This document shows positions 1 to 64,000 of a stretch of 64,000 nucleotides of DNA, piece by piece. Position 1 is the stretch's first letter, and each line of letters begins with the position of its first letter. Source of the stretch: Roseivirga sp. UBA6061 (GTDB lineage Bacteria > Bacteroidota > Bacteroidia > Cytophagales > Cyclobacteriaceae). The translations under genes and the position numbers were made by a program. The notes beneath the pieces are model-generated. The model had not been told where the DNA came from. It saw nothing but the letters and a program-made list of their open reading frames with translations, and did not search any database. Where the stretch lies: the NCBI GenBank assembly GCA_002427745.1, contig DIYF01000147.1, forward strand, positions 62,001-126,000. The letters run 5' to 3'.

Positions 1-180
1 GACAAATGTCAGTTTTTTTTATGTGGCTATATCATCACGCTGATTGATCACTGTCAACGTTTAGTGACAACTTCGGGGCTACATTTGTCATGTGGAAAAG
101 TTCAAAGGTATATCAGATGTAACAGCGGGGCGACCTCCTTTTTTTGATACCTGGGGATGGCTAAAGTTGAATTTTGAGAT

Positions 181-206
181 AATTAAGGATGTTTTTATCC
201 TTAATT
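181..206. promoter_or_regulatory. Perfect inverted repeat upstream of the Rrf2 gene, candidate operator
   Basis: Two 10-base arms, AATTAAGGAT and ATCCTTAATT, flank a 6-base centre (191-196). The inner part is AAGGAT-N6-ATCCTT. The site lies just before the Rrf2 coding region, and a related site with the same 6-base spacing (AAGGAT-N6-ATCC) lies at 683-698 before the next gene. Autorepression by the Fe-S regulator is the simplest reading, but this is inference; the repeat could also act as an RNA hairpin. Confidence 0.6.
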
Positions 207-243
207 ATTGTTGCTTACCTTCATGGCGACAAAACGTGATATT

Positions 244-666
244 ATGTTTTCTAAGGCCTGTCAATATGCTATCAAGGTTATGATATTTATAGCCTCAAAT
301 CAGAAAGAAGGAAACCGTACAGGGTTGAAAGAGATAGTGGCAGCTCTGGGTTCTCCTGAGGCCTTTACGGCCAAGGTATTGCAACAGCTGGTAAGAGGAG
401 GTTTACTTGAATCTTACCGAGGTCCGAGTGGAGGGTTTGTGCTACGAGATAATAAACCTGTGTTGATCTATGATGTAGTACAGGTGATAGACGGCAGGCA
501 ACTTATGGAAGAGTGTGTCCTGGGGTTGCCTGAGTGTTCTGGGGAAAACCCCTGTCCGGTTCATGAGAAGTTTACAGGGATAAGAGCCCGACTGAAGGAG
601 ACACTTATGTCGACAGCGGTAAGCGATCCATCGCTCCTGAAAGGGAGTTTTAAATCAGGTAGGTAA
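244..666 (+). CDS. Rrf2-family transcriptional regulator with Fe-S-type cysteines
   Basis: A winged-helix regulator of the Rrf2 family (IscR/NsrR type), about 140 residues, which is the usual size. The chosen start gives MFSKACQYAIKVMIF, the standard Rrf2 N-terminus; upstream in-frame starts at 208 (TTG) and 223 are possible, but 208 and 223 sit against the inverted repeat. Near the end of the dimerisation helix three cysteines form C-x6-C-x5-C, as expected for ligands of a [2Fe-2S] or [4Fe-4S] cluster. The gene heads the nos cluster, so it is probably the NO- or redox-responsive regulator of nitrous oxide reduction. Two AAGGAT-N6-ATCC sites, upstream of itself and of the cytochrome gene, are its likely targets. 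Family assignment is firm; the signal and targets are inferred. Confidence 0.88.
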   Translation: MFSKACQYAIKVMIFIASNQKEGNRTGLKEIVAALGSPEAFTAKVLQQLVRGGLLESYRGPSGGFVLRDNKPVLIYDVVQVIDGRQLMEECVLGLPECSGENPCPVHEKFTGIRARLKETLMSTAVSDPSLLKGSFKSGR

Positions 667-682
667 AAAATTTAGAATAAAT

Positions 683-698
683 AAGGATATAATGATCC
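683..698. promoter_or_regulatory. Second AAGGAT-N6-ATCC site, before the cytochrome c gene
   Basis: AAGGAT (683-688), six bases, ATCC (695-698). It repeats the arrangement of the perfect site at 185-202, with the last two bases of the right arm changed. It overlaps the upstream alternative ATG (692) of the cytochrome gene, which favours the start at 716. Candidate Rrf2 operator controlling the nos structural genes. Confidence 0.45.
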
Positions 699-715
699 GA
701 AAATCTTTAATAGAC

Positions 716-1189
716 ATGAAAACATCAAACATCAAACACGTATTCAGGTCACTGTTACTATTGGCTATCACTTTGAGTGTAGTAGCCTGTGGCCCCTCCG
801 CTGAAGAAAAGGAGAAAAGAGACAAGATCAAGGAGCAGATAGCCGCTTCCAAAGACCCTATGCAGAATAAGGGGATTGGTCCGGTGAAATCACTGACGCT
901 AGGGCCGATTGACGAGGCTATGGCTGAGGAAGGCAGGGAACTCTTTGAATCACTTTGTACTGCCTGTCATAAAACTGATAAGAAGTTTATCGGGCCCTCA
1001 CCCAAAGACATACTTGACCGGAGATCACCGGAATGGGTGATGAACATGATTCTGAACCCACAGGAGATGGTCGAGAAAGACCCGATTGCCAAACAGCTTC
1101 TGATAGAGGCCAATGGGGCTCCGATGGCTAATCAAAGCCTTACTGAAGAACAAGCAAGGAAGATTCTGGAGTATTTCAGAACCCTCTGA
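716..1189 (+). CDS. Lipoprotein c-type cytochrome of the nos operon
   Basis: Small monohaem cytochrome c, 157 residues from the ATG at 716. The N-terminus is a lipoprotein signal ending SVVAC at C25, so the protein should be membrane-anchored on the periplasmic side. The haem site is CTACH (C81, C84, H85), and M137 in the GAPM stretch is the likely distal ligand. It lies between the Rrf2 regulator and the fasciclin and nosZ genes, which suggests that it passes electrons to NosZ, as NosC-type cytochromes do in clade II clusters. An in-frame ATG at 692 has an AAGGA-like element before it and would add eight residues, but it would place a poor extension before the signal peptide. The electron-donor role is inferred from context. 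Confidence 0.88.
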   Translation: MKTSNIKHVFRSLLLLAITLSVVACGPSAEEKEKRDKIKEQIAASKDPMQNKGIGPVKSLTLGPIDEAMAEEGRELFESLCTACHKTDKKFIGPSPKDILDRRSPEWVMNMILNPQEMVEKDPIAKQLLIEANGAPMANQSLTEEQARKILEYFRTL

Positions 1190-1211
1190 TATCGATATTA
1201 AACTAACGGCT

Positions 1212-1787
1212 ATGAAAAGAATTTTGAACACTCTGTTTCTGCTGCTGATGGGTACACTAGTCATCTGTGCCTGTAGTAGCGGAAGTGAAACGCAAGGCGG
1301 TGAGGTAACGACAACTGCCACCTCTCACCCCAAAGGACAAGCTTCTGTAGAAGACGATGTCTCGGATAAGAACATTTTGCAGGTAGCTGCAGGTTCTGAT
1401 ATACATACGACTCTGGTAGCTGCGGTTCAGGCAGCAGAGATTGAGCACGTGCTGGTAAACGCAGGGCCCTTGACGGTTTTTGCACCTGTTAACGATGCTT
1501 TTGATGCACTACCTGTCGGTACTGTAGAGAATCTCCTTAAGCCGGAAAACAAAGCCGACCTGGCCGTCATTCTCACCCGTCATGCAGCTCCCGGCTCCTT
1601 TGATGAAGAGGGACTCAGGCGGGAGGCCAGAAAGGGAAGAAAGATTTATATGGCTACCGGTGACTACCTCGAAGTAAAGGTTGAGGGAGACGAAATCTGG
1701 GTGGCAGGGGCCAAAGTGATTGGCACAATCCAGACCTCCAACGGCATCATCAATGTAGTCGACAAAGTCATTTTACCATCAAACTAG
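1212..1787 (+). CDS. Fasciclin (FAS1) domain lipoprotein
   Basis: About 191 residues. The start at 1212 gives MKRILNTLFLL, a lipoprotein signal with a cysteine in VICAC; the longer frame from 1113 runs inside the cytochrome gene and is rejected. After a short linker there is one FAS1 domain with its two hallmark boxes, the H1-like stretch TVFAPVNDAFDALP and the H2-like ending NGIINVVDKVILP. FAS1 domains mediate adhesion or protein-protein contact, so this may be a periplasmic scaffold. It sits between the cytochrome and nosZ genes with only 22- and 18-base gaps, so it is part of the same transcript. A role in NosZ assembly or electron transfer is guesswork. Confidence 0.88.
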   Translation: MKRILNTLFLLLMGTLVICACSSGSETQGGEVTTTATSHPKGQASVEDDVSDKNILQVAAGSDIHTTLVAAVQAAEIEHVLVNAGPLTVFAPVNDAFDALPVGTVENLLKPENKADLAVILTRHAAPGSFDEEGLRREARKGRKIYMATGDYLEVKVEGDEIWVAGAKVIGTIQTSNGIINVVDKVILPSN

Positions 1788-1805
1788 CAACCAAATTACA
1801 GACCA

Positions 1806-3764
1806 ATGAAAAGGAATTTTAAATATATAACGGGCGTACTCCTGGTGATCTCATTGATTGCGTTTGTGCGCTGCCAAAGCAGTAACCAGGGAGGTGCACT
1901 GGGGGGCGATGTAGCCCAGAAAGTATATGTAGCTCCCGGTGAGCATGACGAGTTCTATGCTCTCGTGTCCGGTGGCTTCAGCGGTCAGTTGGCCGTGTAC
2001 GGACTTCCATCGGGGAGACTTTTTCGTGTAGTACCTGTGTTCTCAGTAGATGCAGAAAAAGCTTATGGTTTTAATGAAGAAACCAAGCCTATGCTGAACA
2101 CTTCGCATGGCTTCATTCCATGGGATGATGCTCACCACCCGGATATCTCTCAAACCAACGGAGAGCTTGATGGCAGATGGGTATTTATCAACGGGAATAA
2201 CACACCCCGTATTGCAAGAATCAGCCTCTCAACCTTTGAAACAGAAGAAATCATAGAGTTACCAAATAGTGCAGGTAACCACAGCTCATCTTTTGTAACC
2301 GAAAACACGGAATATGTAGTGGCAGGAACCCGCTTCTCCGTGCCCGTACCTCAGCAGGATATTTCTATCGAAGAGTACAAGGGTAAGTTTAAAGGCGCCA
2401 TGTCTTTTATCAAGGTTGACCAGGAAACAGGTCATATGGATCTTTCATTTCAGATTATGATGCCGGGCTTCAACTATGACCTGGCACACCCTGGCAGAGG
2501 TAAGTCTCATGGCTGGATGTTCTTTTCAACCTATAATACAGAAGAAGCCAATTCGCTGCTTGAGGTTAACGCCTCCCAGAATGACAAAGACTTTATCGCA
2601 GCTATTAACTGGAAAAAGGCAGAGGAACTGATCGCTGCCGGTGAATTCACTACCATGCCATCAGAATATGCTCATAATATTTATGATGAGTCAACCCATA
2701 CAGCTACTTCTACCATTAAGAAAGAGGTACGAGTGATTGATCCTTCAAAACATCCGGGGCTGGTATACTTCCTGCCTACCCCCAAGTCACCACATGGTTG
2801 TGATGTAGATCCTACAGGTGAGTACATCATTGGTAGTGGTAAGCTGGCCGCAGCATTGACAGCTCACTCTTTTACCAACATGCTGGATGCGATAAAGAAT
2901 GAAAAGTTTGACGGTGAAGCCTACGGCATTCCTATTCTCAACTATGATGACATCGTAGCAGGAGTAGTGCAGCAAGCCGGCCTCGGGCCGTTGCACACAG
3001 AGTTTGATGGTAAGGGCAATGCGTATACTACATTCTTCATTAGTTCTGAAGTGGTGAAATGGAAGTTAGGAACCTGGGAAGTACTCGACCGTCAGCCTAC
3101 TTATTACTCTGTCGGTCACCTGATGATTCCGGGTGGTAATTCCAGAAAGCCTTTTGGTAAGTATGTGCTGGCCATGAACAAGATCACCAAAGACCGTTAT
3201 CTGCCTACAGGTCCTGAACTGACGCAATCAGCTCAGCTATACGATATATCCGGAGAGAAAATGGAGCTGTTACTGGACTTCCCTACGGTGGGTGAGCCAC
3301 ACTACGCAGCAGGTATTCCGGCAGATCTGATCAAACCACGGCAGACAAAAATCTATAAGCTGGAAGATAACCAGCATCCCTTTGTGGCCAGAAGTGAGAA
3401 AGAGACTAAGGTGGTCAGAGAAGGTAACGAGGTGCACATCTACATGACTACAATCAGGAGCCACTTTGCCCCGGATAATATCGAGGGCATCAAAGTGGGA
3501 GACAAGGTGTATTTCCACGTGACCAATCTGGAGCAGGACTATGATGTGCCTCATGGTATCAGTATGATCGGAGCACAGACTTCTGAGTTACTGATCATGC
3601 CGGGACAAACAGAGACTTTCATCTGGGAACCTAAGAAGGTAGGGGTTTGGCCATTCTATTGTACCGACTTCTGCTCTGCACTTCACCAGGAAATGCAAGG
3701 TTATGTGAGGGTTTCACCGAAGGGTTCTAACGTGCCTTTGAAGTGGACACTTGATGGTGAATAA
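1806..3764 (+). CDS. nosZ: Nitrous oxide reductase, clade II (Sec-exported)
   Basis: Copper enzyme that reduces N2O to N2 in the periplasm. 652 residues, a normal length. The signal peptide is Sec-like without twin arginines, the mark of clade II; C23 could carry lipid, but the preceding arginine is unusual for a lipobox. The seven-bladed N-terminal domain shows the expected CuZ histidines: H110-H111 (AHHPD), H228 or H235, H330 (PHGCD), H397 (GPLHTEF), H438 (VGHLM) and H499 (EPHYAAG). The C-terminal cupredoxin domain has the CuA ligands H583 and C619-x3-C623-x3-H627-x2-M630. All metal ligands appear present, so the enzyme should be functional. A strong hairpin lies just after the stop codon. 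Confidence 0.97.
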   Translation: MKRNFKYITGVLLVISLIAFVRCQSSNQGGALGGDVAQKVYVAPGEHDEFYALVSGGFSGQLAVYGLPSGRLFRVVPVFSVDAEKAYGFNEETKPMLNTSHGFIPWDDAHHPDISQTNGELDGRWVFINGNNTPRIARISLSTFETEEIIELPNSAGNHSSSFVTENTEYVVAGTRFSVPVPQQDISIEEYKGKFKGAMSFIKVDQETGHMDLSFQIMMPGFNYDLAHPGRGKSHGWMFFSTYNTEEANSLLEVNASQNDKDFIAAINWKKAEELIAAGEFTTMPSEYAHNIYDESTHTATSTIKKEVRVIDPSKHPGLVYFLPTPKSPHGCDVDPTGEYIIGSGKLAAALTAHSFTNMLDAIKNEKFDGEAYGIPILNYDDIVAGVVQQAGLGPLHTEFDGKGNAYTTFFISSEVVKWKLGTWEVLDRQPTYYSVGHLMIPGGNSRKPFGKYVLAMNKITKDRYLPTGPELTQSAQLYDISGEKMELLLDFPTVGEPHYAAGIPADLIKPRQTKIYKLEDNQHPFVARSEKETKVVREGNEVHIYMTTIRSHFAPDNIEGIKVGDKVYFHVTNLEQDYDVPHGISMIGAQTSELLIMPGQTETFIWEPKKVGVWPFYCTDFCSALHQEMQGYVRVSPKGSNVPLKWTLDGE

Positions 3765-3774
3765 CCTTGATCAA

Positions 3775-3807
3775 TGGCAGGCGGCTTTGTCTAGTGGCTG
3801 CCTGCCA
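3775..3807 (+). promoter_or_regulatory. Intercistronic hairpin after nosZ
   Basis: Arms TGGCAGGCGGC (3775-3785) and GCTGCCTGCCA (3797-3807) form an 11-bp stem with one G-T pair and an 11-base loop. No T tract follows, so it is not a classical terminator. A stem of this kind between a highly expressed gene and its accessory genes may protect the 3' end of nosZ mRNA or damp read-through. Confidence 0.65.
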
Positions 3808-3842
3808 GATTGAATCATCAAACACCTAAAAAACCCTGAATC

Positions 3843-4475
3843 ATGAAAAAATCTAAGCTATTGATGATCGTAGGAGCATTGCTTCTCCTTGGCTTGTTCT
3901 TCCTGCCTCTGTGGAATATCACGCTGGAAGCCCCCCAGTATCCTGACGCTATTGGCATGGATATCTACATCGACCGATTTGAAGATGCCAACCCAAACGA
4001 CATCAAGAATATTAACATCATGAATCACTATGTGGGTATGGAAGATATCCCGGAAACCATTCCTGAGTTCTCCATTTTTCCGAAAGTGATACTGGGTATG
4101 GTTGCACTGGGGGTAGTCTTTGGCTTCATAGGAAGCAGGAAACTGTACACGACCTGGTTTGTGATTATGATCATCCTCGGATCCATTGGCATGTATGATT
4201 TCTATCAATGGGAGTATGACTACGGACATAACCTGAAGGAAACCGCTGCCATTAAGTTTACCACACCAGACGGTGAGCCGATGGCGTACCAGCCACCACT
4301 TATCGGAAGTAAAATGATCCTCAATTTCAAAGCGATATCAATGCCTCGAATAGGTGCCTATATGATGTTTCTGGGAATGGGACTCTCCTTGGCAGCCTCC
4401 TTTCAACACAAAAAAGAAAATGGAAATGACAAAGCTCCGAAACCTGATGCGGCAGGCAGGCCTGCTGTGGTGTAG
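3843..4475 (+). CDS. NosB-like polytopic membrane protein of the nos cluster
   Basis: 210 residues. An N-terminal membrane segment (about 5-25) is followed by a polar, probably periplasmic stretch containing LPLWNITLEAPQYP and NHYVGM, then hydrophobic segments near 82-98, 103-118 and 160-180, and a Lys-rich cytoplasmic tail. Membrane proteins of this layout directly follow nosZ in many clade II clusters, where they are called NosB; their biochemical role is unknown. The tail overlaps the start of nosL by 56 bases, indicating translational coupling. The assignment rests on position, topology and the EAPQYP/NHYVGM pattern rather than on catalytic residues. Confidence 0.65.
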   Translation: MKKSKLLMIVGALLLLGLFFLPLWNITLEAPQYPDAIGMDIYIDRFEDANPNDIKNINIMNHYVGMEDIPETIPEFSIFPKVILGMVALGVVFGFIGSRKLYTTWFVIMIILGSIGMYDFYQWEYDYGHNLKETAAIKFTTPDGEPMAYQPPLIGSKMILNFKAISMPRIGAYMMFLGMGLSLAASFQHKKENGNDKAPKPDAAGRPAVV

Positions 4476-4887
4476 TCTGACCTTTATCCTGATATCCTGT
4501 GAGGTGAGCCCTCAGGAGATTCATTATGGTGCCGATGCCTGTCACTATTGTAAAATGACCATTGTGGACACCCGACATGCGGCCCAATTGGTGACTGAGA
4601 AGGGTAAAGCCTTTAAATATGATGCCATCGAGTGTATGCTCAACCACAAAGCCAACTGGGATCAGACGGCTATCAAATTCCATCTGGTGGCGGATTATAA
4701 TAATCCGAAAATACTGATTGATGCTACCAAGGCACATTACCTGGTGAGTGAATCCATTCCCAGCCCTATGGGGGCTTTCCTGTCTGCTTTTGAAGATGAG
4801 CAGAAAATAGTAAAGATCAGAACAGAAAAAGGAGGCGAAACCTACTCATGGGAGAGCCTTCTCAAAAAATTTGACTTAAAAAAATAA
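4420..4887 (+). CDS. nosL: NosL copper-binding lipoprotein
   Basis: 155 residues. The lipoprotein signal ends at C27 (ILISC), placing the protein on the periplasmic face. The copper site is C41-x2-C44-x-M46 (CHYCKM), the NosL signature for Cu(I). The rest shows the conserved family features FKYDAIECM and the SPMGAFLSAFED stretch. NosL delivers copper for assembly of the CuZ centre of NosZ. It starts inside the preceding gene and ends three bases before the next one, which encodes a second NosL domain. Assignment is firm. Confidence 0.93.
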   Translation: MEMTKLRNLMRQAGLLWCSLTFILISCEVSPQEIHYGADACHYCKMTIVDTRHAAQLVTEKGKAFKYDAIECMLNHKANWDQTAIKFHLVADYNNPKILIDATKAHYLVSESIPSPMGAFLSAFEDEQKIVKIRTEKGGETYSWESLLKKFDLKK

Positions 4888-4890
4888 GTT

Positions 4891-6276
4891 ATGAAAAGGC
4901 TATTAATACTCTGCCTCACCCTGATAACGCTATCAGTAGAGGCACAAGAGAAAATACGTTTCGGAAAAGATCAATGCGCTTTTTGTGGCATGACGATCAG
5001 AGATCCGTTACACGCTGCACTCGCAGTAGATAAGGAAGGGACTACCTATAAATTTGATGCGGTAGAAGGCCTGATCAATTTTCTTAAAGAACACAGTGAG
5101 GCTGATTTCGACCAGTTGTTGATTGCCGATTACGCTCACAAAGGAGCATGGGCTGAAGCTCAGTCCTCCACTTTCCTGATCTCAAAAAAGATCGCCAGCC
5201 CGATGGGAGCCTTTTTATCGGTCTTTGCTGATAAAGCAGATGCAGAAAAGGTATTGAAGAAAAAAGGAGGAGGCATCTACAATTGGGAAGAGATCAAACG
5301 GAAATTCAAGGATTCACGCTTTGGCCTTTCAGATCACAGACATGATCACCACCGTCCTGACGGACAGGCTCCCATAGGAGTCATGGGTGATCACTTGCAT
5401 CCCAAAGGTGGTATTATGGGAAGTTTCCGTTACATGCGGATGGATATGGACGGCTACCTGCAGAGCAACCAGAATATAGAGTCTTCTCAAATACTCAGTA
5501 ATTATATGGTAGCGCCACAAAACATGACCATGGATATGTACATGTTCGGACTGATGTACGCTCCTTCATACCGCGTGACGCTGATGCTGATGCAGAACTA
5601 CGTGCAGAACGAGATGGACTTGGTGACGCGTATGGGTATGAATTTTTCCACAAAGAGTGCCGGTCCTGGAGACATGAAGCTGAGTGCGCTGATCGGACTG
5701 GGTGAATGGAAGGACAAGAGTCTGCATTTAAATACAGGTATAAGCCTTCCGGTGGGGAGTGTTGTCGAACGAGGCCCGACTCCCATGGGGGACAATATGA
5801 AAATGCCTTACCCCATGCAGTTGGGTAGTGGTACTTATGATATGATGCTCGGAGCTACTTTCCAGGGAAAGGCTTCAAAGCATTCCTGGGGAATACAGCA
5901 GATCAACACACTCCGAAGTGGCAGAAATAGCGAAGGCTATCGCCTGGGGAGTGAGTTCAGGGCCAATGCATGGGTAGCATACAGGCTTTTACAAAATGTG
6001 AGTTTCTCTTTCAGGCTGGAGGGAACAAAGCAAAACGGTATACAAGGCATAGATGTTGAACTCAACCCTATGATGGTGCCAACAGCCAGTATTAATAACT
6101 CCGGCTTTGAAAGACTTCGTTCTTATGTAGGAGCCAATATTGCCATGGCTCAAAGTGGCTGGCTCGAAAACTTTAAGCTGGGCCTGGAAGTGGGGACTCC
6201 CATCATAAACAAAGTTCGGGGCATGCAAATGGATGAGAATTACCTGTTTCAGGTAGGACTAAGATATTCACACTGA
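4891..6276 (+). CDS. NosL domain fused to a Met/His-rich barrel-like domain
   Basis: 461 residues with a Sec signal (about 1-19). Residues 20-140 are a second NosL domain with C29-x2-C32-x-M34 (CAFCGM), FKFDAVEGL-like and ASPMGAFLSVF motifs. After a linker rich in histidine (DHRHDHHRPDG) comes a domain of about 310 residues that starts GVMGDHLHPKGGIM, contains many methionines (MRMDMDG, MTMDMYMFGLMY, MGDNMKMPYPMQ) and shows alternating polar/hydrophobic strands ending in an aromatic-rich terminus, as in MetA-type outer-membrane barrels. It lies between nosL and nosD and shares the stop/start overlap TGATG with nosD. The layout suggests copper uptake or sequestration coupled to NosL-type delivery. 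The NosL half is certain; barrel and role are inferred. Confidence 0.85.
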   Translation: MKRLLILCLTLITLSVEAQEKIRFGKDQCAFCGMTIRDPLHAALAVDKEGTTYKFDAVEGLINFLKEHSEADFDQLLIADYAHKGAWAEAQSSTFLISKKIASPMGAFLSVFADKADAEKVLKKKGGGIYNWEEIKRKFKDSRFGLSDHRHDHHRPDGQAPIGVMGDHLHPKGGIMGSFRYMRMDMDGYLQSNQNIESSQILSNYMVAPQNMTMDMYMFGLMYAPSYRVTLMLMQNYVQNEMDLVTRMGMNFSTKSAGPGDMKLSALIGLGEWKDKSLHLNTGISLPVGSVVERGPTPMGDNMKMPYPMQLGSGTYDMMLGATFQGKASKHSWGIQQINTLRSGRNSEGYRLGSEFRANAWVAYRLLQNVSFSFRLEGTKQNGIQGIDVELNPMMVPTASINNSGFERLRSYVGANIAMAQSGWLENFKLGLEVGTPIINKVRGMQMDENYLFQVGLRYSH

Positions 6277-7535
6277 TGAGGTTAAGAAATCTCGCAATCT
6301 TATATTTCTTAATACTCCCATTTTTTGTCCGGGCTTCACCGGTTGCTACCATACGGGTATGTAAAGACTGTGAGGTCCGGACCATTACTCAGGGCCTTGA
6401 AGCAGCTTCGGCCCACGATACTGTGCTCATTGAGAAGGGTACTTATGAAGGTGTAGCCCTTGAGATCAGGAAACCTGTTACACTGATGGGGAAGGAAGGA
6501 GCCATACTGGACGGAAAGAGTCAAAGTTACATTCTCAGAATACTCAGTGACAGCGTGAATGTTTCCGGGTTGACACTTATCAATGCAGGCAGAAGCTATA
6601 CCAGGGATTATGCCGCCATCTACCTTTCCAGGGTGAAACACTTTTCCATCATCAATAATGTTATCAGAGACCCCTTCTTCGGTATTCTTATAGAAAAATC
6701 ACATAAAGGAATCATATCAGGCAATCTGGTTACCAGCAATCGGATAAGAGAAGATGATTCCGGAAACGGAGTACATGCCTGGCACTGCTCCGGACTGACT
6801 ATCCGTAATAATGAACTCAGTGGTCTCCGTGATGGCATCTACCTGGAGTTTGTTGAACAAAGCAGCATTGAAGACAATAACAGCCATAACAACATTCGAT
6901 ACGGTTTGCATTTTATGTTTTCCAATCACGATAAATACCTGAGGAATATTTTCAGAGAAAATGGAGCAGGTGTGGCAGTGATGTTCTCAAAGTTTATCGA
7001 AATGAAAGAAAACCGCTTTGTGCAGAACTGGGGTACGGCTTCCTATGGCTTGCTATTGAAAGAAATCTATGATGCTGAAGTAGAAGGCAACACTTTCCAC
7101 GAGAATACTATAGGAATTTTCATTGAAGGGTCTACACGCATCAACTATACTGGTAACCACCTGGAGCGCAACGGTTGGGCAATTAAGGTTAGTGGCGGTT
7201 GTTATCTGAACATTTTTTCAGCCAACAATTTCCTGAGTAACTCATTTGATGTGAGCTACAATACCAAAATGAATGACAACCGTTTCGAAGGTAACTATTG
7301 GAGTGGATATAGCGGATATGACATCGATAAAGATGGAGTGGGAGATGTGCCTTATAGGCCAGTGAAGTTATTCTCTTATATAGTTAACAAGACCCCGGAG
7401 AATATCATTCTTCTCAGAAGTCTCTTTGTTGATATCATCAACTTTTCTGAAAAGGTATCTCCTGTGTTTACCCCGGATGATCTTATTGACAATACGCCTG
7501 CCATGAAACGCCTGGATTATGATCAGAATAGATAA
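6276..7535 (+). CDS. nosD: NosD periplasmic copper-processing protein
   Basis: 419 residues with a cleavable signal peptide (about 1-20). The body is a right-handed parallel beta-helix of CASH/NosD repeats, recognisable from recurring N-x-I/F-x2-N turns such as NNVIRD, GNLVTSN, RNNELSG and ENRFVQN, and it ends with the family's NYWSGYSGYDIDKDGVGD motif. NosD works with the NosFY ABC complex in maturation of the CuZ cluster of NosZ. The ATG overlaps the stop of the preceding fusion gene, and the 3' end overlaps nosF by 17 bases, so the genes are tightly coupled. Confidence 0.95.
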   Translation: MRLRNLAILYFLILPFFVRASPVATIRVCKDCEVRTITQGLEAASAHDTVLIEKGTYEGVALEIRKPVTLMGKEGAILDGKSQSYILRILSDSVNVSGLTLINAGRSYTRDYAAIYLSRVKHFSIINNVIRDPFFGILIEKSHKGIISGNLVTSNRIREDDSGNGVHAWHCSGLTIRNNELSGLRDGIYLEFVEQSSIEDNNSHNNIRYGLHFMFSNHDKYLRNIFRENGAGVAVMFSKFIEMKENRFVQNWGTASYGLLLKEIYDAEVEGNTFHENTIGIFIEGSTRINYTGNHLERNGWAIKVSGGCYLNIFSANNFLSNSFDVSYNTKMNDNRFEGNYWSGYSGYDIDKDGVGDVPYRPVKLFSYIVNKTPENIILLRSLFVDIINFSEKVSPVFTPDDLIDNTPAMKRLDYDQNR

Positions 7536-8223
7536 CCTGCACAAGCAATTTGGAAAACTTAAGGTACTTGATGGAGTCACCTTTCAGGTAGAGTCCGGTG
7601 GTGTAGTGGCTGTTCTGGGCCCCAATGGGTCTGGTAAGACGACTATTCTGAAGACTATTCTGGGCATGGTGCTGCCCGATAAAGGAGAAGCTTTTTTTCA
7701 GAGTAATTCTATTCTGAAACAATGGGATTACCGAAAAGAAATAGGTTATCTGCCTCAGATTGCCAGGTTCCCGGAGAATCTCACGGTACAGGAGTTGATT
7801 GATATGGTGAAGAACATCCGGAGTGTAGAGGCTAGCGAAGAGCAACTGATTCAACGATTCGGACTGAAGGGCTTTTTGGACAAAAAACTCAGTAACCTGT
7901 CTGGAGGGACCCGGCAAAAAGTCAATATCGTACTCGCCTTTATGTTTGACAGTCCTCTGCAGATTTTAGATGAGCCTACTGCCGGACTGGACCCCGTGTC
8001 CCTCATTCGGCTAAAAGAACTGATCCGGGAGCAGAAAGAGAAAGGAAAGACACTGCTCATTACCACTCATATCATGAGTCTGGTAGAAGAACTTTCGGAT
8101 GAGATCATCTTTTTGCTGGAAGGGAAAATTTACTTCCAGGGTACAGTTAGTCAATTGCTTGAACAAACGCATCAGGTCAATTTAGAACATGCTATCGCTA
8201 AAATTCTGGAAAACCATGCTTAA
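7519..8223 (+). CDS. nosF: NosF ABC transporter ATP-binding protein
   Basis: 234 residues, a normal size for a single ABC ATPase. Walker A is GPNGSGKTT, the signature is LSGGTRQK, Walker B is LQILDEPTAGLDP, and the H-loop histidine follows in TTHIMS. It powers NosY and contacts NosD to supply the sulfur or copper species needed for the CuZ site. The gene begins inside nosD and its end overlaps the start of nosY by eight bases, the classical nosDFY order. Confidence 0.95.
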   Translation: MIRIDNLHKQFGKLKVLDGVTFQVESGGVVAVLGPNGSGKTTILKTILGMVLPDKGEAFFQSNSILKQWDYRKEIGYLPQIARFPENLTVQELIDMVKNIRSVEASEEQLIQRFGLKGFLDKKLSNLSGGTRQKVNIVLAFMFDSPLQILDEPTAGLDPVSLIRLKELIREQKEKGKTLLITTHIMSLVEELSDEIIFLLEGKIYFQGTVSQLLEQTHQVNLEHAIAKILENHA

Positions 8224-8998
8224 GATCCTGAAATATACCTTTGCCGATCTGATAAGAAGTCGCTGGAGTTATGTCTACCTGGCCTTTTATCTCATTCTGG
8301 GCTTCGTCTTGCTCTTCCTGAATAATGACCTTTCCAAGGCAGTCATCACATTGATGAACATTATTGTCGTACTGACTCCTATGATAGGAACCATATTCGG
8401 GATCATGTATTTCTACAGTGCCAGGGAGTTCACGGAGTTATTGCTGGCACAACCTCTGAAGCGCAGCACGATCTTTATAGGGCAATACCTGGGCATTGCT
8501 CTTTCTCTGTCTTTCAGCTTGCTTGTGGGTTTGGGTATACCATTTCTCGCCTATGGCGTAGCCAGGTCATCAGAAATCTGGGACTTTGGTCTCCTGTTGG
8601 GGGTCGGGGCATTTCTCACTTTCATATTTGTCGCACTGTCTGTCAACATTGCTCTGAGAAATGAAAACAGGGTGAAGGGTTTTGGGTATGCTATTTTGCT
8701 TTGGCTTTTTATGGCCGTTATTTACGATGGTCTTTTCATGATCTCGCTGGTTATGTTTGACGATTATCCACTCGATAAGTTCTCACTTGTGGTCAGTGTT
8801 CTTAACCCCGTTGACCTCTCCAGGATTCTCATTTTGCTTAAGCTCGATATTTCGGCCCTGTTAGGTTACACAGGAGCTCTCTTCCAAAACTTTTTCGGTA
8901 ATGGATGGGGGATGTTCACCTCGCTGAGCATGCTGTTCCTCTGGTCATTATTGCCTGTAAAACTTTTAGTAAGAACGGCTCGCAGAAAAGACTTTTAA
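8216..8998 (+). CDS. nosY: NosY ABC transporter permease
   Basis: About 260 residues with six predicted membrane segments, of the ABC-2 type permease family. The start at 8216 gives MLKILKYTFADLIRSRW, the usual NosY N-terminus; a longer frame from 8189 adds nine residues read out of nosF. A cytoplasmic coupling-helix region with REFTELLLAQPLKRS is typical of NosY. It pairs with NosF and NosD in CuZ maturation. It is the last gene of the nos operon; no nosR, nosX, nosG or nosH lies in the window. Confidence 0.93.
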   Translation: MLKILKYTFADLIRSRWSYVYLAFYLILGFVLLFLNNDLSKAVITLMNIIVVLTPMIGTIFGIMYFYSAREFTELLLAQPLKRSTIFIGQYLGIALSLSFSLLVGLGIPFLAYGVARSSEIWDFGLLLGVGAFLTFIFVALSVNIALRNENRVKGFGYAILLWLFMAVIYDGLFMISLVMFDDYPLDKFSLVVSVLNPVDLSRILILLKLDISALLGYTGALFQNFFGNGWGMFTSLSMLFLWSLLPVKLLVRTARRKDF

Positions 8999-9020
8999 TT
9001 ATTTGTCATGACAAATAATT
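8997..9020. promoter_or_regulatory. 24-base perfect palindrome between nosY and the decarboxylase gene
   Basis: A perfect palindrome whose core is ATTTGTCATGACAAAT (9001-9016). It overlaps the nosY stop codon and lies about 110 bases before the decarboxylase start. The half-site ATTTGTC also occurs at 83-89 and, inverted, at 1-7, at the left end of the nos region. It is AT-rich with only a short T run after it, so a protein-binding site is more likely than a terminator, although it could do both. Confidence 0.55.
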
Positions 9021-9132
9021 TAATTTTTGTACCTATGCACCGATCGGCTGCCAGGTGACCGGGCAAAACTATTTTTAAGGTTGTTTCCGGCTGATTTGAT
9101 AAAAGGTATTAAAGCAGAGAATTACACTGTCT

Positions 9133-10368
9133 ATGTTTTGGGAAAGCTATTCGCATAAGAAGATTAAAGAGACCATTTTCGGGGCATTGGAAAAGAATCT
9201 TGACTACCGGGAGAAGCCGGTATTGGGGCTTCCTGCTTCTTACCTGGACTCAGAGGTGTTTTACGATGATGCTCCTTTTTTAAAGGATGCACCCTTCCTG
9301 TCAGCCTTAATTGCCAACCCCAATCATATTGGTTGTCATACACTCAACGAATCAGAAGCGGCCTTTGAAGGAACGCATAACATAGAAAAAGAGCTGATAG
9401 ATCTTTGCGCACAGCAGATTTTTGAAGGTGGTGAAGAAGCCTTTGACGGCTATGTGGCTTCCGGAGGAACTGAGGCTAACATTCAGGCGATCTGGATACT
9501 GAAACGCTACTATGAAACAGAGTTCAATGTTGATTCTGACAAGGTAGCAGTGATCTATTCTGAAGATGCCCATTACTCCATGCCAAAAGCAGCGCGGCTA
9601 TTGGGGCTTCAGTCATTCGTTACCAGGGTCGAAGATGCCACCAGGCGCGTTACCCGTGAAAGCCTGGAAAAGTGTATTAGTGATGCCCGAGAGGCAGGAG
9701 TTGCGCACTTTATTCTCGTGATTAACATGTCTACCACCATGTTTGGGTCGGTTGATGATATTGATGAGATCACTGCCTGGCTGGACGAACTCAAAGTGGA
9801 CTACAAAGTACATATAGATGGGGCCTTTGGTGGTTACATCTATCCTTTCTCCACCAAAAGTCTCTCGCACACTTTTCAGAACCCAAAGATCAATTCATTT
9901 ACCCTGGATGGTCATAAGATGCTACAATCACCTTATGGTACCGGCATCTACATTACCCGAAAGGGCTTTATGGAGTATGCCCTGACTGAGGAGGCTAATT
10001 ATGTAAAGGGCAAAGATTACACTCTGGTGGGTAGCAGGTCAGGGGCCAATGCTATTGCCGTCTGGATGATCATGCGCACTTACGGCTCTGAGGGCTGGAA
10101 GGCTAAGATCGAAAGGTTACTGGCTAAAACCAGCAGGCTTTGCAGCAACCTGGATGAAAGAGGTGTGGAGTACTTCCGGAATCCTGATATGAATATCATT
10201 ACCATCAGAGCAAAATATATTTCATCTCAGCTGGCCCACAAATACCTATTGGTGCCCGATGCCCATGACCATGATGTGAAGTGGTGGAAAATTGTTGTGA
10301 TGGAGCATGTAAAACAGGGGACGATTGATGCCTTCCTGAATGACCTGGACGCTGAACTAAACGCGTAG
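9133..10368 (+). CDS. Pyridoxal-phosphate-dependent decarboxylase (group II family)
   Basis: 411 residues. Fold-type I PLP enzyme of the group II amino-acid decarboxylase family (glutamate/tyrosine decarboxylase, MfnA). Visible motifs are the phosphate-binding ASGGTEAN (109-116), H147 stacking on the cofactor, the D229-x-A231 pair (HIDGAFGG) and the Schiff-base lysine K262 in TLDGHKM. The N-terminal part has GCHTLNESE, as in short MfnA-like members. The substrate cannot be read from sequence. It is a single gene between the palindrome at 8997-9020 and an orphan kinase and does not belong to the nos machinery by known function. Confidence 0.88.
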   Translation: MFWESYSHKKIKETIFGALEKNLDYREKPVLGLPASYLDSEVFYDDAPFLKDAPFLSALIANPNHIGCHTLNESEAAFEGTHNIEKELIDLCAQQIFEGGEEAFDGYVASGGTEANIQAIWILKRYYETEFNVDSDKVAVIYSEDAHYSMPKAARLLGLQSFVTRVEDATRRVTRESLEKCISDAREAGVAHFILVINMSTTMFGSVDDIDEITAWLDELKVDYKVHIDGAFGGYIYPFSTKSLSHTFQNPKINSFTLDGHKMLQSPYGTGIYITRKGFMEYALTEEANYVKGKDYTLVGSRSGANAIAVWMIMRTYGSEGWKAKIERLLAKTSRLCSNLDERGVEYFRNPDMNIITIRAKYISSQLAHKYLLVPDAHDHDVKWWKIVVMEHVKQGTIDAFLNDLDAELNA

Positions 10369-10471
10369 GGTCGGGCCTTGGCAGTTGAGCAAATTTGAAA
10401 TTTGGCAATGCCCTGAAATCATTAGGGCCGGTCTTTCGTTATCCGAATACTAAAAATCGCTAATTTTCGGC

Positions 10472-11695
10472 ATGCAGAATCCTTTCAAAGGATCTTTGAG
10501 TATTGATTTTAATACCAGCCAGTCAACCATTAAATGGGTTGTACTGGTAGTGGCTGCCGTGATTGGTGTAGGCTCTATTATTTATACCAACAGTCTTGTA
10601 ACAGAGCTGAAAAAGGGAGAGCAGGAGAAAATCAGACTCTGGGCAGAAGCGGTTGAGTTTCTGGCCACCGAAGATGTCGATATTTCGGCCCTGACCTTTA
10701 TCTCCGGCAATATCATTACTCCGGAAAACACACTTCCTGTAATTCTGCTGGACTCTGCTACCAATGAAATACGGGATTCCAGAAACGTCAAAAGGGAGGG
10801 CGAGAGTCCTGAACGCGAAGAGGCACGCCTGCGAAAAATGCTCAGAAGAATGCAGGCCGAGAACCGGCCCTTTAAAATCATCTCCCGGGACGGTCCGGGC
10901 GGGAGTATTTCCAGTATCAACTACGTATACTATCGCAATTCGAAATTGCTGAGGCAGCTAAGTACCTATCCCTACATCCAGCTGACAGTAATTGGTATTT
11001 TTGGCTTTATTGCTTATCTGGCCTTTAGCTACTCACGTTCTTCTGAGCAGAACAGGGTTTGGGTAGGGCTTGCCAAAGAAACAGCGCATCAGCTGGGAAC
11101 TCCGCTTTCCTCCCTGATGGCCTGGGTGGAGTATTTGCAAACTATCCCGGAGATGGAAGGGAGGACAGATATTGTCACAGAACTACAAAAGGACGTGCAC
11201 CGGCTGGAAATGATCACCTCGCGTTTTTCAAACATTGGTTCCGAACCTGTCCTGAAGGAAGAACTCGTAGAAGAGGCAATCAATAATACGGTGGCCTATC
11301 TCAAGCCACGTGTATCTTCCAAGGTGGCTTTTGAGGTAAAGGCCATGGCACCTGATCTTAAAGCCCAGATGAATCGCCCTCTCTTCGAGTGGGTAGTGGA
11401 GAATATTGTTAAGAATGGGGTAGATGCCATGAGTGGGATAGGTCATATTACCATTACTGTGGGTCAGGCCAGCGAGCAGACCGTTTTTATTGATATAGCC
11501 GATGATGGAAAGGGCATCGCCAAGGGAAAGGTCAAGGAAGTGTTCAGGCCGGGCTTTACCACTAAAAAGAGAGGCTGGGGCCTGGGGCTTACCCTGGTTC
11601 AGCGAATTGTTCAGAACTATCATTCCGGGCGTATTTTTGTAAAATCCTCACAGGCTGATGTCGGCACCGTATTCAGAATTGTACTAAATCAATAG
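10472..11695 (+). CDS. Sensor histidine kinase (orphan)
   Basis: 407 residues. Two membrane segments (about 20-40 and 168-187) enclose a periplasmic region of about 125 residues, followed directly by the kinase core without HAMP or PAS. The H-box is KETAHQLGTPLSSL with H206; the N-box is ENIVKNGVDAM; the ATP lid has DDGKGI and GWGLGL, with PGFTTKKRGWG between them. This resembles the NtrY/HtpG-like HATPase type found in many Bacteroidota orphan kinases. No response regulator lies beside it, so its partner is elsewhere. The ligand is unknown. Confidence 0.92.
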   Translation: MQNPFKGSLSIDFNTSQSTIKWVVLVVAAVIGVGSIIYTNSLVTELKKGEQEKIRLWAEAVEFLATEDVDISALTFISGNIITPENTLPVILLDSATNEIRDSRNVKREGESPEREEARLRKMLRRMQAENRPFKIISRDGPGGSISSINYVYYRNSKLLRQLSTYPYIQLTVIGIFGFIAYLAFSYSRSSEQNRVWVGLAKETAHQLGTPLSSLMAWVEYLQTIPEMEGRTDIVTELQKDVHRLEMITSRFSNIGSEPVLKEELVEEAINNTVAYLKPRVSSKVAFEVKAMAPDLKAQMNRPLFEWVVENIVKNGVDAMSGIGHITITVGQASEQTVFIDIADDGKGIAKGKVKEVFRPGFTTKKRGWGLGLTLVQRIVQNYHSGRIFVKSSQADVGTVFRIVLNQ

Positions 11696-11882
11696 GGCTG
11701 TTTGGGATGCAGGAGAGGCACTTCTGCAGACTATTTCCTCAATGAAACCTGCCTTATAGTCTTTCCTTCTAATTTTGAATATAGAAAAGTGTTTAATTGA
11801 ATTTTGTTGCTTATATAAATATTAAAATTGTGTTATATCAATAAAATATATTTTTAATAAGTTTATGTAAAAACATTAAATC

Positions 11883-12218
11883 ATGAAAACGTCTAAAATA
11901 CTGAGTTGGGTCTTGTTTGTACTGTTAATGTTTGGCCTGATTCCTTCGCTCAACTATAACCGAGGGACAGTCAGCTTTTCACTCAATCAAACCCATACTG
12001 CTCAGGCATTCCAGAGCAGTTTTGGTATAAGAGAAGACTATTCCATAAGTACCGATTATTATGTTGATATCGATCATGGTGACAGGCTATGTTCCTATTT
12101 GACAACAGAGACGATAACAGGATCTTACTGTAGTTACGGCTGGAGCCTCTGTGGTGAGTCAGGTATTCCTTCTGTCTCCAGAGTATGGACCGGGGATAGC
12201 ATTTGTGTACCCTATTAG
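11883..12218 (+). CDS. Small secreted cysteine-containing peptide, NVEALA-like in context
   Basis: 111 residues. It starts with a hydrophobic segment (about 8-24); the rest is polar and Tyr/Ser-rich with four cysteines (C90, C103 region pairs CSYL, CSYG, SLCG, SICV). Bacteroidota commonly encode NVEALA-type secreted peptides immediately before BF3164-like propeller lipoproteins, and that is the arrangement here: the next gene starts four bases after this stop. The exact NVEALA motif is absent, with HTAQAF at the corresponding place. The upstream 110 bases are very AT-rich and probably hold the promoter. I do not recognise the family with certainty and do not assign a function. Confidence 0.6.
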   Translation: MKTSKILSWVLFVLLMFGLIPSLNYNRGTVSFSLNQTHTAQAFQSSFGIREDYSISTDYYVDIDHGDRLCSYLTTETITGSYCSYGWSLCGESGIPSVSRVWTGDSICVPY

Positions 12219-12222
12219 TAGT

Positions 12223-13482
12223 ATGAAGCAGATGTTATTGTTGTTGCATATCTGCAGAAAGGTTTTGGGTTACCCGGGTTTACTTCTGTTTACCCTTATT
12301 TGCCTGGTTATTGGCTGTAGTGGCAGAGGGGACCAGGACATAACTGCCGGTGAGAATGATTTTCAAGGGGTAGATACGATTCGAGTGCCTGACATTCACA
12401 AGCGTCTCGATATTTCGGAAGTTTTAGGAGATTATAAAACCGTTTTTCTGAAAACTGATAGTTTGTTGATTGGCAAGATCTCCAAACTTCTTGTGACAGG
12501 TGATAAGATCATCATTGCCGATAGATCCCATGACGGAATCTTTGTCTTTGATATGGAAGGAGACATGCTGTTTCATATCAGTCAGTCGGGTAATGGTCCG
12601 GAAGAATATGCCAGGCTTAAAGATATAGGAATCAATAGCCATAAGGGAGTAATTGAAATATTGGATAATGTCAGGCGCCAGATAGTACAGTATGACATTG
12701 AAACGGGCGAATTTGTGGACGCAAAGCCCTATGACTTTTGGCCGAGGTTTTTTGCTCCTTTGCCCGGAGGCTCTCGTCTGTTTCATATTGGACACGTCAG
12801 GCAGGAACCTTTTAAGCCGGATAGTACCCAGGCAGAAGTATATATCACCGATTCATTGAATCGCATTGTCAGAGTAAACTTACCCCATAAAGCATCTGGC
12901 CTTCACAAAATTTACCTGATGACCCTGCAAAACATTTATCAAAGAGGGGAAGGTGGAGTATTACTTGTGCCCATGTATAACAATCATATTTACGGAGTGG
13001 AGCATGACCGTTTGAAGCCACAGTATTACCTGGACTTTGGAGAGAAAACCATACCTGAGGATTTTGTGCTCAACTTCAACCGGAACCCCAATGATTATGG
13101 TAAATATTTTCAAAACTCTGGTTACGCATCTTATATCTATGATTTCTTTGAATCATCCAGCCATGTCACTTTCAGTTTTATGACTGAAGGAAGTCATCAC
13201 AAGGTAATCTATGACAAAAGCACAGCAGTGGCTGTTGCCTATACCTTCTGGGGCAATGATCAGTATCGTTTTAATATTTTGCCAATAGGAGTTTTTGGCG
13301 ATTATCATATCTCCCAGGTTCCCTTCGAAAGCCTCAAAGACAGAAAGGGATTTTATGAATTGAACGTACCGGGAGATTCACTGGGCAACTACCGGGAATA
13401 CCTGTTCCTGAAAGAAATGGTGGAGCACAATGAGTCAGAAAATCCGGTTTTGGTCTTTAGTAAATTCAGACCCATCGAATAG
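12223..13482 (+). CDS. BF3164-like six-bladed beta-propeller lipoprotein
   Basis: About 419 residues. The start at 12223 gives a signal with LVIGC lipobox; a longer frame from 12151 lies within the preceding gene. The body shows the BF3164/DUF5128 pattern: an opening block with LGDYKTVFLKTD, blades carrying FVFDMEGDMLFHISQSGNGPEEY, and later YGKYFQNSGYASY. The GPEEY motif near blade 1 is typical of these proteins. They are anchored on the outer side of the membrane, and substrate and role are not known. The gene follows a small secreted peptide by four bases, so the two probably work as a pair. Confidence 0.82.
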   Translation: MKQMLLLLHICRKVLGYPGLLLFTLICLVIGCSGRGDQDITAGENDFQGVDTIRVPDIHKRLDISEVLGDYKTVFLKTDSLLIGKISKLLVTGDKIIIADRSHDGIFVFDMEGDMLFHISQSGNGPEEYARLKDIGINSHKGVIEILDNVRRQIVQYDIETGEFVDAKPYDFWPRFFAPLPGGSRLFHIGHVRQEPFKPDSTQAEVYITDSLNRIVRVNLPHKASGLHKIYLMTLQNIYQRGEGGVLLVPMYNNHIYGVEHDRLKPQYYLDFGEKTIPEDFVLNFNRNPNDYGKYFQNSGYASYIYDFFESSSHVTFSFMTEGSHHKVIYDKSTAVAVAYTFWGNDQYRFNILPIGVFGDYHISQVPFESLKDRKGFYELNVPGDSLGNYREYLFLKEMVEHNESENPVLVFSKFRPIE

Positions 13483-13586
13483 GTGAATTTAAAGTCATTC
13501 CGTAAACCGGTCTTCCGTCAAGTTTCAGAGAGTGTTTTGCCTGGTAGAATACGCACTTAAATCCATCCGTATTTTAAGTCTAACCC

Positions 13587-13617
13587 TTTGGTATAATCGA
13601 TATTACGCTTACCTTTG
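13587..13617 (+). promoter_or_regulatory. Bacteroidota sigma-A promoter of atpDC
   Basis: TTTG at 13587-13590, a 19-base spacer, and TACCTTTG at 13610-13617. This is an exact match to the -33/-7 consensus TTTG-N19-TAnnTTTG. The start of transcription is expected about 7 bases further on, leaving a leader of about 45 bases before atpD. Confidence 0.85.
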
Positions 13618-13664
13618 CCCCCAGAAAAATAAACCGCATTTTTCCTATTTAAGACAAACAATAA

Positions 13665-15179
<1,515 letters not shown>

Positions 15180-15190
15180 GAACCAGATTT

Positions 15191-15439
15191 ATGTTACTGG
15201 AAATTGTAACACCAGATAAGAAAGTTTTCGAAGGAGAAGTTAACGCAGTTACCTTCCCGGGTAGTAATGGTGAGTTTCAGGTGCTGAATGATCACGCACC
15301 ACTAATCAGTTCACTCGGAAAAGGTTCGCTTAGAATCGCGGCATCCGGACAAAACGAAGAGATGATCGTGGATGGTGGTGTAGTAGAAGTACTGAACAAC
15401 CACATCATTGTACTGGCTGAGTCTGTGAGTGAAGCATAA
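15191..15439 (+). CDS. atpC: F1Fo ATP synthase subunit epsilon, short form
   Basis: 82 residues. It has the N-terminal beta-sandwich domain of epsilon (VFEGEVNAVTFPGSNGEFQVLNDHAPLIS and GGVVEVLNNHIIVLAE stretches). The usual C-terminal two-helix domain, which in E. coli-type epsilon of about 130 residues can block rotation, is absent. The stop codon is followed by a strong terminator, so the short form is real and not a truncation by frameshift. It sits 11 bases after atpD. Confidence 0.95.
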   Translation: MLLEIVTPDKKVFEGEVNAVTFPGSNGEFQVLNDHAPLISSLGKGSLRIAASGQNEEMIVDGGVVEVLNNHIIVLAESVSEA

Positions 15440-15460
15440 GATTTAACAATCATATATTAG

Positions 15461-15492
15461 AAAGCCCTGACGGTACCGTCAGGGCTTTTTTT
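15461..15492 (+). terminator. Rho-independent terminator of atpDC
   Basis: A perfect 28-base palindrome with arms AAAGCCCTGACGG and CCGTCAGGGCTTT around a TA centre, ending in seven T (15486-15492). A nearly identical terminator follows dnaK at 49483-49513. It may also serve the opposing gene that ends at 15530. Confidence 0.95.
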
Positions 15493-15529
15493 ATCTCCCG
15501 GTTTTAGTAAGCCATTTATTTACTGTAAC

Positions 15530-16939
15530 TCACCTCTTCTTTTTTAAATGCTCTGAGAGAATCGTAACGAGTCCCTCACCACGTAATGCAGCACCACGGG
15601 CTATAATATTTCCCTCCTCATCTATCAGGTAAGGACTGGGAACAGCATATACCTCATAATCTTTGGCCATGGGGCTTCCGAATTTCCCTTTGGCAAAGGC
15701 GTTGAGCCAGGGCATAGGATACTTGTCCTTTCTGAATTTCTGTGTGGCATTTATATACTTCTCACCATCCAGAGAAACGCTCAGAATTTCAAATCCCCGG
15801 TCCTTATATTTCTTATAGGCCTTATGAAGTTTGGGCATTTCCATAATGCAGCCTCGGCAGCCAAGTCCCCAGAATTCCAGAAGGTAGACTTTTCCTAAAA
15901 GAGATTCTTTGGTGATCATTTTTTCAGGATTGTCCAGACTGTTGATCTCAAAATCAGGGGCAGAATTGCCGGCAGTCAATGCTGTGGCCATTTCAAACGT
16001 GGCCTTGGCTCTGAGGGCATCACCCGACTCGGGGTAGGAACTGATCAGAATTCCAAAGTAGTTGGCAAAATCTGCTTCCAGTCCCTGGGCTTTACTGAAC
16101 CTGGCCAGTTTGAAGAGGAGATTGGTCCTTACCTCTTCATAAGGGTTGTTTTCGATCACTTGCTCAAAGTATGATTTGTACTGTGGATAGCTTTCCGGCT
16201 CCATCCTGAGTATTGCTTCAAGGGCATTTGTATCAATTGCCCAAATAGGGGATGTAGGGGAGATTCGTTTATAAGCTTCTTTCACAAACCCGATGTCAAG
16301 GTTGATGGTGAGCACCTTGGTAATATCAGAAATCTGTATGATGGATTTCATCCCTTCAAGGGCCAGGTATTGTATATAGAGTGCTGATTTTATCTCTGTA
16401 TCTGTCTCCGCCCTGATCAGGCCCTCTATCTCTTCAATTTTCTCAGTATAATCTACCGGATCAAAGTCATCCAGATTTCCTGCACTACTACTGTGTTTCA
16501 TTATGGCCTGGTAGAAGTGATTAATGACATTACTGGCCTCTTTGTGTATTCTGGTAAACTCAGTAAGCCGTCTGTTTTTAAACGATAAGGTCACCGACTT
16601 CCCCAGAGGACCTTCTGCAGCCTCTGAAATAGTAGCTGTCAGAGAAGAACTGGTCCCATTGTCCTGGAGGATGAAGTGTCTTGACAATCTGATGTCGGGA
16701 CTTTTCACATCCAGCCAGTAGGGGCCGGGCTCAGTCGTTTTCAATCGAAAACCTCCTTTCCGGTCGGTACTGTCACTGGTGATGATGTTACCTTCTGAAT
16801 CGAATAGCGATACGGCTATGCCATACGCGGGGCGATCAGAGGCGGTAAGCATTTTGCCCTCGATGGATGTCGGTTTCTGGCTTTGTGCTTGTAGCGATAT
16901 AGTAAGTAAGAGGGCTATCAGAATTTGCGTTGTTTTCAT
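15530..16939 (-). CDS. TlpA-like thioredoxin-fold protein with N-terminal carboxypeptidase-regulatory domain
   Basis: 469 residues with a Sec signal (about 1-20). Residues 25-110 form an Ig-like carboxypeptidase-regulatory domain (GKMLTASDRPAYGIAVSLFD). A long helical region without recognised motifs follows. From about 330 it is a TlpA/AhpC-TSA thioredoxin domain with the redox pair in GCRGC and FWGLGCRGCIMEMP, and the cis-proline context AVPSPYLID. This is a periplasmic thiol-disulfide oxidoreductase of a type widespread in Bacteroidota; its partner is unknown. It is 28 bases downstream of a GLPGLI-like gene and probably shares its transcript. Confidence 0.88.
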   Translation of the reverse strand: MKTTQILIALLLTISLQAQSQKPTSIEGKMLTASDRPAYGIAVSLFDSEGNIITSDSTDRKGGFRLKTTEPGPYWLDVKSPDIRLSRHFILQDNGTSSSLTATISEAAEGPLGKSVTLSFKNRRLTEFTRIHKEASNVINHFYQAIMKHSSSAGNLDDFDPVDYTEKIEEIEGLIRAETDTEIKSALYIQYLALEGMKSIIQISDITKVLTINLDIGFVKEAYKRISPTSPIWAIDTNALEAILRMEPESYPQYKSYFEQVIENNPYEEVRTNLLFKLARFSKAQGLEADFANYFGILISSYPESGDALRAKATFEMATALTAGNSAPDFEINSLDNPEKMITKESLLGKVYLLEFWGLGCRGCIMEMPKLHKAYKKYKDRGFEILSVSLDGEKYINATQKFRKDKYPMPWLNAFAKGKFGSPMAKDYEVYAVPSPYLIDEEGNIIARGAALRGEGLVTILSEHLKKKR

Positions 16940-16967
16940 GGTTTTGACTGTTTATGATGGATGTTTT

Positions 16968-17600
16968 TTATCGGCTGGCGAGTAAGGCCTTTTTTTCTTC
17001 CAAACTGATCTTCTTGCGGTCCCGGCTAAGAGTCACCTCCTGGTCTGAGATACCGGCCGGATCAATGGTGGTGGCTATGGCATTAATTTCTTCGGACTCA
17101 AAAGCCAGCACGGCCCCGCCTAAAGTGAAATTTCCTACAGGAGAATGATTGTATGGAATCAGCTGAGTGAAGTAAACTGTGGCTTCTTTGTCATCATACC
17201 TTACCAGTGCTTTGGTACAGGTGTAGCCGAGTATTTCGCGCGTCTCATCTAGTACCTTAACCACCTCTCCGTTAGTAGGAATGATGACAGCGTAATCTTT
17301 ACCCCGGTGTGTCAGGGCCTGATAGTGCTCCTTATCCTCAGTTTCTAAATAGACTTCACTTCTGATATTGCCCATCAGCACTGACTCATATCTGGCTTTG
17401 TTTCTGAGGAAATGATAGGTGGTGCTGATTTTCAGTTTTTGGGTAAACTGCTGACCTGCTGCTCCTACTTTGGCAATTCTGTTGGTTTCAAACTGAATGA
17501 TCCCGGAATTCACGCTGGTGTCCTGACCCTTTGAAAAGTGGTGTAAAAATGTCCCGCTTATCAGAAGCATCAAGCAGGTTCTGTTGATTACTGATTTCAT
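16968..17600 (-). CDS. GLPGLI-like secreted protein
   Basis: 210 residues with a Sec signal (about 1-25). The middle carries the pattern of GLPGLI family proteins: ETREILGYTCTKAL, a strand with YFTQLIPYNHSPVGNF, and then LGGAVLAFE where others have GLPGLIL. These proteins are probable periplasmic or outer-membrane beta-rich proteins of unknown role. It lies upstream of the TlpA-like gene and divergent from a kinase/regulator pair; four GTTAA boxes in the shared upstream region suggest common control. Confidence 0.75.
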   Translation of the reverse strand: MKSVINRTCLMLLISGTFLHHFSKGQDTSVNSGIIQFETNRIAKVGAAGQQFTQKLKISTTYHFLRNKARYESVLMGNIRSEVYLETEDKEHYQALTHRGKDYAVIIPTNGEVVKVLDETREILGYTCTKALVRYDDKEATVYFTQLIPYNHSPVGNFTLGGAVLAFESEEINAIATTIDPAGISDQEVTLSRDRKKISLEEKKALLASR

Positions 17601-17652
17601 ATGTATGCCTTATGGTTCCGAACAAATCTATTTTCCAGGGGGGCTGTGGCTG

Positions 17653-17691
17653 GTTAAAGCCTGGTTAAGACCTGTTAAAGAAGTGTTAAAG
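17653..17691. promoter_or_regulatory. Four phased GTTAA boxes, candidate OmpR-type binding site
   Basis: GTTAAAG at 17653-17659, GTTAAGA at 17664-17670, GTTAAAG at 17674-17680 and GTTAAAG at 17685-17691. The starts are 11, 10 and 11 bases apart, one helical turn each, as in direct-repeat sites of OmpR/PhoB-family regulators. The region lies between the GLPGLI-like gene and the divergent kinase/regulator pair. Confidence 0.6.
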
Positions 17692-17728
17692 TTTTAGCGG
17701 GGCCTTTCAATAGTATTAGTTTTGATTT

Positions 17729-19243
17729 GTGAGATGGCGCTTTGTTAAAGGAGTAGTGATAATCATGGCTTTTTGCCTTGTCGGGTTAACCTGGATTCAG
17801 GTGAAACTGGTAAGAAAGGCTATGAAAAGCGCTGAAGAGGAATGGGATACTCAGGCCCGCAACCTGGTCGTAAGAGTGACTGATCAGATTGAAGAACAGG
17901 AGATTATGATGTTACTTTCGGCCTTTTTGGAATCACAGTCTGTTGGGCTGTTCAGAAATCAGATGGGAAGATTGGGGGCTAATATTAATTATGATTCCAT
18001 GGATGTGCAACTGGAGGCAAATGAACAGCAAATCAGGTTTTTTACAGGACCTGTTCCGGCTTCTATGCCGGATACCACCGGTCGTACGATTAACCTGAAG
18101 GATAATCCGGATGTTTCTATGTCGTTTAGCGATGGGAAAATCAACATGAACCCGGCTCTGACCAGAACCCTGGTGAACAGGTTTAATATAGTTTACGACC
18201 TGGACACCAGAGCTCACAGTATGAACATTGACAGCCTGTTGGAAGAAGCCTTATCTCAACAAGATATAGAGTTGGCTCATCAGTTTTGGGTGACGGATCT
18301 GACTGGAAATCTGGTAATGGGCGATAGTCTGAACGAAGAGGCTGACAAGGCTGGTCTGTATAAATCCACACTCTTTTCAGGAGGAAATCTTAAGGGAGAA
18401 AACGGTATGTTATGGCTGTACTTTCCTGGAAGAGAACGGCATATCTATGCCTCTTCTGCTTTGACTCTGGGCATGTCGGGGCTTTTTATTCTGGTAATTA
18501 TTCTCATTTTCTGGATCACCTTGAGAAACCTGATGAAACAAAAACGACTTTCGGAGGTGAAAACGGACTTTATCAACCAGATGACCCATGAGTTCAAGAC
18601 TCCCATCGCTACGATTACCCTGGCGGCTGATTCCCTGAATAACAGCAAGGTCAATAGCAACCCTGAGCAAATTGCCATGTACAGCCAGATCATCAAGGAA
18701 GAAAGCAGGCGTATGAACAGGCAGGTTGAGTCAGTATTGGAAGTTGCTCAGCTCAACCGGGACGAGATCGGACTGCAAATTGACAGGCTGGATATGCGGC
18801 AGCTCATCAAAAACGCTATAGAAACCGTGAAACTGGCTTTGAAGGAGAAGGACGGCAGTATCTCGTTTGAACCAGGCAACCATCCGGTTTTCGTGTCAGG
18901 CGAAGGAAAATATCTCGAGGGAGTAGTGGTGAATTTACTGGACAATGCCATTAAATACTGCGAAAAAACACCCTTTATAGATATTGAGCTGGCTCAGCAG
19001 GATGATAAGGTAAAATTGAGTGTGGCGGATAATGGCATTGGTATCTCCTCCCAATATCATGGGAAGATTTTTGAAAAATTTTACCGTATTCCTTCAGAAA
19101 ACAGTGAGTACATCAGTGGCTCTGGCCTGGGGCTGAGCTATGTGCAATCTGTGCTGACATTGCATCATGCTCAAATCAGCGTGGAAGAAAGACCTGAAGG
19201 AGGCTCTGTATTCACAATCTCATTACCTCAGATGTATGAATAG
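17729..19243 (+). CDS. Sensor histidine kinase of an OmpR-type two-component system
   Basis: 504 residues with a GTG start. Membrane segments at about 7-24 and 244-265 enclose a periplasmic sensor of about 220 residues. The HisKA domain has QMTHEFKTPIATI with H287; the HATPase has VVNLLDNAIKYC (N-box), VADNGIGI and GSGLGLSYV. The periplasmic domain has no recognised fold. The stop codon overlaps the start of the response regulator gene, so the two are a cognate pair. The signal is unknown; the divergent GLPGLI/TlpA genes are plausible targets. Confidence 0.94.
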   Translation: MRWRFVKGVVIIMAFCLVGLTWIQVKLVRKAMKSAEEEWDTQARNLVVRVTDQIEEQEIMMLLSAFLESQSVGLFRNQMGRLGANINYDSMDVQLEANEQQIRFFTGPVPASMPDTTGRTINLKDNPDVSMSFSDGKINMNPALTRTLVNRFNIVYDLDTRAHSMNIDSLLEEALSQQDIELAHQFWVTDLTGNLVMGDSLNEEADKAGLYKSTLFSGGNLKGENGMLWLYFPGRERHIYASSALTLGMSGLFILVIILIFWITLRNLMKQKRLSEVKTDFINQMTHEFKTPIATITLAADSLNNSKVNSNPEQIAMYSQIIKEESRRMNRQVESVLEVAQLNRDEIGLQIDRLDMRQLIKNAIETVKLALKEKDGSISFEPGNHPVFVSGEGKYLEGVVVNLLDNAIKYCEKTPFIDIELAQQDDKVKLSVADNGIGISSQYHGKIFEKFYRIPSENSEYISGSGLGLSYVQSVLTLHHAQISVEERPEGGSVFTISLPQMYE

Positions 19244-19928
19244 TAACTACAAGATTCTTTTGGCAGAAGATGATACCAACTTTGGGGCCGTCCTGAGGAG
19301 CTACCTCGAGATGAATGATTTTGAGGTGATTTTGAGTAAAGACGGAGGGCAGGCCAAACGTGATTTTGTGAATAAGGGACCTTTTGATCTATGCATTCTG
19401 GATGTGAATATGCCCTATAAAGATGGCTTTACGCTGGCAGGAGAGATTAAGAAGATCGACAAGCAAATGCCTCTGATTTTTCTGACAGCCAGAACCCTGA
19501 GAGAAGATCAGATTATCGGTTATCAGCTGGGAGCGGACGATTATATAACCAAGCCGGTAGATTCAGAGCTGTTACTGCACAAAGCCAGGGCGGTGATCAG
19601 GCGTACAGCCCGCGATGCTGATACCAGAGCCAGAGTCTATCAGATAGGTACTTATCAGTTTACCCCGCATAACAGGTTGCTAAAACTGAGAGACTTTGAA
19701 AAACGACTCAGCCCCAAGGAGTCAGAATTATTGACCCTGCTCTGTGATTACCAGAACAAAATCACACCCAGAGATGAGGCACTTCTGAAAATATGGAAGG
19801 AAGACAGCTATTTTACAGCCCGGAGTATGGACGTATACATTACCAAACTCAGAAAACATCTGGCTGCTGATAAATCAATAGAAATACTGAATGTTCACGG
19901 CAGCGGCTACATGCTCAATGTGTTATAA
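19236..19928 (+). CDS. OmpR-family response regulator
   Basis: About 230 residues from the ATG at 19236, which gives MNSNYKILLAEDD; the longer frame from 19167 is the end of the kinase gene read in another frame. The receiver has the acid pair near 11-13, the phospho-acceptor D56 (CILDVNMP) and the lysine in DDYITKPVD. The C-terminal winged helix ends with DVYITKLRKHL and a GSGYML hairpin, as in OmpR/PhoB proteins. It probably binds the phased GTTAA boxes upstream of the operon. Confidence 0.94.
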   Translation: MNSNYKILLAEDDTNFGAVLRSYLEMNDFEVILSKDGGQAKRDFVNKGPFDLCILDVNMPYKDGFTLAGEIKKIDKQMPLIFLTARTLREDQIIGYQLGADDYITKPVDSELLLHKARAVIRRTARDADTRARVYQIGTYQFTPHNRLLKLRDFEKRLSPKESELLTLLCDYQNKITPRDEALLKIWKEDSYFTARSMDVYITKLRKHLAADKSIEILNVHGSGYMLNVL

Positions 19929-19938
19929 GGCGGTTTGC

Positions 19939-20628
19939 CTATTCCAGATCAGTCAACTCTACATTTAACAGACCCAGGGCAATGTGTTCTGTAGCGACAG
20001 GTACCCCTGAGGGCAGCTGCCGGAAGTTTTCCCAGCTGAATTCTATACCGCCAATGGGAATGATAGACACCCACATTTTACAGGCAACGGGTCGGTTGTT
20101 ATCATCGAGAATCCATACATAGGAATCACCCGGAGTGGTACCACCAGAGGTATAGGTTACCTTAAGCCCTTTTCGACCATCCGCACAGGTGACAATGCTG
20201 CGCTCTGTCCCCGGGTCAAAGACCTTGAAGGGAGCTGCCAGCCAAAAGCTGTCATTGTTAAAGTAGTCCCACGCTGTTTTAATCAGGGTCTCCTCCTCTT
20301 CAGGCATCAGGGCTTTGCCTTCCGTGGCCGCTACGCCTTCCATGGTTTCGGGGCTCAGGGTAACGGTATTACCGCCCCAGGTAACTGTGACCCTGTGCTC
20401 TTCTCTGTCCCAGACATAGTGATGAGCGCCTCTGAAGGTCCATGAAACCTGTTTCGTGTTTTCCCAGGCAGTATGGTTCATGGCGGTGAGCATGGCCTGT
20501 GCCATAGCATCTGCTTCCGGACCGGTTTGCCCTTCAGGCAGGCTCTCATTCTTTACGAGATAAAGCGTGAAGATGCCGGCTATTAGCAGAATGAGTACGA
20601 GTCCCAGAAGGCGAAGTAACTTTTTCAT
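19939..20628 (-). CDS. Membrane-anchored conserved protein of unknown function (DUF6503-like)
   Basis: 229 residues. One N-terminal membrane segment or uncleaved signal (about 5-24), then a soluble extracytoplasmic domain. Motifs are NHTAWENTKQVSWTFRG, YVWDREEHRVTVTWGG, AWDYFNNDSFWLAAPFKVFD and TYTSGGTTPGDSYVWILDD. The alternation of short strands and conserved tryptophans recalls lipoprotein-carrier-like folds of Bacteroidota such as DUF6503, but I cannot confirm the family. Gene order gives no functional hint: it converges on the OmpR-type regulator gene and is 60 bases downstream of a LytTR regulator gene. Confidence 0.7.
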   Translation of the reverse strand: MKKLLRLLGLVLILLIAGIFTLYLVKNESLPEGQTGPEADAMAQAMLTAMNHTAWENTKQVSWTFRGAHHYVWDREEHRVTVTWGGNTVTLSPETMEGVAATEGKALMPEEEETLIKTAWDYFNNDSFWLAAPFKVFDPGTERSIVTCADGRKGLKVTYTSGGTTPGDSYVWILDDNNRPVACKMWVSIIPIGGIEFSWENFRQLPSGVPVATEHIALGLLNVELTDLE

Positions 20629-20688
20629 GGCAATGAATTTAGGACCTTCGCACGAAATCTCCAGAACCTCAGGGCATAAACCTGTCAG

Positions 20689-21393
20689 CTAAGCATTTGT
20701 AATTCTTTGCACGAAGCTCTCCCGATACGTTCGGCCGAGGGGAACGGTCTGGTTGCCCAGGGATATAATGCTGCCCTCAAGCGAACGAAAGTGCTGAAGA
20801 TTGATGATAAAGGACTTATGCACCCTCATAAAGTCGGCTGAGTCCAGATCCTGTAGGATACCCTGCATGGTATGATAGGTGATATACATACGCTCGGCTG
20901 TATGCACTTTGACATAGTCTTTCAGTCCTTCTATATGACTGATTTCGTCTAAAAACACTTTGTAAAGCTTCTTGTCCTGTTTAATGATAATAGAGGGGCG
21001 GGCAGGTTTTTGTGGTGGTAGTTGATTCGACACGGGTAGTTCGGTTTGATGTATTTTATGAACTGCTTTCAAAAAACGTTCCAGAGAGATGGGTTTTAAC
21101 AGATAATCCGCTACCTCGTATTCAAAGCCATCCAGCGCATAATCGCGATAAGCGGTGGTCAGAATGATTTTTGGCCTGTTTTGAAGTATGTTCAGAAACT
21201 CCAGTCCGGTGATTCCGGGCATTTTTACATCCAGAAATATCAATTCAACCGGCTCTCTTTTTAACCGGCTGATGGCTTCCAGTGGATTGCCTTCTTCAAA
21301 GACCAGCTCCAGCCAGCTTACCTGGTCCAGATACTGGCGTATGACCTTCCGGGCCAATGGTTCATCGTCTATAATCGCGCATTTAATGGACAT
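20689..21393 (-). CDS. LytTR-family response regulator
   Basis: 234 residues. The receiver domain has the acid pair at D9-D10, the phospho-acceptor D55 (IFLDVKMPG) and K in DYLLKPIS. From about 133 there is a LytTR DNA-binding domain (HIEGLKDYVKVHT, MRVHKSFIINLQH, LPLGRTYRESF). It forms a pair with the upstream LytS-type kinase, whose gene overlaps it by 11 bases. Its targets cannot be read from the window; the divergent DUF5916 operon is a candidate. Confidence 0.94.
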   Translation of the reverse strand: MSIKCAIIDDEPLARKVIRQYLDQVSWLELVFEEGNPLEAISRLKREPVELIFLDVKMPGITGLEFLNILQNRPKIILTTAYRDYALDGFEYEVADYLLKPISLERFLKAVHKIHQTELPVSNQLPPQKPARPSIIIKQDKKLYKVFLDEISHIEGLKDYVKVHTAERMYITYHTMQGILQDLDSADFMRVHKSFIINLQHFRSLEGSIISLGNQTVPLGRTYRESFVQRITNA

Positions 21394-22429
21394 TCACTGG
21401 GATTTTGAGGAGTACTTTGAATACGTGGTTTTTATGAGAAGTCACAAACTGATACTCATCAAAGATCAGTTCTAACCTTCTCTCAATGTTTTTCAGACCG
21501 ATACCGATATCGCTCTGAGGGCTGCTATCCGGTGGGTCCGGAGCAGTATTGTTCACTTGAATCTCCAGCTGATCTTTGTCTGTCCGTCTGATGTTAATTT
21601 CAAGAACAGCCTGAGTATTCACCTCGTGCAGGCCGTGTTTGAAGCTGTTTTCTACCAGAGACAGGATGGAGACAGGAGGGATGACGGCACTTTTTGCTTC
21701 TTCTGCAATGTCAATGTGTAGCCGGAGCCTGTCATCAAAACGCAGAGACTCCAGCTCAATGTATTTATTGACAATCTTCATTTCCTCTTCTAAAGAAATC
21801 AGCGCACGGGAAGAGCGGTACAGAATATAGTCCATGACGTCAGCCAGTCCGAGAATGGACTGACCGGCCTTTTGGGGTTCATCTATGCAAAGGGCATAAA
21901 GACTATTGAGCGTATTGAAGAAAAAGTGAGGCTGGATTTGATTTTTGAGCAGGTTCAGCTCAGTTTCTATCTGTTTGCTCTCCAACTCGGTGGCCTTTTT
22001 CGATTCTCTCAGCCAGTCCTGTCCCAGTTTCACAGAGAGCACAATGCCCTGTACGTACACTTCTATCATAAACTGTTTGAGGTGACTGAAAATCGATACG
22101 TTGTCCGCATAGCTCTGGTCAGGTCCCGGATAGAGTACTTCCATCCAGAAGTCAGCTACGGCATAGCGGAAGAAAACACTGAGTATGGCCAGGGATGAGA
22201 GAATAATCAGCACATAGGACAATAGTTTTCCCTGCTTCAGCAGCCGGGGAATGAGGTAGTAAATATTGAAGTAGGCCAGGGGAATTCTGAAAACGAGGAA
22301 GAAGAGGTTTACCACCAATGCGAATGTGAGGTACTCCAGCGAGCTACCCCAGAAGAGCAGGTTGAGCCCATAGAGGAGCACCCAGAAGATAAGGTGCCTG
22401 ACAGGCCTGGAGATGGATGAGTACGACAT
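21383..22429 (-). CDS. LytS/YehU-type sensor histidine kinase
   Basis: 348 residues. Four membrane segments within residues 1-135 (about 12-28, 35-60, 70-90 and 118-135), then a coiled segment rich in E/K and the His_kinase domain with QIQPHFFFNTLNSLYAL, phospho-acceptor H168. A HATPase follows with VENSFKHGL (N-box) and GIGLKNIERRL. This is the Bacteroidota YehU/LytS form without a separate sensor domain; the membrane part senses. Its partner is the LytTR regulator encoded just downstream. Confidence 0.94.
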   Translation of the reverse strand: MSYSSISRPVRHLIFWVLLYGLNLLFWGSSLEYLTFALVVNLFFLVFRIPLAYFNIYYLIPRLLKQGKLLSYVLIILSSLAILSVFFRYAVADFWMEVLYPGPDQSYADNVSIFSHLKQFMIEVYVQGIVLSVKLGQDWLRESKKATELESKQIETELNLLKNQIQPHFFFNTLNSLYALCIDEPQKAGQSILGLADVMDYILYRSSRALISLEEEMKIVNKYIELESLRFDDRLRLHIDIAEEAKSAVIPPVSILSLVENSFKHGLHEVNTQAVLEINIRRTDKDQLEIQVNNTAPDPPDSSPQSDIGIGLKNIERRLELIFDEYQFVTSHKNHVFKVLLKIPVNVH

Positions 22430-22608
22430 ACTAAGTTTACAAATTAAAAGATATGCTGTTTAATTCCGGCATTGCTTAGAACAACGGCAGCTAGTTCATG
22501 ACCAACTGCATCGTGCTCATGATTTATGCGGATAGTACAGATGTTGGGGCGAGCTGGCAGCTGGTCTAATAAAATTGAGAAGCCGGTAACTGCCTTCTTT
22601 TTTAGGGC

Positions 22609-24813
22609 ATGTACAAAGTTTGCGGCTGGTTTTTAGTTGCTGTATTGATAATGAATGGCCTCAGTGCACAGAATGTGATTCCGAAGGCAACCATGAGAAA
22701 GGCGGAAAATCCCATTGAAGTGGATGGGGTGCTCAATGACTTTGAGTGGCAGGGTTACGAACTACAGGAGGCCTTCATGCCCAACTTTCCGAATACCACT
22801 GATACTCTGCTGGCACCCACTCGGGTATACATGACCTACGATGATGATAACCTGTACATAGGCGCTTTCATGAAGAGATCTCCCGGGGCCACTCAATACA
22901 ATGTGCAGTCTTTAGAAAGAGATTTTGATCTGCTCGACAACGAAGCACTGCTATTGGTCATTGACACCTATGCAGACTATACCAATGGCTATTATTTTGA
23001 AGTGAGCCCCTATGGCAACAAAGGAGAATCACTGGCAGCAAACTCCGGTCGTTTTCAGGGAGTGAACACTTCCTGGGAAAAGCCCTGGACGGTGAAAACA
23101 CAACGGACTGAAGAAGGGTGGAGCGCTGAATTTGCCATTCCCTTTCGCATTCTGAAATACAGAGCCCGGGGAAGGACCTGGCGGATGAACTTTGTGAGAA
23201 TCGATAAGACCAACAATCAGTACAGTAGTTGGTGCCCTGTGCCACAGAACTTCGATGTCTGGGACCTTAACTTTACAGGTGATCTGGTCTGGGAAGAGGA
23301 CTTGCCGGTGGTGCAGGTCAAACCAAATGTACTCCCCAGTATTACCGGTAGCTCGGTCAAAGACTTTGAGGCTGATACAGAGAAAAGTACGTTAAAGCCA
23401 AGCCTGGACCTGAATATTGGCTTGGGGCAATCCCTCAATCTGGACCTGACCCTGAACCCTGATTTTTCACAGGCCGAGGTAGATCGCCAGCAAATCAATA
23501 TAGGCCGGTTTGAACTCTTCTTTCCGGAGCGGAGGCAATTCTTTATTGAGAATGAAGACCTGTTTTCGAGCTATGGGTTTATCCCTTTGAGACCATTTTT
23601 CTCAAGGCGTATAGGCCTTGCTTTTGATCCCGGTACCGGTACCTTCAGAAATACCAACATCCTGGGTGGGCTTCGCCTGAGTGGTAAACTCAACGACCGG
23701 CTCAGAGTGGGGCTGTTGTCAGTTCAGACAGCCAGAGAAGAGGCTTTTTTTGAAGATGAGGAAGGGGGCTTTTATGACCTGCCGGCTACCAACTACAGTG
23801 TGTTGTCTTTACAGCAGCAGTTTAAAGGCAGGTCCAATATAAAGTTCCTGTTTTCTAACAAGGAACTTTCCGAATCAGGGCCTGAGCTCAATAAGTTTAA
23901 TCGCACGCTCAGTCTGCAGTATAATTTTACGAGCCCTAAAGGGAGGTTTTATGGCTGGGCTTTTGGTTCCGGGAGCCTGAGCGAAAAAGCCGGTGGTGAT
24001 GGACTGGCCTATGGCAGCTCCATGGTGTACAATGTGCGCAAATGGCGGGTTCTTTTCAGTGGAAGAACCATTGGCCGGCAATACAATGCCGAAACCGGTT
24101 TTGTCAGGCGAAAAGGGGTCAGTGAGTTTTATATCAATCCGGCCATACGTTTTTATCCTAAATCGCTGTTTGCAGAAAGCAGAATAGGTTTGGCAGGTAC
24201 CATTTTTCAGGATGAGCGCTTCCGAAATCTGGATAACCGAATCGGACTCTTTTACCAGTCGTTCTTCAAAAACGGGAACGGAATCAGGTTCCAGTACAAC
24301 TTTGAACATACGCGCCTGAGAAATGACTTTGATCCTGCCGGCATCAATGAAGTCTTTCTGAATGCGGGAAGTGAGTTCAGCTATCAATATGCAGAGCTGG
24401 CTTTTACTTCAAACCGAAGGGCCAGTTTTTGGTATGAGTTTGATGCTTCTTTGGGCGACTATTTTAATGGTTCAAGGGTTGAAGCCAATGTTTCACTGAA
24501 CTACAGATTCCAGCCTTATGTAAACCTCAACCTGCGAATCAGTCATGTTCGGGTGGCCTTACCGGCCCCTTACAGTACAGGTAGCTTTAACGTGATCACA
24601 CCTGGCATCAGAACTTCACTGAGTAAGAGTCTTTTCATTCACCTGATTGGTCAATATGCGCGGCAGTTCAATAATGTGAATCTGAATATGAGACTGCAAT
24701 GGCGATTTAAACCTGTATCGGATATTTTTCTGATTTACGCTGCCAATCACACCAGTGATACATTCAGTCAAAAACAGCGTTCTCTGACCCTGAAAATCAA
24801 CTACCTGCTATGA
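22609..24813 (+). CDS. DUF5916 protein with N-terminal CBM9-like domain
   Basis: 734 residues with a Sec signal (about 1-20). Residues 30-210 form a carbohydrate-binding family 9-like domain (NPIEVDGVLNDFEWQG, YMTYDDDNLYIGAFM, GWSAEFAIPFRIL). The remainder matches DUF5916: NPDFSQAEVDRQQINIGRFELFFPERRQFFIENEDLF, then long amphipathic strands ending in an aromatic residue, consistent with an outer-membrane barrel. Substrate is unknown. The stop overlaps the start of the next gene by four bases, so it is the first gene of a three-gene operon. Confidence 0.88.
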   Translation: MYKVCGWFLVAVLIMNGLSAQNVIPKATMRKAENPIEVDGVLNDFEWQGYELQEAFMPNFPNTTDTLLAPTRVYMTYDDDNLYIGAFMKRSPGATQYNVQSLERDFDLLDNEALLLVIDTYADYTNGYYFEVSPYGNKGESLAANSGRFQGVNTSWEKPWTVKTQRTEEGWSAEFAIPFRILKYRARGRTWRMNFVRIDKTNNQYSSWCPVPQNFDVWDLNFTGDLVWEEDLPVVQVKPNVLPSITGSSVKDFEADTEKSTLKPSLDLNIGLGQSLNLDLTLNPDFSQAEVDRQQINIGRFELFFPERRQFFIENEDLFSSYGFIPLRPFFSRRIGLAFDPGTGTFRNTNILGGLRLSGKLNDRLRVGLLSVQTAREEAFFEDEEGGFYDLPATNYSVLSLQQQFKGRSNIKFLFSNKELSESGPELNKFNRTLSLQYNFTSPKGRFYGWAFGSGSLSEKAGGDGLAYGSSMVYNVRKWRVLFSGRTIGRQYNAETGFVRRKGVSEFYINPAIRFYPKSLFAESRIGLAGTIFQDERFRNLDNRIGLFYQSFFKNGNGIRFQYNFEHTRLRNDFDPAGINEVFLNAGSEFSYQYAELAFTSNRRASFWYEFDASLGDYFNGSRVEANVSLNYRFQPYVNLNLRISHVRVALPAPYSTGSFNVITPGIRTSLSKSLFIHLIGQYARQFNNVNLNMRLQWRFKPVSDIFLIYAANHTSDTFSQKQRSLTLKINYLL

Positions 24814-26063
24814 GCATTAAGGTTCTTTGCTTTCTTCTGTTGTGTACAGCTCCTCTGATGGCACAGCATCACTCTCCCCATTATGTAGGTGGACTTGAGG
24901 CTTACCAAAATAACAACCCTGAAAAGTATTTACGCCTGATGAAAAAGGCTCGCCTGGACAATCCGGAGCATGATCTGATTGCTTTCGAGTATATGAGAGC
25001 ACTGATGCTCAATGGCGAGCTTACTGAAGCCAGAAATCAGCTGTCTCATCTGATTGAAAGAAGGAGTATGGTTGTCCATGGACTGTATAGTAAGAAGGAA
25101 TGGAGACCCATATTGACCTCAAAGCTGGAAGTGCGACTCAGAGAAATGGAAATACCCCGGATCAACTCCGATACAGCTTGTGTCATTGATGAAAGAGATT
25201 TGATTCTTGAGGGAATTGCCATAGACCATAACACGGGCAGGAAATTCATCGGGAGTACCTATAAGGAGAAAATTGTGGCCATCACACCAGAAGGCCGGTA
25301 CTCCGATTTTTCTCATCCCGAAGACTCACTCTGGAGTGTGTTGGGAATGGAGGTAGATGAAGAAAGAAGACTCCTCTGGGCGGCTACAGCCTATTCACCC
25401 CAGCGCCTAGCTTCAGGGTATAGCGGTTGTTCCAGGCTGGCGAGAATTAACCTCGAAACAGGCAGACTTATAGAGGTCTATCAGGCCTGCGAAGAGTTAC
25501 TCAATGACCTGACAGTACTTGATGATGGAAGTGTTTTCGTCACGGGAAGTATCGGTGCAAAGCTCTATAGCTTTGATGCTTCCGGGAATGAATTCAGGCT
25601 GTTTCTGGACCTGGGCCAATCGGGTTTCAGATACCTCAATGGTATCTCTGCAAAACCGGGAACCCACCAGCTTTATGTAGCCCACGAGACAGGTGTATTA
25701 GTGATTGACGGGCGATCCGGAGAGCTTTTCAGACTGCAAAAACCTTCGCATATCTCACTGATTGGCATTGACGGTCTGAGTTATTACAACAACTCGCTGA
25801 TATGTCATCAGAAGATGCTCAATAGTGTTACCCGGTATATGCTGAGCGAAGATGGTAAAAGCATTATCGGAGAAGAGATTGTGGATGCCAATCACCCTGC
25901 TTTTGACAGTCCTACCACCGGAGAGCTGGGAGGGGATGGCTACTACTACTATCTGGCCAATTCACAGATCAGAAGTGCATTTGACGGGAATGGTAAAATC
26001 AGACCTTATAAAGAACTCAAGGATAAAACTATACTCAAATGGAAACTACCCGAATCACACTAA
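24810..26063 (+). CDS. Secreted beta-propeller (SMP-30/gluconolactonase-like) with TPR-like N-terminus
   Basis: 417 residues with a Sec signal (about 1-18). Residues 25-110 are helical and TPR-like (HDLIAFEYMRALMLNGELTEARNQL). From about 140 a propeller follows, with SMP-30-type blades (EGIAIDHNTGRKFIGSTY, DLTVLDDGSVFVTGS, RYLNGISAKPGTHQLYVAHETGVLVID). Enzymatic activity as a lactonase is possible, but metal ligands cannot be fixed by eye. It is translationally coupled to the DUF5916 gene before it and overlaps the next gene by 25 bases. Confidence 0.78.
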   Translation: MSIKVLCFLLLCTAPLMAQHHSPHYVGGLEAYQNNNPEKYLRLMKKARLDNPEHDLIAFEYMRALMLNGELTEARNQLSHLIERRSMVVHGLYSKKEWRPILTSKLEVRLREMEIPRINSDTACVIDERDLILEGIAIDHNTGRKFIGSTYKEKIVAITPEGRYSDFSHPEDSLWSVLGMEVDEERRLLWAATAYSPQRLASGYSGCSRLARINLETGRLIEVYQACEELLNDLTVLDDGSVFVTGSIGAKLYSFDASGNEFRLFLDLGQSGFRYLNGISAKPGTHQLYVAHETGVLVIDGRSGELFRLQKPSHISLIGIDGLSYYNNSLICHQKMLNSVTRYMLSEDGKSIIGEEIVDANHPAFDSPTTGELGGDGYYYYLANSQIRSAFDGNGKIRPYKELKDKTILKWKLPESH

Positions 26064-26518
26064 TACTCTTTATGGGTTTAATGGCCCTTTCCTGTAGCCA
26101 GGCCATAGACTTTGAAGAGGAGAGGCACTTGCTGTTAGCGTCAAACGAACTCCAGAGAAAGGCCCATTTTGAAGGAAGCCCTGAAATCCTGGTTCAGGAA
26201 ATGGCCGATACTGTTTATACTGTTCAAAGAGGTGTGATCAGGTCATCGACCAAACCTGATATGATCAAACGTTGGGAGGCCTATTTCAAAAGAGTTAAGT
26301 ACTCACGCTGGGATGATCTTCAGGAGCCACTGATTCAAATATCATCGGATGCTACACTAGCTACTGTTTCAGTAAGCAAAATCACCATTTCCACACTTTG
26401 GGATGAGCCGGAAGCCGGTATTGACACTACCTATTTTGCCTGGACCTCTGAATACAAAAAGCTGAACGGGGCATGGAAAATCTATAAAATGACTTCTACC
26501 AGAATTCCTAAACCCTGA
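26039..26518 (+). CDS. NTF2/SnoaL-like lipoprotein (DUF4440-like)
   Basis: 159 residues. The lipobox is LMALSC at about residue 19. The domain of about 130 residues shows the cone-shaped NTF2-like pattern: a helix with EVQEMADTV-like sequence, the strand pair ATLATVSVSKITIS and the final FAWTSEYKKLNGAWKIYKMTSTRI, typical of SnoaL/DUF4440 folds, which often bind small ligands. Last gene of the DUF5916 operon. Its role there is unknown. Confidence 0.72.
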   Translation: METTRITLILFMGLMALSCSQAIDFEEERHLLLASNELQRKAHFEGSPEILVQEMADTVYTVQRGVIRSSTKPDMIKRWEAYFKRVKYSRWDDLQEPLIQISSDATLATVSVSKITISTLWDEPEAGIDTTYFAWTSEYKKLNGAWKIYKMTSTRIPKP

Positions 26519-26533
26519 GGGGTCAGGTTTTTT
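26514..26533 (+). terminator. Probable terminator overlapping a stop codon
   Basis: CCTGA (26514-26518) pairs with TCAGG (26523-26527) around GGGG, followed by six T (26528-26533). The stem is short, so the terminator would be weak. It overlaps the stop codon of the NTF2-like gene. Confidence 0.5.
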
Positions 26534-26686
26534 GATTTTGTATTTAGGTTATCGCTTGACTAGGAAAAAGTGCTGTTTCACTGCATTAGTCGAATAATTC
26601 TATGATTTATTAGGTGAAATTTATTGATTGTCAGGTAAGCGCCTTTGCCAAAAGTAGCTGAGTTCTTAACAGACTGATTTTTTAAT

Positions 26687-27565
26687 ATGCCCCTGATCAT
26701 CAGAAACCTTAGCAAGCAATATCCCAATGGAGTCAGGGCTTTGGATGATGTAAGCCTTGATATTCCGAAAGGACTCTATGGTTTGCTGGGCCCGAACGGA
26801 GCCGGTAAATCTACCCTCATGCGTATTCTGGCCACACTGCAGACCGCGGATTCCGGTAGTGTTCAGTTCAATGGTCTGGAGCTTTCGGGGAATGAGCAGG
26901 AACTGAAGAAAAAGCTGGGGTATTTGCCCCAGGAATTCGGTTTGTACCCCCATTTATCCGCAGAGGACTTTCTCCTCCATTTCATCAGGTTGAGCGGCTT
27001 TACAAGTAAAAAACAGGCGCTGGAAATGGCAGATAAGCTTTTTGAGCTTACTAACCTGACTGAGGTACGGCAATCTAAGTTAAAGACCTTTTCAGGGGGG
27101 ATGAAGCAGCGATTTGGCATTGCCCTGGCCCTGATAGGTGACCCTAAACTCATTATTCTGGACGAGCCGGTTTCAGGACTTGACCCTGCTGAGCGTACCA
27201 GTTTTCTTAACCTGCTCAATCAGATTGGCAGACAGAGCACCGTGCTGCTCTCTACACACATTGTGGATGATGTAGCTGGCAATTGCCCCCAGATGGCCAT
27301 TATTCATCATGGGCAAATTGCTTATGAGGGAGAGACGCAGAAGGCTATTGAACAACTCAAAGGCAAGCTCTGGACAGGCCCGGAGGAGAGCCAGGCGATT
27401 GAGATTAGTCATACCGTCATTTCCAAAAAGCTGTCAGAAGGTCAATCGCATTTACGAGTTCAAAGCCATGAAAGACCTGAGGGATTTGACCCGGTAGAAC
27501 CTACTCTGGAGGATGCTTATTTCTTCTGGTTATCAGAAGTGGCCACAAACAAAACGGAGGGATGA
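26687..27565 (+). CDS. ABC exporter ATP-binding protein
   Basis: 292 residues. Walker A GPNGAGKST, Q-loop YLPQEFGLYP, signature FSGGMKQR, Walker B LIILDEPVSGLDP and the H-loop STHI. A C-terminal extension of about 80 residues ends EDAYFFWL, as in CcmA-type exporters. It drives the two membrane proteins encoded next, one of which carries an M1 peptidase. The 3' end overlaps the permease start by four bases. Substrate unknown. Confidence 0.95.
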   Translation: MPLIIRNLSKQYPNGVRALDDVSLDIPKGLYGLLGPNGAGKSTLMRILATLQTADSGSVQFNGLELSGNEQELKKKLGYLPQEFGLYPHLSAEDFLLHFIRLSGFTSKKQALEMADKLFELTNLTEVRQSKLKTFSGGMKQRFGIALALIGDPKLIILDEPVSGLDPAERTSFLNLLNQIGRQSTVLLSTHIVDDVAGNCPQMAIIHHGQIAYEGETQKAIEQLKGKLWTGPEESQAIEISHTVISKKLSEGQSHLRVQSHERPEGFDPVEPTLEDAYFFWLSEVATNKTEG

Positions 27566-28392
27566 TGGCGATTCGCGAGATATTGACCTTTGAGTTTAAA
27601 TACCATTTAAAAAGGCCTCAGACCTATATCTACTTTGTGCTCTTTTTCGGGCTGGCAGTTTTTATTTATGGGGCTATGGGTGGTTTATTCGGCAAAATCT
27701 ACACCGCTCCCCCCAATACAAGTGGCAAGGTTTTTTTGAATAGCCCTTTCGTGATCACCAGTTTTTTAGCTTCAGCCACTACTGTGGGGTTGATCATTGT
27801 TCCGGCCATTATGGGCAATGCCATATACAGAGATTTCAAATATAATACGAGCCCACTCTTTGGCACACGTCCCCTTTCTTCTGCCGGTTATCTGTACGGG
27901 CGCTTCGCAGGTGCTTTTTTGGTAACATTGATCGTTTTTCTGGGTGTTTTTCTGGGGGTGGCAGTTACCTGCGCACTTCCGGGAATGGACCCTGATCGCA
28001 TCGGCCCTGTCAGGCTGATGGCTTATCTGCAACCATTATTGATTATCGTGATTCCCAATCTTTTCTTTACCGGTAGCTTCTTTTTTGCCGCGGCCACTTT
28101 GACCCGAAAAATGCTGATGAGCTATGTGGGAGGTGTCCTGCTTTTTGTGGCCTATAGTTTTGTCGAATCTGCTGTACTGAGCCTGGAGAATACTACTTAT
28201 GCCGGTTTGTTCAACCCTTTTGGATCTACTTCACTGGCTCAGATTACGCAGTACTGGACGGTAGTGGAGCAAAACGAGATGATAATCCCGGTAACAGCGC
28301 CACTCATTGCCAACCGGCTTCTCTGGATAGCCATCGGAGCGGGTTTGCTCATACTTACCCATAAGCGGTCAAAGGCTTTGAAGCACAGATAG
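27562..28392 (+). CDS. ABC-2 type permease
   Basis: 276 residues with six predicted membrane segments (about 18-38, 60-80, 95-115, 130-150, 160-185 and 225-245). Its layout is that of ABC-2 permeases with a large extracytoplasmic loop after the first segment (GGLFGKIYTAPPNTSGKVFLNSPF). It works with the ATPase gene that overlaps it and with the next gene, a permease-peptidase fusion. Confidence 0.88.
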   Translation: MMAIREILTFEFKYHLKRPQTYIYFVLFFGLAVFIYGAMGGLFGKIYTAPPNTSGKVFLNSPFVITSFLASATTVGLIIVPAIMGNAIYRDFKYNTSPLFGTRPLSSAGYLYGRFAGAFLVTLIVFLGVFLGVAVTCALPGMDPDRIGPVRLMAYLQPLLIIVIPNLFFTGSFFFAAATLTRKMLMSYVGGVLLFVAYSFVESAVLSLENTTYAGLFNPFGSTSLAQITQYWTVVEQNEMIIPVTAPLIANRLLWIAIGAGLLILTHKRSKALKHR

Positions 28393-28404
28393 AGGCATTG
28401 CCAT

Positions 28405-31101
28405 ATGTGGGGGGCTTTTACATATTGGCTGACGCTTACCTGGTTTTATACGAAAGAAATCATCATCAACCGGTATTTTCTGCTGATACTCGTGGCAGGG
28501 CTATCATTTATGTTGCTCGGCATTACCGGTGTGTTCGAAAGGTTCGGACTTACGGCCTATCCGGTCACCTATGTGGTGTTGGAGACGCTGGACGGAAACT
28601 TTGAGCTATTCCTTTTGATCATGATCACCTTTTTCTCCGGTGAACTTATCTGGAAAGAAAGAGAGGCCCGGCTGAATGAGTTCTATGCCGTACTTCCCGT
28701 GAGTACCGCAGTACAGATGCTTGCCAGGTTCGCTGCCATACTGCTGATGGTCCTGTTCATCTTTCTTATTCTGTGGATCACCGGGGTTGTGGTACAGTTG
28801 AATTCTGGTCGTGTGGAAATAGATATGGGCCTCTACCTGAAAAGCTTTCTTTTCATGCAATTGGGCTACCATATACTAATGACGGCCCTTGTCTTCCTGG
28901 TCCATATCGTGATCAACCATAAATACCAGGCGCATGCACTGTTGATTATCTACTTCTTTTTCAGAGCTACCATTTTACCTCAGTTTGGCTTCGATCACCA
29001 CCTGTATCTCTATGGTACGGATCCTGGGATGGTCTATTCCGATTTCTTTGGGTTCGACTATCATCGGGAAGCCTTTTGGTGGTTTCGTATCTATTGGTCC
29101 CTGCTGGCTGCTGTCTTTATGGTGGTTGCCTATCTGTTTTGGCCCATGGGAGTTGAGGATACTTTCAGGTCAAGGTTTAGGAGAGGAAGGAGACGACTGA
29201 CAAGACCTGTATTGTTCACAGGGATTCTGCTGATCGCTTTTTTTGTCAGTACCGGAGGCTATATTTTTTACAATACCAATATCCTGAATGACTACCAGCC
29301 GCTCCAGGCCATTTATGCCAAAGAAGCAGCCTATGAGAAGCAGTACAAGGCTTTTGAGAAGATTGCCCAGCCCGATGTCATCAGTACTTTTCTCAATGTA
29401 GATCTCAGGGGCCAATCACGTGATATGCAGGTTGAAGGGCACTACTTTCTGAAAAACTATACAGAGAAAGCCATTGACTCTATTCATGTTCAGGTACCAA
29501 ATAATGCCATTGTCTACCAGACGCCTTTACGGATGGAAGAGTCCTTCGAGGTGAAGCACCTCGAACTCAGCGAACCCTCTTCTGCGGTTCTGGAGGATCG
29601 GGTGCATAACTACTTCATCCTTCAGCTGGAGAATCCCTTGCTCCCCGGGGATTCGGTGAGGCTGAATTTTTCCATGGATTACACCACCACAGGTTTCAGA
29701 AACCAGTCCAACCCGCATCTGGATGTACTGAGCAATGGCACGCTCTTCTATTCTATGTACTGGCCCCGCATTGGATACAATAATAATATGGAATTGAAAA
29801 GTGATCGGTTGAGAAAGCAGTATGGGCTTGGACCTTCCATACCCATGCCCAAACCAGGTACACCCGGCACTGAGCAGTCACAACCCGTAGCTACGCGGCT
29901 GGTCATCAGTTCAGATAGCGGCCATACCACTGTGGCCTCGGGAGAATTGATAGCTGAGTACCAGGATAACGGCAGGACTTACAGGGAATTTCAAGCGGCT
30001 TGCTTGCCAGGTTTTTTATCAGGTACCTATGAGCAGAGTAATTTTGTAGCAGAAGGAATAGAGGTGTCTTTACTGTACCTGCGGAAGCATGATTTTAATA
30101 TTGAACGCTTTAAGAATGCCATTGCGAAAGCCCTGAAATATGGCACCGAACAATTCGGAAGGCTTCCCCTGAAGCAGCTTTATTTTGTGGAGTATCCACG
30201 CTATGCCGGGCATGCGGTTTCCTTTCCGGGTATGATCGCCTATCCGGAACTGGGCTTTATTGAGAACTATGAAAAAGATGTGGAAATTGACCGACTTGGC
30301 CGGGTTACTGCCCATGAAGTGACGCATCAGTGGTGGGGAAACCAACTGGAAACGGATGCTGTTCAGGGGAGTACCATGCTTACTGAATCTCTGGCAGAAT
30401 ATGCTTCCCTTATGTATCTGAAGCATCATCGTTCTCTGGAGGAGGTGGCCAGGCATCTCAGGGTCTCCCAACAGTCCTATCTGAGGCTTCGTGGTTCAGA
30501 AAGCAAGCATGAAAATCCACTGATGTATGTTCAGGGACAGAATTATTTGCACTACAACAAAGGGGCATGTGTGTTCTATGCCCTGCAGGACTATCTGGGT
30601 GAAGAAAGCCTGAATGCCGTATTGAGAGATTATTATCAGGACTATCTGAAAAAGGAAATCCGCAGTGCTCATTCCCTGGAATTGTATGAGTATATCAAAA
30701 GGGCTACCCCAGAATCTCTGAGTACCGTAGTAGCCGACTTAGTAGAACGCATTACCCTTTATGAGCTTAAGACAGAAAGTGCCGATGTGGTTGAGTTGCC
30801 GGATGGACATTATGAGTTGACGCTGGTGGTAACGGCCCAAAAATTTTATGCCGATGGCATAGGAAATGAGTCAGAAGCCGCGCTACAGGAATGGATTGAC
30901 ATCGGAGTCTATGCTGAAAGTAATGAGCTGATCTATCTCAAAAAGCATTTCTTCGACCAAAGGGAATCGACAATTCGTCTGGTGCTCGACAAGGCCCCGG
31001 AGCGTGCCGGGATTGACCCCATGGGCATCCTGATCGACAAACATTTTGAGGATAACATGCAGTCTGTTACGACTCGCAGTACTCAATCACAGCATCCCTG
31101 A
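28405..31101 (+). CDS. ABC permease fused to an M1-family metallopeptidase
   Basis: 898 residues. Residues 1-300 hold seven or so membrane segments of an ABC-2 permease half. From about 320 an extracytoplasmic part begins with an N-terminal beta domain and leads to an M1 (gluzincin) catalytic domain: H637-E638-x2-H641 (HEVTHQWWG) with third ligand E661 in TESLAEY. The spacer HEXXH-x19-E is one residue longer than in classical aminopeptidase N, as is usual in these fusions. The GAMEN-type peptide-binding motif is modified here to GMIAYPE. The peptidase faces the periplasm and may process what the transporter exports. The end overlaps the convergent aminotransferase gene. Confidence 0.9.
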   Translation: MWGAFTYWLTLTWFYTKEIIINRYFLLILVAGLSFMLLGITGVFERFGLTAYPVTYVVLETLDGNFELFLLIMITFFSGELIWKEREARLNEFYAVLPVSTAVQMLARFAAILLMVLFIFLILWITGVVVQLNSGRVEIDMGLYLKSFLFMQLGYHILMTALVFLVHIVINHKYQAHALLIIYFFFRATILPQFGFDHHLYLYGTDPGMVYSDFFGFDYHREAFWWFRIYWSLLAAVFMVVAYLFWPMGVEDTFRSRFRRGRRRLTRPVLFTGILLIAFFVSTGGYIFYNTNILNDYQPLQAIYAKEAAYEKQYKAFEKIAQPDVISTFLNVDLRGQSRDMQVEGHYFLKNYTEKAIDSIHVQVPNNAIVYQTPLRMEESFEVKHLELSEPSSAVLEDRVHNYFILQLENPLLPGDSVRLNFSMDYTTTGFRNQSNPHLDVLSNGTLFYSMYWPRIGYNNNMELKSDRLRKQYGLGPSIPMPKPGTPGTEQSQPVATRLVISSDSGHTTVASGELIAEYQDNGRTYREFQAACLPGFLSGTYEQSNFVAEGIEVSLLYLRKHDFNIERFKNAIAKALKYGTEQFGRLPLKQLYFVEYPRYAGHAVSFPGMIAYPELGFIENYEKDVEIDRLGRVTAHEVTHQWWGNQLETDAVQGSTMLTESLAEYASLMYLKHHRSLEEVARHLRVSQQSYLRLRGSESKHENPLMYVQGQNYLHYNKGACVFYALQDYLGEESLNAVLRDYYQDYLKKEIRSAHSLELYEYIKRATPESLSTVVADLVERITLYELKTESADVVELPDGHYELTLVVTAQKFYADGIGNESEAALQEWIDIGVYAESNELIYLKKHFFDQRESTIRLVLDKAPERAGIDPMGILIDKHFEDNMQSVTTRSTQSQHP

Positions 31102-32371
31102 TGCGTGAAAAAGTCTCTTTGAGGGTAGCCTCGTCTTCTTCAAGCAAGGTCACCCGGAAGCCCAGTAAGTCTGAACAGAAAGAGGAGATAGGTACCACAC
31201 AAACCCCTTTTGCTGCCAGCAGATAGTAGACAAAACGCTTGTCCGGTTTCATATTACTTTCGCTGAGCCAGGTGTTTAACAGGTCTTTGACTGACTCGTC
31301 TTCTATCTTCAGTGATTGATGATTGTTGAGCGTGTCCGGCTTGAAAATGATGGTATTATAAAAGGCGCCTTTCGTGGAGTTGAAGTAGAGATAAGGCACA
31401 TCTTCCAGGAAGGAAGAGATGAGTTCACTTCGTTCTCCGATTTTTATATTGGTTGCTGCCCTGTAGGTGTCAAAGCGCTTGTCTCCATAAACTTTCGGAA
31501 TGGCCATTTGTGGCAGTGTAGTAGAACATACCTCCAGCATTTTTGCATTTACCAGGGTCTGGTAGAGCTTGTCAAAGGTCTGGTCGGAACCACGATTGTA
31601 AAACTCCATCCATCCACATCGCGAACCCGGCCAGGGCAGGTCTTTCGACATCCCTTTGAGGGCAATCCCAGGAACATCATCTATTACCTCTGCCAAAGGG
31701 TGATGTTGAGCCCCGTTATAGGTGATGGAACCATAGATTTCGTCCGAGATCAGAAACAGATCAAACTCCTTGGCCAGTTTTACAAACTCCAGCAAAGTTT
31801 CCAGAGAATAGACCATGCCCGTAGGATTGTCGGGATTGATGAGTAGAATGCCCACAATATTGGGGTTATACCTGACCTGATTTCTAAGGTCGGTCATGTC
31901 CGGATACCAGTGATTGGCCGGGTTAAGGGTATAGGTCAGGGGAGCAGCATTGGCATGAGCTGCTTCGCCACTCGAGTGTGTAGAGTATGCCGGAGAGGGG
32001 CCTATGATTCGGGCAGTCGGGTTAATGAACTGGTACAGTGTGGAGATGCCATCCCCCAATCCATTGAAGAAGAGAATGTCATCTGCTTCAATTTTTGCCC
32101 CGTTGCCCTGGTTATTCTGATCTGCCAGAAATTCTCTGACAGACTTATCGCCCATGGAGTGAGAGTAGCCGTAGGTTTTATCGTCCTGGGCCAGTTCCGA
32201 AACAATGTCTTTGATCCAGCCGGGGATTTGCCAGTTTTTCTGAATGGGATCCCCGATGTTTTCCCAATAGATCTTCTGACCAAGGGCCTCCAACTGATCT
32301 GCTTTCTTAACAATACCGCGAATCTCATACGAGAGCTCTGAAGCTCCCGGACGAATCAAATCCTGTCTCAT
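31067..32371 (-). CDS. Pyridoxal-phosphate-dependent aminotransferase, class I/II
   Basis: 434 residues. Fold-type I aminotransferase: NPDNPTG (179-185), D210 in SDEIY, and the Schiff-base lysine K243 in GMSKDLPWPGSRCGW. Longer than the usual 390 residues, with an N-terminal extension. The substrate is not readable from sequence; the group includes alanine- and aspartate-type enzymes. It lies two bases downstream of the pseudouridine synthase gene, so it is in the prfC operon. The last 35 bases overlap the end of the convergent permease-peptidase gene. Confidence 0.88.
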   Translation of the reverse strand: MRQDLIRPGASELSYEIRGIVKKADQLEALGQKIYWENIGDPIQKNWQIPGWIKDIVSELAQDDKTYGYSHSMGDKSVREFLADQNNQGNGAKIEADDILFFNGLGDGISTLYQFINPTARIIGPSPAYSTHSSGEAAHANAAPLTYTLNPANHWYPDMTDLRNQVRYNPNIVGILLINPDNPTGMVYSLETLLEFVKLAKEFDLFLISDEIYGSITYNGAQHHPLAEVIDDVPGIALKGMSKDLPWPGSRCGWMEFYNRGSDQTFDKLYQTLVNAKMLEVCSTTLPQMAIPKVYGDKRFDTYRAATNIKIGERSELISSFLEDVPYLYFNSTKGAFYNTIIFKPDTLNNHQSLKIEDESVKDLLNTWLSESNMKPDKRFVYYLLAAKGVCVVPISSFCSDLLGFRVTLLEEDEATLKETFSRIRDAVIEYCES

Positions 32372-32373
32372 GA

Positions 32374-33096
32374 TTAATAGATATTGTCGATGTTCTTATC
32401 CTTCACCTTGATGTTTTCAAGGGTGAGATACTGCTCCCAAAACTGCTCTTCAGGTAAGCCGGCCCGGATCATGATGGGCTCTTTTTTTACAGGGTGCTCA
32501 AAGTAGAGTCCTTTGGCGTGCAGGTTGATGCTGCGATCGGGGTTGGGCTTGGAAAAGCCATAGCGCAGATCGCCTCTTATAGGGCAACCAATGGAGGCCA
32601 GTTGTACCCTGATCTGATGAGGTCTTCCTGTCAGTGGCTTTACCTCCACCAGAAAGTGGTCATTCAGCTTGCCCAGGGTTTTATACTCCAGTTCCGCCCT
32701 TAAAGCCCCGTCTACCTGGTGGTCATGCGCTGTGGTCACATTGCGGTCGGGGTCTTTTTTCAGCCAGTGGGCCAGCTTGCCCTGAGCCGGGCGAGGCCTT
32801 CTCTTCACTACTGCCCAGTAGGTTTTATAGACCTTTCTGTTTTTAAAGAGCTTGTTCATTCGCTCCAGAGCCTTGGAAGTCCGGGCAAATACCACAGCTC
32901 CGCTCGTAGGTCTGTCCAGCCTGTGAACGACCCCCAGAAAAACCTCACCGGGTTTGTTATACTTTTCCTTGATGTAGTCTTTGCAATAGTCTACCAGAGG
33001 CTTGTCACCTGTGTGGTCACCCTGCACCAGTATGCCGGAGGGTTTATTGACAATCAACAGGTGGTTATCTTCATATATGGGCTGTACAATGCTCAT
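32374..33096 (-). CDS. RluA-family pseudouridine synthase
   Basis: 240 residues. The catalytic motif is HRLDRPTSG with nucleophile D61; other RluA motifs are VNKPSGILVQ, YEDNHLL and TGRPHQIRVQLA. It isomerises uridine in rRNA or tRNA. Length and lack of an S4 domain fit RluA/TruC-type enzymes. The start overlaps the stop of prfC by one base, so the two are co-translated. Which uridine is modified is not known. Confidence 0.93.
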   Translation of the reverse strand: MSIVQPIYEDNHLLIVNKPSGILVQGDHTGDKPLVDYCKDYIKEKYNKPGEVFLGVVHRLDRPTSGAVVFARTSKALERMNKLFKNRKVYKTYWAVVKRRPRPAQGKLAHWLKKDPDRNVTTAHDHQVDGALRAELEYKTLGKLNDHFLVEVKPLTGRPHQIRVQLASIGCPIRGDLRYGFSKPNPDRSINLHAKGLYFEHPVKKEPIMIRAGLPEEQFWEQYLTLENIKVKDKNIDNIY

Positions 33097-34676
33097 CAGA
33101 ATTCGCTGGTAAAGTGGAAGTTAACATCGGGGAAGTTCTCCTGCACCATTTGCAGCCAGGATTTGGACTCGGCCATAAATACGAGCTTGCCATCTTTGTC
33201 CTTCGCAATATGTCTCTGCTTGGAGTTAATAAAGGCATCGAGTTTTTTCGGATCATCCGATGAGATCCAGCAGGCTTTGTAAAGCTGCATTCCGGCAAAC
33301 TCACAGGTAGCACCATATTCATGCTTGAGCCTGTGCTGAATTACCTCAAACTGTAGCTGCCCTACCACACCCACGGCCTTACGACTACCGAGCTGGAAGT
33401 TAAAAAGCTGGGCAACCCCTTCATCCATTAGCTGATTCAGGCCTTTTTCCAGCTGTTTGGTCTTCATAGCATCCTTATTAATCACCTCACGGAAAATCTC
33501 AGGAGAGAAGCTGGGAATACCCCGGTACATGCCCTTGTCACCATCCGTAAGCGTATCACCGATTTTAAAGTTTCCGGTATCATAAAGACCGATGATATCA
33601 CCCGGGTAGGCCTCATCAATCGTCTCCTTGTCCTGTGCCATAAAAGCAGTAGCCTGAGAGATACGGAATTTTTTGTCCTGACGGGTATGGTAGTAGTTAG
33701 AGCCTCGCTGGAATTTGCCTGAGCATATTCTCAGGAAGGCGATTCGGTTTCTGTGCTTAGGATCCATATTGGCGTGGATCTTAAAGACAAAGCCCGTGAA
33801 TTTCTTGTAGTCCGGCTTGATCTCAGTCTCATCCAGCATTCGGCCGATAGGCTCCGGTGAGAACTGCAGAAAGGCATCCAGCAACTCTTTCACGCCAAAG
33901 TTATTTACGGCTGAGCCGAAGAATACCGGAGCTACGTCCCCACTCAGATAGGCGTTTACGTCCAGTGGGCCATAAAGGTCATCAAGCATTTCCACATCCT
34001 CTCTCAACTGAGCAGCATGACTCTCCCCAATGTATTTTTCCAGCTCCGGACTGTTGATGTCCTCAAATCGGGTACTTTCTTCATGAAGCTGCTGCTTGTC
34101 AGCTTTGAACAGACGCAGACTCTTGTCATAGAGACTGTAGACTCCCTGAAAGGTTTTACCCATGCCGATAGGCCAGCTCAGAGGGTGTACATTGATGCCC
34201 AGCTTGCTTTCAATCTCATCCAGCAGGTCGTAAGGATCTTGTCCTTCACGGTCCAGCTTATTGATAAAGGAAATCACCGGGGTTTTTCTCATCCGACAGA
34301 CTTCCATAAGTTTTTCTGTCTGAATCTCTACGCCTTTCACACAGTCGATTACCATAACCACAGAATCTACTGCAGTCAGGGTACGGTAGGTGTCTTCTGC
34401 GAAGTCCTGGTGACCGGGGGTATCGAGCAGATTGATTTTCATGCCTTCGTATTCAAAGGCCATCACCGAGGTGGCCACAGAGATACCTCTCTGCTTTTCA
34501 ATGTCCATCCAGTCGGAGCGGGCATGCATATCGATTTTGTTCGATTTTACAGCTCCGGCTTTTTGAATGGCACCCCCGAAGAGCAGCAGTTTTTCCGTCA
34601 ATGTGGTTTTACCCGCATCCGGGTGACTGATGATTCCGAACGTTCTTCTCTTTGCTATCTCCGCGGTAAGATCCAT
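33096..34676 (-). CDS. prfC: Peptide chain release factor 3
   Basis: About 526 residues from the ATG at 34676, giving [13 protein letters not shown]; a longer TTG frame from 34700 is less likely. GTPase motifs are G1 SHPDAGKT, G2/switch [11 protein letters not shown]3 DTPGHQDF, G4 NKLD. The domain order matches RF3: GTPase, beta-barrel domain II and the RF3 C-terminal domain ([15 protein letters not shown]). It recycles RF1/RF2 from the ribosome after termination. It heads an operon with a pseudouridine synthase and an aminotransferase. Confidence 0.97.
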
Positions 34677-34815
34677 ATCTCTACTCAATTTGAGGTGCAA
34701 AGATAAAAGAAAATGGCTCTCCGCGGTTTATCCGTAGCGGTTTGAGAAGATTTTGTCCATATGAGGAATTGCCGTGAATGTGCAACCTTAAAGGCCTTTT
34801 GATATCTACTGTTGT

Positions 34816-35376
34816 ATGGTGAGAAAAGAAAAGTCCCTGCGGCTCTTATGGGAACTTATGACGGTAACAATTGGCGTGTTTCTGGCATTGTTTGCCAACA
34901 GTTACTATGAGAAACAGAAGGAAGAAGAGCTGGTGGGAAAAGTGCTGGATGCTCTGATCAGAGAGGTGCAGCAAAACCGGCAGGTTGTGAACCGGTCGCT
35001 GGAGTTTCATAAGGAGTTTCTGACTAAACTTGATACCGACCCTGAAAACCTGGTACTACAGCTCAACACGGCTCCGATTATCAAGAGCGCATGGGATGCC
35101 GCTCAGAGCTCAGGTGTTTTGCATCTGCTGGACTATGACCTGGCCCTGGCCTTTTCGGAAACCTATAGCTGGCATGAGGAATATGACAAGCTCAAATTTC
35201 TGTCTGACCAGGCGCTGTATTTTGTCAGGTTCTCAGACCCGAATTACAACCGGGTCCAGTACCTGAAGCGATGGGAATCGGCCTTTCAGGATTTCAAGTA
35301 TACGGAAGAGCAACTGATCAGGAGATATACTACGGTTTTGTGGGCGTTTAAAGAGTTGGCAGAGGAAGGAGCTTGA
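34816..35376 (+). CDS. Single-pass membrane protein of unknown function (DUF6090-like)
   Basis: 186 residues. One membrane segment (about 9-28, LLWELMTVTIGVFLALFANSYYE) followed by a helical cytoplasmic or periplasmic domain rich in E, K and Q. The membrane motif resembles the DUF6090 group, frequent in marine Bacteroidota, in which a short polar N-terminus precedes GVFLALFAN. No catalytic motifs. It stands alone on the + strand, divergent from prfC, and is followed by the repeat region. Function unknown. Confidence 0.7.
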   Translation: MVRKEKSLRLLWELMTVTIGVFLALFANSYYEKQKEEELVGKVLDALIREVQQNRQVVNRSLEFHKEFLTKLDTDPENLVLQLNTAPIIKSAWDAAQSSGVLHLLDYDLALAFSETYSWHEEYDKLKFLSDQALYFVRFSDPNYNRVQYLKRWESAFQDFKYTEEQLIRRYTTVLWAFKELAEEGA

Positions 35377-35928
35377 TGTTGCGGTGATAACAGCTGAAGC
35401 AAATCGCACCACTTCGTTCACCTTAAATGTCATTCCCAGCTTGACTGGGAATCTCCATGGTCAACCTGAGTTTGCCAATAAGATTCCCACTTTGAACCTT
35501 CGCTAAAGCTGTAGCGACATACAAACACGAGAATGACATTCATGGGATAGCTGGTCAGTTATCGAAGTGCTTTTCTTAGATACCTCGTTCCTCGGCATAA
35601 GAAGAAAAGCTTTCATCGTCATCCCCAGCCTGTCTACCAAGACTTGGTGGATAGGCTTGACTCACTGTTCTCTGGTTAGTGTTGTTTTACCGCAAAATGG
35701 TCTTATAAGTACTGAGAAGACAGATTTTTCACAGAAACCAAAAAACCAGCCCCTCCCTGAAGGGTGAAACGAAAACCATCCCTTCAGGGAATCAAAAGGG
35801 CGTTCATAAACTATTCCTCACATCGAAAAATCTTTCCCTGAACACTATTGAGCTTAACCGGAATCCCAAGGTCAACCAGGGAAGCTAATAAGATTCCCGC
35901 TTTCGCGGGAATGACGGTTTGATTAGTA
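35377..35928. repeat. Gene-free region packed with palindromic and direct repeats
   Basis: No convincing gene in about 550 bases. It contains: a unit bounded by inverted AATGTCATTC (35426-35435) and GAATGACATT (35531-35540); a diverged direct repeat at 35448-35494 and 35860-35904 (both have GGTCAACC and AATAAGATTCCC); a near-perfect palindrome at 35627-35657; an inverted repeat TCCCTGAAGGG/CCCTTCAGGGA at 35754-35790; and a hairpin ATTCCCGC-TTTC-GCGGGAAT at 35893-35912. These are typical of REP-like or MITE-like elements. Confidence 0.75.
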
Positions 35929-38040
35929 TTAGTTAAAAGCAATCTCATCGATAAACAACCAGGCAGGAGTGTCCTTGCCTGGATGCCATTCAGGAAGATT
36001 ACCGTAATTTTTAGCCCTGATTTGTAAATGCTTCAATTTTTGAGTGTCAAAGGCCAGCTCATGAATGATCATATGTTTGGGCTCCGGACCTTCAGGTCTT
36101 TCGAGATCCAGGGTCTGCAATTTGGTCAGCTTGCCCGGCTCTGCGCCTCCCCATATTTCCAGTGAGGTAGGCGGAAAAATCCAGGAGCCGATATCATCCA
36201 GTGTACTGATAAATACCGTACTGATTTCGCGACTTTGTTTCAATTCCACATCCACCACCAGATCATCCCCATTAAAACCAAGCCATTCACCATCCCGGAA
36301 ATTCTCGCTGCCCTTTTTCAGGTCGAACAGTGTGGTGACACCCTTGGCCTTGTAGCTTCCCTTGGGGTCATGTCTGAGTGTGGTTTGTCGCAGGCCACTA
36401 TCTACTACTTTGATAAATACCTGCTCAGTAACAGGGCTGTCTTCCCAGCCTTCTTTCTTCGCAAAAACACTGAGTTTGCCACTTTCCGTAAGCCTGATCC
36501 GGCCGTTTTCCAGGGCCTGAGTCACCCCGTCTCCCAACTGATAAAACAGGTTGGTTTCTGATAGATTGTATGAAACCTCAACCGTCAGCTCCTGATCAAA
36601 GAAAGTGGATTCATACTCCAGTTTTGGGGCCGCCAGTTCAGCCCTGGTGAACTCAGAATCCTCAGGTAGCCCACCATCGATCTTTACGGCAGGGTGGTCA
36701 CTTTGAAGCGCCAGGAGCTCTTCTCCGCTCAGCTCAGTTTGCCAGAGGTAGAGCTGGTTGAGCTTTGGTAGTTTAGCCATTTGAGAGGCTCCTTTGGCGG
36801 TGATTTTGGTGCCATAGAGGTTGAGGTAAGCAAGATGCTCAAGCTTACGGATGGCCGAAACCATATTGTCATCCGTTTCAGTATTGTCGAGGTACAGTCG
36901 GTGAAGGTTTTCGTACCGGGCTACTTCTTTGAGAATGGCTTTGTCGATGCGACTTCCCCCCAGGTCGAGTGTATAAATCTGCTCCCGTATTTTCCTGAGC
37001 TTTTTGAGCTGATCAGTATCAAGTGCTTTCTTTTGTCCGAGGTACACTTCCAGATAGGGCTTATCAGGTTCTATTTGCTTGATGTTGAAGCCGCTGTTCA
37101 TAAGAGAGCTTATCAGGTCATCATCGGCAAAGTCAATATCAATTTCTTCTTCCGGAGCGAAATAGCTGGCCAGTACGGGCTGAATGGCATCGCCTTTATC
37201 GATTTCTTTAACAAGGGAGGTGAAGGAAGCCCCTGTTTCTACCCACCAGGAGAGCAGTTTCACTTCTTCATTACTAAGCTGATTTTTGCCCTTGGGCGGC
37301 ATATGCAGCTTATCCTCCATCGGCAGAAGTAAATGACTGATAAGCTTGCTGTTGATCAGGTCACCCGGAGTCAGAATAGAGCCTGATTCTCCTCCTTTAA
37401 GAATACCTTCCTCTGTATCCAATAGCAATCCCCCCTTTAACTTATTGGGGTTGTGACAGCTGGTGCATTTAACATCGAGTACGGGCTGCACCACCTGGGT
37501 AAAGACGGGCGCCTCGGTATTAAGGCTCAGTGTTTCCGGTGTATCAAAAACCTCAGTCAGAAAATCCTCACCATGTGTTAAAGAAGCACCATAGTGACCA
37601 GTGATAATCAACAGGACGACTAAGACCGTATAAAGGGGTAATACCGCATTGGACAGACGTTCTTTTAAATCAATCAGCAATACCACAATCAGTGAAGTGG
37701 CCAGCCCGAACCATTTGTGAAAGACAAAGCCGTCCCCCGCATAGCCACCATTTACAGAGAGTAAAAAACCGGCAATGGCCGATATGACAGCGGTGTAAGC
37801 ACCCAGCCATAAGAGCAATTCTGCTCCCCTGGCAAAATCCTTTTGACCTCTTTTGGCCAGTAACTCAAAAAGCAGGGCCATCATCAGTAGTCCTATGGGA
37901 AAGTGAAGGACCAGAGGATGGAGCCTCCCTACAAACTGAAATATGGCAGCCAGTTCCTGTATCGGGACCAGAAATAGTATGACCAGCAGCAGGTTGAGTG
38001 CCCAGAGTAAGCGAGTAAGTGTTTTCCTGGAAATAGGCAT
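35929..38040 (-). CDS. Membrane-anchored cytochrome c with LRR and discoidin-like C-terminus
   Basis: 703 residues. The N-terminal 150 residues have five or six membrane segments including LHPLVLHFPIGLLM, as in DUF2231-type proteins. A planctomycete-type cytochrome c domain follows with haem site CTSCH and GGLLLDTEEGILKGGESG. Then come leucine-rich repeats (LHRLYLDNTETDD, LAYLNLYGTKIT), a chitobiase/hexosaminidase C-terminal-like domain and a discoidin-like tail (FRDGEWLGFNGDD, WHPGKDTPAWLFIDEI). The tail is homologous to that of the next gene. It is the last gene of the PSD1 cluster, and may be its membrane electron carrier. Role inferred. Confidence 0.82.
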   Translation of the reverse strand: MPISRKTLTRLLWALNLLLVILFLVPIQELAAIFQFVGRLHPLVLHFPIGLLMMALLFELLAKRGQKDFARGAELLLWLGAYTAVISAIAGFLLSVNGGYAGDGFVFHKWFGLATSLIVVLLIDLKERLSNAVLPLYTVLVVLLIITGHYGASLTHGEDFLTEVFDTPETLSLNTEAPVFTQVVQPVLDVKCTSCHNPNKLKGGLLLDTEEGILKGGESGSILTPGDLINSKLISHLLLPMEDKLHMPPKGKNQLSNEEVKLLSWWVETGASFTSLVKEIDKGDAIQPVLASYFAPEEEIDIDFADDDLISSLMNSGFNIKQIEPDKPYLEVYLGQKKALDTDQLKKLRKIREQIYTLDLGGSRIDKAILKEVARYENLHRLYLDNTETDDNMVSAIRKLEHLAYLNLYGTKITAKGASQMAKLPKLNQLYLWQTELSGEELLALQSDHPAVKIDGGLPEDSEFTRAELAAPKLEYESTFFDQELTVEVSYNLSETNLFYQLGDGVTQALENGRIRLTESGKLSVFAKKEGWEDSPVTEQVFIKVVDSGLRQTTLRHDPKGSYKAKGVTTLFDLKKGSENFRDGEWLGFNGDDLVVDVELKQSREISTVFISTLDDIGSWIFPPTSLEIWGGAEPGKLTKLQTLDLERPEGPEPKHMIIHELAFDTQKLKHLQIRAKNYGNLPEWHPGKDTPAWLFIDEIAFN

Positions 38041-38041
38041 A

Positions 38042-38830
38042 CTATCTGATAATAATTTCGTCTAAAAATACCCAGCCGGCATTGCCCTTACCCGGATGCC
38101 AGTCCGGTAGTGCGGGGAGAGGCTGGATGACCAGTTTTACATAGCGGCAACGGGCGTTCTCTGTCTTGATATGGTAGTAAACTTTTCCGGAAGGGTCCTC
38201 CTGCTTCTGTTCGTTGATCTGTAGCTCGGGCACTTCTGTATACTCCCGGCCATCTTCTGACAGTTTACCGGCAATCGTTGTGGGTGGCATGATCCAGGCA
38301 CCGGCAGCTGTCAGTGTGCTCACCAGTATTTCCTCAACTTTTTTGACTTTTCCCAGGTCCAGTGTAATAGTGATCGGGCCTTTATTGTAACCAATCCAGT
38401 GGCCATCCCGGAAGTTCAGAGAACCGGCCTGCTGATCAATGAGGGTTTGTCCACCCTGGCCGGCATAGGAAGGGCCGGGGCCGGGACTCAGTTCTATCGA
38501 TTTGATGGCCTTACCGAGTTTGTGTACTTCTGTGGTAATGGTTTCAGAGGGACGAAAGCCGGTTTTAAAGGCTTTCACCTTCACTGTACTACTCTTTTTG
38601 ACAGTCAGCTTTTTTGTGTAAAGTGCTGAGGCTTCAGTAGGCTCGGTTCCATCGAGCGTGTAGCGGAGACTGGCGCCTTCCAGCCTGAAGTCAAAGGTAA
38701 TGTCAGCTTTCTTTGTGAAGAACCCACCACCATCAATCCTGACCAGAGGTTTGCTCAACTGATACTCCTGTGCTGAAAGAAAACTGCCAAACAACAGCAG
38801 GCATGATATGAAGCATATTTTCGATCTCAT
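38042..38830 (-). CDS. Secreted chitobiase-C/discoidin-like domain protein
   Basis: 262 residues with a Sec signal (about 1-20). Residues 40-105 resemble the chitobiase/beta-hexosaminidase C-terminal domain (FRLEGASLRYTLDGTEPTEAS). The rest is a discoidin/F5-8C-like domain with FRDGHWIGYNKG, ILVSTLTAAGAWIMPPT and the terminal WHPGKGNAGWVFLDEI. The same tail ends the 703-residue cytochrome gene two bases away, so it arose by duplication. Likely a carbohydrate-binding accessory of the PSD1 cluster. Confidence 0.8.
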   Translation of the reverse strand: MRSKICFISCLLLFGSFLSAQEYQLSKPLVRIDGGGFFTKKADITFDFRLEGASLRYTLDGTEPTEASALYTKKLTVKKSSTVKVKAFKTGFRPSETITTEVHKLGKAIKSIELSPGPGPSYAGQGGQTLIDQQAGSLNFRDGHWIGYNKGPITITLDLGKVKKVEEILVSTLTAAGAWIMPPTTIAGKLSEDGREYTEVPELQINEQKQEDPSGKVYYHIKTENARCRYVKLVIQPLPALPDWHPGKGNAGWVFLDEIIIR

Positions 38831-39861
38831 ATCCTGTTCAGCTTATAAGGATAAACATTGCCGGAATTCCACTGGGCCACATACATGTTTTCGTCATCAT
38901 CAATGCAAACATCATGAGGGTAAATAAAGACCTTCATGGTCTGATACATTTCTTCAGGTGTCGAGCCGGTATAGGTGGGGGTACTTCCCGCCAGGTTGGA
39001 GATAACTTTGTTGTTTTTATTCAGAATGGTAACAAAGCCTGAAGGGTCATCGCCATAGGCCCGTGATTTGAGTACGGCAGCATACAGGTAGTCGCCATGT
39101 ATTACAGGGCGGCAAACATGAGCTCCGGGTAGCGGAATAGTTTCCAGGTATTCACCGGAAAGTGAGTAGCGCTTGAAGGCATTCTCTTCCCTGGCAGACA
39201 CAACAAGGCAGGGATTAGCCGCATCACGGGAATCCAGACAGATGCCGTGGGCGTTTTTGAGATTTTCAGGTCCGGTGCCCCGACCTCCGAAGCTTCTGAT
39301 ATAGCTACCGTTGGATGAGTACTGTGTGATCCATTGTTCTCCATAGCCATCGGCCACATAGATATCCCCGTTCGGGCCAATGGCTACTTCTGTTGGGATA
39401 TACTGTTCCGCTTTTTGATAGTGACCGGACTCTTTGGGATAGTCCAGTATCATCACCACTTTCCCCTCAATAGTGGTTTTAATGACCTGGTGTCGATTGT
39501 TGTCAGAGATGAAAAGGAAGTCTTCTCCGTTTTCTTTGGAGAGGGTGAGCCCATGAGCTCCGGGGTATTCAGTACCCCAGGTTTTGAGTAGTTTTCCTGA
39601 CTTATCGTACACCAATACGTTATTCTTCGTCTCGTTGGTGAGCAGAAGTATCCTTCCCTGTGAGTCCTGCACCATTTCGTGGCAGTCCTTGACGGGGAAC
39701 TGGTTTGGATTGAGGTTGCCCCAATTCACATCGAGGTGATACTGATGAGAGTTATGTCCCAGCACGAGGTCTTCTGTGCGTTCCGGTATCAACAGTGGCG
39801 GCATAGTGGCCAGTCCGGTAGCCGCGATCAGGGATTTTTGTACAAAGGTTCTTCTATCCAT
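38827..39861 (-). CDS. NHL-repeat propeller protein with Tat-like signal
   Basis: 344 residues. The N-terminus DRRTFVQKSLIAAT is a twin-arginine signal. The body has NHL-type blades (EVAIGPNGDIYVADGYGEQWITQYSSNGSYIRSFGG, PHDVCIDDDENMYVAQWNSGNVYPYKL). It is 6 bases-class spaced: its stop overlaps the next gene by four bases and its start lies four bases from the DUF1501 gene. A periplasmic enzyme or scaffold of the PSD1 cluster. Folded export with a cofactor is suggested by the Tat signal; the function is unknown. Confidence 0.8.
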   Translation of the reverse strand: MDRRTFVQKSLIAATGLATMPPLLIPERTEDLVLGHNSHQYHLDVNWGNLNPNQFPVKDCHEMVQDSQGRILLLTNETKNNVLVYDKSGKLLKTWGTEYPGAHGLTLSKENGEDFLFISDNNRHQVIKTTIEGKVVMILDYPKESGHYQKAEQYIPTEVAIGPNGDIYVADGYGEQWITQYSSNGSYIRSFGGRGTGPENLKNAHGICLDSRDAANPCLVVSAREENAFKRYSLSGEYLETIPLPGAHVCRPVIHGDYLYAAVLKSRAYGDDPSGFVTILNKNNKVISNLAGSTPTYTGSTPEEMYQTMKVFIYPHDVCIDDDENMYVAQWNSGNVYPYKLNRI

Positions 39862-39864
39862 CTA

Positions 39865-41316
39865 TCAGGCCAGAATATCGTGAATGACACTACCACTTAC
39901 ATCAGTCAGACGGAATCTCCTGCCCTGGTATTTGTAAATGAGTTTTTCGTGATCTATACCTAACAAATGGAGTATAGTGGCCTGGAAGTCGTGCACATGT
40001 ACCGGGTCTTTGGCAATGTTATAGCCGAACTCATCGGTTTCTCCATAAGTCATACCGGCTTTTACACCGCCACCAGCCATCCAGATGCTAAAGCAGCGCG
40101 GATGGTGATCACGGCCATAATTGTTTTTGGTCAAAGCTCCCTGTGAGTAGTTGGTACGGCCAAACTCTCCACCCCAAATCACCAGGGTATCATCCAGCAT
40201 GCCCCGTTGTTTCAGGTCCATGATGAGGGCTGCGGAAGCCTGGTCTACATCTTTTGCCTGCTTTTGAATAGCCCCGGGAAGATTATCGTGCTGATCCCAG
40301 CCCATATGGTAGAGTTGCACAAATCGTACATCGCGCTCCGCCAGCCTGCGTGCCAGCAAACAATTGGCAGCAAAAGAACCAGGTCTGGCTACATCCGCTC
40401 CGTACATACGATAAATATGGTCAGGTTCTTTAGAGATGTCCATGGTCTCCGGCACACTGGTTTGCATGCGATAAGCCAGCTCGTACTGAGCTACCCGGGC
40501 ATTGATTTCCGGATCTCCAAACTCCTGTGAGTGGATAGAGTTGAGTTGAGAAAGGTGATCGAGCATATTTCTGCGATCCATCTTTGACATACCCTTAGGG
40601 TCTTTCAGGTAAAGCACCGGATCTTTTCCTGAACGGAATTGTACCCCCTGATGTACTGAGTTCAGGAAGCCATTGCCCCAAAGCCTTGAATAAAGGGGCT
40701 GGCCCTGTGGTCTACCACTGCCCCGGGATAACAGCACTGAAAAGGCCGGTAAGTTTTCATTATCACTTCCCAGGCCGTAGCTGAGCCAGGAGCCCATGCT
40801 GGGACGACCAGGCTGCTGAGAACCTGTCTGAAAAAAGGTAATGGCAGGGTCATGGTTGATGGCCTCCGTATGCACACTTTTGATAAAGCACAGCTCGTCT
40901 ACCACCTTGGAGGTGTAGGGCATAATGTCACTGACCCAGGCCCTGCTGTTACCATATTGCTTAAAGTCGAATAGTGAACCCGCCAGGGGAAATGACTTTT
41001 GCCCGGATGTCATTCCGGTAAGTCGCTGACCATTTCTGACAGAGTCAGGTAGTTCCTGTCCCACCATTTCACGGAGCTTCGGCTTATAGTCGAAAAGCTC
41101 AAGCTGAGAAGGGCCGCCACTCTGGAAGAGATAAATGACCCGCTTGGCCTTAGGAGCAATATGCCTGAAATCTTCAGGTCCCGGACGATTACCGGCCAGT
41201 AAACTCGTGGGGTTCAATAATGAGGCAAGGCCTAAGCCCCCCAGGCCCAGACTGACTTTGGAAAGAAAGTGCCTCCGGTTAAGATGATAATGGTAGTCCT
41301 GTTCTTCTTTGTGCAT
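39865..41316 (-). CDS. DUF1501 protein with Tat signal
   Basis: 483 residues. The N-terminus NRRHFLSKVSLGLGGLGLASLL is a twin-arginine signal (R14-R15). The body matches DUF1501: VIYLFQSGGPSQLELFDYKP, NGQRLTGMTSGQ, DIMPYTSKVVDELCFIKSVHTEAINHDPA, YHMGWDQHDNLP, LVIWGGEFGRTNYSQG and GRDHHPRCFSIWMAGGGVKAG. DUF1501 proteins belong to the alkaline-phosphatase-like fold and nearly always sit next to DUF1549/DUF1553 genes, as here (3 bases apart). Their substrate is not established. Confidence 0.93.
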   Translation of the reverse strand: MHKEEQDYHYHLNRRHFLSKVSLGLGGLGLASLLNPTSLLAGNRPGPEDFRHIAPKAKRVIYLFQSGGPSQLELFDYKPKLREMVGQELPDSVRNGQRLTGMTSGQKSFPLAGSLFDFKQYGNSRAWVSDIMPYTSKVVDELCFIKSVHTEAINHDPAITFFQTGSQQPGRPSMGSWLSYGLGSDNENLPAFSVLLSRGSGRPQGQPLYSRLWGNGFLNSVHQGVQFRSGKDPVLYLKDPKGMSKMDRRNMLDHLSQLNSIHSQEFGDPEINARVAQYELAYRMQTSVPETMDISKEPDHIYRMYGADVARPGSFAANCLLARRLAERDVRFVQLYHMGWDQHDNLPGAIQKQAKDVDQASAALIMDLKQRGMLDDTLVIWGGEFGRTNYSQGALTKNNYGRDHHPRCFSIWMAGGGVKAGMTYGETDEFGYNIAKDPVHVHDFQATILHLLGIDHEKLIYKYQGRRFRLTDVSGSVIHDILA

Positions 41317-41318
41317 GA

Positions 41319-43667
41319 TCAGGTTTTTGAAATGGCCTCGTCCAGATTAAAAATGGTATTGATCACCGACATGAAAGCAGCAGCTTCCGGTGTCTGATTC
41401 TCTTGTGGGTATTGTCCCACATCCAGGTATTCTCTGGCCTGGTCGGGAGCTTCGGTAAATCGCGTCTGTTCTGCTTCCAAAAAGCTCTCCAGCACGGTCT
41501 TTTCTTCTTCAGACGGGTTTCTGCCCAGGATTTTTTCAAAAGCAAAGATCAGGCGGTCCTGGTCGTTTTGATGTGCCGACAGTGCTTTATAAGCCAAAAC
41601 ACGGGAAGCCTCCAGTACCTGAGGGTCATTCATCATAACCAGCGCCTGGAGTGGCGTATTTGTTTTTTGCCGATCTACCTCGCATAAATCACGTGAGGCA
41701 GCATCAAAGGTCATCATAGCAGGTGGCGGTACGGTACGTTTCCAGAAGGTGTATAGACTTCTGCGATACAGTGCATCTCCGCTATCGGTCTGGTAGCTGG
41801 TAAGCCCTTGTCCGGAGGTGGTTTCTGCCCAGAGCCCTTCCGGCTGGTATGGTTTTACACTGGGGCCTCCGACTTCTTTATTCAGCAGCCCGCTGGCGGC
41901 CAGTACATTGTCGCGGATCATCTCGAATGACATGCGGTAGCGTGGTCCACGGGTCAGCCATTTGTTGGTGGGGTCATTTTCCAGAAGCGCTTCACTCACT
42001 CTGGAGCTTTGCTGATAGGTAGCTGACAGGAGAATCTGCTTCTGCAATCTCTGGATGTCCCAGCCGGATTCCACGAAATCATAGGACAGGTATTCGAGCA
42101 GTTCGGGGTGAGAAGGCAGGTTGCCCTGGTTGCCAAAGTCGGCTGGTGTATCTACCAGTCCCGTACCAAAGAAAGACTGCCAGATACGGTTGACTGTGAC
42201 GCGTGCTGTAAGAGGATTGTCTTTTGAAAAGAGCCATTTGGCCAGCCCCATGCGGTCTTGCGATAGCTTATCACCAAAGGGGCTGATGGCTGCCGGTGTG
42301 GAGGGAGACACCCGGGCTCCTCTCGCATCATACTGTCCCCTGTTGAGAACGTAGGTGGGTCTGCGCCTTACAGAGTCCTTCATAACCATAACACTCAGGT
42401 CATCACCGTTGAAATCCGAGGCATTGACGAAGCTGAGAATACCTTTCAGGTCCTGCTCAGTGATTTTGATTTTAGGCTCAGGAATTTCACCATATTCAAT
42501 GCGACCCTTTTCAGGTACAGAGTTGAAAAAGGAGAAAACGCTGAAGTAGTCCTTCTGCGAAATAGGATCGTATTTATGGTCGTGACATTTAGCACATTCC
42601 AGTGTCAGTCCGAGGAAAGCTTTACCGAAGGTGTTGGCCCGGTCAGTGACATATTCCACACGGTATTCTTCAGATATAACGCCACCTTCCTGGGTGATTT
42701 TGTGGTTACGATTAAAACCCGTGGCCAGAATCTGTTCTTTCGTTGGGTTGGGAAGCAAGTCTCCCGCGAGTTGCCAGGTCACAAAGGTATTATAGGGCAT
42801 ATTTTCATTGAAGGCCTTGATTACCCAGTCACGCCAGGGCCACATGATGCGCTCCAGGTCATCCTGGTAACCGTGGGTGTCAGAGTAGCGGGCCAGGTCC
42901 AGCCAGCCGGTAGCCATGTGTTCGCCATAGGCAGGTGATGCCATCAGCGCATCAACCGCTTTCTCAAAAGCCTGGTCAGTGTTGTCTGCCATAAATGAAG
43001 CTCTGAGTTCATCTGAGGGGGGTAGTCCGGTCAGGTCAAAGCTGGCTCTGCGGAGAAGTCTTTCTCTGCTGGCTTTTTCAGAAGGCGTAAAACCTTTCTC
43101 CTCAAACTTCCTGGCTACAAAACGATCTATGTTGTTCTGAGTCCAGTCTGTTCGCCTTGGTGTGGCAGGCTCTTCAACCGGAATAAACGACCAGTGCTTT
43201 TTCCATTTAGCGCCCTGTACAATCCATCTGGACAGGAGTTTTTTTTCGTTTTCCGACAGTGTCAGGTTGGAGGCAGGAGGTGGCATTACTTCATCAGGGT
43301 TATCTGAAAAGATGCGGTGAATTACCTCTGATTTTTCGGTATTCCCTGCTACTATACCGAAGACATCCGGTCTGTCCTTCATGGCTTTAAAAGCCCCTTC
43401 CTCTGTGTCGAGTCTGTATCCTGATTCACGTTTGTTGGCATCAGGCCCGTGACAGGCAAAGCAGCGGTCTGAGAGCAATGGCCTCACATGTAAATTGAAG
43501 TCTACCTGTTCTGGTAAATAGTCGGTCCCGGCCCTGGCGGTCATCCCGGGAGGAAGACTGTTCTTCTCCTTTTGACCGCAGGATTTCAGGATCACCAATG
43601 AGATGAAAAGCAGTGCCACCATGCCGGCATGCCTGAGTGTAATTCCAGATGTTTTGACTTTTGCCAT
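41319..43667 (-). CDS. PSD1-type cytochrome c / DUF1549-DUF1553 lipoprotein
   Basis: 782 residues. Lipoprotein signal ending LVILKSC (C30). An N-terminal planctomycete-type cytochrome c domain has haem site CFACH, RESGYRLDTEEGAFK and MPPPASNLTLSENEKKLLSRWIVQGA. Then DUF1549 (WTQNNIDRFVARKFEEKGFTPSEKA, LARYSDTHGYQDDLER) with an additional CAKCH site, and DUF1553 (NPLTARVTVNRIWQSFFG, NKWLTRGPRYRMSFEMIRDNVLAASGLLNKEVGGPSVKPYQPEGLW). The order is typical of planctomycete PSD1 proteins. It is the first gene of the cluster and pairs with the DUF1501 gene. Redox role inferred. Confidence 0.93.
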   Translation of the reverse strand: MAKVKTSGITLRHAGMVALLFISLVILKSCGQKEKNSLPPGMTARAGTDYLPEQVDFNLHVRPLLSDRCFACHGPDANKRESGYRLDTEEGAFKAMKDRPDVFGIVAGNTEKSEVIHRIFSDNPDEVMPPPASNLTLSENEKKLLSRWIVQGAKWKKHWSFIPVEEPATPRRTDWTQNNIDRFVARKFEEKGFTPSEKASRERLLRRASFDLTGLPPSDELRASFMADNTDQAFEKAVDALMASPAYGEHMATGWLDLARYSDTHGYQDDLERIMWPWRDWVIKAFNENMPYNTFVTWQLAGDLLPNPTKEQILATGFNRNHKITQEGGVISEEYRVEYVTDRANTFGKAFLGLTLECAKCHDHKYDPISQKDYFSVFSFFNSVPEKGRIEYGEIPEPKIKITEQDLKGILSFVNASDFNGDDLSVMVMKDSVRRRPTYVLNRGQYDARGARVSPSTPAAISPFGDKLSQDRMGLAKWLFSKDNPLTARVTVNRIWQSFFGTGLVDTPADFGNQGNLPSHPELLEYLSYDFVESGWDIQRLQKQILLSATYQQSSRVSEALLENDPTNKWLTRGPRYRMSFEMIRDNVLAASGLLNKEVGGPSVKPYQPEGLWAETTSGQGLTSYQTDSGDALYRRSLYTFWKRTVPPPAMMTFDAASRDLCEVDRQKTNTPLQALVMMNDPQVLEASRVLAYKALSAHQNDQDRLIFAFEKILGRNPSEEEKTVLESFLEAEQTRFTEAPDQAREYLDVGQYPQENQTPEAAAFMSVINTIFNLDEAISKT

Positions 43668-43715
43668 AGCTGTTCCTGAATTTAATTATTCAAGAGCATC
43701 TAATGAAGGAGAAAA

Positions 43716-43747
43716 GGTTTAGCGGGAGGGTTAATGAATGGGTTAAT
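43716..43747. promoter_or_regulatory. GGTTAAT direct repeats between the Kelch-BTAD regulator and the PSD1 cluster
   Basis: GGTTAAT at 43729-43735 and 43741-43747, 12 bases apart, preceded by the related GGTTTA at 43716-43721. On the transcribed strand they read ATTAACC. They lie in the 99-base gap before the PSD1 operon and directly after the regulator gene. SARP/OmpR-type wHTH proteins bind direct repeats, so this is a candidate site, on limited evidence. Confidence 0.35.
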
Positions 43748-43766
43748 TCGGGAGGTCAGGGTGAAA

Positions 43767-46271
43767 TTATTTCAGAATATCATCGAATTCGACCGGGTAA
43801 GGCTCATTGTAGAGGGTTCTGTACCTCTCAGTGAATTGCTCATAGGCAGACTTGGCATTGCCTACTTTCTTAAGGGCTGTAAGGCTCAAAAGTAGCTGGT
43901 GAAGGGCTTCGTCATGAACCGGATCTATGTTCAACACAGCTCTTGAAACATCTACCACCTGAGCCCAGTCTTTTTCGGCCTTCGCTGCTTCTGCACCAGA
44001 CATGAGGAATTGAATCAGCTTGAAGTGGATGTCAACCTTGAATGCATCCAGCCATTCATAAGAGGTAGTGGGTAACAGCATCCCGGTATTAGCAATGGTA
44101 ATGACGGTGTCCAGGTCATTTTGTCGGATGGCCACACGGGCATGGTACAAGTCGCAATCAGTTACGCTTTGAAAGATCACCGCCCATCGGTTTTCCCTGA
44201 AGCTTATTTCCACACCTGTGAGAGGAGCCAGCGCCTGTCTGAGTTTCTGCAGGTTTACACCACGGTTATTTTTGGCACTTGAAGGCGAGGCATCAGGCCA
44301 GAGCACCTCCGTTAGCTGTTGCGTAGATATTCCCTGTTTATCAGTGAGTGTGTGCAGTAAGATCAGCAGAAAAAGCTCCTTCAGCTTGGGAGAAAGCTTC
44401 GCTGTCAGGTTGTTGCCTTCCGCATCCATGATTTTGAATTCACCCATCAGGGATATGGCATGTACAGTTGGGGCATCAGTGGCTGGGGGTTCAGGTGCAG
44501 ACCTGGTTTCAGAAACCGGAACCAGTGGTGTTCTTCGCTTTCTTAATCCCAGTATCAGCAGGCCGATAAACAAGGTAGCTCCGGGAAGAATCAGTTGCCA
44601 GGGAATGCCCGCGGATTCAACTTCTGAAGCGGTATAGGCTACCGGGGGAAAGGAAATAGTATGAATTTTTACCTCGGCATTGTTGGGGTCCGTATTGATC
44701 CGTAATACAGATACCAGTTCTTTGGTCTGGGCGGCATAAAAGAGAAAGAGGTTATAGTCCCCGATGTTCCGGATCTCAAAAGGCAGCTTTTCTTCGAGAG
44801 AGATTACTTCCACTTCAGGCCGGTTAATGCTGATTTTCAGAAGCTCCAGCGCTTTGCCGCCATCCAGATAATCATGACCAATGGCATAAATGGCAGAATC
44901 TTCACGGTGCAGTACCATGCTGGAAGAGGGGAGGTAAGGCGTCTCTCCGGGGGCTCTTCCCCAGAGTTTTTTCAGCGTGCTGTCATTCAGGTTGAGTAAG
45001 TACAGATCGCTGAGGTTATCGAAACCTGATTCCTGTTCTCCGGACTCATTGCCATAGCCCCCATAGATATAGTATTCTCCTTTGTTGTAGCCTTCTGTGG
45101 CACCCAGCATAAAGCGTGGCTCAGGTATATCCCCTTTCAATGGTATTTCTACCCATTTTTGAGTCCCGGGATTGAATTCCAGCAGTTTATTGCGGGCCTC
45201 AAAAAAGCCATAGCCTGCAAAGATCATGGGGTTTCCATTCAGAGCGTTTTCCAGTGGTGCATGTTGCCAGATGTAAATAGGAGGGGCTTCCTGATCTTCC
45301 AGTCCTTCCCAGCTTTCGGTGCTGGTGTTAAAGCGATAGCCATGTTCCGGGCCAAGATCATAGCCGTATAACTCCTGATGCTGAGTGCTGTACACGGCTG
45401 CCTGTGTCCCCTGATCTTTGGGAAAGCTGTTTTGAGGAGTGAACTCCACCTTGGTGCGTGTGGTCAGGTTATACACTGTGATCAGCTTTTCTTCCACGAT
45501 GTGCACTTCATCTCTTGTTTTGTCGAAGGCAATACCGGGTATCGGTTGAGCCGGCTGTGTATACTGTTGCTGCCAGCGCTGATGGCCGTCAATGATCCAC
45601 TCGGGGTATTGCGCTTCGATTCGGTAGTCACCTTCTTCAGAAGCCAGCACAGACCCTGTTTCTTTTTCCAGAGACCAGCTATAACTTTTATTGTCAACCC
45701 GAAGGCTAAGGTCCTTGATGGCAAAACGAGGGGTAGCTACTGATGAAGGCAGACTGTAAGGGCTCCTGCCAAAAACAGGATTCAGCGCTGTTATAGACTT
45801 CAACAGGGGGCTTTGGAAGCTTGCTCTCTCCTTTCCTATGGTCAGTGTCAGATTTTGGTCAGATTTATTCAGGCTTACCGTAGTCTTCAGCCAGTTATTC
45901 CTGACTATTTGATTGGCTGGAATAATCAGTTGAGCTCCCTGTTCCTGACCGTTGATGGTAAGTTTGAACACGCCTCCGGTTACATCACCCTCTCCGGGTT
46001 TATAGATCAGGTCTATGCGGTCTGTAGCATCCGGGGAAGAGAAGCGAAGGATATAGCCAAGCTCGGTAGCGCGCCAGAATGATAAGTCAAAGGAGACCTC
46101 TGTTTGATTCTCAAAAGCCAGCGGTGTTGAGGGGCTGATGTGAAGTGAGGAGCGCGTGGCAATAGGGCTTTCATAAGACCGGAAAAGCAGGCCTCTGTCG
46201 TTTTGAGCCTTTGCCACAGCGTGAAGACTGACCCAAAGCAAAAGTATAAGACCTGACCGTGCACAGCGCAT
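43767..46271 (-). CDS. Membrane-spanning regulator: Kelch propeller outside, wHTH-BTAD inside
   Basis: 834 residues. A Sec signal (about 1-22) is followed by a LamG-like sandwich (30-200) and a Kelch-type propeller (about 240-545; FAGYGFFEARNKLLEFNPGTQKW, YYIYGGYGNESG). One membrane segment at 557-577 ends in LRKRR. Then comes an OmpR/SARP-type winged helix (about 605-700; LSPKLKELFLLILLH, LTEVLWPD, RGVNLQKLRQAL) and a BTAD-type helical repeat domain (705-834; SAYEQFTERYRTLY). No receiver domain is present. It is a one-component sensor with the propeller outside and the DNA-binding part inside. It lies immediately upstream of the PSD1 cluster and probably controls it (inference). Confidence 0.85.
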   Translation of the reverse strand: MRCARSGLILLLWVSLHAVAKAQNDRGLLFRSYESPIATRSSLHISPSTPLAFENQTEVSFDLSFWRATELGYILRFSSPDATDRIDLIYKPGEGDVTGGVFKLTINGQEQGAQLIIPANQIVRNNWLKTTVSLNKSDQNLTLTIGKERASFQSPLLKSITALNPVFGRSPYSLPSSVATPRFAIKDLSLRVDNKSYSWSLEKETGSVLASEEGDYRIEAQYPEWIIDGHQRWQQQYTQPAQPIPGIAFDKTRDEVHIVEEKLITVYNLTTRTKVEFTPQNSFPKDQGTQAAVYSTQHQELYGYDLGPEHGYRFNTSTESWEGLEDQEAPPIYIWQHAPLENALNGNPMIFAGYGFFEARNKLLEFNPGTQKWVEIPLKGDIPEPRFMLGATEGYNKGEYYIYGGYGNESGEQESGFDNLSDLYLLNLNDSTLKKLWGRAPGETPYLPSSSMVLHREDSAIYAIGHDYLDGGKALELLKISINRPEVEVISLEEKLPFEIRNIGDYNLFLFYAAQTKELVSVLRINTDPNNAEVKIHTISFPPVAYTASEVESAGIPWQLILPGATLFIGLLILGLRKRRTPLVPVSETRSAPEPPATDAPTVHAISLMGEFKIMDAEGNNLTAKLSPKLKELFLLILLHTLTDKQGISTQQLTEVLWPDASPSSAKNNRGVNLQKLRQALAPLTGVEISFRENRWAVIFQSVTDCDLYHARVAIRQNDLDTVITIANTGMLLPTTSYEWLDAFKVDIHFKLIQFLMSGAEAAKAEKDWAQVVDVSRAVLNIDPVHDEALHQLLLSLTALKKVGNAKSAYEQFTERYRTLYNEPYPVEFDDILK

Positions 46272-46325
46272 ATTTCAAAACTATTGGAAAAAGCCAGAAA
46301 GCACCACCTTTATCTTACTGATCTG

Positions 46326-47198
46326 TCAATTGGTCTCTCCCGGCTTACGCTTTCGTTTCCATCTCTTATGGGTCCAAAGCCAGTACTGTGGATCCTGTAG
46401 TATCTGCTTTTCGAGTCTCAGGGTGTGCGCCCTGGTGATTTCCCCATATTCGCATTGAGAAGGGTCGTCAAAGAGCACTTCCATGTCAAACTCATAGTGG
46501 CCTCTTTTTACCTTGGTGATCCCTCCGAAAATAACCGGTGAGTTCTTCTCCCTGGCAAATTTCTCCACCCCGAACATGACAGGTGTGTCCTGATTGAGGA
46601 AATCCATCCAGTATACTTTCTTGGCAATACTCGGAGACTGGTCTGCACCAAAGATGGTACAGGTAAGTTTATCATCAGTGGCGAAATAATCTCTTACCTC
46701 CTGTCTCGAAATCATTTTTAAGCCGAATTTGCTTCGAGACTGGAGAAATTGGGCATCCAGAAATTTGTTGCCTAATCTATGGTAGATGGCCACGGGTTCG
46801 TGCTGGATATAGCCGGAAATACCTACGGCCAGCATTTCCCAGTTATTGTAATGTCCGCCCACCAGTAATACACTTCGTCCTTTCTCTACATACTGATCCA
46901 GTATTTCAGGGTTGTTCACCTTAAAACGTTTCATGGCTTCTTCCTCGGTGATACTGAAAATCTTAAGGCTTTCTACAATGATGTCGGCAAAGTGATGATA
47001 GAATTGTCGCCTGAGTTGAGTGATCTCCTTCTCTGATTTGTCAGGGAAAGATTTTCTGAGGTTTCGGTTCACCACCTTTACCCGGTAGCGTCCCAGCTTA
47101 TAGCCAAAGAAATAGGCGAGGTCTGAGATGACATACAGAGCAGAAAACGGAAGCCGTGAGATGGGTTTGACAAACAGGTAAAATAAGAAAGCAGTCAT
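46326..47198 (-). CDS. Lipid A biosynthesis acyltransferase (LpxL/HtrB family)
   Basis: 291 residues from the ATG at 47198, giving MTAFLFYLFVKPISRLP; an open frame extends to 47396 but the added part is not conserved-looking. One N-terminal membrane segment, then the acyltransferase fold with H-x4-E (HYNNWE) as the catalytic motif. Later blocks are GADQSPS and WTHKRWKRK, typical of LpxL/LpxM. It adds a secondary acyl chain to lipid A at the inner membrane. Which acyl donor is used is not known. Confidence 0.93.
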   Translation of the reverse strand: MTAFLFYLFVKPISRLPFSALYVISDLAYFFGYKLGRYRVKVVNRNLRKSFPDKSEKEITQLRRQFYHHFADIIVESLKIFSITEEEAMKRFKVNNPEILDQYVEKGRSVLLVGGHYNNWEMLAVGISGYIQHEPVAIYHRLGNKFLDAQFLQSRSKFGLKMISRQEVRDYFATDDKLTCTIFGADQSPSIAKKVYWMDFLNQDTPVMFGVEKFAREKNSPVIFGGITKVKRGHYEFDMEVLFDDPSQCEYGEITRAHTLRLEKQILQDPQYWLWTHKRWKRKRKPGETN

Positions 47199-47455
47199 GA
47201 AGCCTGGATTACAAGGCCGCAAGATATGTATTCTGGCTGACAGTTGAATCGAGGGTTGCCCGTAGTGATCTGAGTCAGGAGATAGCCTGGATATTTTGTC
47301 TTCGTTTTCTGCTTTGACAGATGTAAACAGGTAGTTCTTGGGATAACCTGACGAAAGGCCTGAATTTGCGTCAGTGTACCCTGTCGTTTCAGGCAAAATG
47401 GCGAGCCTGTCTGATACAATTCTGTCAAAGTGTCATCAAATGTCAGATAAATTCC
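47199..47455. other. Intergenic region before dnaK, no gene seen
   Basis: The 325-base gap between the acyltransferase start and dnaK holds no supported gene; the open frame here is only the upstream extension of the acyltransferase. The only recognisable element is the sigma-54-like promoter at 47456-47473. Confidence 0.6.
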
Positions 47456-47473
47456 TTTGGCACAACCCTTGTT
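47456..47473 (+). promoter_or_regulatory. Sigma-54-like promoter upstream of dnaK
   Basis: TTTGGCACAACCCTTGTT fits the -24/-12 form TGGCAC-N5-TTGC except for GT in place of GC at -13/-12. GG at 47459-47460 and GT at 47471-47472 have the required 12-base spacing. Transcription would start near 47484, leaving a 40-base leader. No perfect TTTG-N19-TAnnTTTG site was found in the same gap. Confidence 0.55.
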
Positions 47474-47523
47474 GATTGGGGAGGTGTTTGAAAGAAATTA
47501 TTAGAAGAATTTATAAATAGATC

Positions 47524-49461
47524 ATGGGAAAAATTATTGGAATTGATTTAGGAACTACCAACTCGTGTGTGGCCGTAATGGAGGGTAACGAGCCTGTGGT
47601 AATCCCTAACAGTGAGGGTAAGCGCACCACTCCTTCTATTGTAGCATTCCTTGATAATGGCAACGGTGAGAGAAAAGTAGGAGATCCTGCCAAACGTCAG
47701 GCGATCACCAACCCACAGAATACCATTAGCTCGGTAAAACGCTTCATGGGTAAGAAGTATGGCAATGTATCTGAAGAGCTCAGAGGCATTTCATACGAAG
47801 TGGAGAAAGGCAATAATGACACCGTTCGCGTAAAGATCGGTGACAGAAATTATACGCCACAGGAGCTTTCGGCTATCATTTTGCAGAAAATGAAGTCTAC
47901 AGCTGAAGATTATCTGGGCACTGAAGTAACAGAAGCAGTAATTACTGTACCGGCTTACTTCAACGATGCAGAAAGACAAGCTACCAAAGAGGCAGGTCAG
48001 ATTGCCGGACTGGAAGTAAAAAGAATTATCAATGAGCCTACAGCTGCGGCTTTGGCTTATGGACTGGATAAAAAAGATACAGATCAGAAGATTGCTGTAT
48101 ACGATTTAGGTGGAGGTACTTTCGATATCTCTATTCTGGAGCTGGGTGATGGCGTATTTGAAGTAAAATCTACTAATGGTGATGTTCACCTGGGTGGTGA
48201 TGACTTCGATCAGGTAATCATCGACTGGTTGGCTGAGGAGTTTAAGAATGATGAAGGTATTGACCTGAGAAAAGACCCAATGGCACTGCAGCGCCTGAAA
48301 GAAGCTGCTGAGAAAGCAAAAATTGAGCTTTCTTCTTCTGCTGCCACTGAGGTGAACCTGCCTTATATTATGCCGGTTGACGGTGTACCAAAACACCTGG
48401 TGCGTTCTCTGTCAAGATCAAAATTTGAGCAACTGGCTGACAGCCTGGTTCGCAGATCGATGGAGCCTGTTAAAAAGGCTTTGGATGATGCCGGATACTC
48501 TACTTCTGACATTGATGAAGTGATTTTGGTAGGTGGTTCTACACGTATTCCTAAGATTCAGGAAGAAGTAGAAGCTTTCTTCGGTAAGAAACCTTCTAAA
48601 GGAGTGAATCCCGATGAGGTAGTAGCTGTAGGAGCTGCCATTCAGGGTGGTGTACTGACAGGAGAAGTAAAAGATGTACTGCTGCTGGACGTAACGCCTC
48701 TTTCTCTGGGTATTGAAACGATGGGTGGTGTGTTCACAAGCCTGATTGATTCAAATACTACGATTCCTTCCAAGAAGTCAGAAGTATTCTCAACAGCCGC
48801 TGACAATCAGCCTTCTGTAGAGATTCACGTACTGCAGGGTGAGCGTCCAATGGCTAAAGACAACAGAACCATTGGTAGATTCCACCTGAGCGACATTCCA
48901 CCGGCACCAAGAGGAGTACCTCAGATTGAGGTGACTTTCGATATCGATGCAAACGGTATTATGAATGTATCAGCCAAAGATAAAGGAACCGGTAAAGAGC
49001 AGAACATCCGTATCGAGGCTTCTTCAGGACTGACTGACGAGGAAATCGAGAAAATGAAGCAGGAAGCTCAGGCGAATGCTGAGGCAGATAAAGCTGAAAA
49101 GGAGAAGGTTGAAAAACTGAATGGTGCTGATGCACTGATCTTCCAGACAGAGAAGCAGTTGAAAGAGTATGGTGACAAATTGTCTGAAGGTAACAAGAAG
49201 CCTATCGAAGAAGCTTTGGCTAACCTGAAAACTGCTCACCAGAGCCAGGATATCGCTTCTATTGATACAGCCATGGAAGGCCTGAACAAAGCCTGGGAAG
49301 GTGCTGCACAGGAAATGTATGCTGCCACGCAAGGTGCTGAAGGTGGCGCTGCCGGTGCACAGCCTGGTGCTGACGCAGGTGCAGGTGCAGGAGCTGATGC
49401 CGGTGCCGGTGCTGCTGGCGGAGACGATGTATCAGATGTAGAGTACGAAGAAGTTAAGTAG
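47524..49461 (+). CDS. dnaK: Chaperone protein DnaK (Hsp70)
   Basis: 645 residues, a normal length. ATPase domain signatures are [32 protein letters not shown] and [14 protein letters not shown]; the substrate-binding domain has [18 protein letters not shown] and the inter-domain linker [13 protein letters not shown]. The C-terminus is a Gly/Ala-rich, low-complexity stretch ending [12 protein letters not shown]. It folds nascent and stressed proteins with DnaJ and GrpE, whose genes are not adjacent; the gene is monocistronic with its own promoter and terminator. Confidence 0.98.
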
Positions 49462-49482
49462 TACTCGATTTAATATATATGC

Positions 49483-49513
49483 AAAGCCCTGACGGTAACG
49501 TCAGGGCTTTTTT
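49483..49513 (+). terminator. Rho-independent terminator of dnaK
   Basis: Arms AAAGCCCTGACG and CGTCAGGGCTTT enclose GTAA, followed by T (49508-49513). It matches the atpDC terminator at 15461-15492 except for one base in the loop, an unusual degree of identity for two loci 34 kb apart. Confidence 0.95.
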
Positions 49514-49606
49514 GTGCTTAGATGCCTTGGCAGGTAAAGCTTTGAACAGAGATATAGAATAATGTCTGTAGACAGCGTATGTGGAGAACTAAATTGATTG
49601 TAAGAA

Positions 49607-50473
49607 ATGCTGAGAACGCTAAAGGAAACCTTTAACCACTTTTCTCATAGTGATGCTTCTCAAAAGGGAGCCGCCCTGGCCTACTATACCGTGTTTTCAA
49701 TGTTGCCCATGATTATCATCATTGTTTCGGTCTTTGGGCTTTTTCTGGGGAAACAGGCCGCAGCAGGAGAGGTGTATCTACAGCTGAAAGGCGTACTGGG
49801 CCCGAAGGCGTCTATGCAAATTCAAAACGTGGTTGAAAACCAGCATACCCACTATAATAGTGTCATAACATCTATTGTAGGAGTTATAACATTGTTCTTC
49901 AGTGCATCAGGCATGTTTAATCAGATACACAATTCCTTTAATAGTATCTGGGATATAAAGGAGAGACCGAAAAACGGGATCATCCGATATATGACAAAGA
50001 ACATCTCTTCCATCCTGGTCCTGATTCTGCTCTTCTCACTGATTCTTGTCAGTACCTCCTTAAACGGCCTGTTGATGAAGTACTCCGGAGACCTGCCTGC
50101 AGATTATAAACTGCTGAATGTGTACGAGCACCTTGTCTCTTTTATCATGATTGCTCTGGTATTTGGCCTGATGTTTAAATCGCTGGGCGATGCCAGGGTA
50201 TATTGGAAAGCTGCTCTGCTTGGTGGACTGTTAACAGCCCTGATGTTCTTTATCGGAAAGATTTTAATCGGTATGTATATAGCACATACGCATAGTGGTA
50301 CAGCATTTGGCTCGGCCAGTGTTCTGGCACTTATAATGCTCTGGGTTTATTACATTTCTCAAATTGTCTTTCTCGGTGCGTCATTCGTAAAGGTCATCAG
50401 CGATAAAATGGGGTTTGAAATATTGCCAGTTCACAATGCCGTGAAGGTCGAACATAGGGAGATTGACAACTAA
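49607..50473 (+). CDS. YihY/BrkB-family inner membrane protein
   Basis: 288 residues with six predicted membrane segments. N-terminal FSHSDASQKGAALAYYTVFSMLPMI is the YihY/BrkB signature, and LKG and SGMFNQIHNSFNSIWDI-type segments follow. It belongs to a widespread family of bacterial membrane proteins, formerly thought to be ribonuclease BN; function is unresolved. Stand-alone gene 90 bases after the dnaK terminator. Confidence 0.92.
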   Translation: MLRTLKETFNHFSHSDASQKGAALAYYTVFSMLPMIIIIVSVFGLFLGKQAAAGEVYLQLKGVLGPKASMQIQNVVENQHTHYNSVITSIVGVITLFFSASGMFNQIHNSFNSIWDIKERPKNGIIRYMTKNISSILVLILLFSLILVSTSLNGLLMKYSGDLPADYKLLNVYEHLVSFIMIALVFGLMFKSLGDARVYWKAALLGGLLTALMFFIGKILIGMYIAHTHSGTAFGSASVLALIMLWVYYISQIVFLGASFVKVISDKMGFEILPVHNAVKVEHREIDN

Positions 50474-50583
50474 CGGACAAGCGTTACTGACTTCTTCTCA
50501 GGGAGTTATATATAGATCAAACCCGATTCTCTGTGCAGGGAATACCAGTACAGAAACTGATGATGAAAAGAAAAAAGAAAAAA

Positions 50584-50599
50584 TAGACCAGTCTGTCTA
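50584..50599. promoter_or_regulatory. TetR operator before the TetR gene
   Basis: TAGACCAGTCTGTCTA, an imperfect inverted repeat. Its reverse complement (TAGACAGACTGGTCTA) matches the second site at 51188-51203 in 15 of 16 bases. It lies 22 bases before the TetR start, as expected for autoregulation. Confidence 0.8.
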
Positions 50600-50621
50600 G
50601 GGAAATGCTTACCTTTAATCT

Positions 50622-51170
50622 GTGAATACCAAAGAACGTCTGATTGCCACTACTGCTGACCTGATAAGCCGCAAGGGTTTCAGAGGTATGGGCATCAACG
50701 AAGTACTGGCTTTGGTAGAGGTTCCAAAGGGCTCGCTGTACCATCATTTTCCCAAGGGAAAAGAGAGCCTGGTTTGTGAGGCCGTGAAATTCGGAGGTAA
50801 ATCTCAGATGGAACGTTATGGCAAGGCACTGAGAGGAAAAGGAGCGGAGGAAGGATTGCTGGCCATTATTGATGTGATGATTGAGGACCTGGAGCGTACC
50901 AACTTTGAAGAGGCCTGCCCGATTGCGATTGTGGCCCTGGAAGCTTCGGAGAGTACTGAAGACATCCGCAAGGCTTGTGACGAGATGTTCAAGGGCTGGC
51001 AGATAGGCCTGGCACATTGGCTGGAGAAGCGGGGAATTACCAACGGCCTTGAAAAGTCAGAGCAGTTTTATGCCATGCTGGAGGGTGGTTTTATCCTCAG
51101 TAAGGCCCATCGTGATGTGAAGTACCTGGAGCAGCAAAAGAAGCTGGTTGCTATGATTTTGAATAGTTAA
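50622..51170 (+). CDS. TetR-family transcriptional regulator
   Basis: 182 residues with a GTG start; the next Met is too far in to keep the helix-turn-helix. The N-terminal HTH has TTADLISRKGFRGMGINEVLALVEVPKGSLYHHF, the TetR signature; the C-terminal domain resembles that of LmrA/YxaF regulators (EACPIAIVALEASES). Two matching operators flank it, so it represses itself and probably the downstream thioesterase gene. The ligand may be an acyl-CoA or related compound, by analogy with the neighbour. Confidence 0.92.
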   Translation: MNTKERLIATTADLISRKGFRGMGINEVLALVEVPKGSLYHHFPKGKESLVCEAVKFGGKSQMERYGKALRGKGAEEGLLAIIDVMIEDLERTNFEEACPIAIVALEASESTEDIRKACDEMFKGWQIGLAHWLEKRGITNGLEKSEQFYAMLEGGFILSKAHRDVKYLEQQKKLVAMILNS

Positions 51171-51187
51171 AATTTTTTACCCATAAT

Positions 51188-51203
51188 TAGACAGACCGGT
51201 CTA
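51188..51203. promoter_or_regulatory. TetR operator before the thioesterase gene
   Basis: TAGACAGACCGGTCTA, a close match (15 of 16) to the reverse complement of the site at 50584-50599. It lies 15 bases before the thioesterase ATG and would block its transcription or leader when bound. Confidence 0.8.
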
Positions 51204-51217
51204 GCAAATGAGAGCAT

Positions 51218-51718
51218 ATGAAAACACACAACAAACAACCTGAAAGCGACAGACTGATTCGCTTTCAGGACTGTGACCCTTTTGGTCACCTGAATAACTC
51301 AAAGTATATCGATTACATGATCAATGTGAGGGAGGACCATCTGGTGGAAGAGTATGACCTTAATGTGTTCCTTATGGCCCATCGGGATAAAAAGTCATGG
51401 ATTGTGGGGCAAAATGAGATTGCTTACCTGAAGCCATCTCTGGTGATGGAAAAAGTGAAAATACAGACCCGACTGATTGATTTTACGGAACGCTATGTAC
51501 AGGCTGAAATGGTGATGTATGATGCTAAAAAGACACATGTAAAAGCCGTACTCTGGACGAAGTTCTTCCACTTTGACTTTGGTCTGGGTAAAGCTGTTGG
51601 TCATACGGAAAGCATGATGAATCTATTCAGGGAGCTCCATATCAACCTGCCGGTAGACCGGGTGGAAGAAAGGGCAAAGATGTTGTCGAGAGACCTGAAA
51701 GAAGGAGTACTGGTTTAA
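51218..51718 (+). CDS. Hotdog-fold acyl-CoA thioesterase
   Basis: 166 residues. Single hotdog domain of the 4-hydroxybenzoyl-CoA thioesterase type with DCDPFGHLNN (18-27), the usual active-site segment, and NEIAYLKPSLVMEKVKIQTR, as in YbgC-like enzymes. It hydrolyses acyl-CoA thioesters; the natural acyl group is not known. It lies 48 bases after the tetR gene behind an operator and is likely induced together with it. Confidence 0.88.
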   Translation: MKTHNKQPESDRLIRFQDCDPFGHLNNSKYIDYMINVREDHLVEEYDLNVFLMAHRDKKSWIVGQNEIAYLKPSLVMEKVKIQTRLIDFTERYVQAEMVMYDAKKTHVKAVLWTKFFHFDFGLGKAVGHTESMMNLFRELHINLPVDRVEERAKMLSRDLKEGVLV

Positions 51719-51774
51719 AGAGTATTAAAGAAAAAACTTCACACCCATACGGGGTTAAAGTTTGGCTAAAAAAG

Positions 51775-51804
51775 AAAGGGGTTGCCAACTGACAACCCCT
51801 TTTG
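51775..51804. terminator. Terminator between convergent genes
   Basis: AAAGGGGTTG (51775-51784) pairs with CAACCCCTTT (51793-51802) around an 8-base loop, followed by TT. With A-rich bases on the left and T-rich on the right, it can work for both the thioesterase gene and the opposing gene. Confidence 0.85.
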
Positions 51805-51824
51805 CATTTCTTTGTTATTAACTC

Positions 51825-52418
51825 TTAAAAAGCACTTGCGGCAGCGGCCGTGTTCACTTTGGCCGGTAAGGTTTTTTCCAGCTCGTTTTTGAAGCTTTTG
51901 TCATAAATCAGGAAAAGCCAGTCCTGGTATTCAGGGTCGTTGACACCCACCAGGTATTTATCTCCCTTTACCTTGATATAGCTTTTCTCCTTGTTGTACT
52001 CCACATTCTCTTTACCGAAGTTACTTTCCAGTCGTGGCACAATAAACCCCGCAATACCTTTGAGATCATCTGTTGTAAGCGGAAGCTCCATATTCAGGCT
52101 GTACTTGATCAAGGCATAGTCGATATCACCCTCTTTTCCCAAAGAAGCCTTGTCCAGAATTTTCAGGTCATTGAATTTCAGCTCTATGCCCGACCTTTCC
52201 AGTAGCTGGAACATCTGAAAAAGGTCCTTTTTAGGTGAGTATTTGAAAAACTCAGGATATATCAGATCCAGTACTTTGGTGTAGCTTTTCGATTCCATCA
52301 ATCCCAGAAAGGTCGTTACCTTTCCGTCAATCGCTTTGCTGTCTTTTTTGCTCAGTTCCTGTGCCATGGCTCCTGTCGTCAGGCAAGCACAGATGGCTAT
52401 GATCATTAGTCTTTTCAT
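51825..52418 (-). CDS. Secreted protein of unknown function
   Basis: 197 residues with a Sec signal (about 1-19, cleaved after GAMAQ). The rest is an alpha/beta domain with a helix-rich first half (VTTFLGLMESKSYTKVLDLIYPEFF) and later strands (DIDYALIKYSLNMELPL, GDKYLVGVNDPEYQDWLFLIYD). No catalytic residues recognised. It is 40 bases from a CAP-domain gene in the same direction, so they may be one transcript. The family is not recognised. Confidence 0.72.
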   Translation of the reverse strand: MKRLMIIAICACLTTGAMAQELSKKDSKAIDGKVTTFLGLMESKSYTKVLDLIYPEFFKYSPKKDLFQMFQLLERSGIELKFNDLKILDKASLGKEGDIDYALIKYSLNMELPLTTDDLKGIAGFIVPRLESNFGKENVEYNKEKSYIKVKGDKYLVGVNDPEYQDWLFLIYDKSFKNELEKTLPAKVNTAAAASAF

Positions 52419-52457
52419 TTCTTCTTTTAAGTCGTTTTCAAAATTATGAGTCTGACA

Positions 52458-53132
52458 TTATTTAGGGCCTTTGTCTTTGGCGTCTTTACTCTTTACTGTT
52501 TCATATAACTGAAAGTTCTGAGTAGCCAGCCAAAAGCCGTTTCCTTGTTTATAGATATCTCTGTTTTTCTGCCATAACCCTGTATAATAATACACGCCAC
52601 AGCCCAACTGTACCGCATCAGTACCATACAGGGTTTTTCTGTGCGGAGGAGAATCAATCCAGCCATCTATCAGGTAGTCTGCCAGTTCCAGGTAACTTCT
52701 GAAACGATAACCACCAATGGAGGATATATTCTCCGCAATCAGGGGATTGGCTATTCCTGCCAGCTCCGCCCGGTCTTTAGGCTCTTTTCTCTTTCTGTCC
52801 TTTTTATTGATATGAGCAAAGAAATCCTTTTGTCCCATAGACCTGGAATGATTCCAGGCCATGACCTCCAAATGCGGATTATAGGTGAGCGCTTTTAAAC
52901 CACGCTCCAGCCTTGCCTCATTTGACACAAAAAAGACGGCAGCATTCAGCACTTTGTAATCAATCTTTTTCAAATTAATTGGCTGATTGAACAGTTTAAA
53001 ATCCCGGAAGTCGTTATCTGTAAGAGTTTCATAGTATTTGTCGTGCCACTTTCTTTGGGCCACAGCGTCCGGGCTGGTGATCAGCACAATGACAAGCAGT
53101 GAAACTACTTTTAAAATCAAACTTCGATACAT
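52458..53132 (-). CDS. CAP-domain (SCP-like) secreted protein
   Basis: 224 residues with a Sec signal (about 1-25). The CAP domain shows NEARLERGLKALTYNPHLEVMAWNHSRSMGQKDFFAH, AENISS and IDGWIDSPPHRKTLYG followed by LGCGVYY, the four CAP signature blocks. CAP proteins act outside the cell, often in wall or matrix interactions. Divergent from an NlpC/P60 gene, so they may share a cell-wall theme, but no evidence of direct interaction. Confidence 0.9.
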   Translation of the reverse strand: MYRSLILKVVSLLVIVLITSPDAVAQRKWHDKYYETLTDNDFRDFKLFNQPINLKKIDYKVLNAAVFFVSNEARLERGLKALTYNPHLEVMAWNHSRSMGQKDFFAHINKKDRKRKEPKDRAELAGIANPLIAENISSIGGYRFRSYLELADYLIDGWIDSPPHRKTLYGTDAVQLGCGVYYYTGLWQKNRDIYKQGNGFWLATQNFQLYETVKSKDAKDKGPK

Positions 53133-53178
53133 AGGAACGTGGAAGTTACGGATTAAAAACTGAGTAAGTTTTGGAATG

Positions 53179-53207
53179 TTGCATTCTGTTCAAAACTTAT
53201 AAATTTG
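53179..53207 (+). promoter_or_regulatory. Probable Bacteroidota promoter of the NlpC/P60 gene
   Basis: TTG at 53179-53181, an 18-base spacer and TAAATTTG at 53200-53207. The -7 element is exact; the spacer is one base short of the ideal 19. Confidence 0.5.
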
Positions 53208-53301
53208 TCAAACCTGAGTTACGTGTTAGAAATCGTAATGAAGCTTTTTAAGCACGTTACGGATAGTCTAATCCATATTCCAGGTTAAAAACACTATAGT
53301 A

Positions 53302-53784
53302 TTGAAAGCCAACAGATACAAAACCCGTACCCTTTTTACTTTTCTGCTGACAATTTTTCTGCTGACCTCCTGTGCCGGAGGAGGAAAGGCCCGAATGAGT
53401 AAGATTAATATGGTAGTGCAAACGGCCCGGTCATACACAGGGGTAGCCTATAAATACGGAGGTACTACCCGCTCCGGCATTGATTGCTCAGCCCTGCTAT
53501 ATCATTCTTACAGAAGCATTGGTATTACACTACCCAGGGTTTCGAGAGATCAGGCCAAAAAAGGTGAGAAAGTAGGGCTGAAGGATTTGATTGTAGGAGA
53601 TCTGGTATTTTTCGCCACGGGAAAAAAGAAAAATCAGATCACTCATGCCGGTATTGTCACAGCTGTACGAGGGAGAAAAGATGTACGTTTTATCCATGCT
53701 TCCACCAAGCTGGGCGTGACGGAAAGTAACCTGTACTCACCATATTATATCCAAAGATTTAAGAGGGCCCGCAGAGTGCTTTGA
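53302..53784 (+). CDS. NlpC/P60 peptidoglycan hydrolase lipoprotein
   Basis: 160 residues with a TTG start. The lipobox LLTSC places C24 as the lipidated residue. The C40-type domain has the catalytic cysteine C62 in GIDCSALL, the histidine in THAGIV and the third polar residue in FIHAST. This is a single-domain DL-endopeptidase of wall peptides, like Spr/NlpC. Its 3' end overlaps the -33 element of the tRNA promoter. Confidence 0.92.
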   Translation: MKANRYKTRTLFTFLLTIFLLTSCAGGGKARMSKINMVVQTARSYTGVAYKYGGTTRSGIDCSALLYHSYRSIGITLPRVSRDQAKKGEKVGLKDLIVGDLVFFATGKKKNQITHAGIVTAVRGRKDVRFIHASTKLGVTESNLYSPYYIQRFKRARRVL

Positions 53785-53810
53785 TTTATTCAAACACTCT
53801 TCTATATTTG
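53780..53810 (+). promoter_or_regulatory. Promoter of tRNA-Ala
   Basis: TTTG (53780-53783), a 19-base spacer and TATATTTG (53803-53810), an exact match to the Bacteroidota consensus. It overlaps the stop codon of the NlpC/P60 gene. Transcription should begin near 53817, leaving a 5' leader of about 100 bases before the tRNA. Confidence 0.85.
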
Positions 53811-53913
53811 CCCTCCATTCGGGAGGTAAGCTCCCGGAGTAAGTATAAATCAGCCGGGTGAAAATCCGGTGTTATTGAAGAATCACCTTCGCTAAAGCTT
53901 CGGTGATTAAGAG

Positions 53914-53990
<77 letters not shown>

Positions 53991-53996
53991 AGTATG

Positions 53997-54023
53997 AAAG
54001 CCACTCAAATGAGTGGCTTTTTT
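53997..54023 (+). terminator. Terminator of the tRNA-Ala transcript
   Basis: AAAGCCACTC (53997-54006) and GAGTGGCTTT (54011-54020) enclose AAAT, followed by TTT (to 54023). Good Rho-independent terminator seven bases after the encoded CCA. Confidence 0.93.
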
Positions 54024-54194
54024 ATTTTACGGCCGTTAAATGTCAGTTCTTGACTAGGATGGTTGAGCTCAGGAAGGCTTGAACTTTGACATATAAGTGC
54101 TCAATTGTTCTTACACTAAAATAAAACTTATACCTAATTCTCGGTCAGCCTCAAGAACACCAACAAGGGTCGAAAGACTTATGGTGGTCTTTTT

Positions 54195-54608
54195 TTAGAT
54201 CTGATCAATCACACTACTGAAACTGTCCTCTGTGATAATGATGTGGTCGAGGATTTCTATCTTCAGTATTTGAGCTGCCAGTTTTAATTCTCTGGTTATT
54301 CTTTTGTCTGCTTCACTGGCTTTTATACTGCCTGATGGATGGTTGTGTACTAAGACGATGGACTTACATTTCTTAGACACAGCAATATGGAATATTTCAG
54401 TAGGGTCCACAGAAACAGTATTCACCTTTCCTAAAGCTACGAGCTCTATGTACTGTATATCATTTGATGTATTAAGGCCTATTGTCCAGAAATACTCCTT
54501 CTGTCTGTGAAGACGGTTCTGTCTCATAAGAACCTTCTGCATAATCCTGGCTATATCATCTTGATTGGCTATTCGGATATCTTCGTCTTTTGGCAGGCGT
54601 ACATTCAT
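54195..54608 (-). CDS. Short RadC-like JAB-domain protein
   Basis: 137 residues. JAB/MPN+ metalloprotease-like domain with HNHPSG, followed by S and D ligands in SIKASEAD. The N-terminal helix-hairpin-helix of chromosomal RadC is missing. Short RadC forms are often encoded by mobile elements. It lies next to a tRNA gene, but no integrase or att repeat is seen. Flanking 21-base segments (54156-54176 and 54687-54707) match in 16 positions. Confidence 0.88.
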   Translation of the reverse strand: MNVRLPKDEDIRIANQDDIARIMQKVLMRQNRLHRQKEYFWTIGLNTSNDIQYIELVALGKVNTVSVDPTEIFHIAVSKKCKSIVLVHNHPSGSIKASEADKRITRELKLAAQILKIEILDHIIITEDSFSSVIDQI

Positions 54609-54715
54609 TAGGTCTAAAGTAACACATATTTATTTACGAGTTGAAAAACGGCTTTCGTGATCTAAGTCGTATATAGCCTTATGAAAAACCCCGACAAGGG
54701 CTGAAGGCAGTGAGC

Positions 54716-55690
54716 TTAATGAACCAGTTCTCTTACTTTTTTGGCCTCCTTAGTCCAGACAAAGGCTCTGCCACCGATGTCTGTCGTTACGATGTGTCGG
54801 TCATCGGGGCTCCAGTCTACTCCCCACAGTAAATTGTCTGAAGAGCCTGTATGGAGAAGCTCTCCTTCACTTGTCCAGATTCTGAGTGCATCACTGGCTG
54901 TTGCGAGAAAGCGGCCATCATGGCTCCAGCAAATATTGCGGTACTCCTTCAGGCTCATATTGATACTGCGGATTTTTACACCCTCTTCCGTCCAGAACTG
55001 TAACAGGGGTGGGAGAGGTTTGAAGTTATCTCCATAATCTCCAGTGACAAAGAAGTTCCCGGATGGGTGCCAGGCTACACTGAGCATCAACACTTCTTCA
55101 GGCCTTGAGATAATTGAGCTCAGGCTGTCCGTTTCATAGTCGTAAGCGCTGATGTATTCACCCACCGCCACGATCAGATTTTTCTTGGGGTGCCAGCTCA
55201 ATCCCGTAATACCTTTTTGTTCGGTATCGACAGTCTGCAGCAATTCGCCTTGTATACTAAAAATATGGAGTTTGGCATCCAGATCGCCCACAGCCAAGAG
55301 GGTACCGTCATGATTCCAGCCTATGCCACGCGAACCCAGCTCAGAAGTGCCGTTCAGAAAGCTTATTTCGCCTGTGTCAGGGTTGAAAGTGCCAGGCTGT
55401 TGGCCGGATGTCTGAGTAGCAATGGCGAGTCGGCCTTCAGTGGGGTGCCATTTAAGCTTGGTGATAGTGCCAGGGACAGGCCGATTGCTGGTAAGCCTAT
55501 AGGTATCACCTGAGAACAACCTGAGGGAGTCATGATTACCGCCCATGGCTATGGTATGGCCATCAGGACTCCAGGCAGCTGTCCAGAGCACTGCATCGAT
55601 ATGGTGTGAGGTGCCCTTATGCTCACAGCTCCAAAGAAGACATCCGGGGAGCGCAAAGAGTAGCCAATATTTCCAATATTTATCGCTCAC
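54716..55690 (-). CDS. WD40-repeat lipoprotein
   Basis: 324 residues. Lipoprotein signal ending LLWSC (C22). The remainder is a WD40-type propeller: TAAWSPDGHTIAMGG, GIGWNHDGTLLAVGD, GLSWHPKKNLIVAVG, VAWHPSGNFFVTGD, ICWSHDGRFLATAS, GVDWSPDDRHIVTTD, about six blades. A protein-interaction module on the outer face of the inner or outer membrane. Its start overlaps the DoxX gene by 11 bases. Confidence 0.88.
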   Translation of the reverse strand: MSDKYWKYWLLFALPGCLLWSCEHKGTSHHIDAVLWTAAWSPDGHTIAMGGNHDSLRLFSGDTYRLTSNRPVPGTITKLKWHPTEGRLAIATQTSGQQPGTFNPDTGEISFLNGTSELGSRGIGWNHDGTLLAVGDLDAKLHIFSIQGELLQTVDTEQKGITGLSWHPKKNLIVAVGEYISAYDYETDSLSSIISRPEEVLMLSVAWHPSGNFFVTGDYGDNFKPLPPLLQFWTEEGVKIRSINMSLKEYRNICWSHDGRFLATASDALRIWTSEGELLHTGSSDNLLWGVDWSPDDRHIVTTDIGGRAFVWTKEAKKVRELVH

Positions 55691-56096
55691 GATTTATTCT
55701 TTTCCTGATCAACTCATCCAGGCTGAATTTGCCTCCGCCCATGAGCAGGAAAGTGGTAAATAGCAGTAACAGATAGAAGGGGCTGTTTCTGGGGTTCCCA
55801 TCCAGCATGACAAAGTTAATGACGATCATGGTGATCATCAGGGGGATGCTGGCGAGTCGGGTGAAGAGCCCCAGAGTGAGCATGGTACCACATAGCAGTT
55901 CAGCTACTTTGCCCACATAGGCCATGATGCGGGGAGCCGGAACCTTGACATCAGTAAGCCACTGCGTATAACCGGCCATACCTTCCGTATCAAAGATTTC
56001 AAAACCGAAAACAATGATGATGCCCCCTGTGAAAATCCTGACAATGACCAACCCTGAGGCCCATGATGCGTTTGGTTCTAATAGTTTTTTAATCAT
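55680..56096 (-). CDS. DoxX-family membrane protein
   Basis: 138 residues with four predicted membrane segments. DoxX signature: RIFTGGIIIVFGFEIF, GKVAELLCGTMLTLGLFTRLASIPLM, MLDGNPRNSPFYLLLLFTTFLL, and GGGKFSLDELI. DoxX proteins are implicated in redox or quinone-related membrane functions; the role here is unknown. The WD40 gene follows with an overlap, so the two form an operon. Confidence 0.92.
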   Translation of the reverse strand: MIKKLLEPNASWASGLVIVRIFTGGIIIVFGFEIFDTEGMAGYTQWLTDVKVPAPRIMAYVGKVAELLCGTMLTLGLFTRLASIPLMITMIVINFVMLDGNPRNSPFYLLLLFTTFLLMGGGKFSLDELIRKRINRER

Positions 56097-56180
56097 AATT
56101 TTGATCGCTGATGTGTTGTTGGGCTAACCTACGGGTAGCTGTCTTTATCAATAAGATCCACAGTGTAAAAAGTCTGTAAC

Positions 56181-57074
56181 ATGATTGTAAAAAGAATATT
56201 TGAATCCTTTAAGTCGCTGAAAAAGAGAGGAATGGTAACCCTGGTGGCCTTGCTGTCTGTTTTTGTGCTCGCTGTGCTGGAAGTAACAGAAGACAGGCCT
56301 CAGGAGTCGGTTCTGCTGGATCAGCAAACAGAGCTGGCCATAAGGGGCATCGGTGATCAGCTACTGCGTCATGCAGGAGATACACAAACACCGGTACCTC
56401 CGGTGGAATATTTAAATGAATCTACAGTAAGGCTGGGGTTCAGTACTGCCCTGAAGATAAAGCCGGATAGCCTGGCCAGGCTTTCACTTCGGAGAATAGA
56501 TGAATCACTGGCAACACGGTTTATCGTGAATGTGCGCGAGGTTGAGAGTCAGAAAATAGTGTATGCTTTTGAAATTGACCGGAAGGGGGAACACGATATT
56601 CCCTGCCTGGGCAGATGGCTTACTGCAGGTGATTATCATATTGATTTTCATTTCTATGATCAGCCTAAATCGGCAAGCAATTATCAGTTATCCATGATGG
56701 GTGTGGCAGGCTTTGCGTTGCTCTTTCTGGCCTTTCAGGGCTTTACTGAAAGAAAGAAGGAGAATGCCGGGACTGACGGGAAACTACAGGCAGGAGGTTT
56801 TGAAGTAGATCGGGCACAGAGCTGCCTGTATTTTAAGGAAGAGCAAATCCTGTTGACTAATAAGGAATTAAAACTGGCGGTTCTCCTCTTTGAAAACGTG
56901 GGTAAGCTGGTGACAAGAGATTATCTCGTAGAAGAGATCTGGGTCAAAGAAGGGGTAGTGACGGGCAGAAGCCTGGATATGTTCATCTCCCGTCTTCGTA
57001 AGAAGCTGGCGCTAAACCCGAAAATGAAGATTACTAATCAGCATGGAAAAGGCTATGTACTGATGGTGGAGTAG
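56181..57074 (+). CDS. Membrane-tethered winged-helix (OmpR-type) regulator
   Basis: 297 residues. Membrane segments at about 18-34 and 170-187 enclose a periplasmic domain of about 135 residues (RLGFSTALKIKPDS, HDIPCLGRWLTAGDYHIDFHFYD). The C-terminal winged helix (about 203-297) has LLTNKELKLAVLLFENVGKLVTRDYLVEEIWVKEG, SLDMFISRLRKKL and NQHGKGYVLMVE. No receiver domain. It is a one-component sensor similar in principle to CadC/ToxR, but with the DNA-binding domain at the C-terminus. Target and ligand unknown; the downstream 149-residue gene is a candidate partner. Confidence 0.88.
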   Translation: MIVKRIFESFKSLKKRGMVTLVALLSVFVLAVLEVTEDRPQESVLLDQQTELAIRGIGDQLLRHAGDTQTPVPPVEYLNESTVRLGFSTALKIKPDSLARLSLRRIDESLATRFIVNVREVESQKIVYAFEIDRKGEHDIPCLGRWLTAGDYHIDFHFYDQPKSASNYQLSMMGVAGFALLFLAFQGFTERKKENAGTDGKLQAGGFEVDRAQSCLYFKEEQILLTNKELKLAVLLFENVGKLVTRDYLVEEIWVKEGVVTGRSLDMFISRLRKKLALNPKMKITNQHGKGYVLMVE

Positions 57075-57115
57075 GCAGGTATGACATTCGTACATATTAT
57101 TTAATCGAAAACAGT

Positions 57116-57565
57116 TTGTTGACAGACCTTTTATTTAGAAAGAAGCTCCTGAAAATCACCGAGTCGAGGGTGAATAAGTGGATCGCAGATCGCAATGAAC
57201 GTATGCTGCTCTTTACTTTTGAGCGGGAGCTGTTTGCTTTGAGGATAAAAGCACTGGAAGGTCTGCTCGCTATAGATTACCCGGATATTCGAAGCTTACT
57301 GATAAAGGCTGTTGACGATTCGGTAGAGTCAGTCTCACTATTGGCAATAGGGCTTCTACGCAGATCGACTGACAACCCGGAAATCCACAAGAGAATTGAA
57401 GAGAAACTTGCCTTCTGGGAACGTAGGAAAACTCATATGGACTGGGCCGCGTCACAGCCCCGGTCTTATCCCTACTTTGATGGAGGAAGTAGTAAAGAAT
57501 CTCCCGGTGACAGACTTATGGGGCAGCTAAGAGATCAGATGAGGAATAATCACCCTCCTTTTTAG
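57116..57565 (+). CDS. HEAT-repeat-like protein of unknown function
   Basis: 149 residues with a TTG start; the initiation site is uncertain and a start a few codons later is possible. Helical, with one HEAT-like repeat pair (RIKALEGLLAIDYPDIRSLLIKAVDDSVESVSLLAIGLL), followed by a disordered tail rich in S, G and P. No signal peptide. It follows the tethered regulator by 41 bases. Function unknown. Confidence 0.6.
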   Translation: MLTDLLFRKKLLKITESRVNKWIADRNERMLLFTFERELFALRIKALEGLLAIDYPDIRSLLIKAVDDSVESVSLLAIGLLRRSTDNPEIHKRIEEKLAFWERRKTHMDWAASQPRSYPYFDGGSSKESPGDRLMGQLRDQMRNNHPPF

Positions 57566-57576
57566 TAGCCCCATTT

Positions 57577-59214
57577 TTACTTAAACACTTCTGTAATAGG
57601 CTGTCCGGTAGCGCCATTGGGCAGGCGCATATTCATCAGCATACTGATAGTGGGAGATACATCGGTAATATGAATTTCTCTCACTGAGCTTCCTGGTTTA
57701 ATACCCCAGCCATACATAAGAATGGGCACATGGGTATCGTAAGTCCAGGGATTGCCATGGCCGGTACCTTTTTCCCAGCCGCTTTGCCATGCCGGATCAA
57801 GAATGATGAATACGTCACCTGATTCTTTGGTGTGGAAGTTATTCTGGATTAGCTTTTTTGCGCCACGATCGTAAGAGTTACGTATCAGATCACGGGCGGT
57901 CAGTGCCATGTGTACTCCAGGGTATTTCATGGCAGTTTCCGCAATGAAAATCTGCATTTCGTAAAGGTCAATGTCGGAATCTGCCAGCAGATCGTGGTTG
58001 ATGAATACATTCGTGCCGGGACGCTCCAGCCAGTCACCTTCGCCAAATTTTTTGTTGAGGGCTTCGACCAGAAATTCAGAGAATGCCCTGCCATTGATGT
58101 TATCTGCTCTGAAGCCATCATCTTTCATACGCACAGAGTTCTCTGCCACGGCATGGTCTGCTGTAAGAAAAACGGTATAGTTACCCTTACCAAGCTTTGC
58201 ATCCAGGGCTGAGAAAAGCCTGGCCAGCTCTTTGTCCAGTCTCAGATAGGTATCCTGAACCTCCTTGGACTGAGGTCCGAAATTGTGGCCGATGTAGTCT
58301 GTGCTGGAGAAGCTCACTGCCAGAAAATCAGTGATGGCATCTTCTCCCAGCGATTCTCCCGTGATGGCCGCCAGAGCCAGATCTGCGAGAATGGTGTTGC
58401 CATAAGGCGTGCTGGGCAGCATACCAAATTTGCCGTTCTGCTTATTGAGGGTATTCAAATCATAAGGGAAGGTAGGCGTGTCCTTTCCCTTAAAACCCCG
58501 CTCATAAGGGGAGTCATCTGGTCCACTGGCCGTGTATTGTTCAATGGGCAGCAAAGTATTCCAGGTATTTGACAGGTAAGCCGCAGCTTTCTTTTCATTG
58601 TTAAAATCTTTCACCCACTGAGGAAGCTCCTTCATGTAATAGGTAGAGGTCATGAAGTTGCCGGTAGAAGAGTCAAACCAGTAAGAGCCGTCAGAAAGGT
58701 GGCCGCCCGGCAGTGCTGAGCCACGATCTTTAATCGACATGGCAATTACTTTACCTCTCTTTTGTGTGAAAATTTTTAACTCATCTGTGATAGTGGATGA
58801 GTATAGGTTGGCAGGTGATATACGCCCGTTGCGTACGGAACCACCTATGGAGCGTACGGTAGTATCTTCTGCACAATAAACACTTCTTTTCAACACACGG
58901 CTGTACCAGTTGTTACCGACAATACCATGCACTGATGGGGTAGTACCTGTATATACCGAAGCATGGCCAGGGCCTGTGCTGGTACCCGCATAGTTGTAAT
59001 GCCCGTTTCGGGCCATAAAGCCATCTTCTACCAGTCTTTTAAAGCCACCTTCACCAAACTGATCGTAGAATCTCATCAGGTATTCCTGCTTCATCTGGTC
59101 TACCATAATGCCCACAATGAGCTTAGGTCTTTCGGTTATCTCCTGCGCCTGGGATGCAAGGCAGGTGGTAATCAGAATTAAAAAAACGAAGAGGTACTTT
59201 TTCATGGTATTCAT
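57577..59214 (-). CDS. PafA-type alkaline phosphatase
   Basis: 545 residues with a Sec signal (about 1-23). Alkaline-phosphatase superfamily: metal ligand D39 (GIMVDQM), nucleophile threonine in TSTGPGHA (about 78-85), N101 (VGNNW), the K162-x-R164 pair (SIKDRG) that defines PafA-like monoesterases, D/H ligands in SSTDYIGHNFG, LTADH and TGHGNPW. It cleaves phosphomonoesters in the periplasm or outside. Spacing of ligands is almost the same as in the Chryseobacterium PafA. It lies two bases downstream of the WG-repeat gene, in one transcript. Confidence 0.92.
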   Translation of the reverse strand: MNTMKKYLFVFLILITTCLASQAQEITERPKLIVGIMVDQMKQEYLMRFYDQFGEGGFKRLVEDGFMARNGHYNYAGTSTGPGHASVYTGTTPSVHGIVGNNWYSRVLKRSVYCAEDTTVRSIGGSVRNGRISPANLYSSTITDELKIFTQKRGKVIAMSIKDRGSALPGGHLSDGSYWFDSSTGNFMTSTYYMKELPQWVKDFNNEKKAAAYLSNTWNTLLPIEQYTASGPDDSPYERGFKGKDTPTFPYDLNTLNKQNGKFGMLPSTPYGNTILADLALAAITGESLGEDAITDFLAVSFSSTDYIGHNFGPQSKEVQDTYLRLDKELARLFSALDAKLGKGNYTVFLTADHAVAENSVRMKDDGFRADNINGRAFSEFLVEALNKKFGEGDWLERPGTNVFINHDLLADSDIDLYEMQIFIAETAMKYPGVHMALTARDLIRNSYDRGAKKLIQNNFHTKESGDVFIILDPAWQSGWEKGTGHGNPWTYDTHVPILMYGWGIKPGSSVREIHITDVSPTISMLMNMRLPNGATGQPITEVFK

Positions 59215-59215
59215 A

Positions 59216-61861
59216 TTATTGACCGGGGCAAGCTATGTTATAATAGTCGCCCTGTTGATAGGTCTGTGTAAAGAGTTTGTTACCATTTCTGTCAAAGTAA
59301 ATGGCTACATAAATATTGGCTTCTGCCACAATTTTCACAGCGAAGTAGATGGGCTGCTCCGGGGTGCCCAGTTGTGTAATCTCATCAAAGGTAGGTTCAA
59401 TGATTTCTCCTTTCAGACTTGAGTAAATACCCTTACCTGTTTCGGTAGTGACCAGCATAAGTTTTTCTTCAGAGTTATCGGTAAGAAACTCATACTTGCC
59501 GATACCCTCATAAATTGCCTCTTCGGTAGTGATATCATGTAGAATCCATTCCTGCTCTATGCGTACCATGGCAATGGTATCATTCCAGTATAGCACCTCA
59601 TCAAAGTCAAAACCACTCAGCGGCTTATTGGAGGCATTGATAAAACCCAGCAGGTCATCCTCTCTGGCAATCAGAACCGTATCGGCATAGGGCACAATCA
59701 GGTTGTCATAGGTAGGAGGAATGGTAAGCCCCTTGTCAATGTTCAGAATGCCCACCTTACCCGATTTCAGAATGCTCACATAGCCCTTGTCATAAGAGCC
59801 AACCCCATTATAGATAAAGTTGAGTACAAAGTTGCCGGTGCTGTCTACCAGGGCGGTATTACGTTTTTGCAGCCTGAGCAGGTCAGGCCCCATAGCGGTC
59901 ACTTCCTTGTAGGTAGCACTGAGTATTTCCTTTCCCTCACTATTATAAACCTTGCGGTAGTTTTTAGCTCCGGTGAGCATAAAGAAATCAAAGAGGGCCG
60001 GCTCACCCGTTTTGATATAGTTTTGCGGTACCAGCAACTTGGGCTCCCAGGCTTTTTTCATCAGTAGCTGCTTGCCGTTTTTGAACTGGGCAAGTACGCT
60101 GTCATGCTTATAGAGCATAACCATGTTCTCACCCCAAAACTGAAGGGAGTCGTAGCCTTCGGCAATGGCCATCTGTCCTTTCTGATCCAGCAAGGTCCAG
60201 GTGGAATCTTTTTTCAGGCCTATCCAGCGGCTGCTTTCGATAATCTTGTCATACACAGAGTCGCGGAGAAAGGGGTAAGATTCATGAACGATCTGACTGT
60301 TGTCTTCGGTTTCGATCAGCCAGCCGTATGCTTTGTCATAAGGACTGTGGTCATCAAAAGGTATTACCTGGTTCAGGTCAAGGTCCAGAATACCCTCCTG
60401 ACCGTCTTTAACCGCCAACAGCATACCGTTGTCCAGCATTTCCAGCTCCTCATACAGGAAATTGAGTTTGACCGGCTTCTCGTAAATTGCCGGAAATAGC
60501 ACTTCGGGTTTAGCAAGAGCAATTAGTCCGTCTTGCTCAAACCAGAGATACTGCTGAAAGGTGTCTATTTTGTCATAAGCATGGGGTAAGATCACTTTGC
60601 CATTAATGGTCGTCAGCCCGAATTTGCCCTCCTGCCCGGTGCGAATAAAGTGCTGGTTCAATACTGCGATAGACTCCTGTGGCATGTCGATGATCACCTC
60701 ACCGGATTTGTGTACCAGTCTGGCTCCTTCCAGATTCTCCACGGTGATAAAGCCAAACCCCAGGTCTTTGGCTTCATCGATAATCCCTTCGTAAATCAGG
60801 TTCCCGTTTCTGCCCAGTACCTGCTGTTTGCCATTGCTGGCTCCCATTACAAAGTCAGTAAATATGGGGTTACACTTACAGCTGTCTGTAATGGCCGTAA
60901 AAGGGCTGTTAAGTTTTACCTGTCCGTCCGCATTAAAAAAAGAGAACTTGTCGTTTTCCAGCTTTGGCAGCCAATAACCTTCTTCCAGGGCGATTACCTG
61001 ATTGAGTGAGTCTTTGACAGAGGGCAGATTAAAATGATCGAAAAAGGTGCCCGGGACAAATTCCTCTTTGTAGAGATGATAGAGCCTCGGTAAGATTTTA
61101 CGAGCCAGTTTCTCATTGGGGTACTGCTTTAAGAAATCAGTGTAGCCTTCAATAGTGTTCAGCGTAGTACTGGTCAGAAAAATCTGCTCTTCACAAATCT
61201 CGCGATAGGGTGTGCCCGGAAACTCCTCCAGAAAATCTACATAGCTCTGATATTTGCCGTCTGCTGTGCGTTCTTCGAAAATCAGTTTTTTATACTTGTC
61301 TTCTGCTTCGCTGAAGTCATTGGCAGCCGGGTAGATGCGCATGAAGCTGAAGTAGCTTTGCCAGGTATCTGTTTTACTCGCATCTTCATAGGCAATGCGA
61401 TTTCTGAGAGCAATGGCCTCGGGAACCTGAGCAGCATCCGTATGGGCTTCCATAAACCAATTGTAATCAGCAATGGTATGGCGCTCTTTCATGATTTCAA
61501 ACTGAAGGCTGTCGATTACATCCCTATGCACTTCCATGCTCACCGAATCCACCCCTACATCCTGAAGAGAGCCAAAATCCTTTACCTCTGACACATACTG
61601 GAAGTCACGAATCGCTTCATTAATAAAGAGGTAGGCTGTATCTACATTGTAGCGTGCAAAAGCAGTATCTACAAAGAGCCGGGCATAGAGGTAGTTGGCA
61701 GCCGGGTTGATGGAATCTTTGGCCAGGGATTTATCGAGGGCTTCTACAGTTTTGGTAAGATCTCCCTTTTCATAAAAACGGAATGCTCTCTTTGGAATCT
61801 CAACATTGAACCAGAGTGATCCCACCGTAATTACCGCCAACAATATTGCCTTTGCCCTCAC
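59216..61861 (-). CDS. Large WG-repeat protein
   Basis: 881 residues with a GTG start. An N-terminal membrane segment (about 5-20) and a TPR-like helical part up to about 270 (EKGDLTKTVEALDKSLAKDSINPAANYLYARL) precede a long series of WG/KWG repeats (GKFGLTTINGKVILPHAYDKI, QEGILDLDLNQVIPFDD, GKVGILNIDKGLTIPPTYDNL). The repeats probably form a beta-rich scaffold outside the cell. Co-transcribed with the PafA-type phosphatase downstream. Function unknown. Confidence 0.82.
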   Translation of the reverse strand: MRAKAILLAVITVGSLWFNVEIPKRAFRFYEKGDLTKTVEALDKSLAKDSINPAANYLYARLFVDTAFARYNVDTAYLFINEAIRDFQYVSEVKDFGSLQDVGVDSVSMEVHRDVIDSLQFEIMKERHTIADYNWFMEAHTDAAQVPEAIALRNRIAYEDASKTDTWQSYFSFMRIYPAANDFSEAEDKYKKLIFEERTADGKYQSYVDFLEEFPGTPYREICEEQIFLTSTTLNTIEGYTDFLKQYPNEKLARKILPRLYHLYKEEFVPGTFFDHFNLPSVKDSLNQVIALEEGYWLPKLENDKFSFFNADGQVKLNSPFTAITDSCKCNPIFTDFVMGASNGKQQVLGRNGNLIYEGIIDEAKDLGFGFITVENLEGARLVHKSGEVIIDMPQESIAVLNQHFIRTGQEGKFGLTTINGKVILPHAYDKIDTFQQYLWFEQDGLIALAKPEVLFPAIYEKPVKLNFLYEELEMLDNGMLLAVKDGQEGILDLDLNQVIPFDDHSPYDKAYGWLIETEDNSQIVHESYPFLRDSVYDKIIESSRWIGLKKDSTWTLLDQKGQMAIAEGYDSLQFWGENMVMLYKHDSVLAQFKNGKQLLMKKAWEPKLLVPQNYIKTGEPALFDFFMLTGAKNYRKVYNSEGKEILSATYKEVTAMGPDLLRLQKRNTALVDSTGNFVLNFIYNGVGSYDKGYVSILKSGKVGILNIDKGLTIPPTYDNLIVPYADTVLIAREDDLLGFINASNKPLSGFDFDEVLYWNDTIAMVRIEQEWILHDITTEEAIYEGIGKYEFLTDNSEEKLMLVTTETGKGIYSSLKGEIIEPTFDEITQLGTPEQPIYFAVKIVAEANIYVAIYFDRNGNKLFTQTYQQGDYYNIACPGQ

Positions 61862-62069
61862 TTCTAACGATTAACGCATTGAATTGCCAAAAATAACAAA
61901 CGAAAGCACAATTTTTAAGTTTGATGTAAAGTGTAGTTTACAACTATATGGCATTTTAAAATACTCGTCACCGCACACATAAAAAAGTAAGGTAAAACCT
62001 GAGAAAACTTGTTTTTAAGCTAGTTAATTAAAGTTTACGTCCTATTTTGTTAGGTAACGCGCAACTATT

Positions 62070-64000
62070 ATGAACCTCAATCTATCTAACTCCGCCTTTG
62101 GCAGGCAGACCTTGGTCAGGTCTCTGTTTTTATCACTCCTTTTATTATGTTCAATCGCCCTGTATAGCCAGGAAAGGACGATTATTGGTGATCCCAGTAA
62201 AACCACAACCGGCCGGGTTCGGGTGACTGGTAAGATTACTTCCAAAGAAGATGGTAAACCTCTCTTTTCTGCAACTATTGGTATCAGAGGCCAGAATACG
62301 GGAGATGTTACAGATGCAGATGGAAATTATCGCTTCAATGTAAGGCCCGGCTTCTACGTATTTGTGGTTCAGTATGTAGGTAAGATTACGCAGGCCTTTG
62401 ATGTACAGGTAGTCAGTGGTGGTACATTTAATGTGCAGCTGGAAGATGACGTGACCAAACTGGATGAGGTGTTGATTGAGGCAGAAGGCAAAGATCGTAA
62501 TGTGACACAGATTAGTGCCGGTGTGCAGCGACTGAGTATCAAAGAAATTGAAAGCCTGCCCACATTTTTGGGCGAGGTAGATGTAGTAAAGAGTTTGCAA
62601 ACCCTGCCAGGAGTTTCTACAGTAGGAGAAGGCGCCAGTGGTTTCAATGTAAGAGGGGGAAGAACCGATCAGAATCTGATTCTTCAGGATGGAGCCATTA
62701 TGTTCAACGCCTCCCACGTGCTGGGCTTTTTCAGCTCCTTCAACCCTGATGCTACCGAGACTTTCACCTTGTACAAAGGAAATATGCCGTCACAGTATGG
62801 TGGTAGGGTCTCTTCTGTACTGGACGTAAGAATGCGCGAAGGGAACAATGAGAAGGTAAAGGTGCAGGGTGGTCTGGGGCTTGTGGCCAGCAGACTGGTA
62901 GTTGATGGTCCCCTGAATGGTGGTAAAACCCGCTTTATGGTAGCCGGCAGAAACTCCTATTCTGACTGGGTGCTGTCGCGGGCCAAGAATATTGATGTGG
63001 TCAATAGTTCTGCGCGCTTCCACGATGCCAATGTGAAGCTTACTCATAGTTTTAACAGCAAGAACAAGGTGGCCCTGAGTTATTATCGCAGTGGTGATTT
63101 TTTCCGTTTTGCTCAGGATTTCGGCTTTTCCTGGGACACAGACATTCTCAATTTCTCTTACGCCACCAGTCTTACAGATAAGGTGGTAAGTAATACCAAT
63201 CTGATCTATGGTAATTACGGAAGTACCCTTTTTGACCCCAGTGGGGTAGATGCTGCTGAAGTGGAAAATGGTATGAAATACTACCAGCTCAGACAGAATT
63301 TTTCTTATCAGCTTAATGAGAAAAATTCCCTCAATTTAGGTGTGGATGCAGTCAAATACCTGGGTAAGGATGAGACTTCGATTCCTACAACACCAGAATC
63401 GGGAGTAGTACCTGAAACGGTAAATAAAGAACAGGGCAATGAAATTGGTTTTTATATCAACGATCAGATTGGGTTGAATTCCAAGCTGGCGCTTTCGGTA
63501 GGGCTTCGCTACACCCTCTTTCAAAACAGGGGCGCCTATGATGTCTTCCAGTATGCTGAAAGCAGCAATCGTACCCTCGAAAACATTACGGATACCGTGT
63601 CATATGCCGATGGAGACCTGATCAAGCAATACGGTGGTTTTGAGCCAAGGATCGGTATTCGTTACAAACTGAATGAGACCAGCTCTATCAAAGCCAGTAT
63701 TAATCGTACCCGTCAGTATATACATACGCTGTCTAACAGTACGGCTGCCACGCCTACTGACATCCTGCAGCTGAGTAATACCTACTTTGAGCCGCTCGTG
63801 TCTAACAATGTTTCCTTCGGTTACTTTAAAAACTATAGTGATTCCAAATATGAAACCTCACTGGAGGTGTACTACCGCGATATGGATAACCTGCTTGACT
63901 ACAAGGATTTTGTGGATCTGCTTCTGAATAACCATCTGGAAACAGATGTGCTCAGTGGTAAGGGGCGTGCTTATGGCCTGGAGTTGTACATCAAGAAAAC
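62070..64000 (+). CDS. TonB-dependent receptor with carboxypeptidase-regulatory domain (partial)
   Basis: Open at the right edge; about 643 residues are visible. The start at 62070 gives MNLNLSNSAFGRQTLV and a Sec signal ending at about residue 34 (CSIALYSQ). Residues 52-130 are a carboxypeptidase-regulatory domain (VTGKITSKEDGKPLFSATIGIRG, GDVTDADGNYRFNV). The plug follows with SLQTLPGVSTVGEGASGFNVRGGRTDQNLILQDGAIMFN and the barrel begins with NMPSQYGGRVSSVLDVRMREG. SusC-like outer-membrane transporter; the substrate is not known. No SusD gene is visible, but it may lie beyond the window. Confidence 0.93.
   Translation, partial: MNLNLSNSAFGRQTLVRSLFLSLLLLCSIALYSQERTIIGDPSKTTTGRVRVTGKITSKEDGKPLFSATIGIRGQNTGDVTDADGNYRFNVRPGFYVFVVQYVGKITQAFDVQVVSGGTFNVQLEDDVTKLDEVLIEAEGKDRNVTQISAGVQRLSIKEIESLPTFLGEVDVVKSLQTLPGVSTVGEGASGFNVRGGRTDQNLILQDGAIMFNASHVLGFFSSFNPDATETFTLYKGNMPSQYGGRVSSVLDVRMREGNNEKVKVQGGLGLVASRLVVDGPLNGGKTRFMVAGRNSYSDWVLSRAKNIDVVNSSARFHDANVKLTHSFNSKNKVALSYYRSGDFFRFAQDFGFSWDTDILNFSYATSLTDKVVSNTNLIYGNYGSTLFDPSGVDAAEVENGMKYYQLRQNFSYQLNEKNSLNLGVDAVKYLGKDETSIPTTPESGVVPETVNKEQGNEIGFYINDQIGLNSKLALSVGLRYTLFQNRGAYDVFQYAESSNRTLENITDTVSYADGDLIKQYGGFEPRIGIRYKLNETSSIKASINRTRQYIHTLSNSTAATPTDILQLSNTYFEPLVSNNVSFGYFKNYSDSKYETSLEVYYRDMDNLLDYKDFVDLLLNNHLETDVLSGKGRAYGLELYIKK

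Follow-up and report, generated by a model that had tools for sequence, protein, structure and literature searches.

In the window analysed here, a stretch of 64,000 nucleotides from Roseivirga sp. UBA6061, positions 35929-46271 are filled by six successive minus-strand genes: a large membrane regulator (REG), a PSD1 gene, a DUF1501 gene, an NHL propeller gene, a CHB/discoidin gene and a membrane cytochrome gene (Table 1). We consider it likely that REG activates the five genes behind it through an array of direct repeats located in the REG-PSD1 gap. The gene order, the domains, the array and the co-occurrence of these elements were computed, and from them we infer binding, activation as against repression, and the ligand.

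Layout of the cluster and its component proteins

The five genes behind REG are separated by 2 (PSD1-DUF1501), 3 (DUF1501-NHL), -4 (NHL-CHB) and 1 (CHB-membrane cytochrome) bases, and REG lies 99 bases upstream of PSD1. A chance arrangement is made unlikely by this tight packing together with its conservation in relatives. An earlier note on this DNA had described five genes a few bases apart behind a Kelch-type membrane regulator, with two Tat signals, and both descriptions were confirmed, the twin-arginine motifs being NRRHFLSK in DUF1501 and DRRTFVQK in NHL. Its count of two cytochrome domains was corrected to three CxxCH motifs, two of them in the PSD1 protein and one in the membrane cytochrome.

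Table 1. Positions of the cluster genes and of the candidate operator in the window
Feature	Position	Strand	Description or basis
REG, 834 aa	43767..46271	-	predicted signal peptide, N-terminal beta-rich region, Kelch propeller
REG, further domains of the same gene product	43767..46271	-	one TM helix, putative cytoplasmic wHTH + BTAD-like domain
Candidate operator: TTAACCC / TTAACCC / CTAAACC direct repeats, period 12 bp	43716..43746	-	sequence
PSD1 protein, 782 aa	41319..43667	-	Pfam, motifs, model
DUF1501 protein, 483 aa, Tat motif	39865..41316	-	Pfam, motif; alkaline-phosphatase-superfamily fold
NHL propeller protein, 344 aa, Tat motif	38827..39861	-	Pfam, motif
CHB_HEX_C_1 + F5/8 type C (discoidin) protein, 262 aa	38042..38830	-	Pfam
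Membrane cytochrome, 703 aa	35929..38040	-	DUF2231, PSCyt1, LRR-like stretch, discoidin-like C-terminus

The PSD1 gene product matches PSCyt1 (59 bits), PSCyt2 (290 bits) and PSD1 (343 bits), all over the Pfam cut-off, and contains two c-type heme motifs (CFACH 69 and CAKCH 358) and a lipobox-like LKSC. The NHL match of the propeller protein reaches 38 bits, and the CHB protein has Pfam matches to CHB_HEX_C_1 (58 bits) and F5/8 type C (30 bits). The latter protein is paralogous to the C-terminal portion of the membrane cytochrome (26% identity, E 1e-31), in which DUF2231 and PSCyt1 are over the Pfam cut-off and LRR_8 just under it; five hydrophobic segments (DUF2231) and the heme motif CTSCH 192 were also observed there.

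The DUF1501 protein (PF07394, 539.6 bits, over the cut-off) was assigned to the alkaline phosphatase superfamily by its fold. Four of its residues, D341, H343, E384 and F385, are kept in all 40 aligned rows (38 distinct) and Q65 in 34 of them. The Glu-Phe appears to fall at the sulfatase Asp-His in a weak profile alignment. Gln/Met and Glu-Phe stand where the metal ligands of a canonical two-metal site would be expected, with the alkaline-phosphatase fold kept.

The immediate neighbours of the cluster are a lipid A acyltransferase gene (Pfam) and a 186-aa gene without assignment; two further genes nearby are, we presume from naming by eye, prfC and dnaK. No SusC/SusD pair, the mark of a polysaccharide utilisation locus, was found among the immediate neighbours. 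The 8.18-Mb draft genome contains one PSCyt2 gene and one REG match in total.

In REG itself, Kelch_3 is over the Pfam cut-off and the remaining Kelch models are below theirs. BTAD is also below cut-off (15.6 against 22.1 bits), although it appears at E<=0.1 in five of 17 aligned family members, and the wHTH has no Pfam match. A single hydrophobic segment (555-578) is followed by RKRR, and this layout can be aligned end to end across 22 sequences. From the sequence we interpret the C-terminal part as a winged helix with a helical, BTAD-like domain after it, and the N-terminus as a probable signal peptide. One relative (P0249) is named SARP family transcriptional activator by JGI. No paper on such a Kelch/BTAD-type membrane regulator in Bacteroidota was found by full-text search of an open-licence library.

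The direct-repeat array between REG and PSD1

In the window the array reads TTAACCC-N5-TTAACCC-N5-CTAAACC. It came to light when the regions preceding PSD1 in the seven Roseivirga loci were laid out side by side, the REG-bearing ones showing three direct repeats at a 12-bp period. Within the window, pairs with at most two mismatches match three times against 0.37 expected, and two of the three matches are this array. The exact pair, TTAACCCN5TTAACCC, occurs once in the whole genome, in the REG-PSD1 gap. Elsewhere among the 19 genomes searched, G159 has one copy (located in this gap), G162 has two (of which one lies in this gap) and G153 has one; the pair is absent from the four Roseivirga genomes with REG-less clusters (G149, G157, G152 and G161) and from G072, G016 and G035. 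As the reversed control occurs three times in the 19 whole genomes and the pair five times, the evidence lies in the place of the pair and not in its rarity.

The shorter TAACCC core was found in all four REG-linked clusters, including that of G072 outside the genus, and in none of the four REG-less Roseivirga clusters. In G072 the gap contains TGTAACCC-ATCT-TGTAACCC, with core and period as in Roseivirga. A scan of 87 loci, 1.51 Mb in all, gave five copies of TAACCC-N6-TAACCC: one in each of the four REG-PSD1 gaps and one in L108, at a distance from REG. Sixty permuted words of the same letters gave a mean of 0.52 in these loci, with one (CCAATC) likewise reaching five, and TAACCC at other spacings (8 to 25) gave zero to two matches. 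A triple-repeat test returned p values of 0.004, 0.010 and 0.004 for the REG-bearing Roseivirga gaps and 0.018 for G072, against 0.35-0.60 for the four REG-less Roseivirga gaps.

We compared 45 PSD1 upstream regions, one gene (that of G007) being counted twice. The best match has no mismatch in G000 (the present genome), G159, G162 and G072, one in G016 and two in G090 and G035; in the remaining 38 regions it has three to six. Random 330-base pieces of the same loci, with the true sites kept in, have at most one mismatch in 15 of 20000 cases. Three of the five array-bearing clusters come from one genus and are therefore not independent. In G016 the nearest unlinked relative of REG is on a contig other than that of PSD1, so that the array there is not explained by an adjoining REG; any of the other wHTH relatives in this genome (L121, L126, L127) might read it.

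In the gap of G159 (L168, 10538-10806), about 170 nt are inserted between the array and PSD1. The ends of this insert are partly inverted (CCCGGAATACGCATT ... ATGCATAATCCGGG), as in a small mobile element.

Distribution of the regulator, the cluster and related arrays

Among 19 Roseivirga genomes, DUF1501 orthologues with at least 88% identity were found in seven and REG in three (G000, G159 and G162), in each of which it lies directly before PSD1. All seven have the cluster flanked by the acyltransferase gene on one side and by prfC (named by eye) on the other. In the REG-less genomes the REG slot is occupied by a DUF2807 gene (G149, G152), by nothing (G157) or by other genes (G161). REG thus belongs with the cluster within a single lineage, and even in that lineage it can be absent, since it heads three of the seven Roseivirga clusters. 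Public data yielded 16 close REG proteins (52-98% identity), nine of which apparently have a PSD1 or DUF1501 match in the same assembly; a tenth, P0243, is linked to the cluster in L164. NHL in L252 and CHB in L168 are present, although an overlap filter had masked them. The genomes with the closest REGs (G000 and G159) measure 8.2 and 8.6 Mb and the other 17 of the genus 2.1-5.8 Mb. In two REG-less Roseivirga loci (L171, L172) the cluster is preceded by two tandem lipid A acyltransferase-like genes.

Outside the genus, 148 genomes of the family were drawn, with PSCyt2 in 78 and REG relatives in 27 (the present genome included). The six window proteins were searched by tblastn against 40 REG loci and 20 PSD1 loci, the latter taken from the best PSD1 matches. 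REG adjoins PSD1 in G072 alone among these; all six genes are present there in the same order, with REG 29-30% identical, and a GH10 gene adjoins REG. DUF1501 is present in all of the 20 other PSD1 loci (truncated at the end of a contig in one of them), whereas 16 have the membrane cytochrome, three have NHL and none has REG. NHL on its own is common, occurring in 143 of 390 genomes of the order at E<=1e-40, and of 20 NHL loci 12 have PSD1 and none a REG match. REG matches were found in 34 of the 390 order genomes. Of 345 phylum genomes, eight have REG (E<=1e-30) and 44 PSCyt2; both occur together in the present genome and in G191 only, where they are more than 500 kb apart. In G007 a 1319-aa HTCS gene precedes NHL-PSD1-DUF1501-cytochrome on the same strand, which is the slot of REG.

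The earlier note regarded REG as the cluster's own regulator and proposed linkage elsewhere as one test. The order in G072, the 12-bp array and the position directly before the cluster in all three REG-bearing Roseivirga genomes speak for ownership, but the linkage is narrow: four of the seven Roseivirga clusters and all 20 other PSD1 loci lack REG, and PSCyt2 matches are missing from six of the eight REG genomes of the phylum draw. The note took the cluster as the window's best candidate for an undescribed system, but clusters of this kind have been described before. PSD1-DUF1501 pairs are common and already in print, and in Verrucomicrobia PSCyt2 genes beside a gene family of no assigned role have been reported, with a proposed role in carbohydrate metabolism (PMC5615132).

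A tree built from 46 REG proteins places the REG of G072 with those of Roseivirga at weak support (86/64), and the REG of G016 (L093) is the next branch (97/95). A tree of the DNA-binding part alone, with its backbone not resolved, keeps the REG of G016 next (87/86) and leaves that of G072 without a resolved place. Among 42 proteins encoded 3' of REG on either strand we found GH92 (6), glutaminase A (5), Gfo/Idh/MocA (4), GH125 (2), GH95 (1) and 3-keto-disaccharide hydrolase (1); the 63 proteins encoded 5' of REG included TonB plug (9), GH92 (6) and SusD families of 6, 4 and 2, whose members may overlap. REG relatives thus often adjoin glycan genes (SusC/D, glycosidases), which fits glycan sensing, and the HTCS in G007 and the GH10 gene in G072 both fit a glycan-responsive cluster. 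The PSD1-triad neighbours (74 of 104 proteins scanned) show no glycan bias, with at most three of 74 per family among the 25 of 126 families listed. A 13-locus neighbour cluster around GH92 was discarded as an impure product of single linkage; its L092 member matched TIG and not GH92. Tandem or split REG-family genes were observed in G689, G802 and G639 (L268, L269, L270), with a stop inside one match in G639.

Similar arrays occur in other REG-family loci. We looked for TTAMCCC pairs of period 12 in the flanks of 40 further loci, a count that is partly circular because the word was picked after the TTACCCC loci were known. A pair with no more than one mismatch is present in four loci (the background averages 0.065 and never exceeds 1 in 200 draws), and one with no more than two in eight (background 1.0, never above 3), leaving 32 with no such pair; seven triples have at most five mismatches (background 0.2). 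No locus reached one mismatch or fewer at any other period from 8 to 16, and period 11 gave eight loci at two mismatches, five of them shared with period 12. Among the 28 Kelch-type loci (L093-L120), L115 alone has a pair with at most two mismatches.

A later set of 33 loci amounts to 28 new genes, as L185 duplicates L122, L193 duplicates L115, and the final 200 residues are the same within each of three pairs; most upstream flanks in this set are truncated. Period 12 gave three loci with at most one mismatch, namely L185 (the repeat of L122) and the new ones in G738 and G832; in the one-mismatch class, period 11 gave one (L256, through the same array) and the other seven periods none. At two mismatches period 12 (4) does not exceed periods 10 (7), 11 (4) or 13 (5), although six of the seven period-10 matches lie at 329-331 nt in related genomes and are not independent. 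Twelve wider regions, with four new genes (G601:C2, G689, G802, G639) of which two have arrays, revealed arrays in G802 (no mismatch, four units), G639 (two mismatches), G738 and G832 (one each). In these four genomes of other families the array lies 8-25 nt past the REG stop.

In L122, L126, L127 and L167, Gfo/Idh/MocA or 3-keto-disaccharide hydrolase genes follow the array, and the regulators contain a LamG domain with no Kelch match. Such LamG-bearing relatives are candidate regulators of extracytoplasmic 3-keto-sugar pathways. TTACCCC-like arrays were also seen in L123 and L125. After the array in G738, G832 and G639 there is an ORF of 39-53 codons with a zinc-ribbon-like CPHC...CKWC (L264, 9887-10033; L265, in the gap behind REG; L270, 10615-10734), which looks like a conserved microprotein. 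We lean somewhat towards a Bacteroidota-wide group of SARP-like one-component regulators that span the membrane, whose exported sensor can be exchanged (Kelch or LamG) and whose operator is portable and lies directly behind the regulator gene, made of three to four direct repeats of about TTAACCC/TTACCCC at a 12-bp period. These regulators would be plugged into PSD1 redox clusters, into Gfo/Idh/MocA and 3-keto-disaccharide-hydrolase operons, and into the zinc-ribbon microprotein.

Proposed mechanism, alternatives and known systems

REG would be a SARP-type one-component transcription factor spanning the inner membrane. Its exported N-terminal region and Kelch propeller would meet a signal in the periplasm, probably a glycan-derived compound, and its cytoplasmic wHTH-BTAD-like end would bind the 12-bp-period repeat, switching on PSD1-DUF1501-NHL-CHB-cytochrome. 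The products may form an extracytoplasmic redox module in which the di-heme lipoprotein PSD1, the Tat-exported DUF1501 protein and the propeller act on a substrate while electrons exit via the membrane cytochrome. As the earlier note proposed, the propeller may sense the substrate and the cluster may degrade it oxidatively.

REG could instead be a mere neighbour with another target, the array being inherited adjoining sequence with no role at PSD1. Its absence from four of the seven Roseivirga clusters at the same chromosomal site, and the fact that most of the examined REG relatives are not near PSD1, would fit this reading, but we think it unlikely: array, REG and PSD1 cluster occur together in all four linked cases, the array recurs in G072, and in G016 it precedes PSD1 with one mismatch although the REG relative is not adjacent. 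Quite improbable, in our judgement, is that the array is a promoter, a terminator or a mobile-element attachment site trailing REG-type genes. The terminator scan placed no hairpin over it, the exact pair has no second copy in the genome, the period comes close to a turn of DNA, and most of the cases read have a co-directional gene or a small ORF next. What such a site would explain is the position of the array, mostly 8-61 nt past the REG stop where it is found (exceptions are G072 at about 200 nt, L127 at 222 nt and L130 on the other side of REG), and the insertion beside it in G159.

A different question is what the cluster does. PSD1 and DUF1501 might serve envelope or redox maintenance and no catabolic purpose, which would be compatible with control by REG; we hold this as a tentative possibility. 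The discoidin and CHB modules, the GH10 gene by REG in G072, the HTCS in G007 and the ties of the regulator family to glycan loci weigh against it. Its support comes from the housekeeping genes that surround the cluster (the lipid A acyltransferase and, by eye, prfC and dnaK), from PSD1-triad neighbours that are unspecific and point to no consistent substrate, and from R. baltica, whose PSD1 gene RB10051 is treated under the common stress response (PMC2754498).

Control by REG, if correct, would add membrane-spanning SARP-type sensors to the known Bacteroidota routes of glycan sensing. Several phyla have PSCyt/PSD1 genes in abundance, and to our knowledge no reaction is known for them. Assays are hard without knowing the conditions under which the proteins are produced, and the regulator with its candidate operator offers a handle that makes this long-open function testable: once the signal that makes REG bind is found, the substrate class follows.

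Among known regulators, the HTCS of polysaccharide utilisation loci combine an exported propeller sensor with a path from signal to DNA in one protein. REG would share both features and an HTCS takes the same slot in G007, but neither REG nor the 17 aligned members gave a match to a histidine kinase or receiver domain at E<=0.1. CadC/ToxR-type one-component regulators also join a wHTH and a periplasmic sensor in one membrane protein, with the order reversed, the wHTH being C-terminal in REG. The SARP activators AfsR, ActII-ORF4, DnrI and PimR have an OmpR-type wHTH followed by a helical BTA domain (PMC10936776, PMC10972967), a layout that the putative C-terminal domains of REG would match. They bind two or three heptamer direct repeats upstream of their targets, 11 or 22 bp apart and often three heptamers with four-base spacers (PMC10936776, PMC10972967); the REG array has three repeats, to which binding is predicted. 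REG differs in its membrane span, its exported Kelch sensor, its occurrence in Bacteroidota and an array period of 12 bp against 10-11 bp, and it neighbours an extracytoplasmic redox cluster instead of antibiotic synthesis genes.

The PSCyt/PSD genes of Planctomycetes and Verrucomicrobia share with the Roseivirga cluster the same domains, a conserved neighbour and a proposed carbohydrate role (PMC5615132), to which the cluster adds a membrane cytochrome ending in a discoidin-like part, an NHL partner, an adjacent regulator and a candidate operator. The R. baltica PSD1 gene RB10051 likewise has its own proposed regulator, RB10049, an ECF sigma factor (PMC2754498), whereas REG would be a SARP-like membrane protein. 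The cluster thus belongs to a kind that is known but still lacks an explanation, and REG with its candidate operator would represent SARP-type control in a variant form.
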